From Leptodontidium sp. MPI-SDFR-AT-0119 (Eukaryota > Ascomycota > Leotiomycetes > Helotiales > Leptodontidiaceae), in assembly GCA_020726505.1 (NCBI GenBank), contig JAHLEZ010000040.1, positions 62,001 to 126,000 of the forward strand: a DNA stretch of 64,000 bases. Direction: 5' to 3'. Shown in pieces: positions 1-64,000 of this stretch; positions within the stretch are counted from its first letter, which is position 1, and each line of letters starts with the position of its first letter. The notes below the pieces were generated by a model. That model worked only from the letters and a program-made list of their open reading frames with translations. It was not told the DNA's origin and made no database searches. Both the position numbers and the translations under genes were made by a program.

Positions 1-554
1 TCTTTCCAATTATAGCCTTTGGAAGGGAGCGGGTAGGCCCGTAATCGTACAAGCCGGAGAGTTATATAAGGGCTGCTACGCTCATCTCGAGGAGTTGGGT
101 GAGCTTTTTTGTGCATGGTGATCCAAACCATTCCGGAGGTGAGTTTGCTTCTCTTCTAAACCCAAGATTTTTCTCATCGCCAAGAGAAGGCTGCGACAAC
201 AGCTTTGGAATTGCTCAATGAATAATGAATACTGACTGTGAAGTAGTGAACCCGCTCAAATGGCCAAAGTACACGGTCGACGGAGCACAAAATATCGTCT
301 TCAATACCAACGTTCCTGATCTCGCTTATTTGCAACCGGACACTTTCAGGGCTGAAGCATTGGAGTATCTATCGAACACCGTGTTGAGAAATACTGGGAT
401 CATGGGGGGATTAACTCATTACTTACTAGACTACTTACTCAATATCTATATGAATCTTACACGTCAAATCCTCTCAAATCTTACAATTTTCTTCCATCTG
501 ATAGTTACCATAACACTACTGTGCTCGATCGGCCTGGTTTTCAAGAATCAATAG
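1..554 (+). CDS. carboxylesterase type B, C-terminal end (partial)
   Basis: This is the 3' end of an alpha/beta-hydrolase of the carboxylesterase/lipase type B family; the catalytic part lies off the left edge. Readable coding is about 54-138 and 244-554. The intron at 139-243 starts GTGAGT, ends AAG and has a CTGAC branch point, and it keeps frame (phase 1). The exon before it reads SWVSFFVHGDPNHSG, the family's usual 'sW..Fa..GDPN' helix. The exon after it reads VVNPLKWPKYT, matching the 'W P x Y' element near the C-terminus. A stop at 42-44 in this frame means another intron ends near position 52, or the gene is damaged. The tail after about position 390 is hydrophobic and unlike the family, so the stop at 552-554 may be misplaced. 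Substrate cannot be told. Confidence 0.6.
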
Positions 555-570
555 AAATTCGAATCGCTTA

Positions 571-2908
571 TCAAAACTCCGCCGTTGCAGTCCTCCTCCT
601 GTGAACACCTAAGAAAACCTGGTCCTCCAAGTCTGTCCCACTCGCGCCTTCCGGTGTCACGTCGTCGAGATCTGGAGCTGGCAAGGGCTTTGACGTTGCT
701 AAACCGACATCCTTTACCCGCCAGGGATCAGGTAGTCTATATTCCGATCCAGATTCCATTCCACCTATAACAATCAGCTTTTACTCAAAATCTCTGTCCG
801 TATAGTGACGTGAAAACAACAAGCACCACATAAAACAAACAAAGAGCACAACTTACGAAAAGACAACTGCAACCAATCCACAACAACAGGAATCCATATC
901 GCCACAGAAACAATCTGGCCGAAACTCCACTCATGAGAGACTTTCATGTCGGAGTAGTAGCTCTGTAGACTGATGATTACCTGGCTGAGGATGTAGAAGC
1001 TGGTTGTAATTACTGCTATAAAGATGTGGAGAAGTATTCTTCTGCTTATTTTGATGAATGAGGTGGTTCGTCGGTTGAGGAGGGCTGTTATTGAGCTCTC
1101 TAGATTGCGTTGGATTTTGGTATAAGGAAGGAGATATGGTCGTTCTTTTGCGCGCGGGAGACGCAGATGGATGATGTGATCTACGGCGATGATGGCGAGC
1201 ATTATACCGCTGAGATAGATTGCCCATGTCGTGGAATCACGATGCCAAATAGGATCTTCTCCGCTCAGTTTTATCGAGCAGAGTGAGAACGGATCGATAT
1301 TATACCGACTATCCTGATTTTCCTTACTCTTAAACAACCGATCCGGAATCCTCATGATTTCAGGATCGAAAAACACAGATATTGATAGAGCTGCTGTTCC
1401 GATTGTGAGGAGGAGGATATACCAAGATCTCTGCTCTAGGATCATAAGACAGAGGAGAATAACTGTCGGAGCGACGGTTCCTAAGATTGCAACCACGCGG
1501 ATGACGGTTGATGTTGCCTGTCTTTGTACTATGGTGCCTTCTGCTGCGGTGCGGTGGAGGGTGGATATACTTGCTGCTTGGATCGCTAGCATGTAGTAGC
1601 ATTGGGCTTTTTGAAAATCGACGAGGCCGGTTGTGAATGCTGCGTGGAGATTTTGGAGACTGCTTCCGGATGGTTTCTTCTCTGGCTCTGTTTCCGTTGA
1701 GGGCTTTCTAGCGCTTTGGCTAGTTTGGCTCTCGGGGTGAGAAGACATGCTTCTCTTAATCAGGTGTTGGAATAATATTGCTAGTATAGGTGCGACGAAA
1801 CAGATGCCTACTTGGATGAAGTATGCAGTCCAGACCTAATGAATAGTAAACTCAGCATTATATTTGAGAATAAGAAGAAATGTGTTCTTACCCCTATGCC
1901 TATGATATCTGGACTTATCCTAAGAACACTAGGCGCATTTCGACAAATAGCAGGACGCATACACTCTGCAACACTTTGTAAATCAAGCGCCGTGTCATTT
2001 CGGAATAGAGAACGCATAGCACAGATAGGTTCCCTATCATTTGCCCTAGCGAAATAGCTCGCAAGTGTAATTGTTACATTAGCAGCAGCAGCTCCAGCGT
2101 CCTCTGGATACACGCCATATTTCGCTGCAATGTCCAAGTCGCTAGATGGCGCATCTGCAAGTCCTAACGATACATAAGGGAGTGTCAAGCAACTGATAGC
2201 TCGTCCGAAGGAATCGAAAGGTGAAATGATGCATAGTTGTGTGAGATTCTCCCTCAACTCTAGGCCTTGTCTCAATGGGAAATCCCATACCAGTCTGTTG
2301 GCTCCAGGGAAGCGTGAAGTGGTATTGAGAGGGATGTTGGGGTTCCATATAGCGACGTATTGCTGGAATTTTGAATAGAATGATTCTGGGTCGTTGATGA
2401 CTGAGCTTTGTGGTGATAGATTGTATGAGGAAGCAGTTCCGGAGCGGAAGGCTCTTTGGAATAATGCTTCTGCTGCGTCATCTGCGCCCATGCTTTGGAG
2501 CAGCGCGTGGCGGTAATGAAATGTAGATATTGGATAGGTTAGGTAGATGGAAGTCGCTTTTGGATAATTGAGAGCAAAGCTGCTAAGATGCGACAAAGTT
2601 TAATGCGATCGTTCCTGGGTTGTAGAGCACGGTCATAATGCGAAAAAGTCGCGAAATATATCCTTCGGCAGCGATATCTCGACTGCAATCCTACTACACC
2701 AGGGTGTTCGGGGGTGTTCGTTGCCTGCTTACCTATTCGCTCTCAACAGCTCTCTCGAGGCTATGTAATAGAAGTTGATTGTCGGTAGAAACATTTGTAG
2801 CCAGACGATATCAAACAGAAGAAGGCTCTGTTTATGCGCGTTTGAGGCTGAGGCCAGCCGATCATCTACAAACTCGGTGTCTAAGTTAGGACATAAACTT
2901 TTCCACAT
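571..2908 (-). CDS. multi-pass integral membrane protein, fungal-specific (679 aa)
   Basis: Four exons join in frame: 2908-2733, 2582-1892, 1835-857 and 764-571. The introns are 150, 56 and 92 nt, with GTAAGC, GTAAGA and GTAAGT donors. The ATG at 2908 is preceded by an in-frame stop. The first exon carries a hydrophobic helix (LLLFDIVWLQMFLP). A long, probably extracytoplasmic loop follows, with Cys residues and several N-x-T/S sequons. It leads to PDIIGIG then VWTAYFIQVGICFVAP, a 'PDI.GIG' plus transmembrane element I recall from many uncharacterised fungal membrane proteins. More helices lie in exon 3, including AVDHIIHL and a C-terminal pair near residues 560-620. The C-terminal tail is hydrophilic. 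No enzymatic motif is visible, and function is unknown. The splice phases make the model fairly secure. Confidence 0.75.
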
Positions 2909-3219
2909 TGACGAATTGAAGCTTTTACCTTACATACGATAGAGGGATCTGGTTTTTGAGAGTGAGTAAAAGGTTTCATTGGATTGAAGGATTTGCACTG
3001 CCTCGAATACGAGTAATTTTAGATATGACGCGCGTGCAATGCAAGGTGAGCTGCATTGTGAGGTCATTATGTGTTGGGACCGAATTGGGACCTCGCTAAT
3101 CCGAGGATTTTAGTTCATCAGTTGTCGTCCAGTCGCTCCTGCGTCCCTAATCTTTTAGCCACACCACTCGTCCAGCCGCCACTTATGGCTTCAACCCTTA
3201 ATTCGGATATCACTATTGC

Positions 3220-3780
3220 GTCATAGCTAAAGATATTGTTTAACAGAATCGCAAATTTCTCTTTGAGATATATATTAGCCATAATATATTACACAAGCTA
3301 AAATAGATATTAATAAATAGAAATAAAAAACAAAACCTTATAAGTATAACTAAACCTTTCCGACACGTTTACACTTTTAACTTGCGCACGCTTATAATCA
3401 GTCTTAAATTCCCCTACACACATTAATAACTAGATTCTTTAACGTATTTATTAAATAATTAGAAATATAAATACGTAACGCTAAATCAACTAAAAATGTC
3501 ACCGCCTTCGTAAAGTACTTAAGAATTTGCTCTCTTTATTTACTTTTTTCCCTCCCTAATTCTCACTTCTTATAACTAAACATTTTCTATTACTATGTAA
3601 GGCAACCGCTTATATTCTAGAAAAAACGATTAGATCTTAGCTTAACTAAACTCCTTCTCTAATATCTTACTTATAAACTTTGTTATTAGCTTCCTAAGCG
3701 TGTTTTTAGCTCCTCGCTAGCTCTTGTCTAGTAAGGTGTTGTTGCGCATAAATAAGGCGCAGAAGAGTCGAGCGTTAGTA
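3220..3780. repeat. AT-rich, repeat-like island (possible RIP-damaged element)
   Basis: The flanks are near average base composition, but this stretch is strongly AT-rich, full of TA steps and TAA/TAG in all frames. On the minus strand between about 3790 and 3560, coding-looking stretches are interrupted by stops. That is the usual look of a transposon relic mutated by repeat-induced point mutation (C to T at CpA). Just beside it, 3836-3857 can fold into a short hairpin (GCGGAG...CTCCGC arms). No terminal repeats or recognisable polymerase motif were found, so the element class is unknown. The rest of 2909-4660 holds only short overlapping ORFs and nothing I can support as a gene. Confidence 0.4.
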
Positions 3781-4662
3781 TCCTAGTTAATGTACTTAAG
3801 CTTAAGTTTTATATCTACTCGACCTAGTCGAATTAGCGGAGTGTCGAGACGCTCCGCGTAGTTTATAATTATAATTGGCCTGCTGTAACTATCAGACATG
3901 GCTGTATGGGCTCCTTTGTGCTCAGAATCCAGAGAATCCAATACCATGTTGCAGTTCGGCATTTCTTGTTGTCGGCAGCCTTCGAGATCGGGCACTTTAC
4001 CAAGATCGGTGATGGAATCAAGAAGACCAGGAGGGCGGAAGGAGCAGTACGTCGGCAGAGGTTCTGCAGAGGCCAGAAGAAGAAGAGAAGCTTGGGCAAA
4101 TTGCACATCCATGTCGGGAGTGCTACTTGCAGCATAGTCACATCTTTCGGAGCCAGAAGCATATTTTAAGATAGCTTGACTGAGGTCGGTTGTCTCGACG
4201 ATCGATGATATGGAAGGTTAGGGCTGAGGCATGGTTGGGGTAAAACTCTCCAACGCCCTTTGAGCGAGAGGCAAGGTGTCTACTGGGTTAGACAACAACC
4301 AGCATAGCGGCTTCAATGTTCACTTGAGCAAAATATGAATCACTCAATGACGTGGCAATGCAAATCTTCGTCGTGAGACCGGCACCTAAGATCATTCTCA
4401 CCTTGTATATACCTTATCTCAGCTACGATTGAGTGGAAAATTTCTTTGTCGAATATCCATGGTGAGACGATTAGGTGATTCCTCTCTGAATTGGATAAGA
4501 TTGAGAAACTTTCAAGTCACAGCAAACGAATTTGGTAGAGAAACGCAATTTCAGGCCATCTATCTATTGGGCATAATATCCACCTAAGCTCTGTGACTCC
4601 AAGCGCCACAGCTAAAGTACACGTCTGCTCAAACCGATACCGCCATCAATCCCACGCAGGTT

Positions 4663-5569
4663 TCAACTTCCAGCGGCGTCCTCTTCCGACAGTCTCCAAT
4701 CCCCATCCTGAAGCTCGATATCATCGACATCCCAAAACGACCCAGGAAAGTCATCACCAGGCTCCATCTGCGGATTCTCCGCAATCCTACGCGCGAGCTC
4801 TTTATCGTCGGGTGGTACAATTGGCAGATGGTTCTCATAATCAGCATCCTCCAGGTCAGAATCGCCATCGTAGACGGCATCATCATCAGGGTCTCTATTT
4901 CCATGGCCTACCATTCCGTTACACCAAGGGTTATTTTGGTTCTCGAGGATATGTCGGTCTTCGACTTGGTAGTAGAGACGGCAGTATCTGGATAGGTCGG
5001 CTTGGGTGAATGTCTCGGGGTCTTCATCGGCCATGGCATCGTAGATGGTGTTCATGGCGTGATGGACAGCGCGAGATCTGACGTGGGGGCCTGGGCCGCG
5101 GTAGTCTGTCCAGCACTTGGTGCATGTCAACTGGATGGGTAAACATTAGACTCCCTGATAATAAAGTACAAAAGTTGAAATACAAACCAAGACATGGCAG
5201 GTCTTGGATTAATAGGGGGAGACCTACGTTGCGCAGCAAGACGAAGTCGGCGTCGTTGTACATCTTGAACCACTTCATGTGCAAAGCCTTTTCAGCCTTC
5301 TCTGTGTCTTTGCCGACGAGTTGGTTGAACATCAAGGCTAGTCGGCAGAGTAGAAGGCGTCCGATGGATAGGTTGTAGTGCTCGTCGAAGTCTCTGACCC
5401 GTGGCTCCTCGCGGCGAGGCATGTAGATTGCTGGAAGAGGATTAAATAGGGCACCTGCGAGTAGGAGAGCAGACAGCATGTTGGATTGAGTGTCTGGTGG
5501 GGTGGCAGAACTGTCGGACGAAAGCTCGTTGGCCATGGGAGGGGTGCGTGTTGGGTGCGTTGGATGCAT
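4663..5569 (-). CDS. hypothetical protein with CxxC motif and acidic tail (269 aa)
   Basis: Two exons, 5569-5228 and 5130-4663, are joined in phase 0 by a 97-nt intron (GTAGGT...CAG). The start is the ATG at 5569 (MHPTHPTRTPP) or the next in-frame ATG at 5536; upstream in-frame sequence has no better start. The first 50 residues are Ser/Pro-rich. A helical segment follows (RLLLCRLALMFNQLV), then TCTKCWTDYRGPG just after the splice junction, then a segment with DPETFTQADL and an ED/WCNG element, and a very acidic C-terminus. The CxxC plus later Cys could bind zinc, which is inference. I do not recognise the family. The second half shows the same order of elements as the product of 34793-35607. 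Confidence 0.65.
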
Positions 5570-6115
5570 CCTGGTTGGGGTCGAGTCAGGTCGAGATTGG
5601 AGTACGAAGAAGGAGGACTCCGGAAAGGAAAGGAGAGGAGTATTTATGCTTCGGTACCGAGAGGTTGGAGATGCCAATGGGCTGATGGGGGAGAGCGACA
5701 GGTGTTTGCGACATTTCTTTCTGTCCGATTGCGTAGCTGGGGTGCGACAAAGTTGCTGTCGCTCACGGTCTAGACCCGTTAGCGTGGACGCGCTCACATG
5801 AACTTCTGTGGGCTTCGAAAAACGCAGAGGAATTGTATTTTAGAGGTTAAAGCAGCTGTTTACAGATGGGGGATGTTCAGTATGGTTACGATGTTGACAG
5901 CCCCTTAATGGCCAATGATTAGGCGAATTTACGCGAGACTGGTTAGGACATGAATTACCAAGACCACACATACAGGCGCTACCTAATTATATGTTCAGAG
6001 GTACGACATCGTCTTGAATCAAAAGTAGAAGGGTGCCGAATGAATTTCTCCAAACGGGAATTGTTTTAATTCCCATTCAAAGTGACCGTTTCAGCCGAAG
6101 CTGGCTGAAGCATGG

Positions 6116-6123
6116 CATTGAAG
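6116..6123. repeat. target site duplication, left copy (CATTGAAG)
   Basis: These eight bases directly flank the left terminus of the hAT-like element and match 6796-6803 exactly. An 8-bp duplication is the hallmark of the hAT superfamily. Confidence 0.85.
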
Positions 6124-6795
6124 CAGAGTGGCCATTAAGCCAATCAGTCAGCCATCAGCTGAGCTACTTTCTCAACTGACTGACTTATATGTAACCTTAC
6201 AGCTGAATGGACTGAACTGAAGAGCTGATCAGCTGCTTAAAAGCTGATTCCAAAAATAGACGTATATTAAAAATCTCTCCTAAGGTGTACCGCATTAAAA
6301 GTAACCATCAACTCTACAGACCTCTTCTCTACTAATTCTTTAAGCATTCGCTATGACATAGAGCACTTACCGTGCTCGCAGATGGTGCTTTAGAAGCCTT
6401 AGACGATATATCGTCGATATCAAAAGGCGTAGTTGAGCAAGACATGATTTTAGTGATGATATTGATAGAATTAGAGAATTAGTATGTGTGGGTAATAGGT
6501 CCAGGACGTTCCTTTAATATCCTGCCGGGCTTCACCGCCTAATTTTGGCCTATCGGGGGTGGTTTTTCCGCTCCGGGGCATTTATTTACCTCAGGCGAGG
6601 CATCAAACTATTATACTAACTCCCACCACCTTACTCTAAAATCACTTATAAAAATCATGTTTAGCTTATCAGTCAGCTTATAAGCTGACCCTCTTACAGC
6701 TGATTAGCTTACGAATATCTTTGAGCTGATTGGCTTACAGTTTTTACTCAGCTTGCTGATTGACTTAAAAACCGGCTGACTTTTCGACCACTCTG
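6124..6795 (-). mobile_element. non-autonomous hAT-like DNA transposon (672 bp)
   Basis: The element begins CAGAGTGG and ends CCACTCTG, a perfect 8-bp terminal inverted repeat with the CAGNG start common in hAT elements. Exact 8-bp direct repeats lie outside both ends. Both ends (about 6124-6250 and 6660-6790) are crowded with short AGCTGA/TCAGCT-type motifs in both orientations, as expected for subterminal transposase-binding repeats. The centre keeps a GC-richer leader and a short ATG-initiated exon on the minus strand that stops at a good splice donor, but no transposase body. It is therefore an internal-deletion derivative that would need a transposase in trans. The clean ends and intact duplication argue for a fairly recent insertion. 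Orientation follows the retained exon. Confidence 0.85.
6371..6445 (-). pseudogene. stranded first exon of a hAT transposase
   Basis: An ATG at 6445 opens 25 codons rich in Ser, Asp and Lys (MSCSTTPFDIDDISSKAS at the start) and ends exactly at a GTAAGT donor at 6370-6365. Downstream, towards 6124, there is no BED zinc finger, RNase-H-like catalytic core or hAT dimerisation domain. The simplest reading is that the element kept the promoter, leader and first exon of its parent transposase and lost everything after the first donor. That this exon belonged to a transposase is inferred only from its place inside the hAT termini. Confidence 0.5.
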
Positions 6796-6803
6796 CATTG
6801 AAG
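6796..6803. repeat. target site duplication, right copy (CATTGAAG)
   Basis: Exact copy of 6116-6123, immediately outside the right terminal inverted repeat of the hAT-like element. Confidence 0.85.
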
Positions 6804-7201
6804 GTATTTAATTAGCTTACGTCGATTTCGATGTGGGCATAGCCCCTTCACACGTTCTCCTAGAAGCAATGTAGCTTCGTCCAAACAGGCTTCAACTTTA
6901 AAATAATGGTCATTGGCGGATAACAATTGCATTCACAACGAGTAGCTAAGCCGTTGAAACGTAGAGCACAGCCCAGCCTTGCACCAGCTTGAGATACACC
7001 ACACAAACTGCATCGCTCACGAAAGAATGAGAAGATCGGTCGTAATATTCCGAAATATCCAGGAGATATCCAGGAGCGCCTTCCTTCGCCCATAATCCGT
7101 AGTCGTTCCAAGATCAAGCGCCATCCCAATATGTGGAGGTGAATATGGCGACGGTGCGTGGTATGACTTCGCAGCGGGAGGAAGACCCTTCATTCAGTTA
7201 G

Positions 7202-7770
7202 CTATCGGGGTTCGTAAGCTTCGATGGCAGACGGATTGTATTTACACTGTATGGAGCGACAGGTCAAACCACTACCGCAGCTCCTGCACCCATTCGGAGC
7301 TGGATTCCAGAGACCACAAGAGCCACCTTCACCAAGTGGACATGATGCAGCTGCGGTTGTGGCGGGTGGTGTAGCTGTGACGGTGATCGTTCGAGTGCTG
7401 GTACTGGTACTCTTCGAAGTCGTTGGTGGTTTTCCGGAGACGGTTACAATGACAGTCGAGGTTGATGTTGACAATGGGGTCACTAGCAACACCTTAGATA
7501 TTGGAGCGGGAAGATATAGCGAGGCAGCTTGGATGGCTCACCAGTAACAGTGACGATGGTTACCGTGTCTAAGAGATCGTCAGCTATACATCTTTATACT
7601 TCGTGTCTAGATGCGGAGCCCATACTCGTCACAGTTACGACGACTTGCTGAGCAAGGAATCATGCCGTCAGCTAATGGTACACTTTGCTGGGATCAGCAA
7701 CTTGACTCACACTGGTGACAGAGCTTGCCAACGCAAGCAAAGACGCAATAACAATCTTTGAGAAGTGCAT
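7202..7770 (-). CDS. small secreted cysteine-rich protein with Ser/Thr-rich stalk (129 aa)
   Basis: Four exons join in frame: 7770-7711 (60 nt), 7647-7626 (22 nt), 7568-7542 (27 nt) and 7482-7202. Introns are 57-63 nt. Exon 1 is a complete signal peptide (MHFSKIVIASLLALASSVTS). The two tiny exons encode Val/Thr repeats (QVVVTVT, TVTIVTVT). The last exon continues with a long Thr/Ser-Pro stretch, likely O-glycosylated. It ends in a compact six-Cys module with CPLGEGGSCGLW, GCRSCGSG and CRSIQC. No GPI signal is evident. Size, secretion signal and Cys content fit a cell-wall-associated or effector-like protein, but the role is unknown. The third acceptor was chosen to restore frame. It lies about 400 bp from the hAT insertion, which sits downstream of its stop. 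Confidence 0.7.
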
Positions 7771-9529
7771 GGTAAGTCTTTCGTTTCGAAGAATGCTCAA
7801 TACTGGGAATGCTTGTCTTGGATGGAAAGCTTGAGGGTTCTGAGGTATAAAGCAAAGACTTAATAGCAGGACAGAAACCATCCTTGAGTCCCACGTTCCA
7901 ATATCCGACCAAAATAGAAACGCTTGATCTCTTCTCAATCCCGGTCCCGTCCGCCGAGAAACAATATCGGATACTGCCTATTGCTGGATGAATTCTCTCG
8001 TTGTGATCCCAATTAAGTTTCAATCAAATTCCGATATAGAACGTCAGGCCCGACGGCCGGCAAGCTGGGTAAACAAGCAGAGCACCAGCTGAGATATTCA
8101 AATTCATCCCTGCTCGCTTCCGAATCAGCGGTTATACATGGAGATCATATTGGAATACAATTAACTTCCCGAGGAAGAACGCTGGGACGGTCACCTGAAT
8201 GCTTGTTCCATACCCGGGAATATATTGAAGCGGAGCTATGTGGGGCATTTCGTGCAACCCTGAGCAGCGACCGGAAGAGGAGAAGGTACGGTGAAGTAAG
8301 GATTCATTTTGAAGGCGTGGGGTTGTAGTTGAAGCACGGCAAGGTATGGGAAGACTGGAAAATATCAGTGGTAGAGTGTGGTCTTCAGCCAATGTCTCTC
8401 TAACACAGAAACAAAGGCTCAGGGAGCAGGATGCGCTTCTTACTTTCACAATGTTCCATGTTTCGAGCCGTATATATGCTGAATTCGCTGCATGGTCACG
8501 AGAATGTGGGTCTTCACAGTCTCAAGCGGACTCGGAGTTCCTCAAATAATCTAGGCAGAAGCTACGAGGACTTGCAGACATGATGATCACTGAATTTAAC
8601 ATTACTTCCTAGGAATCTAGAGAAGCTGGACTGGAAGGATGAATTTCATTTTTACGTCCTTGAAACTTGAGAACTCTTCGATGAACCCCCGAATATTCGT
8701 CTGTTTTGACACCTGTTTAAGCGTTCAAGTCGAAAAGTTCTCTTGGGGTGGCGCAAGAAATTGCCCTGGCATGAGCTACTCGTATTCCCTACTGAAGACA
8801 TAGAATCATTCATTTTATTATAAGGTCGAGCTGAAGTTCGGAAACACCAAACCTCATTGGGCAAAGCTGGAGAAAACTGCGTCTTCTTGTCGCGAGGCTG
8901 TCGGTACGTGCATCCAATGCATGAGGCATAGAGCTCCATGCGTACAGAAGAGCAGACCGAATAAATGTGAATTTCTTTTCAACGTCAGTCATCCTATTAG
9001 AAGTCGGCTTGAAGATTCCTCCTATCTTCGTCCTGCTATTTGAAACAAATCCCAGCCCCTGGAGGATTCTGGTGGAAATATCGCGGCTCTCATGTGCCGC
9101 GCACTCTGCGTTGAAAAGCTTCAAGGGAGGAGTGTAAACGCCGGGAAGCTACCCTTTGTAGATCTTTGCCGAGTTAAAACCATTGTAATCGGACTTTTAT
9201 ATCTTCTCATTTGTTGCCTGAGGAGGTCGCGCTTTTGGTTAGCGCTTGACTCAACGCCTTGCAGCTCAGCTTCCTGGGCATGGCGCCTAACTCTGCAGTT
9301 TTCATTTCCACCATCACGATGCTGCATGCCGCTAAGTTGAAAAAGAATTGCAAAGTATTGGCACAAAGTATGTACGAATATACATAACTATGGTCCTTTT
9401 CTCCTTTTGGTACTGGATCTGTTCTCCTATGGGAGAGCCTTCTTCGACAGGACAAAAATCCCGAATTTTTCTCTCACGTCTCGTTTTTCTGATTGACTAG
9501 AATTCTCGAACATCTTCAAGTCTTCAAAT
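7771..9529. other. intergenic stretch without a supported gene
   Basis: Only short overlapping ORFs on both strands, none with recognisable motifs or splice-consistent extension. It should contain the promoter of the small secreted protein on the left and that of the tetraspan-like gene on the right. I saw no RNA gene or repeat. Confidence 0.5.
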
Positions 9530-10457
9530 ATGTTTGGTCTCTCTCACGCTTGGCTTTTATTTTGCAATATTTGTATTGACTTCGTCCTTCGCCGTTATGA
9601 GCCAATTCAGCTAACTCCCTCACAGCGATCTTCGCCGTCACGATCTGCATTCTAGCAAGCTGTCGTACCGTTTCGGAGAGTAAATACAGCTTGATAAACA
9701 TCGACCGGGTGTTTCTGACAACTGCATTCGGGGAAGACTGCGTGAACACCAGTATCCACATCCCTGACGTTTACAAAATTGGGTTATCCGGTACGTCCCA
9801 GGAACTCTTTCTCAATCGATGCCTTCATTAATATTATCAATAGGTGCCTGTAGAGTCACAGACGGAGATGTCAAATGCGAAAGCCATCTCCCACCCTCGC
9901 TCAATTGGGCCAGGCTCCTCGAAGCCGACTACGAAGCCAGCAACACAACAGGAAGCCAACCCGACATCCGGGAGAAGTGCATAGAACTCATCCACGATCG
10001 AGGTGTTAACCATGCCTTCAACGACAGACTCGCCGTCGCGATGCTAGCTCTCCTCGTGATATCCATCATTCTCAACATATCCCAACTCGCCATCGCTCTA
10101 TTCAACGAATCCGCATTCGGGATACTAATCTTCGTCCCAGCATTCCTGGACGAAGTCATCCTTGTAGTATGTCTAGGCCTCTACCTAGGCATCAACAATC
10201 ACGAAGTCGGCGAGTACATCCCGGACGGGCAACGCGTTTCCGACATGGCTATCCTCGGAGTTGGGTTCTGGATGCTGCTTGCTATTTTTTGCGTGAGGGC
10301 CATTTCGAGTCCGGCACTGTTTGTGGTTACTGTGATTATTATAGTATCGATCCCCATTGCGATTATTTCGTTGCTGTTATGTCTTTGTGGAGGGCAGAGT
10401 ACGGTTGTGGCGGGTACGAGCTATGTTGTTCATGTTGTGTATATCCCCACTCCTTGA
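9530..10457 (+). CDS. tetraspan-like membrane protein, possibly SUR7/PalI-like (273 aa)
   Basis: Three exons, 9530-9572, 9626-9790 and 9844-10457, with two 53-nt introns; the first has a perfect CTAAC branch point. All phases agree. The short first exon with exon 2 gives an N-terminal hydrophobic helix (WLLFCNISIFAVTICILAS). A loop of about 110 residues follows, with three Cys (EDCVNTS, GACRVT, VKCESH) and an NTT sequon. Four more hydrophobic segments follow, for example MLALLVISIILNI and FVVTVIIIVSIPIAIISLLL. One N-terminal helix, a Cys-bearing outer loop and a clustered set of helices resembles SUR7/PalI-type plasma-membrane proteins. I did not find the diagnostic family motif, so that label is tentative. 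Confidence 0.7.
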
Positions 10458-10754
10458 TGGTTGTGAGATTGCACTCCGTGGTATGCGGATTAATGAGGAA
10501 TGACCGGACATAGTTTTTTAATGGGGGTTGGAGGGAAAGAGATCTAGTATCTTTAGATAGGAGTAGACTTGGGAGAAGTCTGAAAGCATCATGGAGCTGC
10601 AATCACGAGACAGGAACAAAATCAACCTTAATTACTTGGCCTTGCTTGTTCGCTTTGCCAGGGTGCTCAAACGCAGACCCATACTGACGAAGTTGAAAAT
10701 AGAGCCAGATGAAGTGGATCGGAATATATTTGATTGCCTTAGACCGAGATGCGA

Positions 10755-12629
10755 TCATCCCCATCTGAAAGGATGAGCCTCTGTGTTCAAAACATACTCA
10801 TCCAGACTAATCAGATCCGGCTCACTGAACAGTAAATAGAAATACTTCAATGTCTCCGCGAGCCAGTAACTGTCCATAGAGTCCTCATGAGTCGGCCATT
10901 GTTTCATCACATCGACGATACGTGCATTTGCAATACTCGTCCTCGTGTGCTTCTGAATCGCTTGGAACATCTTCCACCCCTTTTCCATCCAGATCGGGTC
11001 AGCTGTTAACCGGTACATGATAAACACCGATTCTATAGCCTCGGGTCGCAGTTGATATGATGGGTCATCAACACTCTTGAATCCATCACCTTTGCCGCTC
11101 CAGACACATAGGTCCGGGTCTTCACAAGGCTCGACATGTGAAAAGTCGGGCATGATTCCGGACGGTGTATTGTCGTATCCCCAAACGCAGCCATCTGTGA
11201 GCTTTGCAGCAATTTCTAGTTCCTCCGCAGAGTTACTGATTCGAGATCCCAAAGCTACCATGCCACCAACGAAGCAGGTCAAGTGTTGGAATTGGCCTTC
11301 GATTACTGGCGGATCGGTGGACATGTCCAGATTTCCAGACATCAGAATATCAGGATTCCCGGGAAGAGAGGGCCGAAAGAATAGTCGTTTGCTAAATGTA
11401 GCCAGAGCTGATCGGTACATCTGAAGATATTGGTCGGAGCTACGGTAATCCAGAAGATGTGTTTTGGGTAGGTACTCGAATGCGGAGTCTAAACACCAAG
11501 TGAATTCAGCACTGCAACTTCCAAATAAGCGAAGAATAACTTACCTGCCAGAACACCCAGGGAGAATCTCTCATCCGAGAATGACAATTGTTTCCCAGAG
11601 CAGTCTGCTATCAATGGCCACATTCCAGGCAAAGCCGTGTTGTTTTGTGTATTCTTGAGTTGATCGGTTACCACCTGGATATGCGCAGCATATGCTTTGT
11701 TCCCCGTAACTTGGCTCAATCGAATGAATTCCAAACTCAGGCTTGCGACTTGTGCGATTATGACATTATCCTTCCCTGCTAACTTTCCAGATGTTTCGTT
11801 TTTCCACCAGTAGTATGGGACAGGGAGGCCGTTTTCGGTACTGGAAAATGAATGACATTAGCATTGGCCTTTTAAAAGCTGGGAGTCAAGGCAGTCTGAT
11901 AATAGAATAGACATAAACCTCCGAGAAAGACTGTCTTGGAGATTCAATATGCAAATGTTCCTCCCAGATACCATTGAGAAACAAGAAATTGCCCAGTGCG
12001 GAGAATACCCACTTGAAAGCTTTGGTAAGGAAATCCCCCAACTGAATCGCCTTTTCCAAAAGTATGGGGTATTTATGCTCGCTAACATCCCATGCACCCA
12101 ATAACCCTCCCAGATATCGTATCGTAACTTCGAAAACGGGGACTTTATTGGCGTTCGGTTTCGAAAAGTCGATCTCCGCCAGCGCCTCGAGAGCCTCCTC
12201 GAATTTCTCTTGCAGCCCCATTATGTATAAACTATCCAACGAGTCCACCAATGTAGCCGCCCATCCAACGAACGGATCCTTATGCTTCCCAGATACCGGC
12301 ATCACCTCATCGTGCATCCACCCGTAGTGGTTGTATCCTTTCCAGGCATGTCTGAACGCGTCTTTGACTTGACTCTGCCGTTCCAATCGTATCTTCTGCG
12401 CATCTGCAGATTCCTCTGGGAAGATAGCTTGTATCCTGTAGGGGATTTGGCCTTTGTGGTAGGTTACCGCGGTGGTAGAGGAGGAGGAATACAAGTAGAC
12501 GCAGAGGAGAAGTATAGCAATGAGGATATGACGTGAACGCGGGCGGAAAGCCAAAGGACGAGGGTAGTAGAAATGGATAGATCGAGCCGTCTTCTCGTTC
12601 AATTGCTTTGTGCTAGGCAAGACAGGCAT
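10755..12629 (-). CDS. class I alpha-1,2-mannosidase, GH47 (548 aa)
   Basis: Three exons, 12629-12013, 11840-11545 and 11488-10755, with introns of 172 and 56 nt, all in phase. The product is a type II membrane protein: a short basic N-terminus, a signal anchor at about residues 34-48 (HILIAILLLCVYLY), then the GH47 catalytic barrel. Family landmarks are DPFVGWAATLVDSLDSLYIMG, EVTIRYLGGLLGAWD, RPEAIESVFIMYRLT, DSMDSYWLAETLKYFYLL and the terminal NTEAHPF, which holds the calcium-ligand Thr region. These enzymes trim alpha-1,2-mannose from N-glycans in the ER or Golgi, or in fungi sometimes degrade glycans after secretion. ER mannosidase I and Golgi-type activity cannot be separated by eye. Length is normal for the family. 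The start at 12629 is the first ATG; an extra 5' exon is not excluded. Confidence 0.9.
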
Positions 12630-12779
12630 ACTTGTTATCAACCTGCATTAGCAGTGTAATTAGCAGCAAAGATAGACGGCATGTCAAGTCATTGGCGCTG
12701 CAGGGTGGGAGCTCGTAGTGTAGCCCTAATCCTCTGACGTTTCGCGAACGAGATGCCGAGGTACTTGTGAAGGGATCAC

Positions 12780-13235
12780 ATGACCTGACCCTGAATTTAT
12801 CTTAAGCGACCCTGATACTTTTAATTTTCAGGTTTCCTTTGCTATCTCTTGTATATACGCCCTTATATATATAGCTTTATAATATAACGTTCAAAATACT
12901 TCGTAAATACGTTAATTAAAAGCTATTATTTAGCTTTTTCTAGCAAACTCATTTTTGTTGTTATATTATACTTACTCGCTTAACTTACAAGTAATTGGGT
13001 TCTCGAGGTGGCTTTATGGCTGCAGCTTCTGTGCTGTCATCTTTCAGCTCTTCACATCATTTTTACTTACTTCATTATCTACGTCTTCCTCGCTCCCCGC
13101 TCTCTACTCCGGCCCTGACTATCAATCTATCTGCAAAGTTTTAATCAGAACAAGAATCTATTCTAGAATATCAATCAAAGTCAATACACAAGGCTTCAGT
13201 GGATATCCTGAACACTGAAGACAGCGTTATCCTAA
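12780..13235. other. AT-rich intergenic segment between GH47 and HET loci
   Basis: 12830-12975 is strongly AT-rich with many TA steps (for example TATATATATAGC near 12864). It resembles the island at 3220-3780 and may be another RIP-like relic. The rest presumably contains the divergent promoters and an unresolved 5' exon of the HET gene. No ORF is supported here. Confidence 0.35.
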
Positions 13236-15335
13236 CCACCTCCCCTCCGAGATTCTTTTCACGACGGTCTCGAGATTGGCTTCCCGGTCAAGCTCCCCAC
13301 AAGCCGGCTTTGCAGGTCTTGCCAAGAATGTTTCTGGGAGTGGACGACACACCAGTACATCTCGCCGTTGTATTCAGACTTCAATAACAGCATGCCAGAG
13401 ATACGGCGAGAGGCTGAGAGAGGCTACGCAGTTTGTGCGATGATAGTCGCTGGTGCTTTCCCTCAACGGTCTAAATACAGTAGCGATCAACCTACTTTAA
13501 CGTTTGAATACTGTACGTTTTCACGAGCGAGAGGTGCCGCGAGCATCAGATGGGGCTACGACCCCGATTCAAACGATTTGACGGTCATTTGTCCATCTTC
13601 TAACCCTGGTAAGCTAACGATTAGGGTAGATTGTCTGTGATTCGAATGCTGAATGAACTCCTTACTTAGTCTTAAAGTATCGGCCTGATTTAGACTTCGT
13701 GGAGTCTACAAAAGATGCGCTTCCTGTCTGCAGGCTTTGGTTGAGAGAATGTACGACCGCCCATGCCACTTGTTCCTCTTCAAACGATGCACGACTTCCG
13801 ACACGCCTCATTTTGGTTGCTAGATATAGAATCTACTTGACAATGAGTACGGCACTAGGGGAGGTAAAATATGCGACACTCAGTCATTGTATGTTCCATC
13901 CTCTTGTTATCTTGCAATCCCTTTGATTGAGCTTTCTCACCAAACTGAACTGATCATTTCATTCTCAGGCTGGGGCACTCTCAAACTCACCACACTGAAA
14001 AAGGAGAATATCTCTGCTTTCCAACATCAGATACCGGATTCGGCACTATCGCAAACGTTCAGAGACGCAATTGACATCACTCGTTATCTCGGTCTGCGGT
14101 ACCTCTGGATAGATTCCCTATGCATTGTCCATGACGATGCCGAAGACTGGGCTACAGAGTCATCTCTGATGTCTGACGTCTACAGCGGTTCTCATATTAA
14201 TCTGGCAGCTTCCGGTGCCAAGGACGGCAGCGTTGGATGTTTCTTTACCAGAACGGACCCCTCACCTGTCTTTATCCGAACTATTGAGGATCCGAATAAA
14301 CATTCTTTCTTCAATGGGCCAGCGTATATCATCCACCCCAGTGACCTGGTCTCTTCTCTTGTCGATGCCCCCCTCTCTTCACGCGCGTGGTCAATGCAAG
14401 AGCGCTTTCTTCCCCCTCGAACGATCTATTTCACCCGGAAGGAAATATTCTGGGAATGCTGTGAAAGATTCGCTTGCCAGTCTGATCCATGCAGCCCCTA
14501 CCTTCGCTCAGCCTTTAGCAATTTTCTTCTTAGTGACCGGCTGAGGAAAGAGAACTTATCAATGAAAGCATGGGCCCAGCTCGTACAGTGGTACTCGACC
14601 TGTAAGCTGACCAAACAAACCGATAGACTGGTTGCCATCTCAGGCATTGCGAGAGCGTTCGAGTCTCAGCTGAAAGACTTCTATCTGTGTGGGCTGTGGA
14701 GGAACAATTTAGAGATGCAGTTGTGTTGGGGGTTGCATGGGGAACCGAATCCCCCGTCGAAACTGTGAGTGAGAGTTATGTCGCTCCGTCGTGGAGCTGG
14801 GCATCGTGCGGTACTGCTGTGGACTATTTTGACCAACGTACTACGCGCTATTATCTGTACGCCGAGACGCAGATTGTCGATTTCGATATCTATTACGCGA
14901 CTGCGGATGTGTTTGGCCAAGTTCTAAGCGCCAGTCCATCAGCTGCATAGGATTCACGAGGGTGAAGATCACCTACGGTGGCACGGCCTTCGATTCGGGG
15001 CTCGACGGATTGCGAACGTGCTTATTCATTTCGACTGGAAGCCCAAGCCAACGATTGTGGAGAGCAACCTATTCGAGGGTGAACATGTCTACATCCTACC
15101 GCTTGTTATCGAATCACAGGAAGCGACGCATAGTGGTTTGATACTTTTGCCGACGGGGAGGAAGAGTGGACAGTACAGACGGGTAGGGAAGTTTAGAGTT
15201 ACCAGCGAGGAGTGGGGTGCGTTTACTTCAGGTATGGCAGCGGGTGGCTTACAGAGTGTAATCGAGGAGTGCATTGAGGCCGAGTTGGCATTCGATGGGC
15301 GAGGGAGTATGCGTTATGTTATCGAACTCGTGTGA
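13236..15335 (+). pseudogene. HET-domain (heterokaryon incompatibility) gene, frame-disrupted
   Basis: Intact exons are about 13236-13608, 13670-13888 and from 13969. The introns at 13609-13669 and 13889-13968 are phase-consistent. The N-terminal part has a Cys pair typical of such proteins (LCRSCQECFWEW). The HET core follows: YATLSHC across the second splice, then WGTLKLTTL, FRDAIDITRYLGLRYLWIDS with LCIVHDD, and SSRAWSMQERFLPPRTIYF. After about 14750 the reading frame fails. The conserved YVAPSWSWASCG segment is one frame over, and the C-terminal part (GLILLPTGRKSGQYRRVG, up to 15335) needs at least one more frame change near 14930-15015. No plausible introns explain these. HET proteins trigger cell death on recognising non-self; this copy looks inactivated unless the indels are sequencing errors. 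The 5' end is unresolved. Confidence 0.7.
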
Positions 15336-16221
15336 AGAAACCTTGCAGCGCGAGAAGCTGAACGAAGAACTCTCTGGCGTATTGGAGAGTGAACCTTTCA
15401 TGAGTCTGCGAGCCCCGAGTTGGTTCCCGAGCTCTTCGATTTCTCTCGCCTCGTCCCATTAGGTGCAAGTTCGAACTTGTTGGATTTCCAGAGTAAACAA
15501 GCTGAATTGACTGCCTAAGAAACTATTTAACAGTGGAAGGTACTCTGTATTCAAAGGCCTTTGAAGCCCTTTGGGCAGGGCCCACAGGCTTCCAAGTTTT
15601 GGCCATACCGAAGGCTCTATAAACTCAGCTCTAGAGACTTGTCAAGTGGAACTGTCGACTGGAGAACCCATACTACAGCGAAACTACAGAACCTAACAAC
15701 CAACCCAGATGTACAAGGCCTCATCTCATTATCTTTCAGGAAAAGCAAAGTTTTCATGTCAAGCTTGCTTATTGGCAAGTCTGGAAAGAGCCTGTCAGTT
15801 GTTTGGTCCCCGAGTCGTGGAGCGGATTGGTCACTCATCAATAGCTGTAACCAATTCCTTAGTACCATGGTAGCCCAGTCAATTGATTCCTTGGACTGAC
15901 AGCGCTCGCCCAATCGTTTTATGCATGCTTCCGGCCTCGTGTCGCCCCTTTCGGGACATCCACATGCCCCGCAGCGAGTGGCACGCACCCCGGAGCAAGG
16001 CTACACAGGGCTCACAGGCTATCCAATTACCCCACAGGGCGGCCCGCCACACTACAGGTCAGGTGCTGGGCACCGTTCCAGCGTGTGGGGATGCACCTCA
16101 ATTCCAACGACAAACTCACATAAATCTCACAACCTCAAGCAAGAATAACTTCGTTATCAAAGCATCAAACGAAAAGACTTGTACCCAGTGATCCGTCTCT
16201 CAACCCCTGAACCCAATCAAG
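15336..16221. other. intergenic stretch without a supported gene
   Basis: A 123-codon minus-strand ORF and its plus-strand shadows lie here, but none shows family motifs, consistent composition or splice extension. Probably the end of the HET locus plus the promoter of the 2EXR gene. Confidence 0.4.
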
Positions 16222-17115
16222 ATGTCACACCCCACTGAAGCCACTACACCTGGGGCTTTTCCGTATTTCAGCGACCCCCGATTCCCAGCTGAGATCAAAG
16301 ACCTCATCTGGTCCTTCGCAATCAACTCCATTCCCCCTCGAACAATAGACATTACATCCAATCCCAAATCGCCCCCTACTCAGTATTCATGGATATCCAC
16401 CGCCCCCATCCCCGCTCTCCTCTCCACCTGTTCCCGCTCCCGCTCCTTAACCCAAAACTTATACCCTCTTTCATTCGCCTCCAAAACCACATCTAATCTC
16501 GGGACGTTTTTCAACTTCCAAAAAGACACCTTGCATTTCGCACACGGATTCAATTTTTCCTCTGATTTTGTTCAAGATGTGGGAGAGGAGGAGAGGGAGA
16601 AAGTGAAGAAATTGGCGTTTGGGCTGCGCCATCAGACTGAGCGTGAGCACGGGGGTTTTCTTGTCCCCGAGTCAGAGGATGAGTATGCGTGGGATGACTT
16701 TGATCCATTAGAAGCACTTCTTGAGCTTTGGCCGGGAGTTGAAAGTGTGGGGTTTGTGGATCATTATACTGGATATTTGAAGGATTTTGGGTGGAAATAT
16801 GGGGATCCTGAAGAGGGAGAGGAGGTTTATGAGGAAGATGAAAATGAGGATGAGGACGAGGACGAGGACGAGGAGAAAAAGAAGGAGGAGGAGGAGATCG
16901 ACATTGAGGCGTGGAAGTGGTGGCCGAAGGAGTATCATGTTTTGGTAAATGGGAGTTACAAGTTCGGGGGGATGACAGAAGAGATGTTGTTAGGAGATTT
17001 TGAGAAACGAGTGGAGAAATTAGGATTCAAGGTTCCGGAGCAGAGGTATTTAGAGGTAAGGAAAGTTATCAAGAAGCAGGTTGAAGGAGAATGGGCGTCT
17101 AAAATCTCCTTCTGA
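16222..17115 (+). CDS. 2EXR-domain protein with acidic low-complexity tract (297 aa)
   Basis: Single exon, starting at the ATG in CAAGATG. The N-terminus reads FPYFSDPRFPAEIKDLIWSF with PPRTIDI further on, which is the 2EXR pattern (F..F..LP.EIR..IW..a..PR.I). This domain is abundant in filamentous fungi and of unknown function. The middle has conserved-looking aromatic segments (FFNFQKDTLHF, LELWPGVESVGFVDHY). A Glu/Asp-rich tract at about residues 201-228 is encoded by GAG/GAC codon repeats near 16832-16900 and is likely to vary in length between strains. The C-terminus is basic and helical. A second 2EXR gene lies at 36413-37369 but shares little beyond the motif. Confidence 0.8.
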   Translation: MSHPTEATTPGAFPYFSDPRFPAEIKDLIWSFAINSIPPRTIDITSNPKSPPTQYSWISTAPIPALLSTCSRSRSLTQNLYPLSFASKTTSNLGTFFNFQKDTLHFAHGFNFSSDFVQDVGEEEREKVKKLAFGLRHQTEREHGGFLVPESEDEYAWDDFDPLEALLELWPGVESVGFVDHYTGYLKDFGWKYGDPEEGEEVYEEDENEDEDEDEDEEKKKEEEEIDIEAWKWWPKEYHVLVNGSYKFGGMTEEMLLGDFEKRVEKLGFKVPEQRYLEVRKVIKKQVEGEWASKISF

Positions 17116-17689
17116 TACCTCTACCATCAGCTCAAAAAGAACCACTTCTCCCCCCTGCCCCCTCTCCGTCCAAAACTAGCCGTACTATTCTCCATATCCC
17201 TGTTCGTGACAGGCTCACTTTTCTGTTCTACATGCTCATTCGATACGGTGTGCATCATCCTGTAGTATATTAGGGTGCAATACTCCAGAGGAAAGCACTT
17301 AGAGGTGTAGTCTTGTAAATCGCAATACATCGTCGTCATGCGAGATGAAGGGTTCTTGATTTTGCTTTGATAACCATCACGCTTATTATTTGGGTCACAT
17401 CCATCATGCCCCGTTCAATTTTCGGAGGGCGTCGGCGTGTACATCACCCCTGGCCTTGTCCTCGACACTAAATCTGACTAATGAGTAAGCACCCGTTCTA
17501 CGGACCTTCTCGTTTCCGCGTATGGCTTACCCACTTGACTCATCATTTCCCTTGCAAATTTGAGGATATAAAAGTTTCCTTCAACAATCAATCTTGTTAA
17601 TTATGGTCTCTTGAATATTAATCCTTATCCCGAATTTATACTATCTCTCTTAGGCGTTAAGATATCCTGTTGACGACGAAATTATCGAG
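17116..17689. other. intergenic stretch without a supported gene
   Basis: Holds the 3' flank of the 2EXR gene and the presumed promoter of the GNAT gene. A pyrimidine-rich segment precedes the ATG at 17690. No ORF of interest. Confidence 0.5.
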
Positions 17690-18860
17690 ATGCCGTCATC
17701 CGCTTTCGACGAAAAGGCTGCTGCGCCGCTCAAGTCCCGGGCGAGAGCGAAGGTTGATCTCATTGCCTGGGATCCTGAATCCCCTGAGCATATAGAGCGC
17801 ATGTTTCAGCAACGAATTGCTTGTGGATGGAAGTCTGATCTTGTCCAGAAATGGAGGGGTTTGCAAAGAGAGGGTAAGATGGCTATTCAGTGGGTGGTGA
17901 GTTTTGTTCTTCTTCTTGTAGATCACGGGGGTTGTATTACGTTAGGCAAGGGCATATCTTTCGCTCTAATTCTCTTTCCAAAACCACCGGTGAAGACTGC
18001 GGCATACATGTAGCAGATATACTTGCGGATAGGAATTCGTTCTGTGAATGATTCGACAGGATATCCAACTAGACACAAATATGATTTTCTCTGCATTTCC
18101 AAAGTTTCACATGTACCTTCATGCTTTGCAGAACATCGATACTTTTTTCTCAGGAGCACTGCTGATACCAACCTAGATTCTCTCAGAAGAAGACCCAGAC
18201 AAGGAAATAAAACTCGCCCAACACCTTCTCAAATACCCAAACGAAAGCACACCTATCCACGACACCGCCATTACCCTAGGCGCCAAGTCACGCGAGCCAA
18301 CCTCACGCTCCTTCATACCAGTCGGTCACATTTCTCTCGACTCAGAGAGTTCAAACCCAGACCAAGCTGACGCTTCACAAGGCATGTATTGGTAAGTCAA
18401 ACTCCAGTGACGAGAAATCTGTTCGGGGAGGCTTGTCCCGACTCCACGAACAGCTGACCAGAATACATGCTAAATCTCTGACATAGTATCACAACATTCT
18501 ACATATCTCGCGCCATCCAAAGTGGCGGATTAGGTAGCGCTGCCATGGACAGAATTGAAAGCGAAGCTGTAAACGAGCCACTCAATGCCAAAATCTTGAG
18601 TCTCGACACACTCGCAAACAGCAGTTTGGAGAATGAAGCAATTTGGCCTAAGATGGGAATGGATGTACCCACGGTATGTGAAAATCCTCCCTCTGATTCT
18701 CGAAGCTTAGGTGCTGATTCTGATTTAGTTTTCCAATCAGGACTGGTATGAGAGACGGGGATATAAGCCGTGGAAGTTCGTTGACGGTCATATCAAGCAG
18801 GAGGTAAATGGGAAAATTTGGCCTTTGGATGCGGTGTTTATGAAGAAGACTGTGATCTAG
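17690..18860 (+). CDS. GNAT-type N-acetyltransferase (242 aa)
   Basis: Four exons, 17690-17896, 18177-18391, 18487-18673 and 18741-18860, join in phase; the introns are 280, 95 and 67 nt. The N-terminus (DLIAWDPESPEHIERMFQQR, then IACGWKSD) matches a fungal acyl-CoA N-acyltransferase group I recall. The acetyl-CoA-binding GNAT core appears as FIPVGHISLD (beta 4), ITTFYISRAIQSGGLGSAAM (motif A; the usual Q/RxxGxG/A loop is QSGGLGS) and DWYERRGYKPW (motif B). The first intron is unusually long for this window, so a missed small exon is possible, although the direct junction WV-ILSEEDPD reads well. Substrate is unknown. One oddity is that the second junction gives Cys where I would expect Trp (YC-ITTF). 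Confidence 0.75.
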
Positions 18861-19287
18861 GTTGAATGTCTGAATAGCTAGTAGAAAGAGTAGGAAAAAA
18901 ATAGATTTTCAGATTTTGTCAATCCATTTTGGGGAAGCTAGTAGCCTTTTTAAATCGATATTGTTTGAGTTGCATCCCCGAAATCATGAAGGTAGTAGAG
19001 AGGTAAAGTTTGGGAAGTGGGATGACGTTTCTTCTGCAAGTTATATGCTGGAGATCTCGGCGATCTAACATTGAGGCTCAAACGATGTTTTTGAATGCAA
19101 ACCAGAGATAGAAAGCGTTCTCTGTTATTAACATTAGAGAAGAGAGTATATCTTTTTCGATCGCGGGGTTTGAGTAGAGAGTAATCCACCACCTAACGCC
19201 ATGCTTGCTCGCTGAAATAAACCCACATCCCAACGCATTCAATACTTATACATTTTCACAACCCATTCTCTCTTGAATGCCTTGTTA

Positions 19288-19584
19288 TCATACACCACTG
19301 TCCTTTGTTTCGCCCTTCCCATCAAGTTCTGGTTGTTTCCCTGGGTGGCCTACTCCGTCATCGCCAACACCGCTACTAGACCCCTCATTCCCATCCTGCT
19401 GTTCCCCTTTCAACTCTTCTGGTGCAGCCAATCCAATCACCCCTGTCTTCCCATCTCCTATCTCTCCTCGGCCCAGTTGCTGCTCTTTTGCTCGAGCTAG
19501 TTGCACTTTGTAGATGAGGTCGGATGGATGTGAGGCTTTCCGAGTGAGAGTTTTGAGAGCGGTTGCTAGCCTGAGGTAGGACAT
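19288..19584 (-). CDS. doubtful small ORF, Gly/Glu-rich C-terminus (98 aa)
   Basis: An open frame on the minus strand continues upstream to 19812 but has no ATG before 19584 (MSYLRLATALKTLTRKA). The C-terminal half is rich in Gly, Glu and Asp and looks protein-like, yet no motif is recognised and no upstream exon with a good junction was found. It may be a small gene with an unresolved 5' exon or an unused ORF. The remainder of 18861-20349 holds nothing I can support. Confidence 0.2.
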   Translation of the reverse strand: MSYLRLATALKTLTRKASHPSDLIYKVQLARAKEQQLGRGEIGDGKTGVIGLAAPEELKGEQQDGNEGSSSGVGDDGVGHPGKQPELDGKGETKDSGV

Positions 19585-20379
19585 TGACTGAGAGGATGCG
19601 CGGGCGAGATGTGTAGTTGAGGGGTAATGCAAAGCTTTTGAGATGATAGAGGTGTAGTTTGGGGATGCTAACGATATTTTACGGGGTTTGCTGATGGGTT
19701 GAGGTGGGATGTAAGCCGAGACCGAAGCCTGTTGACGGTCATGTGACTGTTGGCAGCTGTGCCACCTTGACTTGATTGAATCCCCCGAAGAGCTGCCTTT
19801 CAATTTTGACACGAATTGTATATGCCTTTGTTTGAAGTGATAAAAGCTTTGATGTGCTTTGGGGCAGGATAGTCATAGCAGTATGAACAAGGTTGTGAAG
19901 TGGCCATAGTCAAGTATTTGTTTACTTTGGTGCGCCAGCCCTCGCTTGTCTAAAGGAGTTTAGTTTTTGTGTTTTCATGTGCAGATGCACAGAAACGTAA
20001 ATGTCATAGACTTTGATGGTTTGAGACGGATAGAAACAATCTGTTGGCAGCTATCAATTAGTTGTTCGAGGTCGAAGAGAGACGAGCAAGTGGCAAGTAG
20101 GTATTTAGCTTAGTACTTGGATTGGACAAGGAGGGGAAACATGTAACACTTGACTTTAATAGTGCCGCCAGGCCCTCAGGCGTAGTCACAGTCTCAGCGA
20201 ACTCATTCAACCAAGTCTCCAAACCTTTTCTCGAACTTTCACGCGGGCAAGCATAAGTTTGGTGGACTTCTCACGTCCCCAACCGCAAGTTGCACCTCGT
20301 GACCCACCCACAAAGTCTTTGTGATGTACCTCAACCCCAAATCCCCCATATGCACCAACACCACTTCTCACCCATACAG

Positions 20380-21240
20380 ATGAGTGAACCACCTTCTTCT
20401 CCTCCTATTGGAGTGCCAGGAAGTCCGAGAACAATCCCCGCGGATTCTCCCGGCTCCTGGGCTACCCCCGAAGTCAACAGCAACCATAACGATAAAGGAA
20501 TCGCGCTTCCACGTTAAAGAATCACATCGCCTTCATCCTCGAATTCTGATACTGTCACCAATACCCTCATCGGCGACCCTTTCTCTGAATCCGACACCCC
20601 TCATGCCCCTACTTCCCCACCTCCAACTGGCAATGACCTCGATGGACCGTACAAACTGTTCCCAACACGAAGAAAACTTGGAAAGAACATCCGCCGACTC
20701 AATCGCATGCGACTTGCCTGTAAGGACGGAGAATTGAACGAGTGAATCGTCAAGCTCTTCGCATCCAGCTGGGAGGACACGATCAGGGAGGCAGAACTAA
20801 CTTTCCTAGTCAATGTACGATACTCCATACTCCATTCCCTCTCAATTCCTAGCTCGCAAAGCCTATTGTTATCTGGGACCCCCGCATACATACTAACTAA
20901 TGCCTTGCAGACCTACTGCCTCACCTGTGGATGGGGCCCGATCCAAACCCACATCGCCGATACCCATCCTCAAACCCCAGCCAAGCTCCATATGGTCGAA
21001 GACGTCAAGGCAGATATGCGAGTCACGGATCCAGGGCCATTGACACAAGCAAAGCTGGATGGGTTCAAGCTGCGCTGGTGGAATTTTGAGAACAAGTACA
21101 TGGAGGACAATATTGGCAATGTCTGTGATGGAATTAACGTCCTCCCTTGGCGGGATTTCGAGCCGCGTGCGGGCGAGGTTGATAGTCAGTGGGAGGAGGA
21201 ATCAGATGAAGAGAATTATGCTGGTCAATACACATCATAA
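20380..21240 (+). pseudogene. hypothetical spliced gene with two in-frame stop codons
   Basis: From the ATG at 20380 (or 20350) one frame reads through Ser/Pro-rich sequence, a basic segment (RRKLGKNIRRLNRMRLACK) and FASSWEDTIREAELTF. A strong phase-0 intron follows at 20815-20910 (GTACGA, TACTAAC branch point, TTGCAG), then exon 2 at 20911-21240 with TYCLTCGWGPIQTH and an acidic end. Within this otherwise coherent frame there is a TAA at 20515-20517 and a TGA at 20743-20745. Each is one C-to-T change from a sense codon (CAA, CGA). Intact, it would encode about 254 residues; the only visible motif is the CxxC beginning exon 2. Either this is a recently silenced gene or my frame combines neighbouring exons wrongly. 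I found no introns that would remove the stops. Confidence 0.45.
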
Positions 21241-21592
21241 GAGGGTGCGACGTCTGGCGTTTGATTTTTGGGGAATTGGGCATTGGGCGTTGGGTGCTGG
21301 GCGTTGGATGTTGGATGTTTCTCTACTCAAACCAGCAGAGGATGACTCTTCCCTGATTATCGATAATTGAGTCATCGATTCTACAAAATCGATGACACGC
21401 ATGGTATCCCCTCCAAGATATGATGTGATGCTCGGAAATTGAACACAAAGGAGTGGTCGTTCTCGGTTTAATCTTCAACAGATCCAGCTTCGATTCTGGT
21501 TCTGTTTTCCATCACCACCCCAGATTTATCTACATCAAATCTTTGGTGACCTATTCTAGCAACATACTCCTCGGTATATCTCCTCATTGCCT

Positions 21593-22265
21593 CTAGAGAC
21601 AGACCCCATAGTACCTCGCCATCTGACATATCAACTTCCATCCTGCCGGAGGATCTCTCAAGACATCCATTGTCATGATATCAATGAAACCTTGGAGAGT
21701 CAACATAGGCGTATTCGCTTCCGTGAGAGGTGGCAGGAGAGGAACAGAGGTTGCTGCAATGGGAGATGGTGGGACCAAGTAGTGCATGCCTGTTTGAGGA
21801 TCACTTGCACGTTCGTAGAGAATGTGCGCAATTCCGAATTTTGTGTAGAAGTTGCGAAGTTCTGAATCAGCGCTTTGGAACTGGTTGTCTTCAAATGTCT
21901 CGTTGAGGCTTCGCTTCCCTGAGTTGAGTTAGTTTGCTAAAGTGTGACTATGAAGTGGCAGATACCTCCAGGACGGATTAAACATACAGATGTTGCAGTC
22001 GAGGGTCGCAACTTACAGTCGCGAGGAATGCGGAATATTGTTCTGGTGACAGAAGGCCTATCGAATTGGTGTCAAGGCACTTAAACACAGATCCGAGGAA
22101 GTCTTCTCCCAGTGGTGTGGCTCGAGACTCGTTGAAGAGGAGAGGCCATTCAGGTGGAGCTGGCTCGTCCGATGTTGAGCCTAGCGAGGGTGGTTGGGGG
22201 GGGGACATAGAGAACTCCCTAAGCCATCGTCGTTGACGAGAGACATCATAAGTCTGCTTAGGCAT
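21593..22265 (-). CDS. hypothetical fungal protein, splice structure unresolved
   Basis: Two coding segments on the minus strand seem to form one gene. The first runs from the ATG at 22265 (MPKQTYDVSRQRRWLREF) to about 22016. It contains EWPLLFNESRATPLGEDFLG and GLLSPEQYSAFLATV, which recalls fungal proteins of unknown function where a residual partner domain is followed by 'SPE.YsaFL'. The second, about 21930-21593, reads FYTKFGIAHILYERA, then the hydrophobic stretch PLTEANTPMLTLQGFIDI, ending at the stop at 21593. The donor GTAAGT after FLAT and the acceptor CTCAG near 21930 are individually good but differ in phase by one. A small extra exon or an indel must therefore lie between 21930 and 22020. 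No function is assigned. Confidence 0.5.
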
Positions 22266-22920
22266 CAATATCAATCCCGAAGAGACGCATCTGTATTTAT
22301 GAGATGAGTCGGCGTTGGAGTTGTCCCTTCCCCTGTCCGGCTTAATACTTGGCTGCAGGACTGCATGTGTGTGGCTTTCTTCTCGTCATTTTGTTGGCTC
22401 GTGTGCTGTGATGCCTTGAGCAAGCTGAGATCGTTTCTCAAATCAGGAGAATCGACGACTAGTAGAAGCTATAGATCGAGATGTGCTTTTACGCCTGCAA
22501 AGAAATAAAAGAAAACACTGCTGACTGCAAAATGTCTCGCCAGCCAGTTCGACGAGAGAGTACATCAAGGGATTGGGGAGGTATCACGAAGACACCTCGT
22601 GGCGCAGGCGATAGAGCCAGCCTGAGAAGGAATTCAACAACAGTGGTCAGTTACTCGAACCACAAATGTGAGGTATACTTCATCTAGAAGATTATTAGGA
22701 GAAAAGTGGAAGACTGAGAAAGGTATCGAGCATGTAAACAAATGATGCCGACTCCGCATTTTGCGGTGCGCTAAATGGCCCGCCAAGAACCTTATTTGAA
22801 CCCCTGAATTACCCCGCCATCTCTGACCATCGAGCTTCAAGCTTCTTCTCCCTTCAACACCAGAACAAACATCAACAACACCACCAGTTTTCCCTCAACG
22901 ACTATCTCCAAATCTCCACA

Positions 22921-24108
22921 ATGCCACCCAATCAAGGCCTCACTCACCTCAAAGAATACGATATAAAAGACAGCAACGTCGAACTAATTGGCACCGAAAT
23001 CGACCACCGCGTAAAATACAATTCCGCCCTCACCGAACCCGCATGGAACGATGGCTGTGTAGGGCGTCTCGCAGGTCTCTACATATGGCGGATCGAGGAC
23101 TTCGAAGTCATTCCCTGGCCGGAGCATAAAACGGGCCAATTTCACGAAGGCGATAGCTATATTGTGCTGCATTCATACAAGGTGGGGGAGAAAGAGGGAC
23201 AGGAGAAATTGGTTCATGAGATCTTCTTCTGGCTGGGACGGAAGACTTCGCAGGATGAGGCGGGAACGGCGGCGTATAAGACAGTTGAATTAGACGAGTT
23301 CTTGAAGGGTACGGCCACTCAGCACAGGGAGGTCCAGGCACAGCCTTCGGATGACTTCATGGCTCTGTTCCCGAGGCTGAAGATCTTGTCTGGCGGAGTA
23401 GCTTCTGGCTTTACACATGTGGAAGAGGAGGAACAAAAGGAAATATCAACGCTGTTGCGTGTGTTCAAGCATCCTGCTGGTCGGGCTGATTCTGTGGTAG
23501 TGGCCGAAGTGGAACCTACATGGAGTAGTTTGGATGATGATGATGTGTTCATCTTGGATAAAGGGGAGAAGATCTGGGTCTGGCAGGGCAAGGAGTGCAG
23601 TCCTATGGAGAAGGCCAAGGGAGCACAAGTGGTTCATGATATGACATTGGCGAAGCACGTCGATGTAGAGGTTCTTTCGCAAACAGACTCGAGATCTGGA
23701 CTCTTTGTCAAAATGCTGGGTGGAGAAGGCGTTACCCAGAGTGAATTTCGAGCTCCTAGACCAGTCTCTGCCTCGACCAAGGGTGCAAGTGAGAGGTCTA
23801 AGAAATTGTTCCGGCTCAGTGATGCATCGGGACAACTATCCTTTGACTTAGTTAAAGGTGGCCAGCCCTTGGAGAAAAATGATTTCGATGGTAATGATGT
23901 ATTCCTCCTGGATATCGGGACTGCCATCTGGGTATGGCGTGGACTTGGGGCAAGCAGGGGAGAAAAAGCGTCATGGCTTAATGTGGCACAGTCGTATATC
24001 CGCCAACTTCAAGAAAGATCTGGGAATTCAGATGCGAATGCTACGCCACTAGCATCGGTGGTGGAGGGCAATGAAAGCTCGGCATTCATGAGAGCCATCC
24101 AGGTTTAG
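22921..24108 (+). CDS. severin/gelsolin-family actin-binding protein (395 aa)
   Basis: Single uninterrupted exon with an ATG after a CCACAATG context. Three gelsolin-like repeats are visible. The first spans about residues 47-150 (GLYIWRIEDFEVIPW, GDSYIVLHSY, HEIFFWLGRKTSQDEAGTAA). The second covers about 165-270 (DSVVVAEVEP, DDDVFILDKGEKIWVWQGK). The third is about 295-395 (LFRLSDASG, GNDVFLLDIGTAIWVWRGLG). Three repeats and about 395 residues match severin/fragmin-type proteins, not six-repeat gelsolin or villin. Such proteins sever and cap actin filaments in a calcium-dependent way in the cytoplasm. Acidic residues suitable for calcium binding are present, but severing activity is inferred from family. 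It converges on the giant gene, with only 124 bp between the two stop codons. Confidence 0.9.
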   Translation: MPPNQGLTHLKEYDIKDSNVELIGTEIDHRVKYNSALTEPAWNDGCVGRLAGLYIWRIEDFEVIPWPEHKTGQFHEGDSYIVLHSYKVGEKEGQEKLVHEIFFWLGRKTSQDEAGTAAYKTVELDEFLKGTATQHREVQAQPSDDFMALFPRLKILSGGVASGFTHVEEEEQKEISTLLRVFKHPAGRADSVVVAEVEPTWSSLDDDDVFILDKGEKIWVWQGKECSPMEKAKGAQVVHDMTLAKHVDVEVLSQTDSRSGLFVKMLGGEGVTQSEFRAPRPVSASTKGASERSKKLFRLSDASGQLSFDLVKGGQPLEKNDFDGNDVFLLDIGTAIWVWRGLGASRGEKASWLNVAQSYIRQLQERSGNSDANATPLASVVEGNESSAFMRAIQV

Positions 24109-24232
24109 TGGGGTCCTGTACTTGGGCTGGACCCAAATGCCATGCAATTTATCCCAATCAATATTCGTATAGCTGTTGAGAAACACTGAACATAGCTACG
24201 GCAGTACGGTCTGTCATGCGTTCCTAGTTCTA

Positions 24233-27200
24233 TCAAATGGCAGCAGATTTGATCAAATCTGCAGCAGTCTTCGTCACATGCTCCACGTCTTCGGAAGCAG
24301 CCCGATCGAACTCCTCCAGCGATATGAAATCACTCGATGCTCTACCAGCCTCAAATCTCGCTGGCACACGCGAAGTCTCCGCAGTTTCCATCCACCGTTC
24401 TGTAGCATCAGCAGATGCTACATCTGACCGCCTGCCAAGCTGATTCCTTGAATACCCCAACTTGATCCCACCATGGATGCTATTGTGAAGAAGATGTCCG
24501 TGAAGATTGTGTAGAGCTTCGGTTGCAGAAGGGATGTCATCGAATTCAACGTAGCACATTAGTCCCGCCTCCTTTGTACGAAATAGCATGCGTTTGTAAC
24601 CTCGCTGCCGGGTAAAGATTGCCTTCAGCTCGTCCTCGGATGCGTCGCGTGGCAGATTGCCAACTGTGAGGGTATTGCATGGCGGGATGTCTTGGCGTAC
24701 TTCTTTTAGTCCGGCTGTAGGGGGCGATAGGCCTTGTCGATGTTGTCCCTGTTGAGGCTGGACCATCACCTGAGGAACAGGTCTGGGAGTTCGTTGATGT
24801 TGGTTAGCCAAGGTCTGCCCATCGGGTAAAATTTGGTGTGATGGATGCTGAGGATTCGCCCATGGACTTTCCTTCAGGAATTGACTTTCGGATGGCTCGA
24901 GCGGCGAAGACGAACCAACACTGCGATTATTGGAAGACTCATTGGTAAGCGCGAGTCCCTTACCCTCCGTCGACTCTGCTCTCGTTTGGGATTCTTGTGT
25001 TGCCTCATTTTCCATCTCTTCAGCTCCATCCTCCTTCGACTTGAGCTCAGCCACCTCAGCTGCGAGGGCGGTGAGGCCATCTTTCAAAGATAACATCTGA
25101 ACTCGATCTGCTACGTCCCAGAGCCTCGCCTGCCAACCTCTCTTATCTGCATCCGTCAAAGTCGACTCTCTACCCGCCTCCAATGCAGAGTCATGTGCAG
25201 CACTGTACGTCTTGTGGGCTTTGGTCCGCAGCTCATCGGCTGCTTTCTGCCAAGCTTGCAGTCTGGTAAGAGCGAAGCCATCTCTCTTAGACCCGAGGAT
25301 CCCGTCTCTCATCATAGCTTCTCTCGCTATGTCTATTTCCACGTCGAAGGCTTCAAACCAATACGTCCTGTCGGCTTCAAGCCTAATCTTCCATGCCGTT
25401 ATGTCCTCTGCTTCTGTTGTGCTAGTTTGCGGGTTCCTCTCAGCAGCCGGACTAGCGATGTCCTCTGATCGTTGATCTGATGGTTGCTTCTCTATCACTT
25501 CAGCCAAAGATCTTGGAGCTGGTTGGAAGTTGTAGTTGTTCGCGACAGACGGCAAAACTTGTTGTGCCTCCAGTGAGCGAGCCATCTCGCGTATCTATCA
25601 TTGTGTTAACTTCACGATCACAGTTGGAAGATTTGGATCCAAGTACATACCACCTTGCCCCTATCGAAGTTCCAATAACGAATGTGCGCTTTAAACATCC
25701 GCTCTCTGTTTTCATTAGTACCTGAGCGGAATTCTAGTAGTGGGGAGAGGGGTGGTATTACGATGCATTGAACCCATGTGTTTCTTTAAGAATAGCCTGC
25801 ACTTCTTGGAGTGGCCTGTCTTCCTGGACATACAGCTTGAAGAACGGTTCTTTGATCGACTCCCAATCGAGCGTATTTTTTATACTAGAATATGACGATG
25901 TTCTGGGTTCATCTGAGTTCGAAATGTCCACACCGTCCCCGGCTTTCGTGCGACTCATGTTGATGTCGTGAGTTGAACCGTGGTCTGATCCTGGTGGTAA
26001 AGCTGCTCTGCGTTTGTTGCTACTACCTGCCTGAGCGTACTCGACACTCTGTTCTTCACCGTCCTGATCGGCTTCTTTCCCATGCAGACTCCTGTCACGG
26101 AGCCGATATACTTCCATGTCGTCCTCACCTATGGGTACAACAGTGCCTGTTTCTCTCATCCCTGTTTCCCTAGATTCTACGACTTGGCGCTCTGCTTCCA
26201 CTGACGTTGAACTGCTAAGCGTTTCTCCACCTGCTTGCCAATCAACACCTGCACCTTCAGGCACAGTCCTCAGACTACTCAGGGAATGAGCTGGCGAGAT
26301 TTTTTCCTGATTGTCAGATTCTAGATTGTCGTCCGCTTCTGATTTCTCGATGTTTACCGTAGGTCCACGCAAACTTGCATGTCTCTCGAGATCCAACTGC
26401 CGAGCCAGTTCTATCTTATCCTTCATCTCGCGAGCGACTGCCGGCTCTTGTTGGCCTAGAAATTCTGCCTGCTGTGCGGGATCTGACAGCTGTCTGTAAA
26501 ATTCCAGCTTTTTGTAGATCTCCCTTAGCTTTCGTAGTCGCTGGTCGACATATTTTTCAGGGTCATATTCTTCAGGGTCAGCGTTTTCAATGTTCCCATG
26601 AGATTCTGAGGTCGTTTGGGCAGTGACTTGGCCGAGTGCAGGGTTGTTGCCAGCTGTCTGAAGCTCGGGGTGTCGAAGGTGCCTCTCGTTGTTTTCTTCT
26701 GCGAGCCTGTCGCCCCTTAAAAGTTCCAGCCCGCTTTCTTTGATCCCTGGGACTTCGTTTGCCTCTGCAAAGTCTCTTGAAAGAGACCCTGCTGGTTTGT
26801 CGATGTCCCCGATTGGGTTTATCCGTTGCTGCTGTTCCTCATACAGATCTCCTTCCTCCTCTTCCTCCTTCTCCTCCACCTCCTCCTCCTCATCCTCAAC
26901 TTCGGATTTGGCCGCTGCTCTCATAGAGTCATCTCTAAATCCACACAGGGCCAGGCCCAACGTCGCCTCCTCGAGCTTCAGCGTGGATACGAAGTTCCGC
27001 AAAACCGCGTCTCTTCTACGATTTCTACTGGTGACTGTATTGCTTTCACTGTCCCGATAGCTTGTATGCAAGGACCGATACGTTTCGATAGCATCGCCCT
27101 TTAGCTCTTCGACTTTTCTAGTCCAATTCTCCCCCATTTGCTCGAACCCCAACAACTCGCCTTGCAAGAGCATAGATCTGTGTCTAGTCATCGATGCCCT

Positions 27201-30200
27201 GATCTCTTTGTCGATAGCCTTCTCTAGGATCTTGATGTCTTCCTCTGATTGGTCTAGAATGGTCTCTACTGGGAGAACAAGTTCTTCTGGGTTGTAGGCG
27301 ACTCCGTCCCGGGATATCTCAGCAGGAGGCTGTGATTGAGTTGTATCATCCGGTAAGTCTTGTCCCAATTCTGTCACAGAAGCTCTGGACTCTGTTCTAG
27401 CATCATCAACGACGCCAGATACCTCATACGCACCCACTGTCTGCACCCGAAATCGTGCTTGAGAAGTCCTAAACCGCAGAACTTGCGATTTCATGGCTAT
27501 CTCCAGAGTTTCTTCCCAATTCATCCTATCTGGAGCTGCCGCCGCAGACGCAAGTGCGGATTGAGACACAGCCTCATATTTGTTTACCGCAGCAACCCTA
27601 TCATCTGCAATTCTCCTGTACATCCTTTCTTGATGAGAGACATCGAGAACCAGGCCTATACTCTTGAGCAAGGCTTCGTAACTCTCCACGGCAAGCGATT
27701 CTTCCTTTCGAAGCGAGTCGCGGAAGATTTCTTTGTATTCTTCGAGTCTTGCCGCCCATGCCACAGGATCCTTGACATTGGTTTCGGAATTTCGTTGAGC
27801 GTTTGATTGTGATTGGGCGAGTGTTTGCACCACATCAACAGCGGCGGATGATTGATTTTCTGCTCGTGCTTCTAACTCCGAGAAGTAATACTCCATCTGC
27901 ATTTTGGGCATGTCATTAACAGTCATCTGATCCATCAAAGGTGGAGATGGCTCCTTGTCAGCGATATCTATCTGTGTATCAGGGACGAGAGGCTCAGTCC
28001 CCAGATCAGCTCCTGACGGTGCATTCTCCGCCCGCCATTCCCCTGCGTATGGTGCCATGTCGTCCTCTTCCATTGCTTGCATGGACGCTTCAGGATCCAG
28101 GATTGCGTCCTCGGGCGTATCTACTGTCAACACTTGAACATATCTCTTTTGTACAATAGGCACTACTGGCGTTTCTTTGGAGCTCTGGTCTCCTGGCAAT
28201 TGATCTGACGTTTCTGCTGTTGGTTGTTTACTTGTGATCGGGATGTTCTTCCTCGACAGATCCTGAACCCATTTCGCCCAATCCTCATCGCTCATCTCTC
28301 GGCCTTCAATCACACGATCTACCGTCGTTTGAAGTTCGGGAGAAAGCGGATTCGCCAGCGCCGTCGCATCTCCTGGAATAGGATCAGAGTCATCTGATTC
28401 CTCCAACTTCTCAGTCCAGCTCGTAGCCGCAAAATCAACATCTAGACTGTGGCCATTGACCAAATACTTATCCATCTCTTTGATGGCCCTCTCAGCGTCC
28501 TCTCGATGAACGAACTTCATGTACGCGAACCTTGCTTTGTCAGGAACCCTGACGCCAAGTATCTGCCCGTACGGTCGGAAAAGCGTAAGCAGGTCGTGTC
28601 CTGTGAGAGGTGCCGTGTAGAAAATGATCCGTATTGTGGTGGTATTCTCAGAGGTTATACCTTTCGAGGGCATGCCGATTTTGTGGTGCTGCTCTATAAT
28701 GTTTAGTTCTGAGTCTTGATCAAAGTGATCCATGTCAGATCTCTCGGTCATGGTGTCGTCCTTTCCAGCTTGATGTGCCGCAGAGATGAGATCCTCGTCC
28801 CCTGCTAATGACTCTTCTTGCAGATCTGAGGAAGTGCCTTCGGGGTGAGCATCGGTCGCGGTTTCGACTTTTCGGATACATCTTACACAGCATCTATGTG
28901 CGCAAGAAGAACAGTTTTTCTCCATGTAGGCTGATGGGGGGACGGGCTCGCCACATTGACACTTTCTCATGTCAGTATATTTGAGGGATCCGTCGTGCAT
29001 TGCGCTGTACTTACACATTTGAGATACGTTTCGGACTCGGGGGCTAGGCCCGTCTCGATTTTATCAAGAATCTCGCTGTCGCTTTCGATATCCACTTGTT
29101 CTTTAGGATTCCGTAGAGGTGGATCCATTTTTACGCCTAGATAAGTTAAAACAGCCTCCAAACAGCCCTGCTTCCGTGCGAGACAGGCTTCTGCAATGTT
29201 CGTCATCTCCCGACCTAATTCTCCGGTCTCCAGATGAAATCCCCATATGCTTCCAAAAGTGAATGCCGGTGCTTTTGAGATTGGGTAGCCAGAAGGGAAG
29301 TAGATATACAGTTCAATATGGTGGGCGATACCGTCGTCATCTCTCGGTTCATCCAAGACTGCACATACTGAATTTGTCATTAGGTCGACGTCCAGGTCTA
29401 TTTGTGGTAGGCGAGTTCGAACATGACTAACTTCCTCCTGCCAGAACTCAGGTCCAACTTGAACTTCTATGGCATTAGAATCTTCCGAAGCTTGTACCGA
29501 GGTCAATGACTGTTCGTCATCTCCGGAAGCGCCACTTGTCTCGCCTGGTACACTCCCAATCGATGCTTTGCCTTCCTCCTTCAATATTATCCTATTGTTA
29601 GGATCTGCTCCTCCCATGACCGATAGGATGTATGTAAAGACGTTTTCAAAGCAACCTCGATGGCGAGCGAGACACATTTCTGCTATTTCGATCATAGCAC
29701 GTATAATTATTGTAGAGGCATCATCTGGAAGCGACCTAGAGCTACTTGCCGGAACGGATACGGTGAACGTTGGTGTCTCGGACTTTGGATACGCTTCAGG
29801 GAAATCAATTTCCAGACAAACATTCAGCAGGGTGATAGTCACGTTCCTTTGGACCAAGTCGATTTTGTCGAATGTTACTTCCGGCCTTGCCTTTTGGAAG
29901 TGTGAAATCTCTTCCTCTAGAGTTTCAGGACCTATCCAATGGTCTGCGAAATCTTTTGCTGAAGGATCATCATTCGAGGCTAGTATGTCTATAGTCTGGT
30001 TAGAATCATAGCTATGTATCCCCACAGCCGAGACTTTACCTTTCTTCGAGATTAGACTCCCATTAACAAACTCTGCCTCTCCCAAAAGGTATGTCAAAAC
30101 TCCCTTCACACAGTCTCTTGGTCGGGCAGCGAAAGAATCGGCTATTTCACAGACTTGATTTTTCAAAAGTAAATAGTCGTCCGTCAGAATATGCGCACTG

Positions 30201-32177
30201 TGCAATCCAAACTTCGGTACGTTAAAGTCTAGGTCCCGCTCTGCAAAAACCACAGTGACTTCGATGGGAACAGTGGTATCATTGGCACCCCATGGACCAA
30301 CAAGAGAGGCATAATAAGTTCGGCCGCCAGCGCCCATCTCTGAAGCCTCGATCTTGACACCTGGGAGTTCTTTCCTGATCCGGTTGATTTCATCGTGGAA
30401 GTATTCTTCAGTAGAAGTTGCCTCTCCAACGTACATGGATGCCGTTGTTCCTGTGCTCGCGTCAGAATCATCACCAATCACCTCACCTCGTATTTCTCTG
30501 TCCGAATCATCCTCGACATCATCCAGATTATCCCTCGGTAGAGCAAACAGAGCCAACTGCTCCATATGCCTGCCGAGATGTCTTCGAAACTGTGTTTTTG
30601 TCCCATACGGTGCAACGTCCTTGCCATCATTCAAGAACGCTCGTTTTTCATTCTGGTTCGGATTCATGATTTGGTCTTCCCACTCATCACAAAACGAGCA
30701 AGCGGAGGCAGGGAATCGATCCATTGGTTCTTCACTCTGCAAAATCAAAGCATCGAGCTCTGAGCCTGCGACAGCAGGGTTATGCCAGACAAGATGGGAC
30801 TTGAAGCTACTTTTGCTGGAAAAGAGCTTGCTGCATGTTGCGCATGTCCATTCTCGTCGATGGGCTTGGAGTTCATGGGCGAACCATTCGTTCCGACTGC
30901 GGAACATGCGAAGATTACATTCTTTGAAGGTGCAGACGTAGGGTCTTAGGTCTCGGAAGACGTGTTTCCTTCTTCAGTCAGCTTCTTCTTCCACAAGGCG
31001 GACCATTCTCAGGCGGGGATCATACTTCCACGCATTCCGACCCTTCACATTCTGCTCCGTCCAACAATACGGACACTGGAAAGGATGTCCGAACTCAAAC
31101 GGTACGCCCTCGAATGCCTCGGCGGGCGGAGGAGGTACGGTCAATATATGGTCTTCAGTCTCGCCCGCAACTGTCTGCTGGTACGAAGTCTCTGTCTCAA
31201 AAGATCCAACTTCGCTTCCATCTTTCGGCGGTGCAGGCAGAGCTTCAACATATGTCGTTGCCTTGGTCAAAGCAAGTGTTTGAGGTGCTTTTTCTTCCTC
31301 TTCCAACACCACAACCTCTTTAGGCGGCTCGTCCCAGTCTTTCGATAATTTGTCATGATGGTTTTTCCGATATGTCAGATACTGCCTTCTTCTCGTGATG
31401 GACTTTCCAAGTCGTTGGATCAGCCAGTCACTGCTTCTTTTTGCGGATCCAAATTTTGCATCCACATGGCTGATATCCCAGTGTGAATCCAAACTGTACC
31501 GGGCTGCTGCTTTCGCATAATCGTCGCGAGTTGGCGTGTTCCTAATCACAATCGAAATATCCATCAAACTCGAATTCGCCATCTTGATAGCAGATAACAG
31601 CTCATCGAGCTCAGAAGTTTCAAGTCTTTCGTTCACGGATCCAGTATCACTTTCTTCCGAGCTAAACTCTGACCCAAAGTCGGAATTGAAGCTGGAATCA
31701 CTCATGGCGCCAACTTCCCAGGTTTTGTTTCCTCGTACGCCTGTGACAATCAATTCTGCTTCGTTTAATGATTCCTTCAAGGACTCTAGAATCTTCAACA
31801 CTCTTGATCGGATTTCTACCGCCTCTCGAAGTCGAAAATCAAGTGAACTCTTCAAGTGGCCTTCCTGGAGCGCAGCGATGTTGGTAGCCCAAGCTTTGAA
31901 TCTTGGACGTGCATCTTGGATCCTGATGAATACATCATCGCGAACAAACCCATGGGCAGTTGCTGTTTCCGAAGTGGTTTCTCTCAAGGTAGTGCAGAGC
32001 GCATCGTATCTTTTCACGCATTCTTTGGCCAGAGACGAGATTGTTGCTGTGCTTGATGAGACAAGGCTGGGGGGGTTGGTCTCCGCGATAACCTCCTGGA
32101 GATCTAATCGAGGTCAGTCAAGTTTGAGGTTAGATATATCGCGATGTACAACCTTCAAACGCTACTCCCGTCGCCAT
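24233..32177 (-). CDS. giant multidomain protein: C2H2 fingers, RWD repeats, two RRMs, Clr5-like domain (2557 aa)
   Basis: Six exons join without breaking frame: 32177-32153, 32103-31026, 30968-29015, 28961-25762, 25705-25651 and 25594-24233. All five introns are 49-57 nt. Domains in order: helical N-terminus (1-345); C2H2-like zinc fingers (about 350-510; PFQCPYCWTEQN, RPYVCTFKECNLRMF, WTCATCSKLF); three RWD-like repeats (about 555-685, 710-840, 875-990), each ending in an R-x-C helix such as ARHRGCFENVFTYIL; a Cys cluster (1019-1048; CCQCGEP, CSSCAHRCCVRC); RRM1 (about 1126-1202); a long acidic coiled-coil region with an EEEE-rich tract near residues 1700-1720; a Clr5-like segment (about 2049-2107; FKLYVQEDRPLQEVQAIL, then GFNAS, FKAHIRYW across two splices); RRM2 (about 2410-2490; NTLTVGNLP, GLMCYVEFDD, GGIKLGYSR), which resembles the Whi3/scw1 RRM. 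RNA binding is likely; the overall role is unknown. Confidence 0.75.
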
Positions 32178-32473
32178 CTTTCCAGAAGATCAGTAACTTG
32201 GCACCGACGACGTTCTGTTCATTCAGAACCTCATAAAATGATGCATTTCGCAAACAGCTGCAGCCTCAGCCTCAAGATAACAGTCTCGTGCTTGAGCAAC
32301 CCTGCTGAATGAAGCCAATCAACTCAGCTCCAGGCACTGCCAACTGCTGTGCTCCCCGCACTAGCAAGGGTGTTTTCAGCTGAGCTTCGAATCCCCCTCT
32401 TCGCAATCGCACGATCGATCTCGTCTCTTATTCTCTTCACGATAGCCTCGTCAAAAATTGTCGTCGTTTCGCC
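32178..32473. promoter_or_regulatory. divergent promoter shared by giant gene and DUF7580-like gene
   Basis: Only 296 bp separate the two start codons, which face away from each other. The segment must hold both 5' leaders and core promoters. No clear TATA box is present on either strand. A CT-rich stretch (TCTTATTCTCTTC near 32427) precedes the rightward ATG. Co-regulation is possible but not shown. Confidence 0.5.
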
Positions 32474-34472
32474 ATGTCTGGCATTGAGATTGTGGGTCTT
32501 GTGCTAGGTGGATTCCCATTATTAATTTCAGCAGCGGAGCACTACAGAGAGGGCTTCGAACCGCTCGCAAAATGGTATAAGTTCCGGACACAGTTCATAG
32601 CATTCATTGATGCAGTGGACATCCAAAAACAGCTGTTCAACTTGACGCTTGAGTGCTTTTTGAGGTCGATTGATATCGAGGAGGATGAGTTGCAGCGATT
32701 TATGGAAGATCCGGGGTATGAGGGGTGGCATCGACCGGAGTTATTCCAACGACTAAAGGGCCGGCTCGGTCCGTCCCTCGGTGTGTTTAAGAGCACGATC
32801 GAGACGATGAACGGGTTGATGCATGATCTGGAAGCATTGTTGTTGATCAAAGATGGCCAGGTAATGCTCGGTCTCTGGGATGTTGAGCGAGTCAAACTAA
32901 TTTGAACTTCTTCTAGGTCGAGTGGTTGAAAGAGGGATCGAGTAGAATGGACTACCAAATGTACCGCCTCCGACACAGCTTCAGTAAGAAGGGTACTCGA
33001 ACTGTCGAATCTCTCAAGTCGCACAATCGAACCCTCCGAGATTTGCTCGACAGTAGCGAGAGGCTCAGTGGCATGAAGGCGAAGCGGAAAGATACAACCT
33101 GGGCGAATGTATTCGAAGCTATAAGGAAACATGCGAGTAGTGTCCATGCGGCACTCAGGGCTGGCTGGTCGTGCCAATGTGCTCCACACACTGCGTCTCT
33201 TCGATTAGAGCAGAGAAAGACCGGGGACTGGGACTCCAGTTTTAATCTAGCGTTCGGAGTGCCTCAAGATACACAAACGATTGTTCGTCGAGAAGTGACG
33301 ATCAAGATCAGGAAGAACAAAGCTGGAGAAGCTACGGTTACGAAGTCCAGTGTTCCAGAGGGGGTGATCCGGGATACTGCGAACAAGACACAGGCTGGTC
33401 TGGACGCTCTCCGCCAGAACTTTGAACCGAAACCTACGTCTCAAATCAATGTCATTTCTCGACCTCTGCTAACTACATCCGCTTCATCACCCCCACCGGC
33501 CTCGACATATACAAGTTTAAAATCTATGTTCCGGAATACTAGCTCTAATGGAACTGATTGCCTTGTAGAAGATGGACATACCAAGTACACACTCTTCTCA
33601 ATACATACCTTGACAACCATCACCTAACATTCTGCAGGACCTCCACCAAAGCCAGCCGACTGAAGACGAGAAAACAGGCACGATTTGATGCACCGATCGA
33701 TCTGCCTGTACGACCTGTTCCTCATACCGCGCCGTCAACACCACAGCCAACCCCGGCCGTCCAAATTCTAGAAATCAAGGATTTCTGCTCTATAATTCGC
33801 TCCCAAGCCATCAATGGTCAATGTCTAGGCTTTCTCAGTGACGGAGAGCGAATGCACGACGTCCTCCCCTTTCCAACAGATGAGACACTAGACGGAGAGG
33901 CATACATCAGTCTAAGCGACATTCTATCAAAACAAGGAAGTCCTCGACTCAGTCCACAAAAGCGCTTCAAACTAGCCACCATCCTCGCCTCTTCCCTCCT
34001 ACAGCTTCAGACAACACCATGGCTCATCGGAAACTTCGAGAAGAAGAATATATTCTTCTACCGCCACGGCCAAGATATATCGCTCGAGCATCCCTATGTC
34101 CAGCACTCTTTCACAAAGGTTCTCTGCGCCTCACAATCCGACCACGAACTCCGTCTCGCAGCCCGTACGAGTCTCGATAACCTAGGTATCCTCCTCCTGG
34201 AACTCTGTTTCGGCCAACCAATCGAAACCCAAGAGATACGCAAAAAGTACCTTGTAGACGGGAAGGCAAACCCAGGCACGGATTACATGACGGCGCGCGA
34301 CTGGGCGGAGATGGTGTGGGAGGAGGAGCCGAAACTCGAGCCGATCATCAAGAGTTGTTTATTCTGCCCATTCGAGGAGAAGCCGGACTGGAGAAACCCA
34401 CAGTTTACGCAGGCGGTTTATGCGAGTGTTGTTGGGCCTCTTGATGACTATTTTGTTAGTAAATGGCCTTGA
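32474..34472 (+). CDS. DUF7580-like protein with helical N-terminal domain (629 aa)
   Basis: Three exons, 32474-32860, 32917-33584 and 33638-34472, all in phase. The N-terminus (MSGIEIVGLVLGGFPLLISA, then EHYREGFEPL) is the amphipathic helical start common to fungal HeLo/SesA-like and STAND-associated N-terminal domains. The middle is a helical region with a WSCQCAPH element and a Ser/Thr/Pro-rich linker. The C-terminal 250 residues read like the degenerate kinase-like fold annotated as DUF7580: QKRFKLATILASSLLQL, TPWLIGNFEKKNIFFY, SLDNLGILLLELCFG (the LG.LLLEL helix) and ending PLDDYFVSKWP. I see no catalytic HRD or DFG motif, so it is unlikely to be an active kinase. It shares a promoter with the giant zinc-finger/RRM gene. 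A role in non-self recognition or signalling is only a family-level guess. Confidence 0.75.
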
Positions 34473-34792
34473 GAGGGGTGCTTGAAGCTGAAACTTCCCA
34501 TTTTGGGGTGGAACAGTTTGTCCGCATGGACATGAATCTCTCCCGTCCTGGTCCGGCAGGAGATTATCTCTTGGCCATGAAGCATCATCTAGGCGTTACA
34601 TCGCTATGCTGGATTGATTGTTGTCACAACAAACTCACGAGATGGTCATGTTGAAGGGAAATCGCAGGCAAATGCTGCTCGCCTTCGAAACGCTATGAAC
34701 GCTGTATCTCGCCATCATGCTAGAGCAAGAACGAACCAGCTGGCTTGAAAACGTCTATCTCCAATCCGATAGTCCAACACTTCAACAACGCT

Positions 34793-35607
34793 CTAATAAC
34801 GCTTCAACAACTCCAACCCTCCAGGACAACATTTAACCTTGCCATATCGAAAAACTTCCTTGCAAACAAGTTGACGACTATTGCCAGAGTATGGGACCGC
34901 AACTGCAACCGAATCTTCATTCTCCTCTGGCATTGAGATGGGATGTGGTGCGATGTTGCCGTTCCAGCTAACTCTTCCGCATTCGACGCTCGCAGTGTTG
35001 TCCTCCCAATACCACATCTCGATTGTCTATACCATCTAAGTCAGCTTATATTGATCATATTAGCACAAGAGCAGCTCACCTTCATCTCTCCAAGAAACTC
35101 GATCCAATCCTTCCCATCCAAAATCTCTGGTCTATGCTCCATCATCTTCTTGCACAGATCTCTCCATTGAATCCAAGCTCCCTTTGGCAGACTGTGGTTC
35201 ATCTCGAGGTAGTTGACTGTGATTGGGGTTTGCTTGCAGGTTGGGCATCGAGTACGGCCGTGGAAGGTATCGATGGCAGTGGTTACCATTTCACCATATT
35301 CGAATGTCATCTCTTGCTTCAATGCTTTGCGCTTGGTGAAAGCTTCTGCGGTGGTGAGGCTGTCGTCTGCGAACGTTTCGGCATAATCGGCTTGGAGACT
35401 GATGAGGGACGGAAGGATGATGATGTCGTAAATGACAGGCTCAGCGTTGTCATATTTGGTGTCATATTCGGTGTCTGCTGCAAGAGAGATGGATTCATCG
35501 CTATCGGATCTTCGTCCTGGAGGAGTGTAGAGGGCTTGGTCTGGTCGATCCATCTTCTGGATGTCTTTAGTTACTTGCGGTAGTTGGGTTGTTGTTGCTG
35601 AAGGCAT
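34793..35607 (-). CDS. hypothetical protein with CxxC motif (253 aa)
   Basis: Two exons, 35607-35080 and 35026-34793, joined in phase 0 by a 53-nt intron (GTGAGC...ATAG). The start is the first ATG (MPSATTTQLPQV), only about 36 bp downstream of a TATAAATA box. The N-terminal 60 residues are hydrophilic. A helical stretch leads to RTRCPTCKQTPITVNY, then WIQWRDLCKKMMEHRPEI with DGKDW, then after the splice EMWYWED and VECGRVSWNGN, and a tail with further Cys (KVKCCPGG). I do not recognise the family. The order CxxC, helix, P-E, D-W/L, Y/W-x-E-D, C-G-x-V, GN also appears in the product of 4663-5569, so the two may be distant relatives. 34473-34792 downstream holds nothing supportable. Confidence 0.65.
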
Positions 35608-35642
35608 GGTTCTAAAGGGAAGAGATAAGTTCTGGATGACGA

Positions 35643-35650
35643 TATTTATA
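35643..35650 (-). promoter_or_regulatory. TATA box (TATAAATA)
   Basis: Consensus TATA element on the minus strand, 36 bp upstream of the ATG at 35607; it implies a very short 5' leader for the CxxC protein gene. Confidence 0.5.
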
Positions 35651-36412
35651 GATGATGGCAAAGAAGTGAATGATGAATATCAGAAGACAAAGCTGAACAG
35701 TTCGAATTTCGGGATTCCGGCAGCTCACTTCTGGTGACCTTCGACGGCAAGTGCGACCTGAACACTGGATTAAAGACCTGTATTAGACACCAAGGAGATC
35801 ACCAAAAAAAGATCAAAAGAATTATTGAGGGTCGTGATGAGGCATTTCAATGTCTTCAGGTCCATCAAAGAGGCGGTACCTGACACAAGAAGCAAGAATA
35901 TCCAGAAAGCTCATGGAATTACCTGCGGGGGTCCCAATCTTGTAGCTCAAAAGAATTCATACGCTCATTCATGGGGTAGCTTTCTCACATGAAAGATCAG
36001 GGGCCTACCAGGGGCCAAAGGGGCCAAAGGGGATCGCACACAAAACTGAGACGAGCATCTGCTGTCATTCATGCACGTGACTGCCGTCTAAGGCCTCTCA
36101 ATTTTCTCAGACAAGCCAGGAAGAGCAGCATGGCATGTCAGACATGTAACATCTCTATGATCACCTACATTTCTTGGCGTGAAGTGTTTATCATGAAGAA
36201 AACACTTGTTACCAGGGCCTGGCAGGAAAGTAAATACCACGTGAGTATCGATAAGCGATTCACCGCTGAATCAGCTTCATCCAACGAGCAACATCCATGC
36301 AGGAAATTTGACCTGACTCAACACTCCGCCCACTTTACAAAAAAGAACACGACGGCAGCAGACCTCCGTCAACTTCTTCCGTTGAAGGCTCTATGTATTA
36401 CGCACTGGGTTT

Positions 36413-37369
36413 ATGAGTTTTGGAATGGACGAGATGGATCCCAACGAAATCAAGCGCGACGGCCTTGACGCTCCTTCTCATACTGTATCTTCCTCACCTC
36501 AAGGGCTCGAAAATCTGGCAGAGTATTCAGACCCCTTAGAACAGAATCCTTCCTTTGAACCGGCAAACTTTTCTTCTTTACCCTTCGAATTGCGTGAGCA
36601 GATATGGCTGTACACGCTTCAACCACGAATGATTTACCTTCATCCCCACGCCATGTATCCACCTCAAAGCATCGACGAAACTGACACCATGGGTACTGTT
36701 GCAGAGCCCACGATGATGTCTCTACTCTTCAACCACTCGATTTATTCTCACGATACCACGCCAGCAGAAGCATTTTCGTTGTACGCCAAGGAACTCGAGT
36801 CATGCCTCGAGAAGAAAGGAAAGAAGGCAGGAGTCTTGGGTCACTCGGAGGTCAATCCAGAAGATTTCAAGTTACCCAGCCCCGGACCTCCGGCGGCTTT
36901 GAATTTCTGCACAGAGAGCAGGAGGATTGCTATCAGAAAAGGATACGTCCTTGCATTCAGAGGGATTGACGTAGAAGATGGGACGATTCAAACTCAAGAG
37001 AAGGGGGTATGGACCGACTTCAAACAGGATCTTATTATGTTGGATACCACGATTCGGCCATCTGTGATGCCCCGCCAGGCGAGCTCATATCAACCATTGC
37101 AGCTATTGACGGATTATCTTCCCGAAGACGCATCTCGAATCAAGAGTATGGGACTTAGAGGAAATATCATAGGTGCATGGAGGGCTATGAAGTTATCATG
37201 CAAGGGACCAGTTGTTGGCGGTCAGGAGGGAGAGTGGCAAAGATTTCTTGGATATCCTAGCCTGAGACATATTTGGGTGGACGATGAGTTCCACGTTGAT
37301 AGCCCGGGAAGTACTCTCGAGCGAGTACCGAGTCCAGTGTTCTTGGGTAATGAGCAGGCGATGGATTGA
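36413..37369 (+). CDS. 2EXR-domain protein (318 aa)
   Basis: Single exon. After a 45-residue hydrophilic leader comes FSSLPFELREQIWLYTLQPR, a clear 2EXR start (F..LP.ELR..IW...L.PR). Further on, PPAALNFCTESRRIAIRKGY matches the second conserved block of this fungal family (p..l..C.ESR.ia...Y). Near the end, RHIWVDDEFHVD resembles the usual block following 'gl..i.l'. Several in-frame ATGs lie in the first six codons (36413, 36425, 36434), so the exact start is uncertain. The family is widespread in filamentous ascomycetes and its function is unknown. 35608-36412 upstream holds the TATA box region and a G-rich direct repeat around 36000-36033 (GGGGCC units), but no gene. Confidence 0.8.
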   Translation: MSFGMDEMDPNEIKRDGLDAPSHTVSSSPQGLENLAEYSDPLEQNPSFEPANFSSLPFELREQIWLYTLQPRMIYLHPHAMYPPQSIDETDTMGTVAEPTMMSLLFNHSIYSHDTTPAEAFSLYAKELESCLEKKGKKAGVLGHSEVNPEDFKLPSPGPPAALNFCTESRRIAIRKGYVLAFRGIDVEDGTIQTQEKGVWTDFKQDLIMLDTTIRPSVMPRQASSYQPLQLLTDYLPEDASRIKSMGLRGNIIGAWRAMKLSCKGPVVGGQEGEWQRFLGYPSLRHIWVDDEFHVDSPGSTLERVPSPVFLGNEQAMD

Positions 37370-37905
37370 CGAGTCGCCAAATCCTTCCCATCTCAACGTA
37401 ATTGCTCTTCTCAATGTCATGCCAATTTCGCAAAATGAGTGTTTAATTATAAGTACATCATGTTATCCACGCCACCTCAGCATTGGAACTCCTACATCCA
37501 GGCTCTCACCTGTGTCACTCACATTCAATCCCAAGTCTCGACATCCTCCAAAGACCACAGCACTCGGAACACATCACATACACACTCTAGAAAGACAGAG
37601 GAGCACCAGCAGTTACTTCTCCTCGTCCTTGTGCGGTGATGTAGAAATCTGCAAATCTCCAGTTAGCCACTTTGATCAAATGAAATACCTGCTTAGCAGA
37701 AAACCCACGTGGGTAGATTTTAGCAGTAAAATGTAAATTTGGAGTTGCTCCTTTTAGCCCATTATTTCAAGCAGTGACGTTCATTTGGAGAATCGAAGTC
37801 ATGCGGTCTTATATTCATTGAAACGAAACATGTACCATCAAATTGTGCCCTATACTTTGTTTTTTGTCAAATTCGACGTCCAGAATTCGTAGCCATATCC
37901 ATCTA

Positions 37906-39641
37906 TCAACCCATCACGACCTTCACTCCCCTCCCACTCGCCACAGGAACGAAGTAATCCGCAATAATTTCTACATCTTTCTTCGTGGTATCAACAAGCC
38001 TCATATCCGGGAATGCCATCCACACTTTGTAAATACACAGATAAAGTTCTGCATATGCCAAGTTGATGCCTAGACATTGCCGGGATCCTTTGCTGAAGCT
38101 GATCAGGTACTTTGAGAGGCGAGGATTCTCGATCCACCGCTCTGGGTTGAAGCTATTTGGATCTGGGAAGGTCTTTGGGTTCAAGTGTAGAAGGAGAGAT
38201 GTCATGCTAACCGGAGTCTATGTTGTCAGCTGCCAGTTTTAAATGAACTGTCTTGAGAACCTACTCCAGCAGGTATTACCCAGTCTCCATAAATCAACTC
38301 CTGGTCCGGGGATACTCGTTGGAGATGCGCTGTCACTCCAAAACTTAATCTCAACCCCTCTGAAATAACTCCACTGAGGTATGGGAGTTTTTCCAACTGA
38401 ACCAGGGAGGGGCTTCCTCCTGACTCCTCAGATAATTTATTTAACTCTGCTTTCAGCTTCGAGTTTATCACAGGGTTCGCAAGCACATAGTACGTGATAA
38501 CGGAGAGTGCCCAAGCAGTCGTCTCAGTTCCAGCTCCAATAAGGACAACTCCCTCCTGCATAAGTCGGTCGGCCCTCTTCTCCTCAGGGGACAAATCACT
38601 CGCCAGGATTTCATGAAAGATGGTTCTTCGAGACTTGATATTCGCTCCCTTGCTCGTCTCTTCGATAGCTGTCTGGCATTTTGCTTGAATTTCCTTCGTC
38701 GTGTCACTGCACGAACTTTGGTTATATGATGGGTTGAACTTACATCTTGGAACACGAGTAGATCAACGACTGTGGGAAACAAAACCCGCATGACAGAGTG
38801 TGGAATATTTCTCATCAGTGGCATTATCCACGGCATCTGCTTGACGATGTACCCGGATTTCGTGACGCTTTCCATTGCGTCATGGACATTGGTTCGGAAT
38901 TCCTTGGAAGTCTGGACATAATTATAGCTTTTACCAAATGAATACTCCGAGATGACATCCATTGTCACGCAGGTCCAAGCGAGCGACATCGTGACCACTG
39001 TATTGCTTTCTTGTAACTCGCGAAGTCTAGTGATTAATCCGTTGATAGTTGACTGGATCAGGGGTTCCAGTTTGGCTATACTTCCTTTTGAGAACATCTT
39101 GTTCATAGGAAGTCGACGCAGGCGATGGTGGCTATGGGACACTGTTGATAATGCGGCACTAGCATAGATCAGTAGGGAATTTCGAGGTCGGATTCACTAA
39201 TGGCCCAAAGCTTAATCAGTTGTATCGCCTACTCTGGGGTTCCAAATTGTCCGCATAAGTAGGGCCATTTGTCTCTTTTCTTTGATCCACCAGCATACAC
39301 TTCATCGTAAAATTCGGGGTCGCTAATGTGAAGTTCCCACGGATTGATCCGGACGATTGGACCTGGCTTCAATTAGACACAAAAGCAAGAGGGAGTAGCT
39401 TCTGTCTCTTTTGCTTACCGTATTTCTCATGCATGTCTCGAATCTTGAAAGTATATTGACCCCCAGCGACGATATCATAATACATTTCATACAGAAGAGT
39501 GGCTGCAGCCAGTTTCGGGCCGGGAAACTTCGCCAGAGGGCTGAAGTAAAGCCGCCATATCACGCTATAGATTACGGCTGTAGCCCATGTTAAGGCTAGA
39601 ACCACGAGCGTGAAACTTGTAGTTGTCATGGTCGGGTACAT
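37906..39641 (-). CDS. cytochrome P450 monooxygenase, microsomal (502 aa)
   Basis: Five exons, 39641-39419, 39362-39233, 39158-38744, 38693-38265 and 38217-37906, all phases consistent (introns 56, 74, 50 and 47 nt). Features in order: N-terminal membrane anchor ([19 protein letters not shown]); a proline hinge (FPGPKLAA); [20 protein letters not shown], typical of the trichodiene-oxygenase-like fungal P450 group; the I-helix AGTETT at about 310-315; EGLRL (ExxR); PERW; and the haem loop [10 protein letters not shown] with Cys at about 447. All essential residues are present, so it should be an active haem oxygenase in the ER. Substrate is unknown. The start at 39641 (MYPTMTTTS) could instead be the ATG at 39629. 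It lies next to a 2-oxoglutarate-oxygenase-like gene in the same orientation. Confidence 0.88.
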
Positions 39642-40376
39642 GCACTTTGTTTGTGAGATGAAAGCGTGTTTGCTTATGAGCTGACGAGATTCACTGACAC
39701 CCAAAACCAAACGGTCTTCAAGTCGTTAGCTCTATTCTGCCCACCTTTATGCTTGATGTGTTTGACTTGCATCACACTATTACAGGCCGCATTATTTTGT
39801 GCCACATTAGACTTTTACTTGCAACCTTCTTATCCCCTTAGCGAGACTTCATCCTATCATACTGCCTGGGGAAAGCCACCACCCCAATGCAAGAACAACA
39901 GGAAGCAAGTCAAGACGTACTCGGTATTTGTCCCACCTCTCCTGGAACCAGATGCAGGCGCCAGAGTACACATCCATTACACCAACGAATGCCGCGCTGG
40001 CTCGCTTGTGGTGTCTTAGAGACCTCTCGACACATTGGCAAGTCAGCTCTTGTGGTGCATCAAGCTTATCAAACACTAACGATCAGCAGCGTATCAAACC
40101 TCCTTCGTAATCCTTGCCAAGCAAACGTCGGTGTAGACAAAAAGCCCAGTAATCGCCCAGAAATCAACGAGGAAGATTTCATCAGTGGAGAAACGACGTG
40201 AGCCTCATTTGCGTTCTGTATTTCCGCTTGTACCATTTCCAGCCTGCCCAAATTCTAATGCTCCCAATGACTTACCAATGCACCTGAAATGAGCCCAACA
40301 AAACCCCCACAAAGGCCAAAATCTGTGCCAAGCCAATGAAAGTCTATGTGTTGTACATTGGATACAAATCGCAATC

Positions 40377-41323
40377 TCAAGAACCACCCTTCGGCTTTTC
40401 GATGCTACGCATTGGAGTACCATATGCATAGTTCTGAGCACCGCTCGAGTAATCCACGCCTTCCTTTCGCTTGTGAGTCGCGGGGTAAAGCTTTGCACGC
40501 TTCTCATAATATGCATCGTGAAGATCGCCTTCACTCTTTGAGTTGTACGTTGCGTACACAGCTCTGCGATCCTTGCTGCTTGCATTTGGGCCACTTCTGT
40601 GTGCAAGAGAGGAGCCAAAGATCATCGTTTCTCCTGTTTTCAAGTCAGCATTTTGTTCTCAAAAAATACATGTCCTTCCAAATGTCTGGATTAAACGAGA
40701 CACACCAGCCTTCATTTCTACGGGGATCCAATTCTGAGATGCAACCCAGTCCGGAGTGATGCAGTTGTCGGTCCCAATTGGAACTGCCATCTTGTGACTT
40801 CCTTCCACAACTTCAAGGCAGCCGTTCAAAGAAGTTGCATTATCAGCAGCAATCAGAATCGCCAAGTGCTGGAGTTTTTTGAAATCTCCGTAGCCAGTAC
40901 GGTCGATGTGGGGTTGGAAGCCACCTGATCCAGCAAACTTGAAATTGACTAGCATCTGTCAGCTTGTTTCTGCATTCTGCGCCAGTCCAGGGAGCACATA
41001 CTTTTCTCTTTGAACAATAGCATCTCGTCTCCATTCAACTGCTCAAGAATACCCAGTAGCTTGGGACCGCGAAGAAGGGCTCCGAATTCCGAATGTGTGT
41101 TGGCGAAGTTCTCAGTGCGGCATAAGACTCGATCTCCAGATGCATTTACTTCTTCGTAGGGGATGTATGGACAATCCACTGTTCGAGGAAGGTCGTGAAC
41201 TTCTTGAACCCATGTCTGGAGCTCTCTTGTTTCGGCGAATGAAACACAATCCTTGATGATGAGATATCCCCTCTCTTCAAAGAAGGCTAGTTGGGATTCG
41301 CTGAGATCGTATGGGTGTGCCAT
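40377..41323 (-). CDS. phytanoyl-CoA dioxygenase (PhyH)-like Fe(II)/2-oxoglutarate oxygenase (273 aa)
   Basis: Three exons, 41323-41002, 40948-40706 and 40633-40377, in phase; introns are 53 and 72 nt. The product starts LSESQLAFFEERGYLIIKD, the PhyH N-terminal helix-strand. It has the iron-binding HxD at about 121-123 (GFQPHIDRTGYG), DNATSLNGCLEVVEGSHK before the jelly-roll core, the distal His at about 200 (SSLAHRSGPN) and a nearby Arg (DRRAVYATYN) suitable for 2-oxoglutarate. The metal triad is therefore complete and activity is likely. The family hydroxylates lipids, or in fungi often secondary metabolites. The substrate here is unknown. The same frame stays open upstream with another ATG at 41527, so an N-terminal extension of 68 residues is possible. 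Confidence 0.85.
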
Positions 41324-41527
41324 GCCGGAGAGTTCTTTGAGCGAAGATGTTGAAGACTTGTCGACAAGTGTCTCTGCTCTACTTATCCTCCCTGACCAAA
41401 ATCCATGACGTTTTTCTTCGACGTCAGAGATCACATTGCTCCAGTGAATATCTTCAACAAAGATCTGCTGCTTGCACCCGCTTCTAGTCCCGGGACGAGG
41501 GTGAATGCAGCACATTGTTTGACCCAT

Positions 41528-42781
41528 CTTCGTAGGTGATGTGATTCTGAAGAGATGGAGAATTAAAATGGGCAATTTTCAGAAGATTCTGAAGTTGGAT
41601 GAAATGGCTTTTCTGAATCTGCTGTACAGTGGAAATTCCATCTTCATAAATATCACGGGCTTTGGGGGTCGGCTGAGTAACAGAATCAAGGGATGACGAT
41701 GCAGAAGAGCGGAGGACGCTTGCGAGCAAGCAGACTTCCAAATCAGGAAGCTCAGAAGATCACTCGTTGACTTCAATTGGTATATTGCTTTGTTCTCCTT
41801 ACGTGTCTTCTGATTTGAGTCTCTTGTTGGCTTTTCATCGTTCACTTTTCTTCTTGTTGCTGCTGGAGATGACATAACCCTGCAGCTTTCCTAACTTCGT
41901 AACACCCTCAGTTCCGCCTGTTAGCCAATCAATACATTCAAATAAAAGGGTAGAAATGCACTTTGAATCTCAATCTCAAATGAATATTATGCAAAAACGT
42001 AGTGAAGCTCTCTCGGGTAAATATCAGTATCCAGAAACCTAGGTATGGAGAGACAGAAGTACGAGCGTGAGTAAGACTTTTTCTGTTTTTCTGTGAGGAA
42101 TAGAGAAGCCTCTTGTTTCAGCAAGCCACGAAGCAAATGGGGCCAATCCACACAGTAACCCCCACAATAAACGATGAAAAAGGGGGTAATCATCGCAACA
42201 ATACTAAGCAGCTTCAAAAGCGCATTGCAACAGACTGACTGATCAAATGCCGAGTTTGGTCGCCTATTGGTTGGCAGGGTAATTCAGGGGTAGCGACTAG
42301 GCACAGGAGCTAGCTCAGCGAATCTAGTGTTTTCGAACCCTTCAACTTCCTTTCTTCCCCTTGTCTCGTTATTCACCAAGTTTGGTACTTTATCTCCGGG
42401 CCTATGTTAAGGTCAAATTCTGCAAATATCCACGGGAATTGTAGAAAATTCAGTGTACCCAGGATTTCTACTCATTTGTAGGAACGTTTCTGCTCATTGT
42501 TTTCCTCAGTCTGGGAGGTCCGCGATATCAAGTGAGAGTCCTGTGAGGCAATCCACCGATCACAATGCACCGTTTCCACCCTCTTTTTTTGACCTAGAAA
42601 TTTAATTGTATTACTCTGCATCCAAATGAACTGCGGTGGGACTTTCCGAGAAGAAAGCTCCCATTCCGAGTTGAAAAAGTGCAAACAGACATTTTGTCAC
42701 TTCGAGGCTGAGATCATGATAAGTTAAAAACCTTTCCCTGCGACACTTCCACATACTCATCACATTATCCTCAAGTCTTCT
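41528..42781. other. intergenic stretch without a supported gene
   Basis: Short ORFs only. A stretch near 42300-42345 vaguely recalls tRNA boxes but does not fold as one. Otherwise I see nothing. Confidence 0.45.
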
Positions 42782-45295
42782 TCACAGACTCATATCCTCA
42801 TTCTTCCCTGCCTGAGGAGCTGTGACTTTGATACCAGCCTCTAGCCTCAACAGACTAATCTCAAATCCCTTACAAAGACACCAAGTCCTAACCGTCTTGA
42901 TTGCATTCTTGATCTCTCTCCCATTCAACTCCCACTTCGCAAGCTCCTCCATATCACCTTCTTGCAATTTACTCTCCACATCCTCTCCCGGGAGACGAGA
43001 GAGGAATTTTCGCCAGAGCACGAGACGGGAACTGAATGGGAGGGAGTTGAAGACGAGATGGATGTTGACACGGGATCGGAATGCTACGTCGATTGTGGAG
43101 TACAGATTTGTGGTTAGGAAGATGATGCCTTTGAAGTATTCCAGTTCTCGGAGGAAGACTAGTTTAATTAGATGGTGTTGATATTTTGGGAGGGGAAGAG
43201 AGCTAAGGGGTAACGAGAGATGATAATGTAGGAACTTACTTGATACCAATTCGTTCCTAGCGATATCTCCAGGATCTCGCTCGGCCATGAAGACATCAGC
43301 TTCTACATATTATTAGTTGACAGTGCTCGAGGTTGCGAGAAGAAAGGCGAACAAACCATCAAGCAGAATAACTGCATCCCATTCCGTTGCCATCTCAAAG
43401 ACCTTCTTGATCTTGGGACCCAGCCGAGAAGCATCTGTTCCCAGGTCCTCAGCTTGGAGATAGTAAAGTGGACGACGGGTCTTATCAGCCACTGCCTCAG
43501 CTGTCAAAGTCTTTCCTGTTCCAGGTGGGCCACTGAGAAGAAGTATCAAGCCTTGGCCTTGGACATGTTAGTTGAATGTGACTGAGATCGGCTACATGGA
43601 CTTACCCTTTCCCATGATGACATCGTCAACGCGAGCTTTCATGCGCTGATGATTGTCGACGAACGTTAAGACGAGATCTTTCTGCTCTTCTGGATACACC
43701 AGATGTCCGTACGCCTCGTCATTCCAGACAACGGGTTTCAGATCATCAACATAGAAGTTCACTGAGGAGGAATAACATTAATAAATCAACTTTTTCATGT
43801 GTACTTTGGCAAACTTACGCCACTGCTTGTTCTTCAAGGCGAATCCTTCCAGTAAAGGTGATACGTAGACGAGTTCATCCTTTCTCTTTCCCAGCATCTC
43901 TTTCTTGTTCTCTTCTTGCTTTTCCTTAGCAAGTGTCTGCACATACTTCGGCTCGTCAGTACTTCCACTTGGAGGAGGTGCAGGCTGTGAGTGGCGCTTG
44001 CGGCGGGAGTTGCTGTCGGATCTTTGCAAGCCCTCGAAATGCTTCTTGTAGCCGAAGTAATCGATGAGGATGCGACCAGTGACCTAAAATCTGTCAGTAT
44101 TTTCCGCGCAAGTCACCGTGCAGAGAGTTTACATTGTGCCTCTGGACTCCACATTGAGTTACCAGCAGTCCCACACCAGTGTAATCACAATACGTCAATT
44201 CCTGATACTCCAAGGCCTTCTTCGCCCTCTCTGTCAACCGCTCTTTGACAGTCTCGGGACTGTCGTGGAACGATATTGGATAGCAAGGAAGATCCGTAAC
44301 AGGACGGTTGCCTCCAAACATCGGGATCTGCACTTGGATTGGGGTCCAGTCAAAGCATTCCCCATCAAACGCAATCTCCTCGCAGTCGACATTCATCAAC
44401 GGAACAGGGTGGCTGACGTAGTTCGTACCAGTCACTCGACAGACACGCTCGCAATCCTTTGTTCCGTAAAAGATCATGGTGTGTTTTGGGAAGTAGGTCC
44501 ATGCCAGCTTGTAGGAGATGAGCCCGCTGGCATTTAAATGCTTCAGATGCTCCATAAAACTGCCGAACATCTCATCCATGACTTGAACGAGGAGGTTGAG
44601 ATGTTCCTTCAGGAGTCCTTTGGCCTTTGTTCGGTCGTACAATGCAATGATCTTGTCGTATGTGAAGAACAGTGGCTTGAATGGCTCCTGGAACTTCGCT
44701 GGCTCGGATGTTTCGAGGTACATGCCTTGTGGCTTCAAGATGTCTTTCAAAGCCGCGACCAATATGGCACTCTGAATCTCAATTGAGTGGATCTTCAATG
44801 GCGTTTTGCCAGAGATTGTGGGTTGTTCATGGTCCTTGATCTTGAAGATCTTGATGGCAACTCGATTGTTGGCTTTGGCGATCTTCTCGTTGAGTTGCTT
44901 TGGTGGAGTTTCAACCCAGTCGTAATGCCCTCCATGGGATCTCTTTCCCTCGTAGAAAACTTTGACACTGGTACTGGTGCCAAAATCTGCATCCTTGCCG
45001 GGGATGATGGAGGGGCCAGGAGTTTCGGCATCCACAGTGGAATCGGGAGGTGTAGGCAGGTCTTCAACTTCCTTCGCTGCCGCTGCGATACTCCCCCGTG
45101 TTCTTTTCCACTTCATCTCGGGAGTTTTGCTGGATTCTGCTACCTCAGGCTCTGGATCTACGGCGTCTGACTTCCTCTTGCGAAGTTTCGATGTCTGGGC
45201 CTAATGAATGTGAGATAAGAGCTACAAAGGGATTGAAGAACTTATTTGGTCTACAAAATAAGTCTCAAAGAGAGTCGACATACATTTGGAGCCAT
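42782..45295 (-). CDS. AAA+ ATPase with DUF7025-like N-terminal region (713 aa)
   Basis: Seven exons join in phase: 45295-45284 (12 nt, encoding MAPN), 45200-44133, 44083-43819, 43761-43606, 43557-43357, 43302-43240 and 43158-42782. The long N-terminal part has a basic start, then FFTYDKIIALYDRTKA, LAWTYFPKHTMIFYG and CFDWTPIQVQIPMFGG, the pattern of the DUF7025 region found before many fungal AAA domains. The ATPase core has Walker A GPPGTGKT, an ETLQAEDL-type segment (YYLQAEDLG), Walker B VILLDE with D and E encoded either side of an intron, sensor-1 IIFLTTN and an arginine-finger region FRSRVNIHL. Key residues are intact. The fungal family is uncharacterised; ATP-driven remodelling of a protein is a class-level inference. 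The 12-nt first exon rests on one good donor and acceptor pair. Confidence 0.85.
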
Positions 45296-47804
45296 CTTTG
45301 TGATGGGGGTTCACGGGATATGAAGCTCGGTAGGCGTCTCTTGGCTTCCAAAAATATCCCTGGTAGTGTCGTACGTTGCAAGCTTGCAAAGTCCTGAAAA
45401 ACGCCCAACGCCCAAGGTTTAAATACATCTACCTAAATCCTTTGTGGTGTGCGGTTGCCTGAATCTGTAGAGTCATTGGTTCGATGCGGCACAGCAGGAC
45501 CAACGAAATGTCTTGGGATGCAGCATCCCGTCAGGCTGCCTAGTCTGCCTAAATCACTTCGCTGTGTTTTGATGTTGGGGATAGTGTTGGTATGACTCCT
45601 ACTTGAGGCATTTTCTAGAGAATGTACATGTTTGATTCGCTTGTGAGTTTAAGGGGCTTCGGTTACCTTGTTGATGAGAAGGATGTGGAGGGAGTTGCTT
45701 GTATCACGTGGGGGATTGAGATCACATGGCATTCACCCATTCGCACCAGACGGATCAAAAGATGCGGATGGCCTTGAGAATAGATCGCTTTTGGGCCAGA
45801 AATCGTTATATTCAAAGCCAAGTAGAGTTTATCGGATCAAAATGAAGGGCAGCAAGAAAGATAATGAGAAATGGATAACGGGTCCAGACTCCGCATCCAT
45901 GAGAGGTTCTCCCTCAAGCCATAACAATATAGATCAGAAGGACAATGGCGCAAGAAGCGTTTGGGAGAAAACGCAGAAGATTTTTGAAAGTAATAGGAAG
46001 TCAAACGAGCAACATCATTGACAGCACTGGTGCTTCCAGTTTTGCAAACTCTCACACACATGAACCCCTCATTCTCTTGGTGAAGTCTAATGAACAACAA
46101 CAAAAAGCCAATATCACGAATCCACCGGTCCAGCGGATGTAAATTTATGAATGCATCCAATTGAACCCAGTTCATTCTGGACCGTGTGGACACCCATGAT
46201 TCCCTTCTCGTTATCTTTTGATGGTACTGTACAACAGAGTGGTGACACGACTCATGGCCCGCTGTGCTTTGCCTCCACAAAACTCTTATCCGAAGCAATA
46301 AAACATCAATTTCCACTGAAGCACTGAGATGCTTAACGGCACGGGGTTCTCAAAAACGCCTTCTCGAGTACTGTAGCCAGTCATCAGCTACCAATTCCAA
46401 CCATGAAAGGAAGAAAGGTGGGGAATGCTTTCGTGATGAACCATGACAACGCAACGCCCAAAGAAACAGGAGGATCTGATAACCAGCGAAAGTCTTTTTG
46501 CAAAGTGTGAAGTTCTCAATTGCAGAGTTCCACGTGGGTTCTTACCCGTTCGAAATTCGTACGACTTCTGCAGTACATAGACTGGAAAATTTCTAACCAA
46601 GAGATATCATCTTGTGGATATTACACAAAGCCTCAAACATCTCTATCGCGACCATGACCACCAAGGTCGAGGCAATCCAGGCTTCAAGCCCCAAAGAAGT
46701 GGTTGTATCACGTGTACCATACCAATTGGGACACTTCAAGCATCCTCCTTTTCTATGCAGACTGTGATCCAGTAGTCTGAAAGTTTATATTCCGTCGGGA
46801 ATCTCGGTTCATTGTTTGAAGTAGCGATGTATCAGTTATCAGCTTCCCCTGAGCCGTCTGTGGGTATACGAAACATCTTCCATCAGCGGCTGTCCCGACT
46901 CAGCTGTCAGAAAGCCACAACGTATCTCTTTCTGGCTTGAAGAGCAGATGGAGATGTGGCACTTTTCCATGCTTCCAAAAGCAACCCAGAAACATCAACA
47001 AAGGATCAACCCGGGTGCGATCAGCAGTGACGGCATAGTTCAGTGCGACAGCTCCTCGCTGCTTGAACGGTGTGAATAACGTTTGTTAATGCAGCCTGAC
47101 GTTGTGAAATTAACCACCAAATAAGGAATCAATTGAGCTCGATTATTTGTTGGCCTCAATCCATGGCGTCCAGCAGGGCCTACCCCTGGCCCGGGATGGA
47201 ACCGGAAGCCCGTCCCAGACACTAAACGACTTTCAGCTGAAGCTCTCCCAACCCCACGGCGGCACCACTACCTGGCCCTGCCAGCCATTCTCTTAGGCCT
47301 ATCCGATTGGGATGTGCACGGAATAGTGTTGGCCATATTGGGGAATAGTGCTGACTTTCTAGGACTGATAGGACTGGGCGCATGCTTTTTTCGAAAACTC
47401 TACGGTGTCTGTCATGACAGGAGGGGAGGCACAAATAGAGTTCAACTAATAATTGTTGGATTCTCTCCCCATTGAGTAGTGCTTTCAAAAGTAACAATGC
47501 ATTCCCAGGATGTCTCTCTCTTGTTTATTTGAATTTGTATGGAGTATTGCTTTTCGAGGCTGGCTCTTCCACTAGCGATATCAGGAGATGAAAGACATAA
47601 GTCGGTGCAGAGCTAGTCCCTAATCTTGACGCCATGATCAGCAAGTGCCGTACTTATCGTTTGCCGATTACTGGGAAAGCTAACTCATATGAAGGACCTG
47701 AACTGTCAACTCCTGATAATCTCCTATGATACCATCTGGAATCTTGTTTCTCATGTCTATATCCCCCGCAACCTGAACCTCACTAGCAGTGCTAAAAGGC
47801 CTCA
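45296..47804. other. 2.5-kb gap without a supported gene
   Basis: Both strands carry only short overlapping ORFs (largest 159 codons, 45837-46316 minus) lacking recognisable motifs, good start context or splice partners. It separates the AAA ATPase promoter from the phytochrome promoter. The length suggests a long phytochrome 5' regulatory region or leader, a decayed gene, or an RNA gene I cannot recognise. Confidence 0.4.
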
Positions 47805-50800
47805 ATGCGTTCCGTCCGAGACCTTTTGAAGCGAAAGAAAAGCTCCCAGAAGATGGACGAGGAAATATCGAACTCGAGATCCGGCGCATCATTACCTCCC
47901 AGAGATCTTGCCTCTGGGGAACGAGTTTTCCCTATTCGAAACTTGAAGAGCAATGTCGATTTATATCGTCAGGCTTCCTTTGATTCGAATGGGACAAGAG
48001 AAGGTGTAATAGCTACAGTATGCATCAACTGTTTGCGATACGAACCATGCGCTTACACTTGCCCAGTCTCAACCACGACTCGACCCCCACAGAGCAGAAC
48101 ACTACCGTATCGCCCCCTCGGTCGCAAGTGATGGCTCAAGGACTCCCAGACAATCCAGCAGCGCAGGATCAATAATTGGCACAGAACCACCAATAATATC
48201 TGCAACATCACATTTTGTTTCGACAAAGTCGGGACCTCCTAAGGTATTTCAAAGTACCGATCCAGATATAGAGTCTAGGAATGTCGCGAGGTACCGCAGA
48301 TGTGAGGATGAAGTATGTCTCTCCATCTCTTTCTACAGCCCGGAGAATACAAAGAACATCATACTAATGCACAGCTCGAATTTAGCCAATCCATACTCCA
48401 GGTGCGATTCAAAGTTTCGGCGCATTAGTAGCACTGAAATACAACGATCTCGGCGACCTCCAAGTTCGAATTGCAAGCGAAAACACACGAAAAGTCCTAG
48501 GATGCGGTCCAGAACAGCTTTTCGCACTCACTTCCTTCCTCGACGTTCTCAAAGATGAGATCCGCGACGAAATGGTTACTCGTGTAAACCATACTCTCCA
48601 TGCCGGTATCGAGGCGCAAGAAGAAACTCGTCTGGATGTCTTCAAGATCATCCTCACATTCCCATACGAGCCTGAGATCCGTCTTTGGTGCGCCATCCAT
48701 CTTGCGCCAACTCCAGAGGGTCTTGTTATCTGCGAGTTTGAGGAATACATGGATGCATTTTTCTTGAAGGATATCAGAGCCACCAAAACACTGCCCGAAT
48801 CGCCAATCAGTACTATGGAGGTCACCCCGGAAGAGTTGAAGAAGAGTACGACAGTGAAAAGCAAGCCACTTCCAGTGATTGATGTTGCGCGGCAGAGGAA
48901 AAACAAGGAGTTCACTTCACTCGATCTCTTCAACGCCCTGTCTCAGGCCCAGAAGCAAATTAACAATTGTCCGACTGTGCACAGCCTTCAGGAAGTGGTG
49001 GTGGGAATTATTGCTGAGCTGACAGGGTTTCATCGAGTTATGTTTTACACATTCGATTCTCAGAAAAACGGTTGTGTCGATGCTGAATTGTTAAACCCAA
49101 AAGCAAGTACTGATGTCTGGCTGGGTAAGTGGTTGATTCCGAGATTTTTAAGTTTCTGTTGGTGCTAACTTGTTGCCAGGTCTGAATTATCCAGCTTCCG
49201 ACATCCCCAAACAAGCTCGGGAATTGTACAAAATTAACCGGATCCGTATCCTCCTCGACCGTGAAGCAGAGACCTCCAGACTCGTAAGTATCCCCCTTCC
49301 TCCACAAAGTTCAGAGCTGACAGTCAACAGGTTTGCAGACAAGAATCAGACTCTGAAAGTCCCTTGGATCTCACTCATGCTTACCTGCGAGCCATGTCGC
49401 CAGTCCACAACAAATACCTCGCAAACATTTCCGTTAGATCCACCATGTCCATTTCCATCATGGTTAATAACGACCTCTGGGGGCTGGTTGCCTGTCATGG
49501 ATATGGGGATATTGGGATCAGAGTCTCTCTTCCAATCCGAGAATTGTGTCGAAACATCGTGAGTCAACCTAGATTTGCTTCTTCGTTTCAACACATTGAC
49601 AAACATATCTCCAGGGCGAATGCGCCGCCTCCAAAATCCAACAACTTATCACGCAGCAACGAATCGACGCTCGCCGGGCCCCAACAGCAAACCCCGCATC
49701 CCAGAACAACGCGAGTTTCATCGCGACATCCTCCAGTGATCTTCTCAACCTCGTCGAGGCAGACTTCGCACTTCTCAGTATTGACGACGATGCTCGTGCC
49801 ATTGGACGTCTAGATCCGTACCCTGAAGCCATTGCCATCGCCTCATACTTGCAGACGTGCAATTTCACAGAGGTAAAAGCGAGCGATAATATCAATGCCG
49901 ATTTCCCCTTGATTTCTCAGAGGCATGAGGTTAAGAGTATTGCGGGACTACTGCTGATCCCCTTGAACTTTGGTGGTGGGAATGATTTCTTAGTTTTCTT
50001 CAGAAAGGGCCAGACGAAGCAAGTGAATTGGGCTGGGTGAGTTTATTTGTTTACTTCCACGAGCCGAGGTCGGGGGGTTGAAGTACCTTGTACCTCACCA
50101 CAAGAAAGCCAACCCCGGCAATTGGCAAACTTCTTGTGATAGAAGAACGAACACTGATACGATTGTCGACAGAAATCCCCGCGACAAGAAGTTTGAGTCG
50201 GGTAGCGAATATCTGGAACCTCGAGCTAGTTTCCAGCGTTGGGTGGAGACCATAAGTGGAACGAGTAAAGAGTGGACCGACGACCAGCGTAAGTGCCATC
50301 TAGAATCTGTAAAGCTGCTATAGCTAATAATGCTTTAGTCGATACTGCGTCAGTGCTAGGCCTGTTGTACGGCCGATTCATTGAAGTGTGGCGACAAAAA
50401 GGATCTACCAAGCAGAATAACCAGATAACCCAGATCCGAGCATCTTCTCGCGAACGTAAGTACATCTTCCCACTTTAGGTCCCATTAGATATTGGTTTCA
50501 TACATAGTTTTACCATATCTTGTTTCGTTTTCTGACAGATTCTGTAGTCCGAACACCCCTCAATGCTATCGTCAACTACCTCGAGATGGCCCTTGAGAAC
50601 CAAGTCGACGATAAAACACGGCACATCCTCGACCGTGCACAAGAAGCTTCCACATCCCTGGTATCCGTTATGGACGATCTCTTGAAATTGACCAAGCCGG
50701 AAGATGGTCCCACACGAGGTTCAGGCGAGACGTTCAACCTGAACTTGACAGGTCTACACTCTCACTTCGACTAATTTTGCTCAAGCTAATACGTTCTAGT

Positions 50801-52309
50801 CGCACGCGCCATGAAAGGACTGCAAAAAGATGCTTCTCGGAAAGGTCTCGAGCTAAGCGTCTCAGTCAACGAACAACTCCCAGCAATGGTCAGAGGAGAC
50901 CCTGATCGTCTAAAAGATGCCCTACTGCACCTGACAAGTTACGCATTCAAACAATCCAACCACGTCAATCTCGAAATCGATCTTGTTTGTACGAAGAAGG
51001 ATATCTCAACGATCGGCTTCACTATCCAAGATAACGGGCCTGGGAAATCGGATGCAGAACTCGATGTACCTCACTCCTCCCCCTTTTCCCCAGTAACCGA
51101 AAACAATAAGTATTGACTTAATATTCCAGGACACATTCCAAGAATTCGAAGCCGCCCAAGATGATGACGACTGGCTCTTTGCCACAAACGACTCCAACGC
51201 CAGGCCCATAACAGCAGAAGGTCGCTCTACCAGAGCAGATCTCGCACTCATCGCACGTTACCTCCGCGACACAAACGGCCAAATCCGCCTCCACAGCGAA
51301 GCAGGAAAAGGCACAGTCTTTAGCGTCGAGATCCCATTCCAACACGTACAATCCAACGACTCATCACGTTCGCGTAAACTGAGGAATCTATTCTCCCCGA
51401 GTCTGGCTGGAAACAGAGGATTAAGTCCTCCAAGTCCGCCGCCGAGTATGATGACCCCGAAACCAAGTGGAGGGGTCGTTGAGAAAGGGAAGATGATAAG
51501 GATTGGGAATGGGAATGACAATTCAAACGCCCATGGTTCTCCCACAACTTCACCACAATTCCCTCCCCCTCCACGCATCAGCAGCGCGCAGCATGTCGAT
51601 ATGCATACGCCCCAGAACGGGAATGGACAGCGTAGCGAGCAGCTCAATAATCGTTCGTCGGCGCTGTACACGGATATCGACCCTGAGTTCTTGACGTCGG
51701 GATTGCGATTAAATATCCTTGTCGCAGAGGATAATCTCGTTAGTCAGAAGATGTTGGAGAAGAGGATTGGGATGAGAGGGCATGAGGTGGTTGTTACGGG
51801 TGATGGACAGGAATGCCATGATCGCTTTGCAGCCAGTGGTGGGAAGGTGGATATTATCATCATGGATTTGAAGGTATGTCAGGATTTGCTGAAACTCGAT
51901 GATAATTGCTGATGGTAAATAGATGCCATCCGTCGACGGCGCTCTAGCAACCCGAATGATCCGCTTCTTCGAAAAAGAAGCAAATCACCGCACGCAGCAG
52001 TCAAATGGGCGAGAAGTCCAGACACCAAAACAGAGAGTTCCTGTGCTCGCCATGTCAACAGGCTTGGTTGAAGACAATCGGTTCGAGTACATCCAGAATG
52101 GGTAAGCTATTCCCACTCCTCTGTAGTGCTTTCGAAGTGTTGAAGACCTGATGAACTGACTTCAAACCAGTTTCGACGGATGGATCATGAAACCCATCGA
52201 TTTCCAACGTCTTGATCTCATCCTTCAAGGCGTCAAGAATCCGGAATTAAAGCGTGACTCGCTCTACGTTCCTGGACAGTGGGAGAAAGGAGGGTGGTTC
52301 TTCCCTTGA
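47805..52309 (+). CDS. fungal phytochrome, hybrid histidine kinase with receiver domain (1227 aa)
   Basis: Thirteen exons join in phase: 47805-48003, 48095-48312, 48386-49124, 49180-49283, 49331-49558, 49615-50036, 50173-50288, 50339-50455, 50539-50751, 50800-51065, 51130-51873, 51923-52101 and 52171-52309. The photosensory core is complete. The PAS start carries the bilin-attachment Cys at about 136 (CEDEPIH-TPGAIQSFGALV). The GAF domain has the PASDIP motif at about 390, and the PHY tongue has the PRxSF motif (LEPRASFQRW). The HisKA box reads REHSVVRTPLNAIVNYLE, with His at about 715. The HATPase region has G1 DNGPG but a weak N box and G2 box. A Ser/Pro-rich linker leads to a receiver with NILVAEDN, phospho-Asp at about 1120 (IIMDLKMP), MSTG and MKPIDF. 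It should bind a bilin and sense red/far-red light through a phosphorelay. The second acceptor and the HisKA acceptor are the least certain junctions. Confidence 0.88.
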
Positions 52310-52837
52310 TCGATCGATCGATCCCAACTCCTCGAATGAGCCACGGTGTGGAGATCTCGAATGGGATATGGAATGTAGATGCATGATGTGCTATGCTGGA
52401 TGTTGGCTGTTGTGATTGTTATTTTTCCATCATGTCTGTCGACTTCCACGCTGTATTATTAGGCTGTATTTATAGGTGTTGGGTTGGAGGGGGGGTGGTT
52501 GGCTCGATACACGTCGTACACGTCGCTGGGCCGTTTCTTTGGATCATGTCGGTTGTATTTATCTCACCTTGGGGTTCTTGTCTTTACATACCAGCTACAT
52601 ATTTATCATGTCAATACATATATTTCGAAATATCCCAACAGCTCCTTTCCTCCAGCTTTCTTGCTTAATTCTCAACGGAGTGATGCAAGCAGTCGCCGTT
52701 GACGATCAACATCTCGATATCAGCATCTCGATATCAATTTCACGAGCTTTTAATAGAGATAAGTGATAAAACGCAATTCAAGTTCAATTTCTCTCCAACG
52801 TGTCTCTCTACATCATGAAACCTAACTAAGCAATCTC
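52310..52837. other. convergent 3' intergenic region
   Basis: Lies between the stop codons of the phytochrome and the decarboxylase. It starts with a short GATC repeat (GATCGATCGATCGATC, 52308-52323) and a T/G-r ich stretch, presumably both 3' untranslated regions. No gene. Confidence 0.5.
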
Positions 52838-54133
52838 CTACTCAACAGGATACGCCTGCGCAATACGATTTCCAACTTTATAATGCGTTCCAACCTGCGC
52901 AGTCATACTAACATTACTCTTCGCCTCAAACACCAACACGATATCCGATCCCCCAAACTGGAAATACGAGATCTCCTCCCCCTTCCTCAAAGTCACTCCC
53001 TCTTCTGCAGTCAGAATGACTGATGATACCTGCGCCATACCCATCGGAACAACAGCAACAAGTCCAATTGCCGTCTCGAGAACGACCAGGCCGCGAGTCT
53101 GCACGAATTGATAGCCGGGGGTGTCAGGGGCGTCGAATTCAACTCCAAGGGGAGCAGTGACGTCTTTGTGGTTGACTTTGTTGTGAAGCTTCCGTTGAGG
53201 ATTGAGTGTCAGACGACCATCTTCGTCGGTCTTGGGGTTCACTTCGAGGTAGACCTGGCCTTGGATGACTCGAGCTTCGAGGACACGTCCACCAACTGGC
53301 GCGTGTTGACGATGGTAATCGGCTGGACCCAAGAAAGAATGGATGAATAGTCCGTTGTTGAAGCGATCTTTGTATGGTGATCCAGCAAGAAGCTCACTGA
53401 TTGGCCAATGGATGTGTTTGATATCTACTCCGGAATCGGAGCGAATTTCGAACTGTCCGCCATAAGTGCAGTCGGCTGGGGAGGTGATGACGGTGGGATC
53501 AGAAATGGCTGCAATGGGACGATATCCAGGCTTAAAATCTCGAGCGAAGACAGCATTGAAGGTCTTCCAACCTCCACGGGGTTGAATGTAGTCTCCCATG
53601 TTGTAATCCGGTGCAGCAAAGAATGAGTCCAAGCTAGCCTTGGTCAAAGACTCGGGAGTATCGAGGAACTCGCCAAGCTTGATTGCGTATCGGACCAACC
53701 ATGCAGAGAGCCAAGTGAGAGGCTTGCGGCCCTCTCCTGGACGAATGGGACTCTGAAGGTCTCGGACAGCTTTCTGGTTGAAGACGAAGTAGAATAGACA
53801 GAGCTGGAAGTAGACTTCCTTGCCTGTTTCCTTCTCGGTGGGGACCCAGAAGAGCCAGTCGTAGCAGTACTTGTAGAAATCGTCCATGTTGGAGATCTTA
53901 TCCATCTCTTTGATGCCGCTGGCCTTGGCTTGTTCGATGGCCAAGTCGAAATTTTCTTTCCAACCAGGCTCCTGTTCAATTTTTCGAGCAAGTCTGTGAA
54001 TCATTATCAGCTGCGCGTATCTGGGAAGAAGGTGGTAACCTCACTCGATGACGATTGGCTCGTATTGAACTCCTCGAAGCGGCAATGCACGTTGTTGAGA
54101 CACCTTGTGGTCGCTGTGGTGATGAGAAGTCAT
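52838..54133 (-). CDS. phosphatidylserine decarboxylase-like pyruvoyl enzyme (414 aa)
   Basis: Two exons, 54133-54045 and 53993-52838, with a 51-nt intron in phase. The catalytic domain shows SPADCTYGGQF, IHSFLGPADYHRQHAPVGG (the D-Y-H-R-x-H block of phosphatidylserine decarboxylases), VVPMGMAQVSSV and the C-terminal self-cleavage region ISYFQFGGSDIVLVFE. Cleavage would occur before Ser at about 379, leaving a pyruvoyl group. The motif here is GGSD, whereas most phospholipid enzymes have GST, and there is no mitochondrial presequence, transmembrane helix or C2 domain. It therefore belongs to the soluble PSD-like branch, which in fungi includes amino-acid decarboxylases as well as lipid enzymes. 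The N-terminal 200 residues (DWLFWVPTEKETGKEVY, then WKTFNAVFARDF) fit that branch. Substrate is undecided. Confidence 0.85.
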
Positions 54134-55949
54134 GGCTTTAGCAGTGGTCGAGCAGGGAACTGTCGATGTGATGAGAAGAATTCGAGAGTGTCGGGGAGAA
54201 GAGCTTACTTTCATAGTCTTCTTTGTCGTCTTCTATTGCTGCTTTTCGATATTGTGGAACTCGATCAAGAAAAACGAGAAAATGAAATGCGACTTTCCAT
54301 TTGATGTATTACAGTTCTATGGTATAGCTGCCACAAGTTGGTTGATCTCTATTCCCGAGGCCTTGTTGATCTTCGCTGGAGTCTGAGTGTAGGGAAGCGA
54401 TCGAGGGCATAAAGTAATACCAAGGCCAATTTCCCCACGCTGTCACAATGCAACACAAGTGTTTTGAAGCCTCGGGAGCCTGCAATGAGTGCATATACAA
54501 TGGAAAAGATCGCTGGTATTGCAGACTTCCAGACGTCACCGATGATCCGGAAGCCACCGAAAATCTCAGATCGACGGTTGCACTCAAGACGAGGGGAGTG
54601 GCACAAGACTAGAGAGCAACGAGATGAATAGGTCTAAGAGATTAAAGAATTTAGGTAAGAGTTAACACACGAGGATAATATGATCATGTAAGGTCCAGTA
54701 AGGAGACATTCGAGACTAGAAACCACATTCTCGCGGTTGAGGTCTTTGGGGTTCAAGAGGGAGCTGATGAGGCAAAAGCGAATCTTGAGGCAGCTGAACT
54801 CAATAAGGACTTTTCTGAGTACTCGCCTGGGTACTTGGTACTGCAGCCAATCTTCCATTTTGTTGGCTGCGGGAGATCAAAGCAAGTTGTGGGTGACACT
54901 GAACAGCGAAGTGTAGAGTTGATGCATTCAAAGGTCACGTGGAGTTTATTTATCGAAGGGAAACGCTGGACTCCAACCAGCTCCAGCCAACCTCGAGATG
55001 ATAGATTAAAGGTCTGACAAAAAAATCGACATGGCTCGCGATACCTGGTCCACTCGGAATTTGGGATGAAGTTGGCTGACGACATGTCAACAAATCGCCT
55101 CGCTAAAATGTCAACCTCACCCCCTTTAAGACGAGGTTCAAGAAAGCTGGCTTGGACTCGGAGACAAGCCTGAATTCGATCTCTTTCAATCCCCTTCTGA
55201 GGTCCCTTCATCATAATATAAAGAGCCCCAATCTCGGCACCGACGAATTGCCCCTGAAAACTGATCACCTGATATCCGACCGCCAAGATTAGTCTTTGTT
55301 TCAAAGAAGATTTTCCCCTCATCTTCTTGAACTTCCCCTCCACATCTCATCAACATCCTACGAACTATATCCGCCCACCTTCCCATATTCGACTTGCCCG
55401 TTTCCCAAACCGTCGCACTCCGCGAATATAGGGCGAGAACCAATATGCGATTCTCCCGAGTACCGGCAGTCAGGGTATCGAGATCCACGAATCGGTAGAA
55501 TTACCCCACACTTCGCTGGCCTTCACACACCAGGATGAGCTTGCCCTGCGTCCGAACCCAGATTGCTGTATCCAGTATATTGACTTCTCGTTTCAAGGTC
55601 CCAATATCAGATGGCAATGTGATTGGTGGGACCATCTCATAGAGTTCCATCACGAAATCCATGCCTCATCTCGTGATGAATCGTCTCGGGATAAGTACTG
55701 GCGACGTTCCCCCTTCATCCGAGGTGACGTTTTTTCTTCTCTGCAAGATAGGTATCCATATTCAGCCTTCTTAAGAGCCGGTCTTTACCTTATAAGAGAT
55801 TTTCTTTTATCTCGTTCCTTTCGCTACCTCTCATCGTTATCAATTCATTTGAAGTTTGTTTGCATTTCGCCGAGGATTTGAAATCCATCGCTTTCAATTC
55901 ATCCATATACCCGTCCGCACGCATATACTGGACTTGAAAATCTCCCATA
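54134..55949. other. 1.8-kb gap without a supported gene
   Basis: A 196-codon minus-strand ORF at 54753-55343 and smaller overlapping ones are present, but none shows motifs or a consistent gene structure. The last 200 bp (pyrimidine-rich, about 55780-55860) probably form the promoter and leader of the esterase gene. Confidence 0.4.
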
Positions 55950-56805
55950 ATGAAGTACTTCTATATCACCATCCCAGCTCTGCTGGCTGCTCTCGCCTCA
56001 GCTGCTCCAGCCGAGGAAATCGAGAAGCGAGCAACTCCAACAATCTACATGGCTGGTGACTCTACCATGGCAGTGGGCGGAGGTGGCTCCGGAACGCAGG
56101 GTATGCTAACTCTATCTCCCAAACCTCCATAAATCCATCCCTCTCTAACACTTCACAGGCTGGGGTGTTTACTTCCCCTTCTCCGTCAAGAACGCCAACA
56201 TCGTCAACGCAGCCATTGGCGGCCGATCCGCACGCTCCTACACCGACGAAGGACGCTTCACAGCCCTCGTTAACAAAGTCGTCTCCGGCGACTACGTGAT
56301 CATCGAGTTCGGACACAACGACGGCGGCTCCCTCACCACCACCGACAACGGGCGAACAGATTGCTTTGGCTCCGGCAACGAGACCTGCACCACACCCGCC
56401 GGTGTCGTCGTCCAGACATACGTGACCTACCTCACCAACGCAGCCAAAGCCCTCATCGCCAAGGGCGCAAAAGTCATCATCTCCTCCCCTACACCAAACA
56501 ACGTCTGCGAAGGCACGACTTGTACATACACACCACCCCGCTTCACGGCGTACGGCCAACAGGTCGTCAAGAATGCTGGCAGCAGTGCTAGTTTCATCGA
56601 CCATGGACAGTACCTCGCCAACGAGTATATCCGTCTTGGAAAGGCGACGGTCGATACCTTTTACCCTGTGGATCACACACATACTAGCCCAGCCGGTGCC
56701 AATGTTGTTGCGCAGACTTTTGTAAAGGCTGTTCTGTGTGGAAATGGGGTTTTGGCTCCATATATCAAGAATAGTACTGCTAGTGTTGCTGGTAACTGTG
56801 CTTAG
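55950..56805 (+). CDS. rhamnogalacturonan acetylesterase-like SGNH hydrolase, CE12 (265 aa)
   Basis: Two exons, 55950-56100 and 56159-56805, with a 58-nt intron in phase. The signal peptide is MKYFYITIPALLAALASAAP, followed by a dibasic Kex2-type site (EIEKRATPT), so the mature enzyme is secreted. SGNH blocks are all present: block I IYMAGDSTMA (nucleophile Ser at about 38), block II NAAIGGRSARSY (Gly), block III IEFGHNDGG (Asn) and block V DHTHTSPAG (Asp/His). Cys residues suited to disulfides flank the insertion DCFGSGNETC. Length and layout match fungal rhamnogalacturonan acetylesterases, which remove acetyl groups from the pectin rhamnogalacturonan I backbone and so aid plant cell-wall degradation. 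An activity on another acetylated polysaccharide cannot be excluded. Confidence 0.9.
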
Positions 56806-57480
56806 AGGATGCTTGTGCTAGGGGGTGGTGGAGGTTGGAGGTAATCGTGATTTGAGGGTTCGATGTATATATTCAATTGTGGATACTGTATAGAGTAGTA
56901 AATACACAAACACATATTTTAGCAGGCGCTGTATTGGCAGGAAAGACTTACATTTCTTTCCCCTGTCATTCTCAGATCATTTCACCCCGTATGTTCTTAC
57001 AGTCGCTAAGTAACAAGCTGCTATTTCTCGTCTCTCTTCATCCAAGTCCACAGCCTACTTTCGGCCGGGATCTTCGGGCTTACTATCAAATCTAGTCCTG
57101 TCTTCGCTGATTCAAACAAGATAAATAAATGTCCACATACGCACAGACAAATAATTCAACGTCAGCCCTCCAGAAGCAAGGTCATAATACCGTATATTCT
57201 TTGAAAGGGACAACAATTCACCATAGAGTTTAACAACTACCCAGTACATGCATGTACGTAAGTAAAACCTCCACCCATCTCCATCCCACGTGCTAAATTC
57301 CTTCTCTCAGCGACCACCTTCCAGACTCATACCCCTGAAACCCTCCCGCATTTGCAGCCCACGAGTCAGACGCCCAGGCTTCTCCACGTGGCCCAACACC
57401 CCACCATAACTCGCCAAAACCCCCCTGTATCTTAGCGAGCACCAGCCGCCTGTCAACACTGCAACAGCTGCCAAAAAGAA

Positions 57481-57777
57481 TCACCTCTTACCCGGATTCT
57501 CGATAGTGGCATGCACGACATAGGGATCAGCTTGCGAACAGTGGCTTATCAACGCGTTTGAGAGGTGTTTGCCCCTGGTGTTGGGTTCTTTTGGCTTGGG
57601 ACAGGGGATGGTAACTACGTATAAGCCAGTCCAGTCCAGTAAGTAAGCACCGATCAATTGTCTCGCTCCCAGGAACCAGGAGAAGAAATATTGGCGCATA
57701 TGCGACGTCTTAACTGGGACTCTGGGAGCTTCTGGAAGGGGAAAGCCTCGGTTTGGGGTGGTATGTATGGATGACAT
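57481..57777 (-). CDS. doubtful small ORF (98 aa)
   Basis: ATG-initiated open frame with one moderately hydrophobic stretch (YFFSWFLGARQLIGAYLL) and a Lys/Pro-rich patch (CPKPKEPNTRGK). No homologous pattern is recalled, there is no signal peptide at the start, and it lies just upstream of, and divergent from, the pseudokinase-vWA gene. The remaining 56806-57480 holds nothing I can support. Confidence 0.2.
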   Translation of the reverse strand: MSSIHTTPNRGFPLPEAPRVPVKTSHMRQYFFSWFLGARQLIGAYLLDWTGLYVVTIPCPKPKEPNTRGKHLSNALISHCSQADPYVVHATIENPGKR

Positions 57778-57883
57778 GATATGCGGCTAGTGATAGGCTG
57801 CTGCGTGTTTTATCTATCTTCTTCTTTCTAGGACATCACTTCCAAGCCTCCCCCTAGAAGACGCCGACCTCACTCCTACCAAC

Positions 57884-60498
57884 ATGACAAGATCCAGACC
57901 ATTTGAGGATGCGAGGAGTGAGAGTGGAACGCTGGAAGATCACTTCAGGACTCAGATCCCGCCTAGTCGTGGATTGGAGATCATCGGGTTCTGGGAAGCG
58001 CTGTTCCGACTTCTCGATCAGTTGAAGGAGATCCATTCAAGTGGGACGTAAGCACCCAAGAATTCTGAAGCATTAGATGTACTCTTACTGAGCTGTAGTA
58101 GTGTTCATCTGAGTATCAAACCCGAGAATATCCGGGCTGTCAGCGATGCAGTAGAACATCCTCAATTCAAGTTTGCGGATCCTCGGGTTCTTGGATCTGG
58201 CGAAAGAGAGAATGGTGGAGAAGGTTCAGATTACGGTACTAAAAGAATCAGACACTTCAAGCCATGTTGCTAATACTTCAGATCCTCCCGAGTTCGACCC
58301 ATCAACCAGAATATCTCCTTCCAGAGGTTCAGGGGCAGCTGACATATGGGCTCTCGGATGTATCTACAGTGAAGCAGCCATCTGGATCGCAGACGGGTAC
58401 GCAGGACTTCAAAACTACAGGTATCAACGACAAATGGAAACCAATCGACTGTCCGGCAACAACAGCTCCAAATTCCATGATGGCGAGAGAGTTTTGCAGT
58501 GCGTGCTAGACGCCCATGGAGATATTGAAGACAGACTCCGTCGATCAGACAACACCACCAAGAATGTACTGGATTCTATGGTCCAGGAAATGCTCTGGGA
58601 AGAAGATAGACCCAGTGCGAAAGCCCTGCTTCGTAAAGCTGATGTGTTGCTCAATCGAGCTCGCCAGAAATCGGGTGTCAGTTCTGTAGATGCCTTTACA
58701 AGGCCAGGGACTAGTCAGAGTCGACAGTATCTCCCTCCTCCGTATGCATCACCCACAAGACCCTTGCCGCCCGTTCCACAGCGTGCTGCTCCTGGTTTGA
58801 ATTCCATCCCCGGACGTACCCAGAATTTGGATAAAGTCGCCATTCCCCAATTTCGACCCAAACCAAGAGCTGCTGTACTTTCCGCTCCAAAGTTCCCAAG
58901 CACGGAGCAAAATTACATCGAAGATGCATCAGATTCAGACCGAGAAAGAGATGTGGTCAAATCGATAGCCAGCTGGAATATATCAGACAAAGCACTGCCA
59001 CATACGCCGCTGGAGATGCCTCAAACAAACGTCAATTACAGTCATCACAAACAGACTCCAAACCAAGGCCGTCCCCGAGCTCTTCGGAGTCAGGATTTAC
59101 AGGAGCGGAAAAAACACCCTGTTCCTACTCAGCATCATGTGTACCCTAAGGAGAGCTATCTTCAGGACAACATTCCACAACGGATTGATTTCCCTCAACC
59201 TGAACTGAAACGAGATGCTCCATCCATCAAATCACGCACCAGCCATTTAACGAGCGAAAGTGAAGCAGTTAGTTCCAAGCTGGGCCGAGCAAGCAGTCTC
59301 GCCAGTAGCCACCATTCAAGTCTCTACTCCCGTTCTCAGCCCACGATCCATTCACCCACAACCCAAAACGACAGTTTCCTTGACGCACTCTCCTACATCC
59401 CAACAGCAGATGAGATATCCGAGACACCAACAAGTAAACCAAACAAACGAATTGGAGGATTCTTACTCTTCCCAACTCGATCGAGAAATGAGGCATCGTC
59501 ACATCAGAGTCGGGTCCATGACGTTTCTGTGCCACCAATTCCTCAAGTAACAGCGCAGAATTTGGAGTACATATCTCTGAATACCTGTTTAGAGTGGAAG
59601 AGAGCGAATAAAAAAGTCAAGAAACAGGCAAATGTACCTCCATTATTAAGTCCGGGCGTGATGGAGGAGTTGAGCGAGAGAGATCATGTCAGTTTTCCAT
59701 CCTATTTAGCATCTCAAGGGAAGAAGCTAATATCTCAATACAACAGGCATTTATAATCGACGACTCAGAATCAATGGCCCCAGTATGGCTCGACGTCCAA
59801 CGAGTCTTCGAAGCACTTTCCTACACCGTGAAAGGCATGTCACCAGAAGGGACAGAGCTCTTCTTCACAATCTCCTGTAATTCATCCCTCCCCCCTCCCC
59901 GTTATTTCTTTTCCTTCCATACACAGATGCGGATTTAACACTCCTCGTGTATCATCCAGACGCGACCTACCTCCGCAAAGACACCACAGACCTCTCCACA
60001 CACCTAGCAACCCACCCCCTCAAAGGCCAAACCAACATCCTCTACCGCCTGAACCTCCAACTACAAGCCTACCGCCTCAAACTCCTGCGCGCCAAAACGC
60101 CACCGAAGACGAAAACTAAATCTAAGAAGGCCCCCTCACAGCCTTTCGTACCGGAGAAAGTCAGACCGTTGAGTATCTATGTGTTGACGAATGGGGAATG
60201 GGGTGGTGATGGAGTGGGGGATGGAGGGGTTGAGGAGGTAATGGATGCGATGAGGGTTATGGGGACTTTTTCGGAGAGTGAGGGGTTGGATTCAAGGCAG
60301 GTTTGTGTGCAGTTTGTTAGTTTTGCTGGGAGTGCGGCGGCTATGAAGAGGATGGGTGGGTTGGTTAGGGAGCATGGAGAAGGAGGGGTGGCGGTGGATT
60401 GTGAGCGTTGGACGGGGAATGTGTTGAGGATGTTGAGAGGAGCTTTGGACACATCTGGAGATGATGATGAGAATGGAATGGTTGCGGAGCTACCTTGA
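57884..60498 (+). CDS. pseudokinase fused to von Willebrand A-like domain (802 aa)
   Basis: Five exons, 57884-58047, 58099-58235, 58282-59687, 59747-59876 and 59927-60498, in phase; the second intron has a perfect TGCTAAT branch point. A kinase C-lobe is recognisable: catalytic-loop position VHLSIKPENI, FKFADPR at the DFG position, DYDPPEF at the APE position and AADIWALGCIYSEAAIW (helix F). The catalytic Asp of HRD is Ser and DFG is DPR, so it cannot be a normal kinase. Very little N-lobe precedes it, so either an upstream exon is missing or the N-lobe is lost. A disordered Ser/Pro-rich region of about 330 residues (PPPYASPTRPLPPVP) follows. The C-terminus is vWA-like: FIIDDSESM at about 571-579 gives the MIDAS DxSxS, then YADLTLLVYHPDA and LSIYVLTNGEW. 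Likely a scaffold. Upstream exons cannot be excluded. Confidence 0.75.
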
Positions 60499-61365
60499 AA
60501 CATTGGCATGATGGGAGAGAGTTGGATTGATGTTCAATCTTGTAGAAAAGGCGTCATATTTAATTCCACTGAAATATTCGGTCGCACATTTTGTTAGTGA
60601 ATCTGAGACGAGTGGACTAATAATTCAATCAGAATTTTTAAATAGATCGCAGATAGATATGTAGATAATTTCAATGTGTACTTCAGAACAATTTTGCTTG
60701 GAATAGGAAGCGTATTGACATTTCCTCACTTCAAAAACTGATCTATCTAGACCTACTCGCACTCATGCACACCTCTCAAATTCATTTACTTCATCATTCT
60801 AACCGCGAGTCAATTCCAGTTCATATTTCTTTTATCTTTCAGCAGCTTTGAGTCGCTTCTTGCCAAGAGCTACCAAGATATCGAGGAGGCGTCGCATTCC
60901 CAGCTCAACCATCCAATGCACGCATGCCTATGTTCAATAAATTTATTTTCCTGTAAAAGTCTTTCCCGACAGTCCTGCAGAACGCTGGACGGAATCAAAG
61001 AACATTTCAATGTCTTGAACGTCAGCAACTCATTTTGATACAGAGAATATACCAGAGGTTCCTTCAATATTCACTGCCGTTGGTGCAATTTTCTTTGTTG
61101 TTTCCTGGAACTGACGCGTCGTCAATACCAGGGAGATCAACAGCTGTTGCCTTTTCAAAGAGAATCACGTGTTTTAAATAGTCCGGGGATATCCCACCAC
61201 CAGCCGCATTCACGGCAGGAATATGCCACTAAAATAAAGTTTAATTATTCCTTTGCCGTTACCGTCTCCAAAAAGAGGATAGATTTTGGTTGGGCTTTGT
61301 CGCAAGGCAGATTTTGAAGTGACACATTCACTAGGCACCAGAGGCTGGGCCGCCTCTCGCTTAGC
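60499..61365. other. intergenic stretch without a supported gene
   Basis: AT-rich 3' flank of the pseudokinase-vWA gene, then the upstream region of the VIT-vWA gene. Only short minus-strand ORFs without motifs. Confidence 0.45.
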
Positions 61366-61373
61366 TATATAAA
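61366..61373 (+). promoter_or_regulatory. TATA box (TATATAAA) of the VIT-vWA gene
   Basis: Consensus element 124 bp before the ATG at 61497. It is followed by a pyrimidine-rich leader (CCTTCTCTTCATCCTCCTCT), a common arrangement for well-expressed fungal genes. Confidence 0.6.
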
Positions 61374-61496
61374 CTACCGAACCCCACATACTCCTCGTCC
61401 TTCTCTTCATCCTCCTCTTCTTCATCCTCAACAACAAGCAACAAAATACATCACATATCATACAACACCAAAACTCATCTCCCATCTCCCATCGCC

Positions 61497-64000
61497 ATGA
61501 GTTCCTTCTGCGGCTGCTGGTATATACGCCCACCTCCACACCCAACCAAATACTACCAATACGTCCCAAAACAATACCTTCCCCTCCTCGAAAGCGAAGT
61601 CCACAGCACAATCCTGTCAACAACATCCCGCACAGTACTGAAGCAGATCTTCAAGAACCCATCTACGACCGAAACCATCAAGGAGTGTACCTACGCATTC
61701 CCTCTCTACGATGGCGTCAGTGTCGTTAGCTTCACTTGCCGAGTGGGCAAGAAAGTCCTACGGGGACTGGTGAAGGAAAAAGCCAAGGCGCAAGAGATCT
61801 ACGACAAAGCTGTTGCCAAGGGCGAGACAGCAGGTCTTCTCCAGCAAGCACCAGAAGCTTCCGACATGTTCAGCACCAAGCTTGGCAACATCCCCGCTGG
61901 CGAAAGCGTCATCGTCGAGATCACCTACATCGGAGAGCTGAAGCATCACGAGACTGAAGGTATTCGATTTACGATTCCAACGAAGATCGCTCCTCGGTAT
62001 GGATCAGGTCCGGATTATGGTACTCCAGCTGGTATTACGGCGCAGAATCAAGATGGCATCAAAATCATCGTCGATATCAATATGCAAGAAGGCTCGTTCA
62101 TCAAAGGCGTCCAGTCACCATCCCATCCCATTGCAGTCTCCATGGGAACAGTCTCAACAGCCACCGCCGCAGATCCAACAATGAGCAAAGCATCTGCAAC
62201 TCTATCCCTCGGAAGCGCCGCTCTTGAGAAGGATTTTGTCTTGATCGTCCAATCCAAGGATATCGGTATTCCCAAGGCCATTCTCGAGACCCATCCCACC
62301 ATTCCCAACCACCGAGCCTTGATGGCAACCTTGGTTCCTAAATTCTCCCTTCCGCCCTCAAGACCAGAGATTGTCTTCGTCGCCGATCGAAGTGGCAGCA
62401 TGCACGGTAATATTCCGATGCTTACCTCGGCCATGAATGTCTTCCTCAAGTCGATGCCCGCGGGAGTCAAATTCAACATCTGCTCCTTCGGTAGCACCTA
62501 CTCCTTCTTGTGGGAGAGAAGTCAGAGCTACACCAAAGACACCCTCCAACAATCCACAAAGCATGTACAGACTTTCGGAGCGAATATGGGTGGAACGCAG
62601 ACGTTTTCCGCAATCCAAGCCGCGATCAAACGCCGCTGGTCTGATTTACCCCTCGAAATCATCCTCCTGACCGATGGAGATATTCAAGACCAGGCCCGTC
62701 TTTTCGATTATGTCAACAAGCAAGTCGATGAGAGCAAGGGCAAGATTCGCATCTTCCCTCTTGGAATCGGGAATGGAGTTTCTCACGCTTTGATTGAAGG
62801 ACTTGCGCGTGCTGGTAATGGCTTTTCGCAAGCTGTTCAGAATGGCGAGCGACTTGACAACTGTGTCGTTCGTATGCTTCGTGGTGCTCTCACTCCTCAT
62901 ATCACCGACTATACACTCGAAGTCAAGTATGGAAAGGACGACGATGACTTCGAGGCCATCGACAAGGTTACTGAGGGATTGAAGGTTTTGTTGTCTGATA
63001 GCGAAAAGTCCAAGTTTCTACCATCCAAAGCCAAGTCGATCATCTCACTCTTCGATAAAACCGTCGACCCTGAGAAGGAGAGTGTCAAGGGATCGAAGGA
63101 TTCCAGCCACTATCTCCCCAAAGTCCCCACACCAAAACTCCTCCAAGCTCCGCACAAGATCCCATCACTCTTCGCATTCTCCAGAACCTCGGTCTACCTA
63201 TTGATGTCTCCCGAGACCATTCAGCGCAACCCTACAGCCGTGGTTCTCCGAGCAACATCAGAACATGGCCCTCTCGAATTGGAAATCCCCATCGAGGTTC
63301 TCGCTTCCCCAGCTGAGACCATCCATCAACTCGCCGCCAAGAAAGCTGTCCAAGATCTCGAGGAGGGACGAGGATGGATCTTCGATGCCAAGAATCAGAA
63401 TGGAAAGCTTGTGAAGGATGTCTATCCCAGCTCTTTTGATGATTTGGTACAGCGAGAAGCCATACGTCTCGGAGAGAAGTTCCAGATAGTCGGCAAGTGG
63501 TGTTCATTTGTAGCTGTGGCTGCGAATGACAAGGAAATTGCGGAGAAGGTCCAGGGCGGCGATGAGATGGATCATGAATATGATATGATGGGTAAGTTGG
63601 ATCCTGAAAATGACACCCCTCAATCCTTTTCGTCAAATGAGATATTGTTCTTGGATTTCGAACAGCAGCTAATGGACCCCTCTGCAGGAGTAGACGAATT
63701 TGCTGATGAGGATTTCGCAGACGCATCTGTGAACGACAGCATGCTATCCGCCCACGTTTCTACGTCGTTTGCATCTACGACTCAAGCTCCGGCCAGAAGA
63801 ATGCGTCTCTCTTCGTCAGGGCCCAGCAGCTCGGAGCAAATGCAGACTCCGGTCTTCGCACAACCACAACAGCAAATGCGCTCCTCCCCAATAACTCCAA
63901 CAGCCGCATTCGGATCATCGTCCAGTGCACCTTATGGTTCTGCATATCCTCCTCCTCCCCCTGAGCCAAAATCCCGCGGTCTCTTACATTCTGCAGCTCC
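61497..64000 (+). CDS. VIT and von Willebrand A domain protein (partial, at least 834 aa)
   Basis: Open from the ATG at 61497 to the window edge without a stop; the C-terminus is missing. A Cys-rich start (MSSFCGCWYI) precedes a VIT (vault/inter-alpha-trypsin) domain of about residues 25-160: CTYAFPLYDGVSVVSFTCRV, then KEKAKAQEIYDKAVAKG with its usual EAK.Y..A..G pattern, and GNIPAGESVIVEITYIGEL. The vWA domain starts at about 290 with EIVFVADRSGSMHGNIPMLT; the MIDAS DxSxS at about 297 is intact, with TQTF and IILLTDGDI further on. A conserved C-terminal region (RPTAVVLRA-like strand, LAAKKAVQDLEEGRGWIFD) is followed by a Ser/Gln/Pro-rich tail. A GGTAAG at 63591-63596 could be a donor, but the frame stays open through it. 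Family members are uncharacterised in fungi; protein interaction through the metal site is inferred. It is the second vWA gene in tandem. Confidence 0.88.
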   Translation, partial: MSSFCGCWYIRPPPHPTKYYQYVPKQYLPLLESEVHSTILSTTSRTVLKQIFKNPSTTETIKECTYAFPLYDGVSVVSFTCRVGKKVLRGLVKEKAKAQEIYDKAVAKGETAGLLQQAPEASDMFSTKLGNIPAGESVIVEITYIGELKHHETEGIRFTIPTKIAPRYGSGPDYGTPAGITAQNQDGIKIIVDINMQEGSFIKGVQSPSHPIAVSMGTVSTATAADPTMSKASATLSLGSAALEKDFVLIVQSKDIGIPKAILETHPTIPNHRALMATLVPKFSLPPSRPEIVFVADRSGSMHGNIPMLTSAMNVFLKSMPAGVKFNICSFGSTYSFLWERSQSYTKDTLQQSTKHVQTFGANMGGTQTFSAIQAAIKRRWSDLPLEIILLTDGDIQDQARLFDYVNKQVDESKGKIRIFPLGIGNGVSHALIEGLARAGNGFSQAVQNGERLDNCVVRMLRGALTPHITDYTLEVKYGKDDDDFEAIDKVTEGLKVLLSDSEKSKFLPSKAKSIISLFDKTVDPEKESVKGSKDSSHYLPKVPTPKLLQAPHKIPSLFAFSRTSVYLLMSPETIQRNPTAVVLRATSEHGPLELEIPIEVLASPAETIHQLAAKKAVQDLEEGRGWIFDAKNQNGKLVKDVYPSSFDDLVQREAIRLGEKFQIVGKWCSFVAVAANDKEIAEKVQGGDEMDHEYDMMGKLDPENDTPQSFSSNEILFLDFEQQLMDPSAGVDEFADEDFADASVNDSMLSAHVSTSFASTTQAPARRMRLSSSGPSSSEQMQTPVFAQPQQQMRSSPITPTAAFGSSSSAPYGSAYPPPPPEPKSRGLLHSAA

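Follow-up and report, generated by a model that had tools for sequence, protein, structure and literature searches.

A long Leptodontidium gene with a conserved zinc-finger front and a tail that looks like a changing collage of regulator fragments

Introduction

Can one fungal gene encode C2H2 fingers, three RWD repeats, two RRMs and a Clr5 domain, and what might such a protein do? The question is raised by a locus of Leptodontidium sp. MPI-SDFR-AT-0119 (GCA_020726505.1, contig JAHLEZ010000040.1, positions 62,001-126,000 of the forward strand; the window below is this whole stretch of 64,000 nt). A sequence-only reading had described a single gene of 2557 codons with a domain combination that it considered unusual, an opinion that we share, and had proposed an RNA-handling or RNA-guided scaffold as its product. 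The anatomy that it drew has stood up well and that function has not.

Results

One gene with six exons

The features of the gene, in the order in which they are transcribed, are these:

24233..32177, minus strand: whole gene, six exons, 2557 codons (spliced reading; orthologues P0001-P0005 and P0008)
32177-32153, 32103-31026, 30968-29015, 28961-25762, 25705-25651 and 25594-24233, minus strand: exons 1-6
30503..32177, minus strand: conserved front module, residues 1-523, a helical part and C2H2 fingers (identity to P0001; PF26082 in relatives)
30536..31081, minus strand: C2H2 finger region, residues ~350-512, joined over intron 2 (spliced reading, zf-met match, relatives)
30068..30406, minus strand: RWD 1, residues 556-668, Mtc5/WDR59 type (39% to the own-genome Mtc5 RWD, E 4.9e-22)
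29621..29938, minus strand: RWD 2, residues 712-817, Mtc5/WDR59 type (28% to the Mtc5 RWD; the fold also matches)
29138..29452, minus strand: RWD 3, residues 874-978, Mtc5/WDR59 type (40% to the Mtc5 RWD, E 2.5e-19)
28878..29017, minus strand: Cys cluster CCxC...CxxC...CxxC, completed over intron 3 (aligned in P0003, P0004 and P0005)
28419..28658, minus strand: central RRM, residues 1121-1200 (Pfam, sequence comparison; RNP2 aromatic replaced by R)
27879..27941, minus strand: La domain remnant (KMQMEYYFS...), residues 1360-1380 (61% to the own-genome La-domain gene)
25663..25871, minus strand: Clr5 domain, residues 2050-2100, interrupted by introns 4 and 5 (Pfam, E 2.3e-16)
24710..24925, minus strand: Dep1-like piece, residues 2328-2399 (50% over 72 residues to the C-terminal part of the Dep1 gene)
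24425..24685, minus strand: Scw1/Whi3-type RRM, residues 2408-2494 (69% over 87 residues to L042, presumably a Scw1/Whi3-type RRM protein of the same genome)

The whole model is a prediction, with splice sites picked by consensus and frame, and introns 2 and 3 have AAG rather than YAG at their 3' sites. As had been claimed, the five introns (49, 57, 53, 56 and 56 nt, from the first to the fifth) splice in phase, and the resulting frame of 7674 nt has its sole stop at the end. Exon 4 alone is open over 3200 nt, which raises the model above chance, and the exon joins are supported by the Cys cluster and the Clr5 helices, which line up in relatives. The cluster, said to be completed over the exon 3/4 junction, aligns with P0003, P0004 and P0005 (blastp recovers it from just P0003 and P0005). 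The Clr5 helix, said to form only when exons 4, 5 and 6 are joined, aligns with another Clr5 gene in the genome (L041), in which, read by eye, both introns have the same positions.

A single predicted protein of Cadophora sp. M221 (P0001, 2534 aa) has largely the same architecture. When the C-terminal 1538 residues were used as query against 7987 scored candidates (roughly 850-2690 aa), two proteins were returned, P0001 and P0007; the latter, from another assembly, is a 1070-aa ORF corresponding to exon 4 read without introns, and it differs from the exon in the window at 9 of 1067 residues with no indel (~99%, three intron-read residues excluded). A stand-alone gene for the C-terminal half was not found among these candidates, and a reading as separate genes was rejected within that scope. 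A HET-domain ORF lies ~9.5 kb away, a DUF7580 gene stands head to head, and Rfam gave zero matches over the whole window.

A conserved front module

Residues 1-500 are nearly invariant between the window gene and P0001, with 90-98% of the aligned residues identical in each block of 100. For residues 1-545 as query, 116 of the 120 matches listed have PF26082 in their precomputed annotation, and the front module probably belongs to the same family as the PF26082 (acuF-like C2H2) proteins of Pezizomycotina; our own Pfam scan reported this family neither for the window protein nor for any relative scanned, probably because the model is missing from the Pfam copy used. The check by profiles placed two RRM_1 domains, Clr5 and RWD above the Pfam cut-offs, whereas the fingers gave a zf-met match (residues 408-427) that falls below it. 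Family members listed carry ankyrin, TPR, SH3, bromo, ARID, MIT, BAG, RRM or NPHP3_N/NACHT domains; NACHT-type fusions account for 3 of the 120 matches listed, and 45 have no further Pfam domain. The listed members come from a search limited to proteins of ~560-1783 aa and, unlike them, the forms of more than 1900 aa met here, namely the window gene and P0001-P0004, each have a tail of their own.

A tail of pieces with relatives in the same genome

Pfam, sequence comparison and fold together recovered the domains in the order proposed. By sequence, each of the three RWDs matches a single Mtc5/WDR59 gene of the genome, and RWD 2 resembles it in fold too. Two AlphaFold2 models of the region, made from six-sequence alignments (mean pLDDT 62.4 and 61.1), each contain three units of one helix, four strands and two helices; the second was built without the Mtc5 row, and on the two models a failure of the RWD assignment was rejected. 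By profile the name of the donor candidate is weak, as Pfam at E 0.01 does not report RWD in the Mtc5 frame, and an RWD family search of the genome returned five loci, with the window gene and Mtc5 both missing from the list; absence of a family from the structure-match lists likewise excludes nothing. In contrast to Mtc5/WDR59, a SEAC/GATOR2 component, the window protein has no WD40 propeller detectable by Pfam and carries its RWD in three copies.

The aromatic residue of RNP2 has a role in RNA-binding RRMs. In the last RRM it is missing from 4 of 4 copies (T in the window gene; I, S and M in the others), whereas the Scw1-like gene, whose match is limited to the RRM region, has Y; in the central RRM it is missing from the window gene and P0001 and kept in three other relatives. 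The Dep1-like piece is found in the window gene only, among ten proteins compared, and in the same comparison the La remnant matches the La-domain gene of the genome at E 1.4e-4. The remaining La together with KIX, 285 residues in P0001, is absent from the window gene. P0001 also matched a KIX-like place in the window genome (L061), for which Med15 is no more than a guess; the 440-aa frame there has no Pfam family and hardly overlaps the match. NCBIfam, run on four genes, gave nothing but one RRM match under its cut-off.

Turnover of the tail

The survey of relatives supported the architecture in P0001 and departed from it in the other orthologues. Seven orthologues form one supported clade, and their tails differ in content: La and KIX, Zn2Cys6 and homeodomain, a Snt1-type SANT or a Set3-type PHD; P0003 has homeodomain, Zn2Cys6 and ubiquitin-like pieces, and PHD, SANT, homeodomain, KIX, SH3 and MIT occur elsewhere in the group. 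Close relatives often share tails: those of the window gene and P0001 align across 88-99% of their length, and tail coverage is at least 30% in 78 of the 137 pairs with front identity of at least 70%. Two deletions between these two genes (152 and 285 residues) leave half-domains, the second half of RWD 3 falling inside the 152-residue stretch missing from P0001. P0008 ends at the edge of the Clr5 exon; the relatives' models are predicted ones, in some of which the protein may be cut short.

We are highly confident of this anatomy and of the turnover. The tail looks like a collage of regulator-like fragments that differs between related species, and the similarities point to the Mtc5, Scw1-like, Dep1 and Clr5 genes of the same genome, or their ancestors, as likely donors. 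Even if nothing more is concluded, a domain list from a single genome is a poor guide to the function of such a gene.

Discussion

The best explanation that we can offer, at a probability of roughly 45%, is that the gene encodes an integrated-domain sensor that has no nucleotide-binding domain. A fixed front module of the PF26082 type would have been joined to copied fragments of the cell's own regulators (the Mtc5/WDR59 RWD three times, the Scw1 RRM, Dep1, a Clr5 gene and, in the past, La), and tail segments would be gained and lost between sister species with the reading frame kept. The protein would then work like NLRs with integrated domains: its tail may display look-alikes of cellular hubs (the Rpd3L and Set3C histone deacetylase complexes, the TORC1 regulator SEAC/GATOR2, and RNA regulators), so that a factor of an antagonist binding the bait would be passed to the front module, which would signal. 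That the tail itself serves as bait is somewhat less probable still.

NLRs with integrated domains are known from plants, and putative ones are reported in Sordariales fungi (PMC12258605). The window gene resembles them: (i) its extra domains are related to host genes and differ between orthologues; (ii) these domains stand beside a possible signalling module; and (iii) in both cases similarity names the likely donor. It differs from them in carrying several such domains in a row and in the missing NACHT or NB-ARC domain, which Pfam, searched with the spliced protein as far as E 1, did not report; HET and patatin-like domains, which like NACHT would be expected of a heterokaryon incompatibility gene, were not found by Pfam either. 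The bait reading is weakened by this lack and by the rarity of NACHT-type fusions in the family, as it is by the sharing of tails among close relatives and the many listed members with no further domain. Baits can do without an activity of their own, and the missing RNP2 residue fits that freedom, although half-domains are odd for a bait.

Two alternatives are unlikely, to a similar degree. In the first, the tail is nearly neutral debris, growing and shrinking by illegitimate recombination behind a functional front module that tolerates it; the half-domains, one of them left by the loss of most of La together with KIX, and the divergence of the RWD and Dep1 copies (28-50%) would be expected of debris, but there are zero stops in 2034 tail codons, against means of 31-53 under simulated drift, the RWD copies keep their fold, and the Set3-type PHD of P0004 is still 84% identical to the Set3-like gene of the window genome. 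In the second, the gene acts in self/non-self recognition (heterokaryon incompatibility), rare alleles being favoured within the species, with partner strains, not outside antagonists, reading the tail. The turnover of the tail, the sharing of the front-module family with some NACHT-type proteins and the HET-domain and DUF7580 neighbours all agree with such a role; however, divergent alleles were not seen, the one further copy (P0007, perhaps of another species) being nearly identical, and the tail pieces are regulator-like domains rather than the usual repeats.

A conserved multi-domain adaptor linking the HDAC and TORC1 pathways with RNA binding is less likely again: the RRMs and Clr5 are real by Pfam, but the domain set varies among orthologues and the RNP2 aromatic is lost, and the same two observations tell against the RNA-handling scaffold first proposed. 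A gene-model fusion or an assembly artefact is very improbable: the model is a predicted one, and long fungal genes are often misannotated, but the introns, on our own reading of the splice sites, splice in frame, P0001, from another genome and annotated separately, has largely the same tail, and exon 4 recurs at 99% in another assembly.

More tentatively than for the single gene, we suggest that Leotiomycetes may possess a class of immune-type sensors that lack a nucleotide-binding domain and combine a PF26082 front with a species-specific tail of copied hubs. If the bait reading is right, the integrated-domain sensors of fungi extend beyond the NLR family, and the tails would be a readable record of the host complexes under attack; they would point to HDAC complexes, TORC1 control and RNA regulators as targets of mycoviruses, bacteria or rival fungi. 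In search listings, we found no account of an acuF-type C2H2 with NACHT or of an NLR with a Set3 decoy, no protein combining RWD, RRM, Clr5 and zinc fingers (judged by title, the entries concerned PARP and other subjects), and nothing on shuffling of C2H2, RWD and RRM domains beyond work on annotation errors. For the study of domain capture in fungi, the gene offers a case where comparison can extend to the likely donors, the orthologues and a NACHT gene region of the same genome, with Set3-type PHD and Snt1-type SANT segments; the SANT frame there (C6) has zero Pfam matches, so that its name is weak by profile. Set3C-type domains (Snt1 SANT, Set3 PHD) occur both in such a PF26082-front gene and in the NACHT gene region.

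Structure and constraint of the collage gene

The gene that we refer to as the collage gene (window 24233-32177, minus strand) was rebuilt from the raw sequence as six exons running from 32177 to 24233, separated by introns of 49, 57, 53, 56 and 56 nt, and its spliced frame of 2557 codons carries a sole, terminal stop. This confirms the sequence-only reading, which had proposed six exons joined in phase through five introns; a Pfam profile search of the joined protein likewise recovered domains it had named (two RRM_1 matches, Clr5 at 2050-2100, and RWD), and the Cys cluster that it saw completed across the exon 3/4 junction (CCxC) aligns with three relatives. Using the whole protein as query, six proteins were found at E <= 0.001 among 7984 candidates scored:

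Matches in the whole-protein search
P0001, Cadophora sp. M221, 2534 aa
P0002, Rhexocercosporidium
P0003, Oculimacula yallundae
P0004, Cadophora gregata
P0005, Cadophora malorum
P0006, Elsinoe fawcettii, front module followed by NPHP3_N/NACHT

In support of a single gene, the C-terminal 1538 residues retrieved two proteins among 7987 candidates of roughly 850-2690 aa, P0001 and P0007, the latter an exon-4 ORF matching the collage gene at 99%. Substitution simulated to 70 and 50% identity introduced on average 31 and 53 stops per 2034 codons, against 0 in the spliced tail (everything after the front module, residues 1-523), which argues that the reading frame is under constraint.

Tail turnover

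We are highly confident of both the anatomy of the collage gene and the turnover of its tail. When the front modules of 30 of 126 proteins were placed in a maximum-likelihood tree, the collage gene, P0001-P0005 and P0008 (Rhynchosporium agropyri) formed one clade with support 100/100; long branches were seen for four other rows, and the branching order within the clade is less certain.

Tail pieces in the orthologues (blastp, 17 probes against ten proteins, E 0.01)
RWD: window gene 3, P0001 2 plus a fragment, P0002 3, P0003 3, P0004 1, P0005 0, P0008 1
Central RRM: window gene, P0001, P0002, P0003, P0005; weak in P0004
Whole La: P0001
KIX: P0001 only, among the ten proteins
Clr5: window gene, P0001, P0008
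Scw1-type RRM: window gene, P0001, P0003, P0004
SANT: P0004, P0005
PHD: P0004
Zn2Cys6, ubiquitin-like, homeodomain: P0003 only, among the ten proteins
Dep1 piece: window gene only, among the ten proteins

Pfam agreed with this matrix in part, the Myb and PHD matches of P0004 falling just under the cut-off and its RWD far under. Between the window gene and P0001, 1496 of 2214 aligned residues are identical; residues 910-1061 of the window gene are missing from P0001, and P0001 residues 1146-1430 from the window gene.

Residues 1-545 matched 217 proteins at E <= 1e-8 among 7992 scored; among the 120 listed, PF26082 was present in 116, a further domain in 75 and none in 45, and NPHP3_N/NACHT in three. 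Tails were compared within this front-module family for 125 proteins with a tail of at least 60 residues, in the 7212 of 7750 pairs whose front alignment spanned at least 300 residues, coverage being taken on the smaller side. Coverage fell below 30% in 59/137 pairs at front identity of at least 70%, in 46/46 at 60-70% and in 376/379 at 50-60%; thus, close relatives often keep their tails (78/137), beyond which these are mostly unrecognisable. Four Botrytis/Botryotinia proteins differ likewise, on a smaller scale: P0019 carries SH3, P0024 MIT (just under the cut-off), P0022 one Zn2Cys6 motif, P0019 and P0024 another (the latter just under the cut-off), and in P0017 no Pfam family was found. 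Elsewhere, the tails of P0121, P0116, P0120 and P0013 show WAC/Acf1-like, RRM, thioredoxin or AhpC, bromodomain, RWD and AMPK carbohydrate-binding stretches (WAC and thioredoxin under the cut-off), and Lachnellula P0054 and P0057 (the latter from precomputed annotation alone) join the front module to a Sec3 PIP2-binding PH domain, HR1 and RING.

Relatives of the tail pieces in the same genome

The genome itself (77 Mb, 69 contigs) was searched for relatives. All three RWDs matched one gene on contig C6 (39, 28 and 40% identity, blastp). This gene encodes Mtc5/WDR59, a component of the SEA/GATOR2 complex, with E 2.1e-111 against yeast Mtc5 and the strongest match over the WD40 part. Pfam reported no RWD in this gene at E 0.01; that the matched stretch is the Mtc5 RWD is a putative assignment, based on where it lies in the gene and on a match in fold between RWD 2 and Mtc5 427-539. 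On C45, a 623-aa RRM gene that we take to be Scw1/Whi3-like shows 69% identity to the last RRM over 87 residues. Residues 2328-2399 match the C-terminal part of another gene at 50% identity; in that gene, an Sds3-like stretch matches DEP1 from the Rpd3L complex. For the exon-4 part of Clr5, a gene on C1 shows 60% identity over 48 residues and, read by eye, has introns at the same two positions, so this piece was most likely acquired as genomic DNA. The La remnant (residues 1360-1380) is 61% identical to a La-domain gene; a small frame on C16 (L059), 29-34% like the P0001 La region, is perhaps a further fragment copy.

A Snt1-type SANT segment occurs at four loci besides Snt1: C8, C6, C14 and C36 (two copies). 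In the C8 front-module paralogue it shares one open frame with the fingers (Pfam Myb under the cut-off). An intron or intron-like stretch follows HIM at the identical place in 6/6 SANT copies; in Snt1 the stretch is open in frame and is thus a putative intron at most. The name Snt1 is based on a match to NCoR2 (E 7.4e-4), and Set3 on matches to SET3/MLL5 (E 3.1e-9 and 9.9e-9). C14 (L052) and C36 (L047) are two more loci with the copied segment, and C36 has a DUF7896 match. On C6, one frame holds DUF7708 and NPHP3_N (NACHT under the cut-off), then a winged helix; C2H2-like, PHD and SANT stretches lie downstream on the same strand within ~5 kb, the SANT frame having no Pfam match:

Candidate region on contig C6
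C6:381404-386422, one strand, NPHP3_N/NACHT gene region with C2H2-like, Set3-type PHD and Snt1-type SANT (L045, L049, L062)

Read unspliced, the stretches from NPHP3_N to SANT are likely a single gene, which makes the region a candidate for a fungal NLR that carries integrated domains.

Possible function

We take as most likely, with a probability of about 0.35-0.4, that the collage gene functions as an integrated-domain sensor, the tail offering look-alikes of host regulators as bait and the front module signalling. In favour of this are the occurrence of the front-module family in some NACHT-type proteins and the putative decoys of fungal NLRs described in PMC12258605. Against it, the protein has no nucleotide-binding domain, deletions leave half-domains, and tails are common to many close relatives. 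Lacking the defining feature of NLRs, the collage gene is not classed as one, although it may work like one. The RNA-handling role first proposed for the combination of RWDs, RRMs and zinc fingers is not supported: at the RNP2 position of the last RRM, the Y of the Scw1-like gene gives way to T, I, S and M across four copies, making classical RNA binding doubtful. This RRM is otherwise still RRM-like in sequence, and for a bait shape would be enough, with no activity required. Integrated decoys, like the front family, are already known; within the literature searched, a multi-fragment, host-like tail that turns over without a nucleotide-binding domain is a new variant.

Neighbouring genes

Genes and ORFs near the collage gene
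13887-14768, +, HET-domain (heterokaryon incompatibility) ORF, Pfam E 9.7e-24
16222-17115 and 36413-37369, +, two 2EXR-family ORFs, flanking the collage gene, one per side
22921-24108, +, Gelsolin-repeat gene, convergent, ending ~125 bp from the collage gene stop
32474-34472, +, DUF7580 gene, Pfam match in ORF 33558-34469

In plants, sensor and helper NLRs are often encoded as head-to-head pairs. Such NLR pairs are described as rare in Sordariales in PMC12258605. The DUF7580 gene, whose start was placed by eye ~296 bp from that of the collage gene, is oriented head to head with it.
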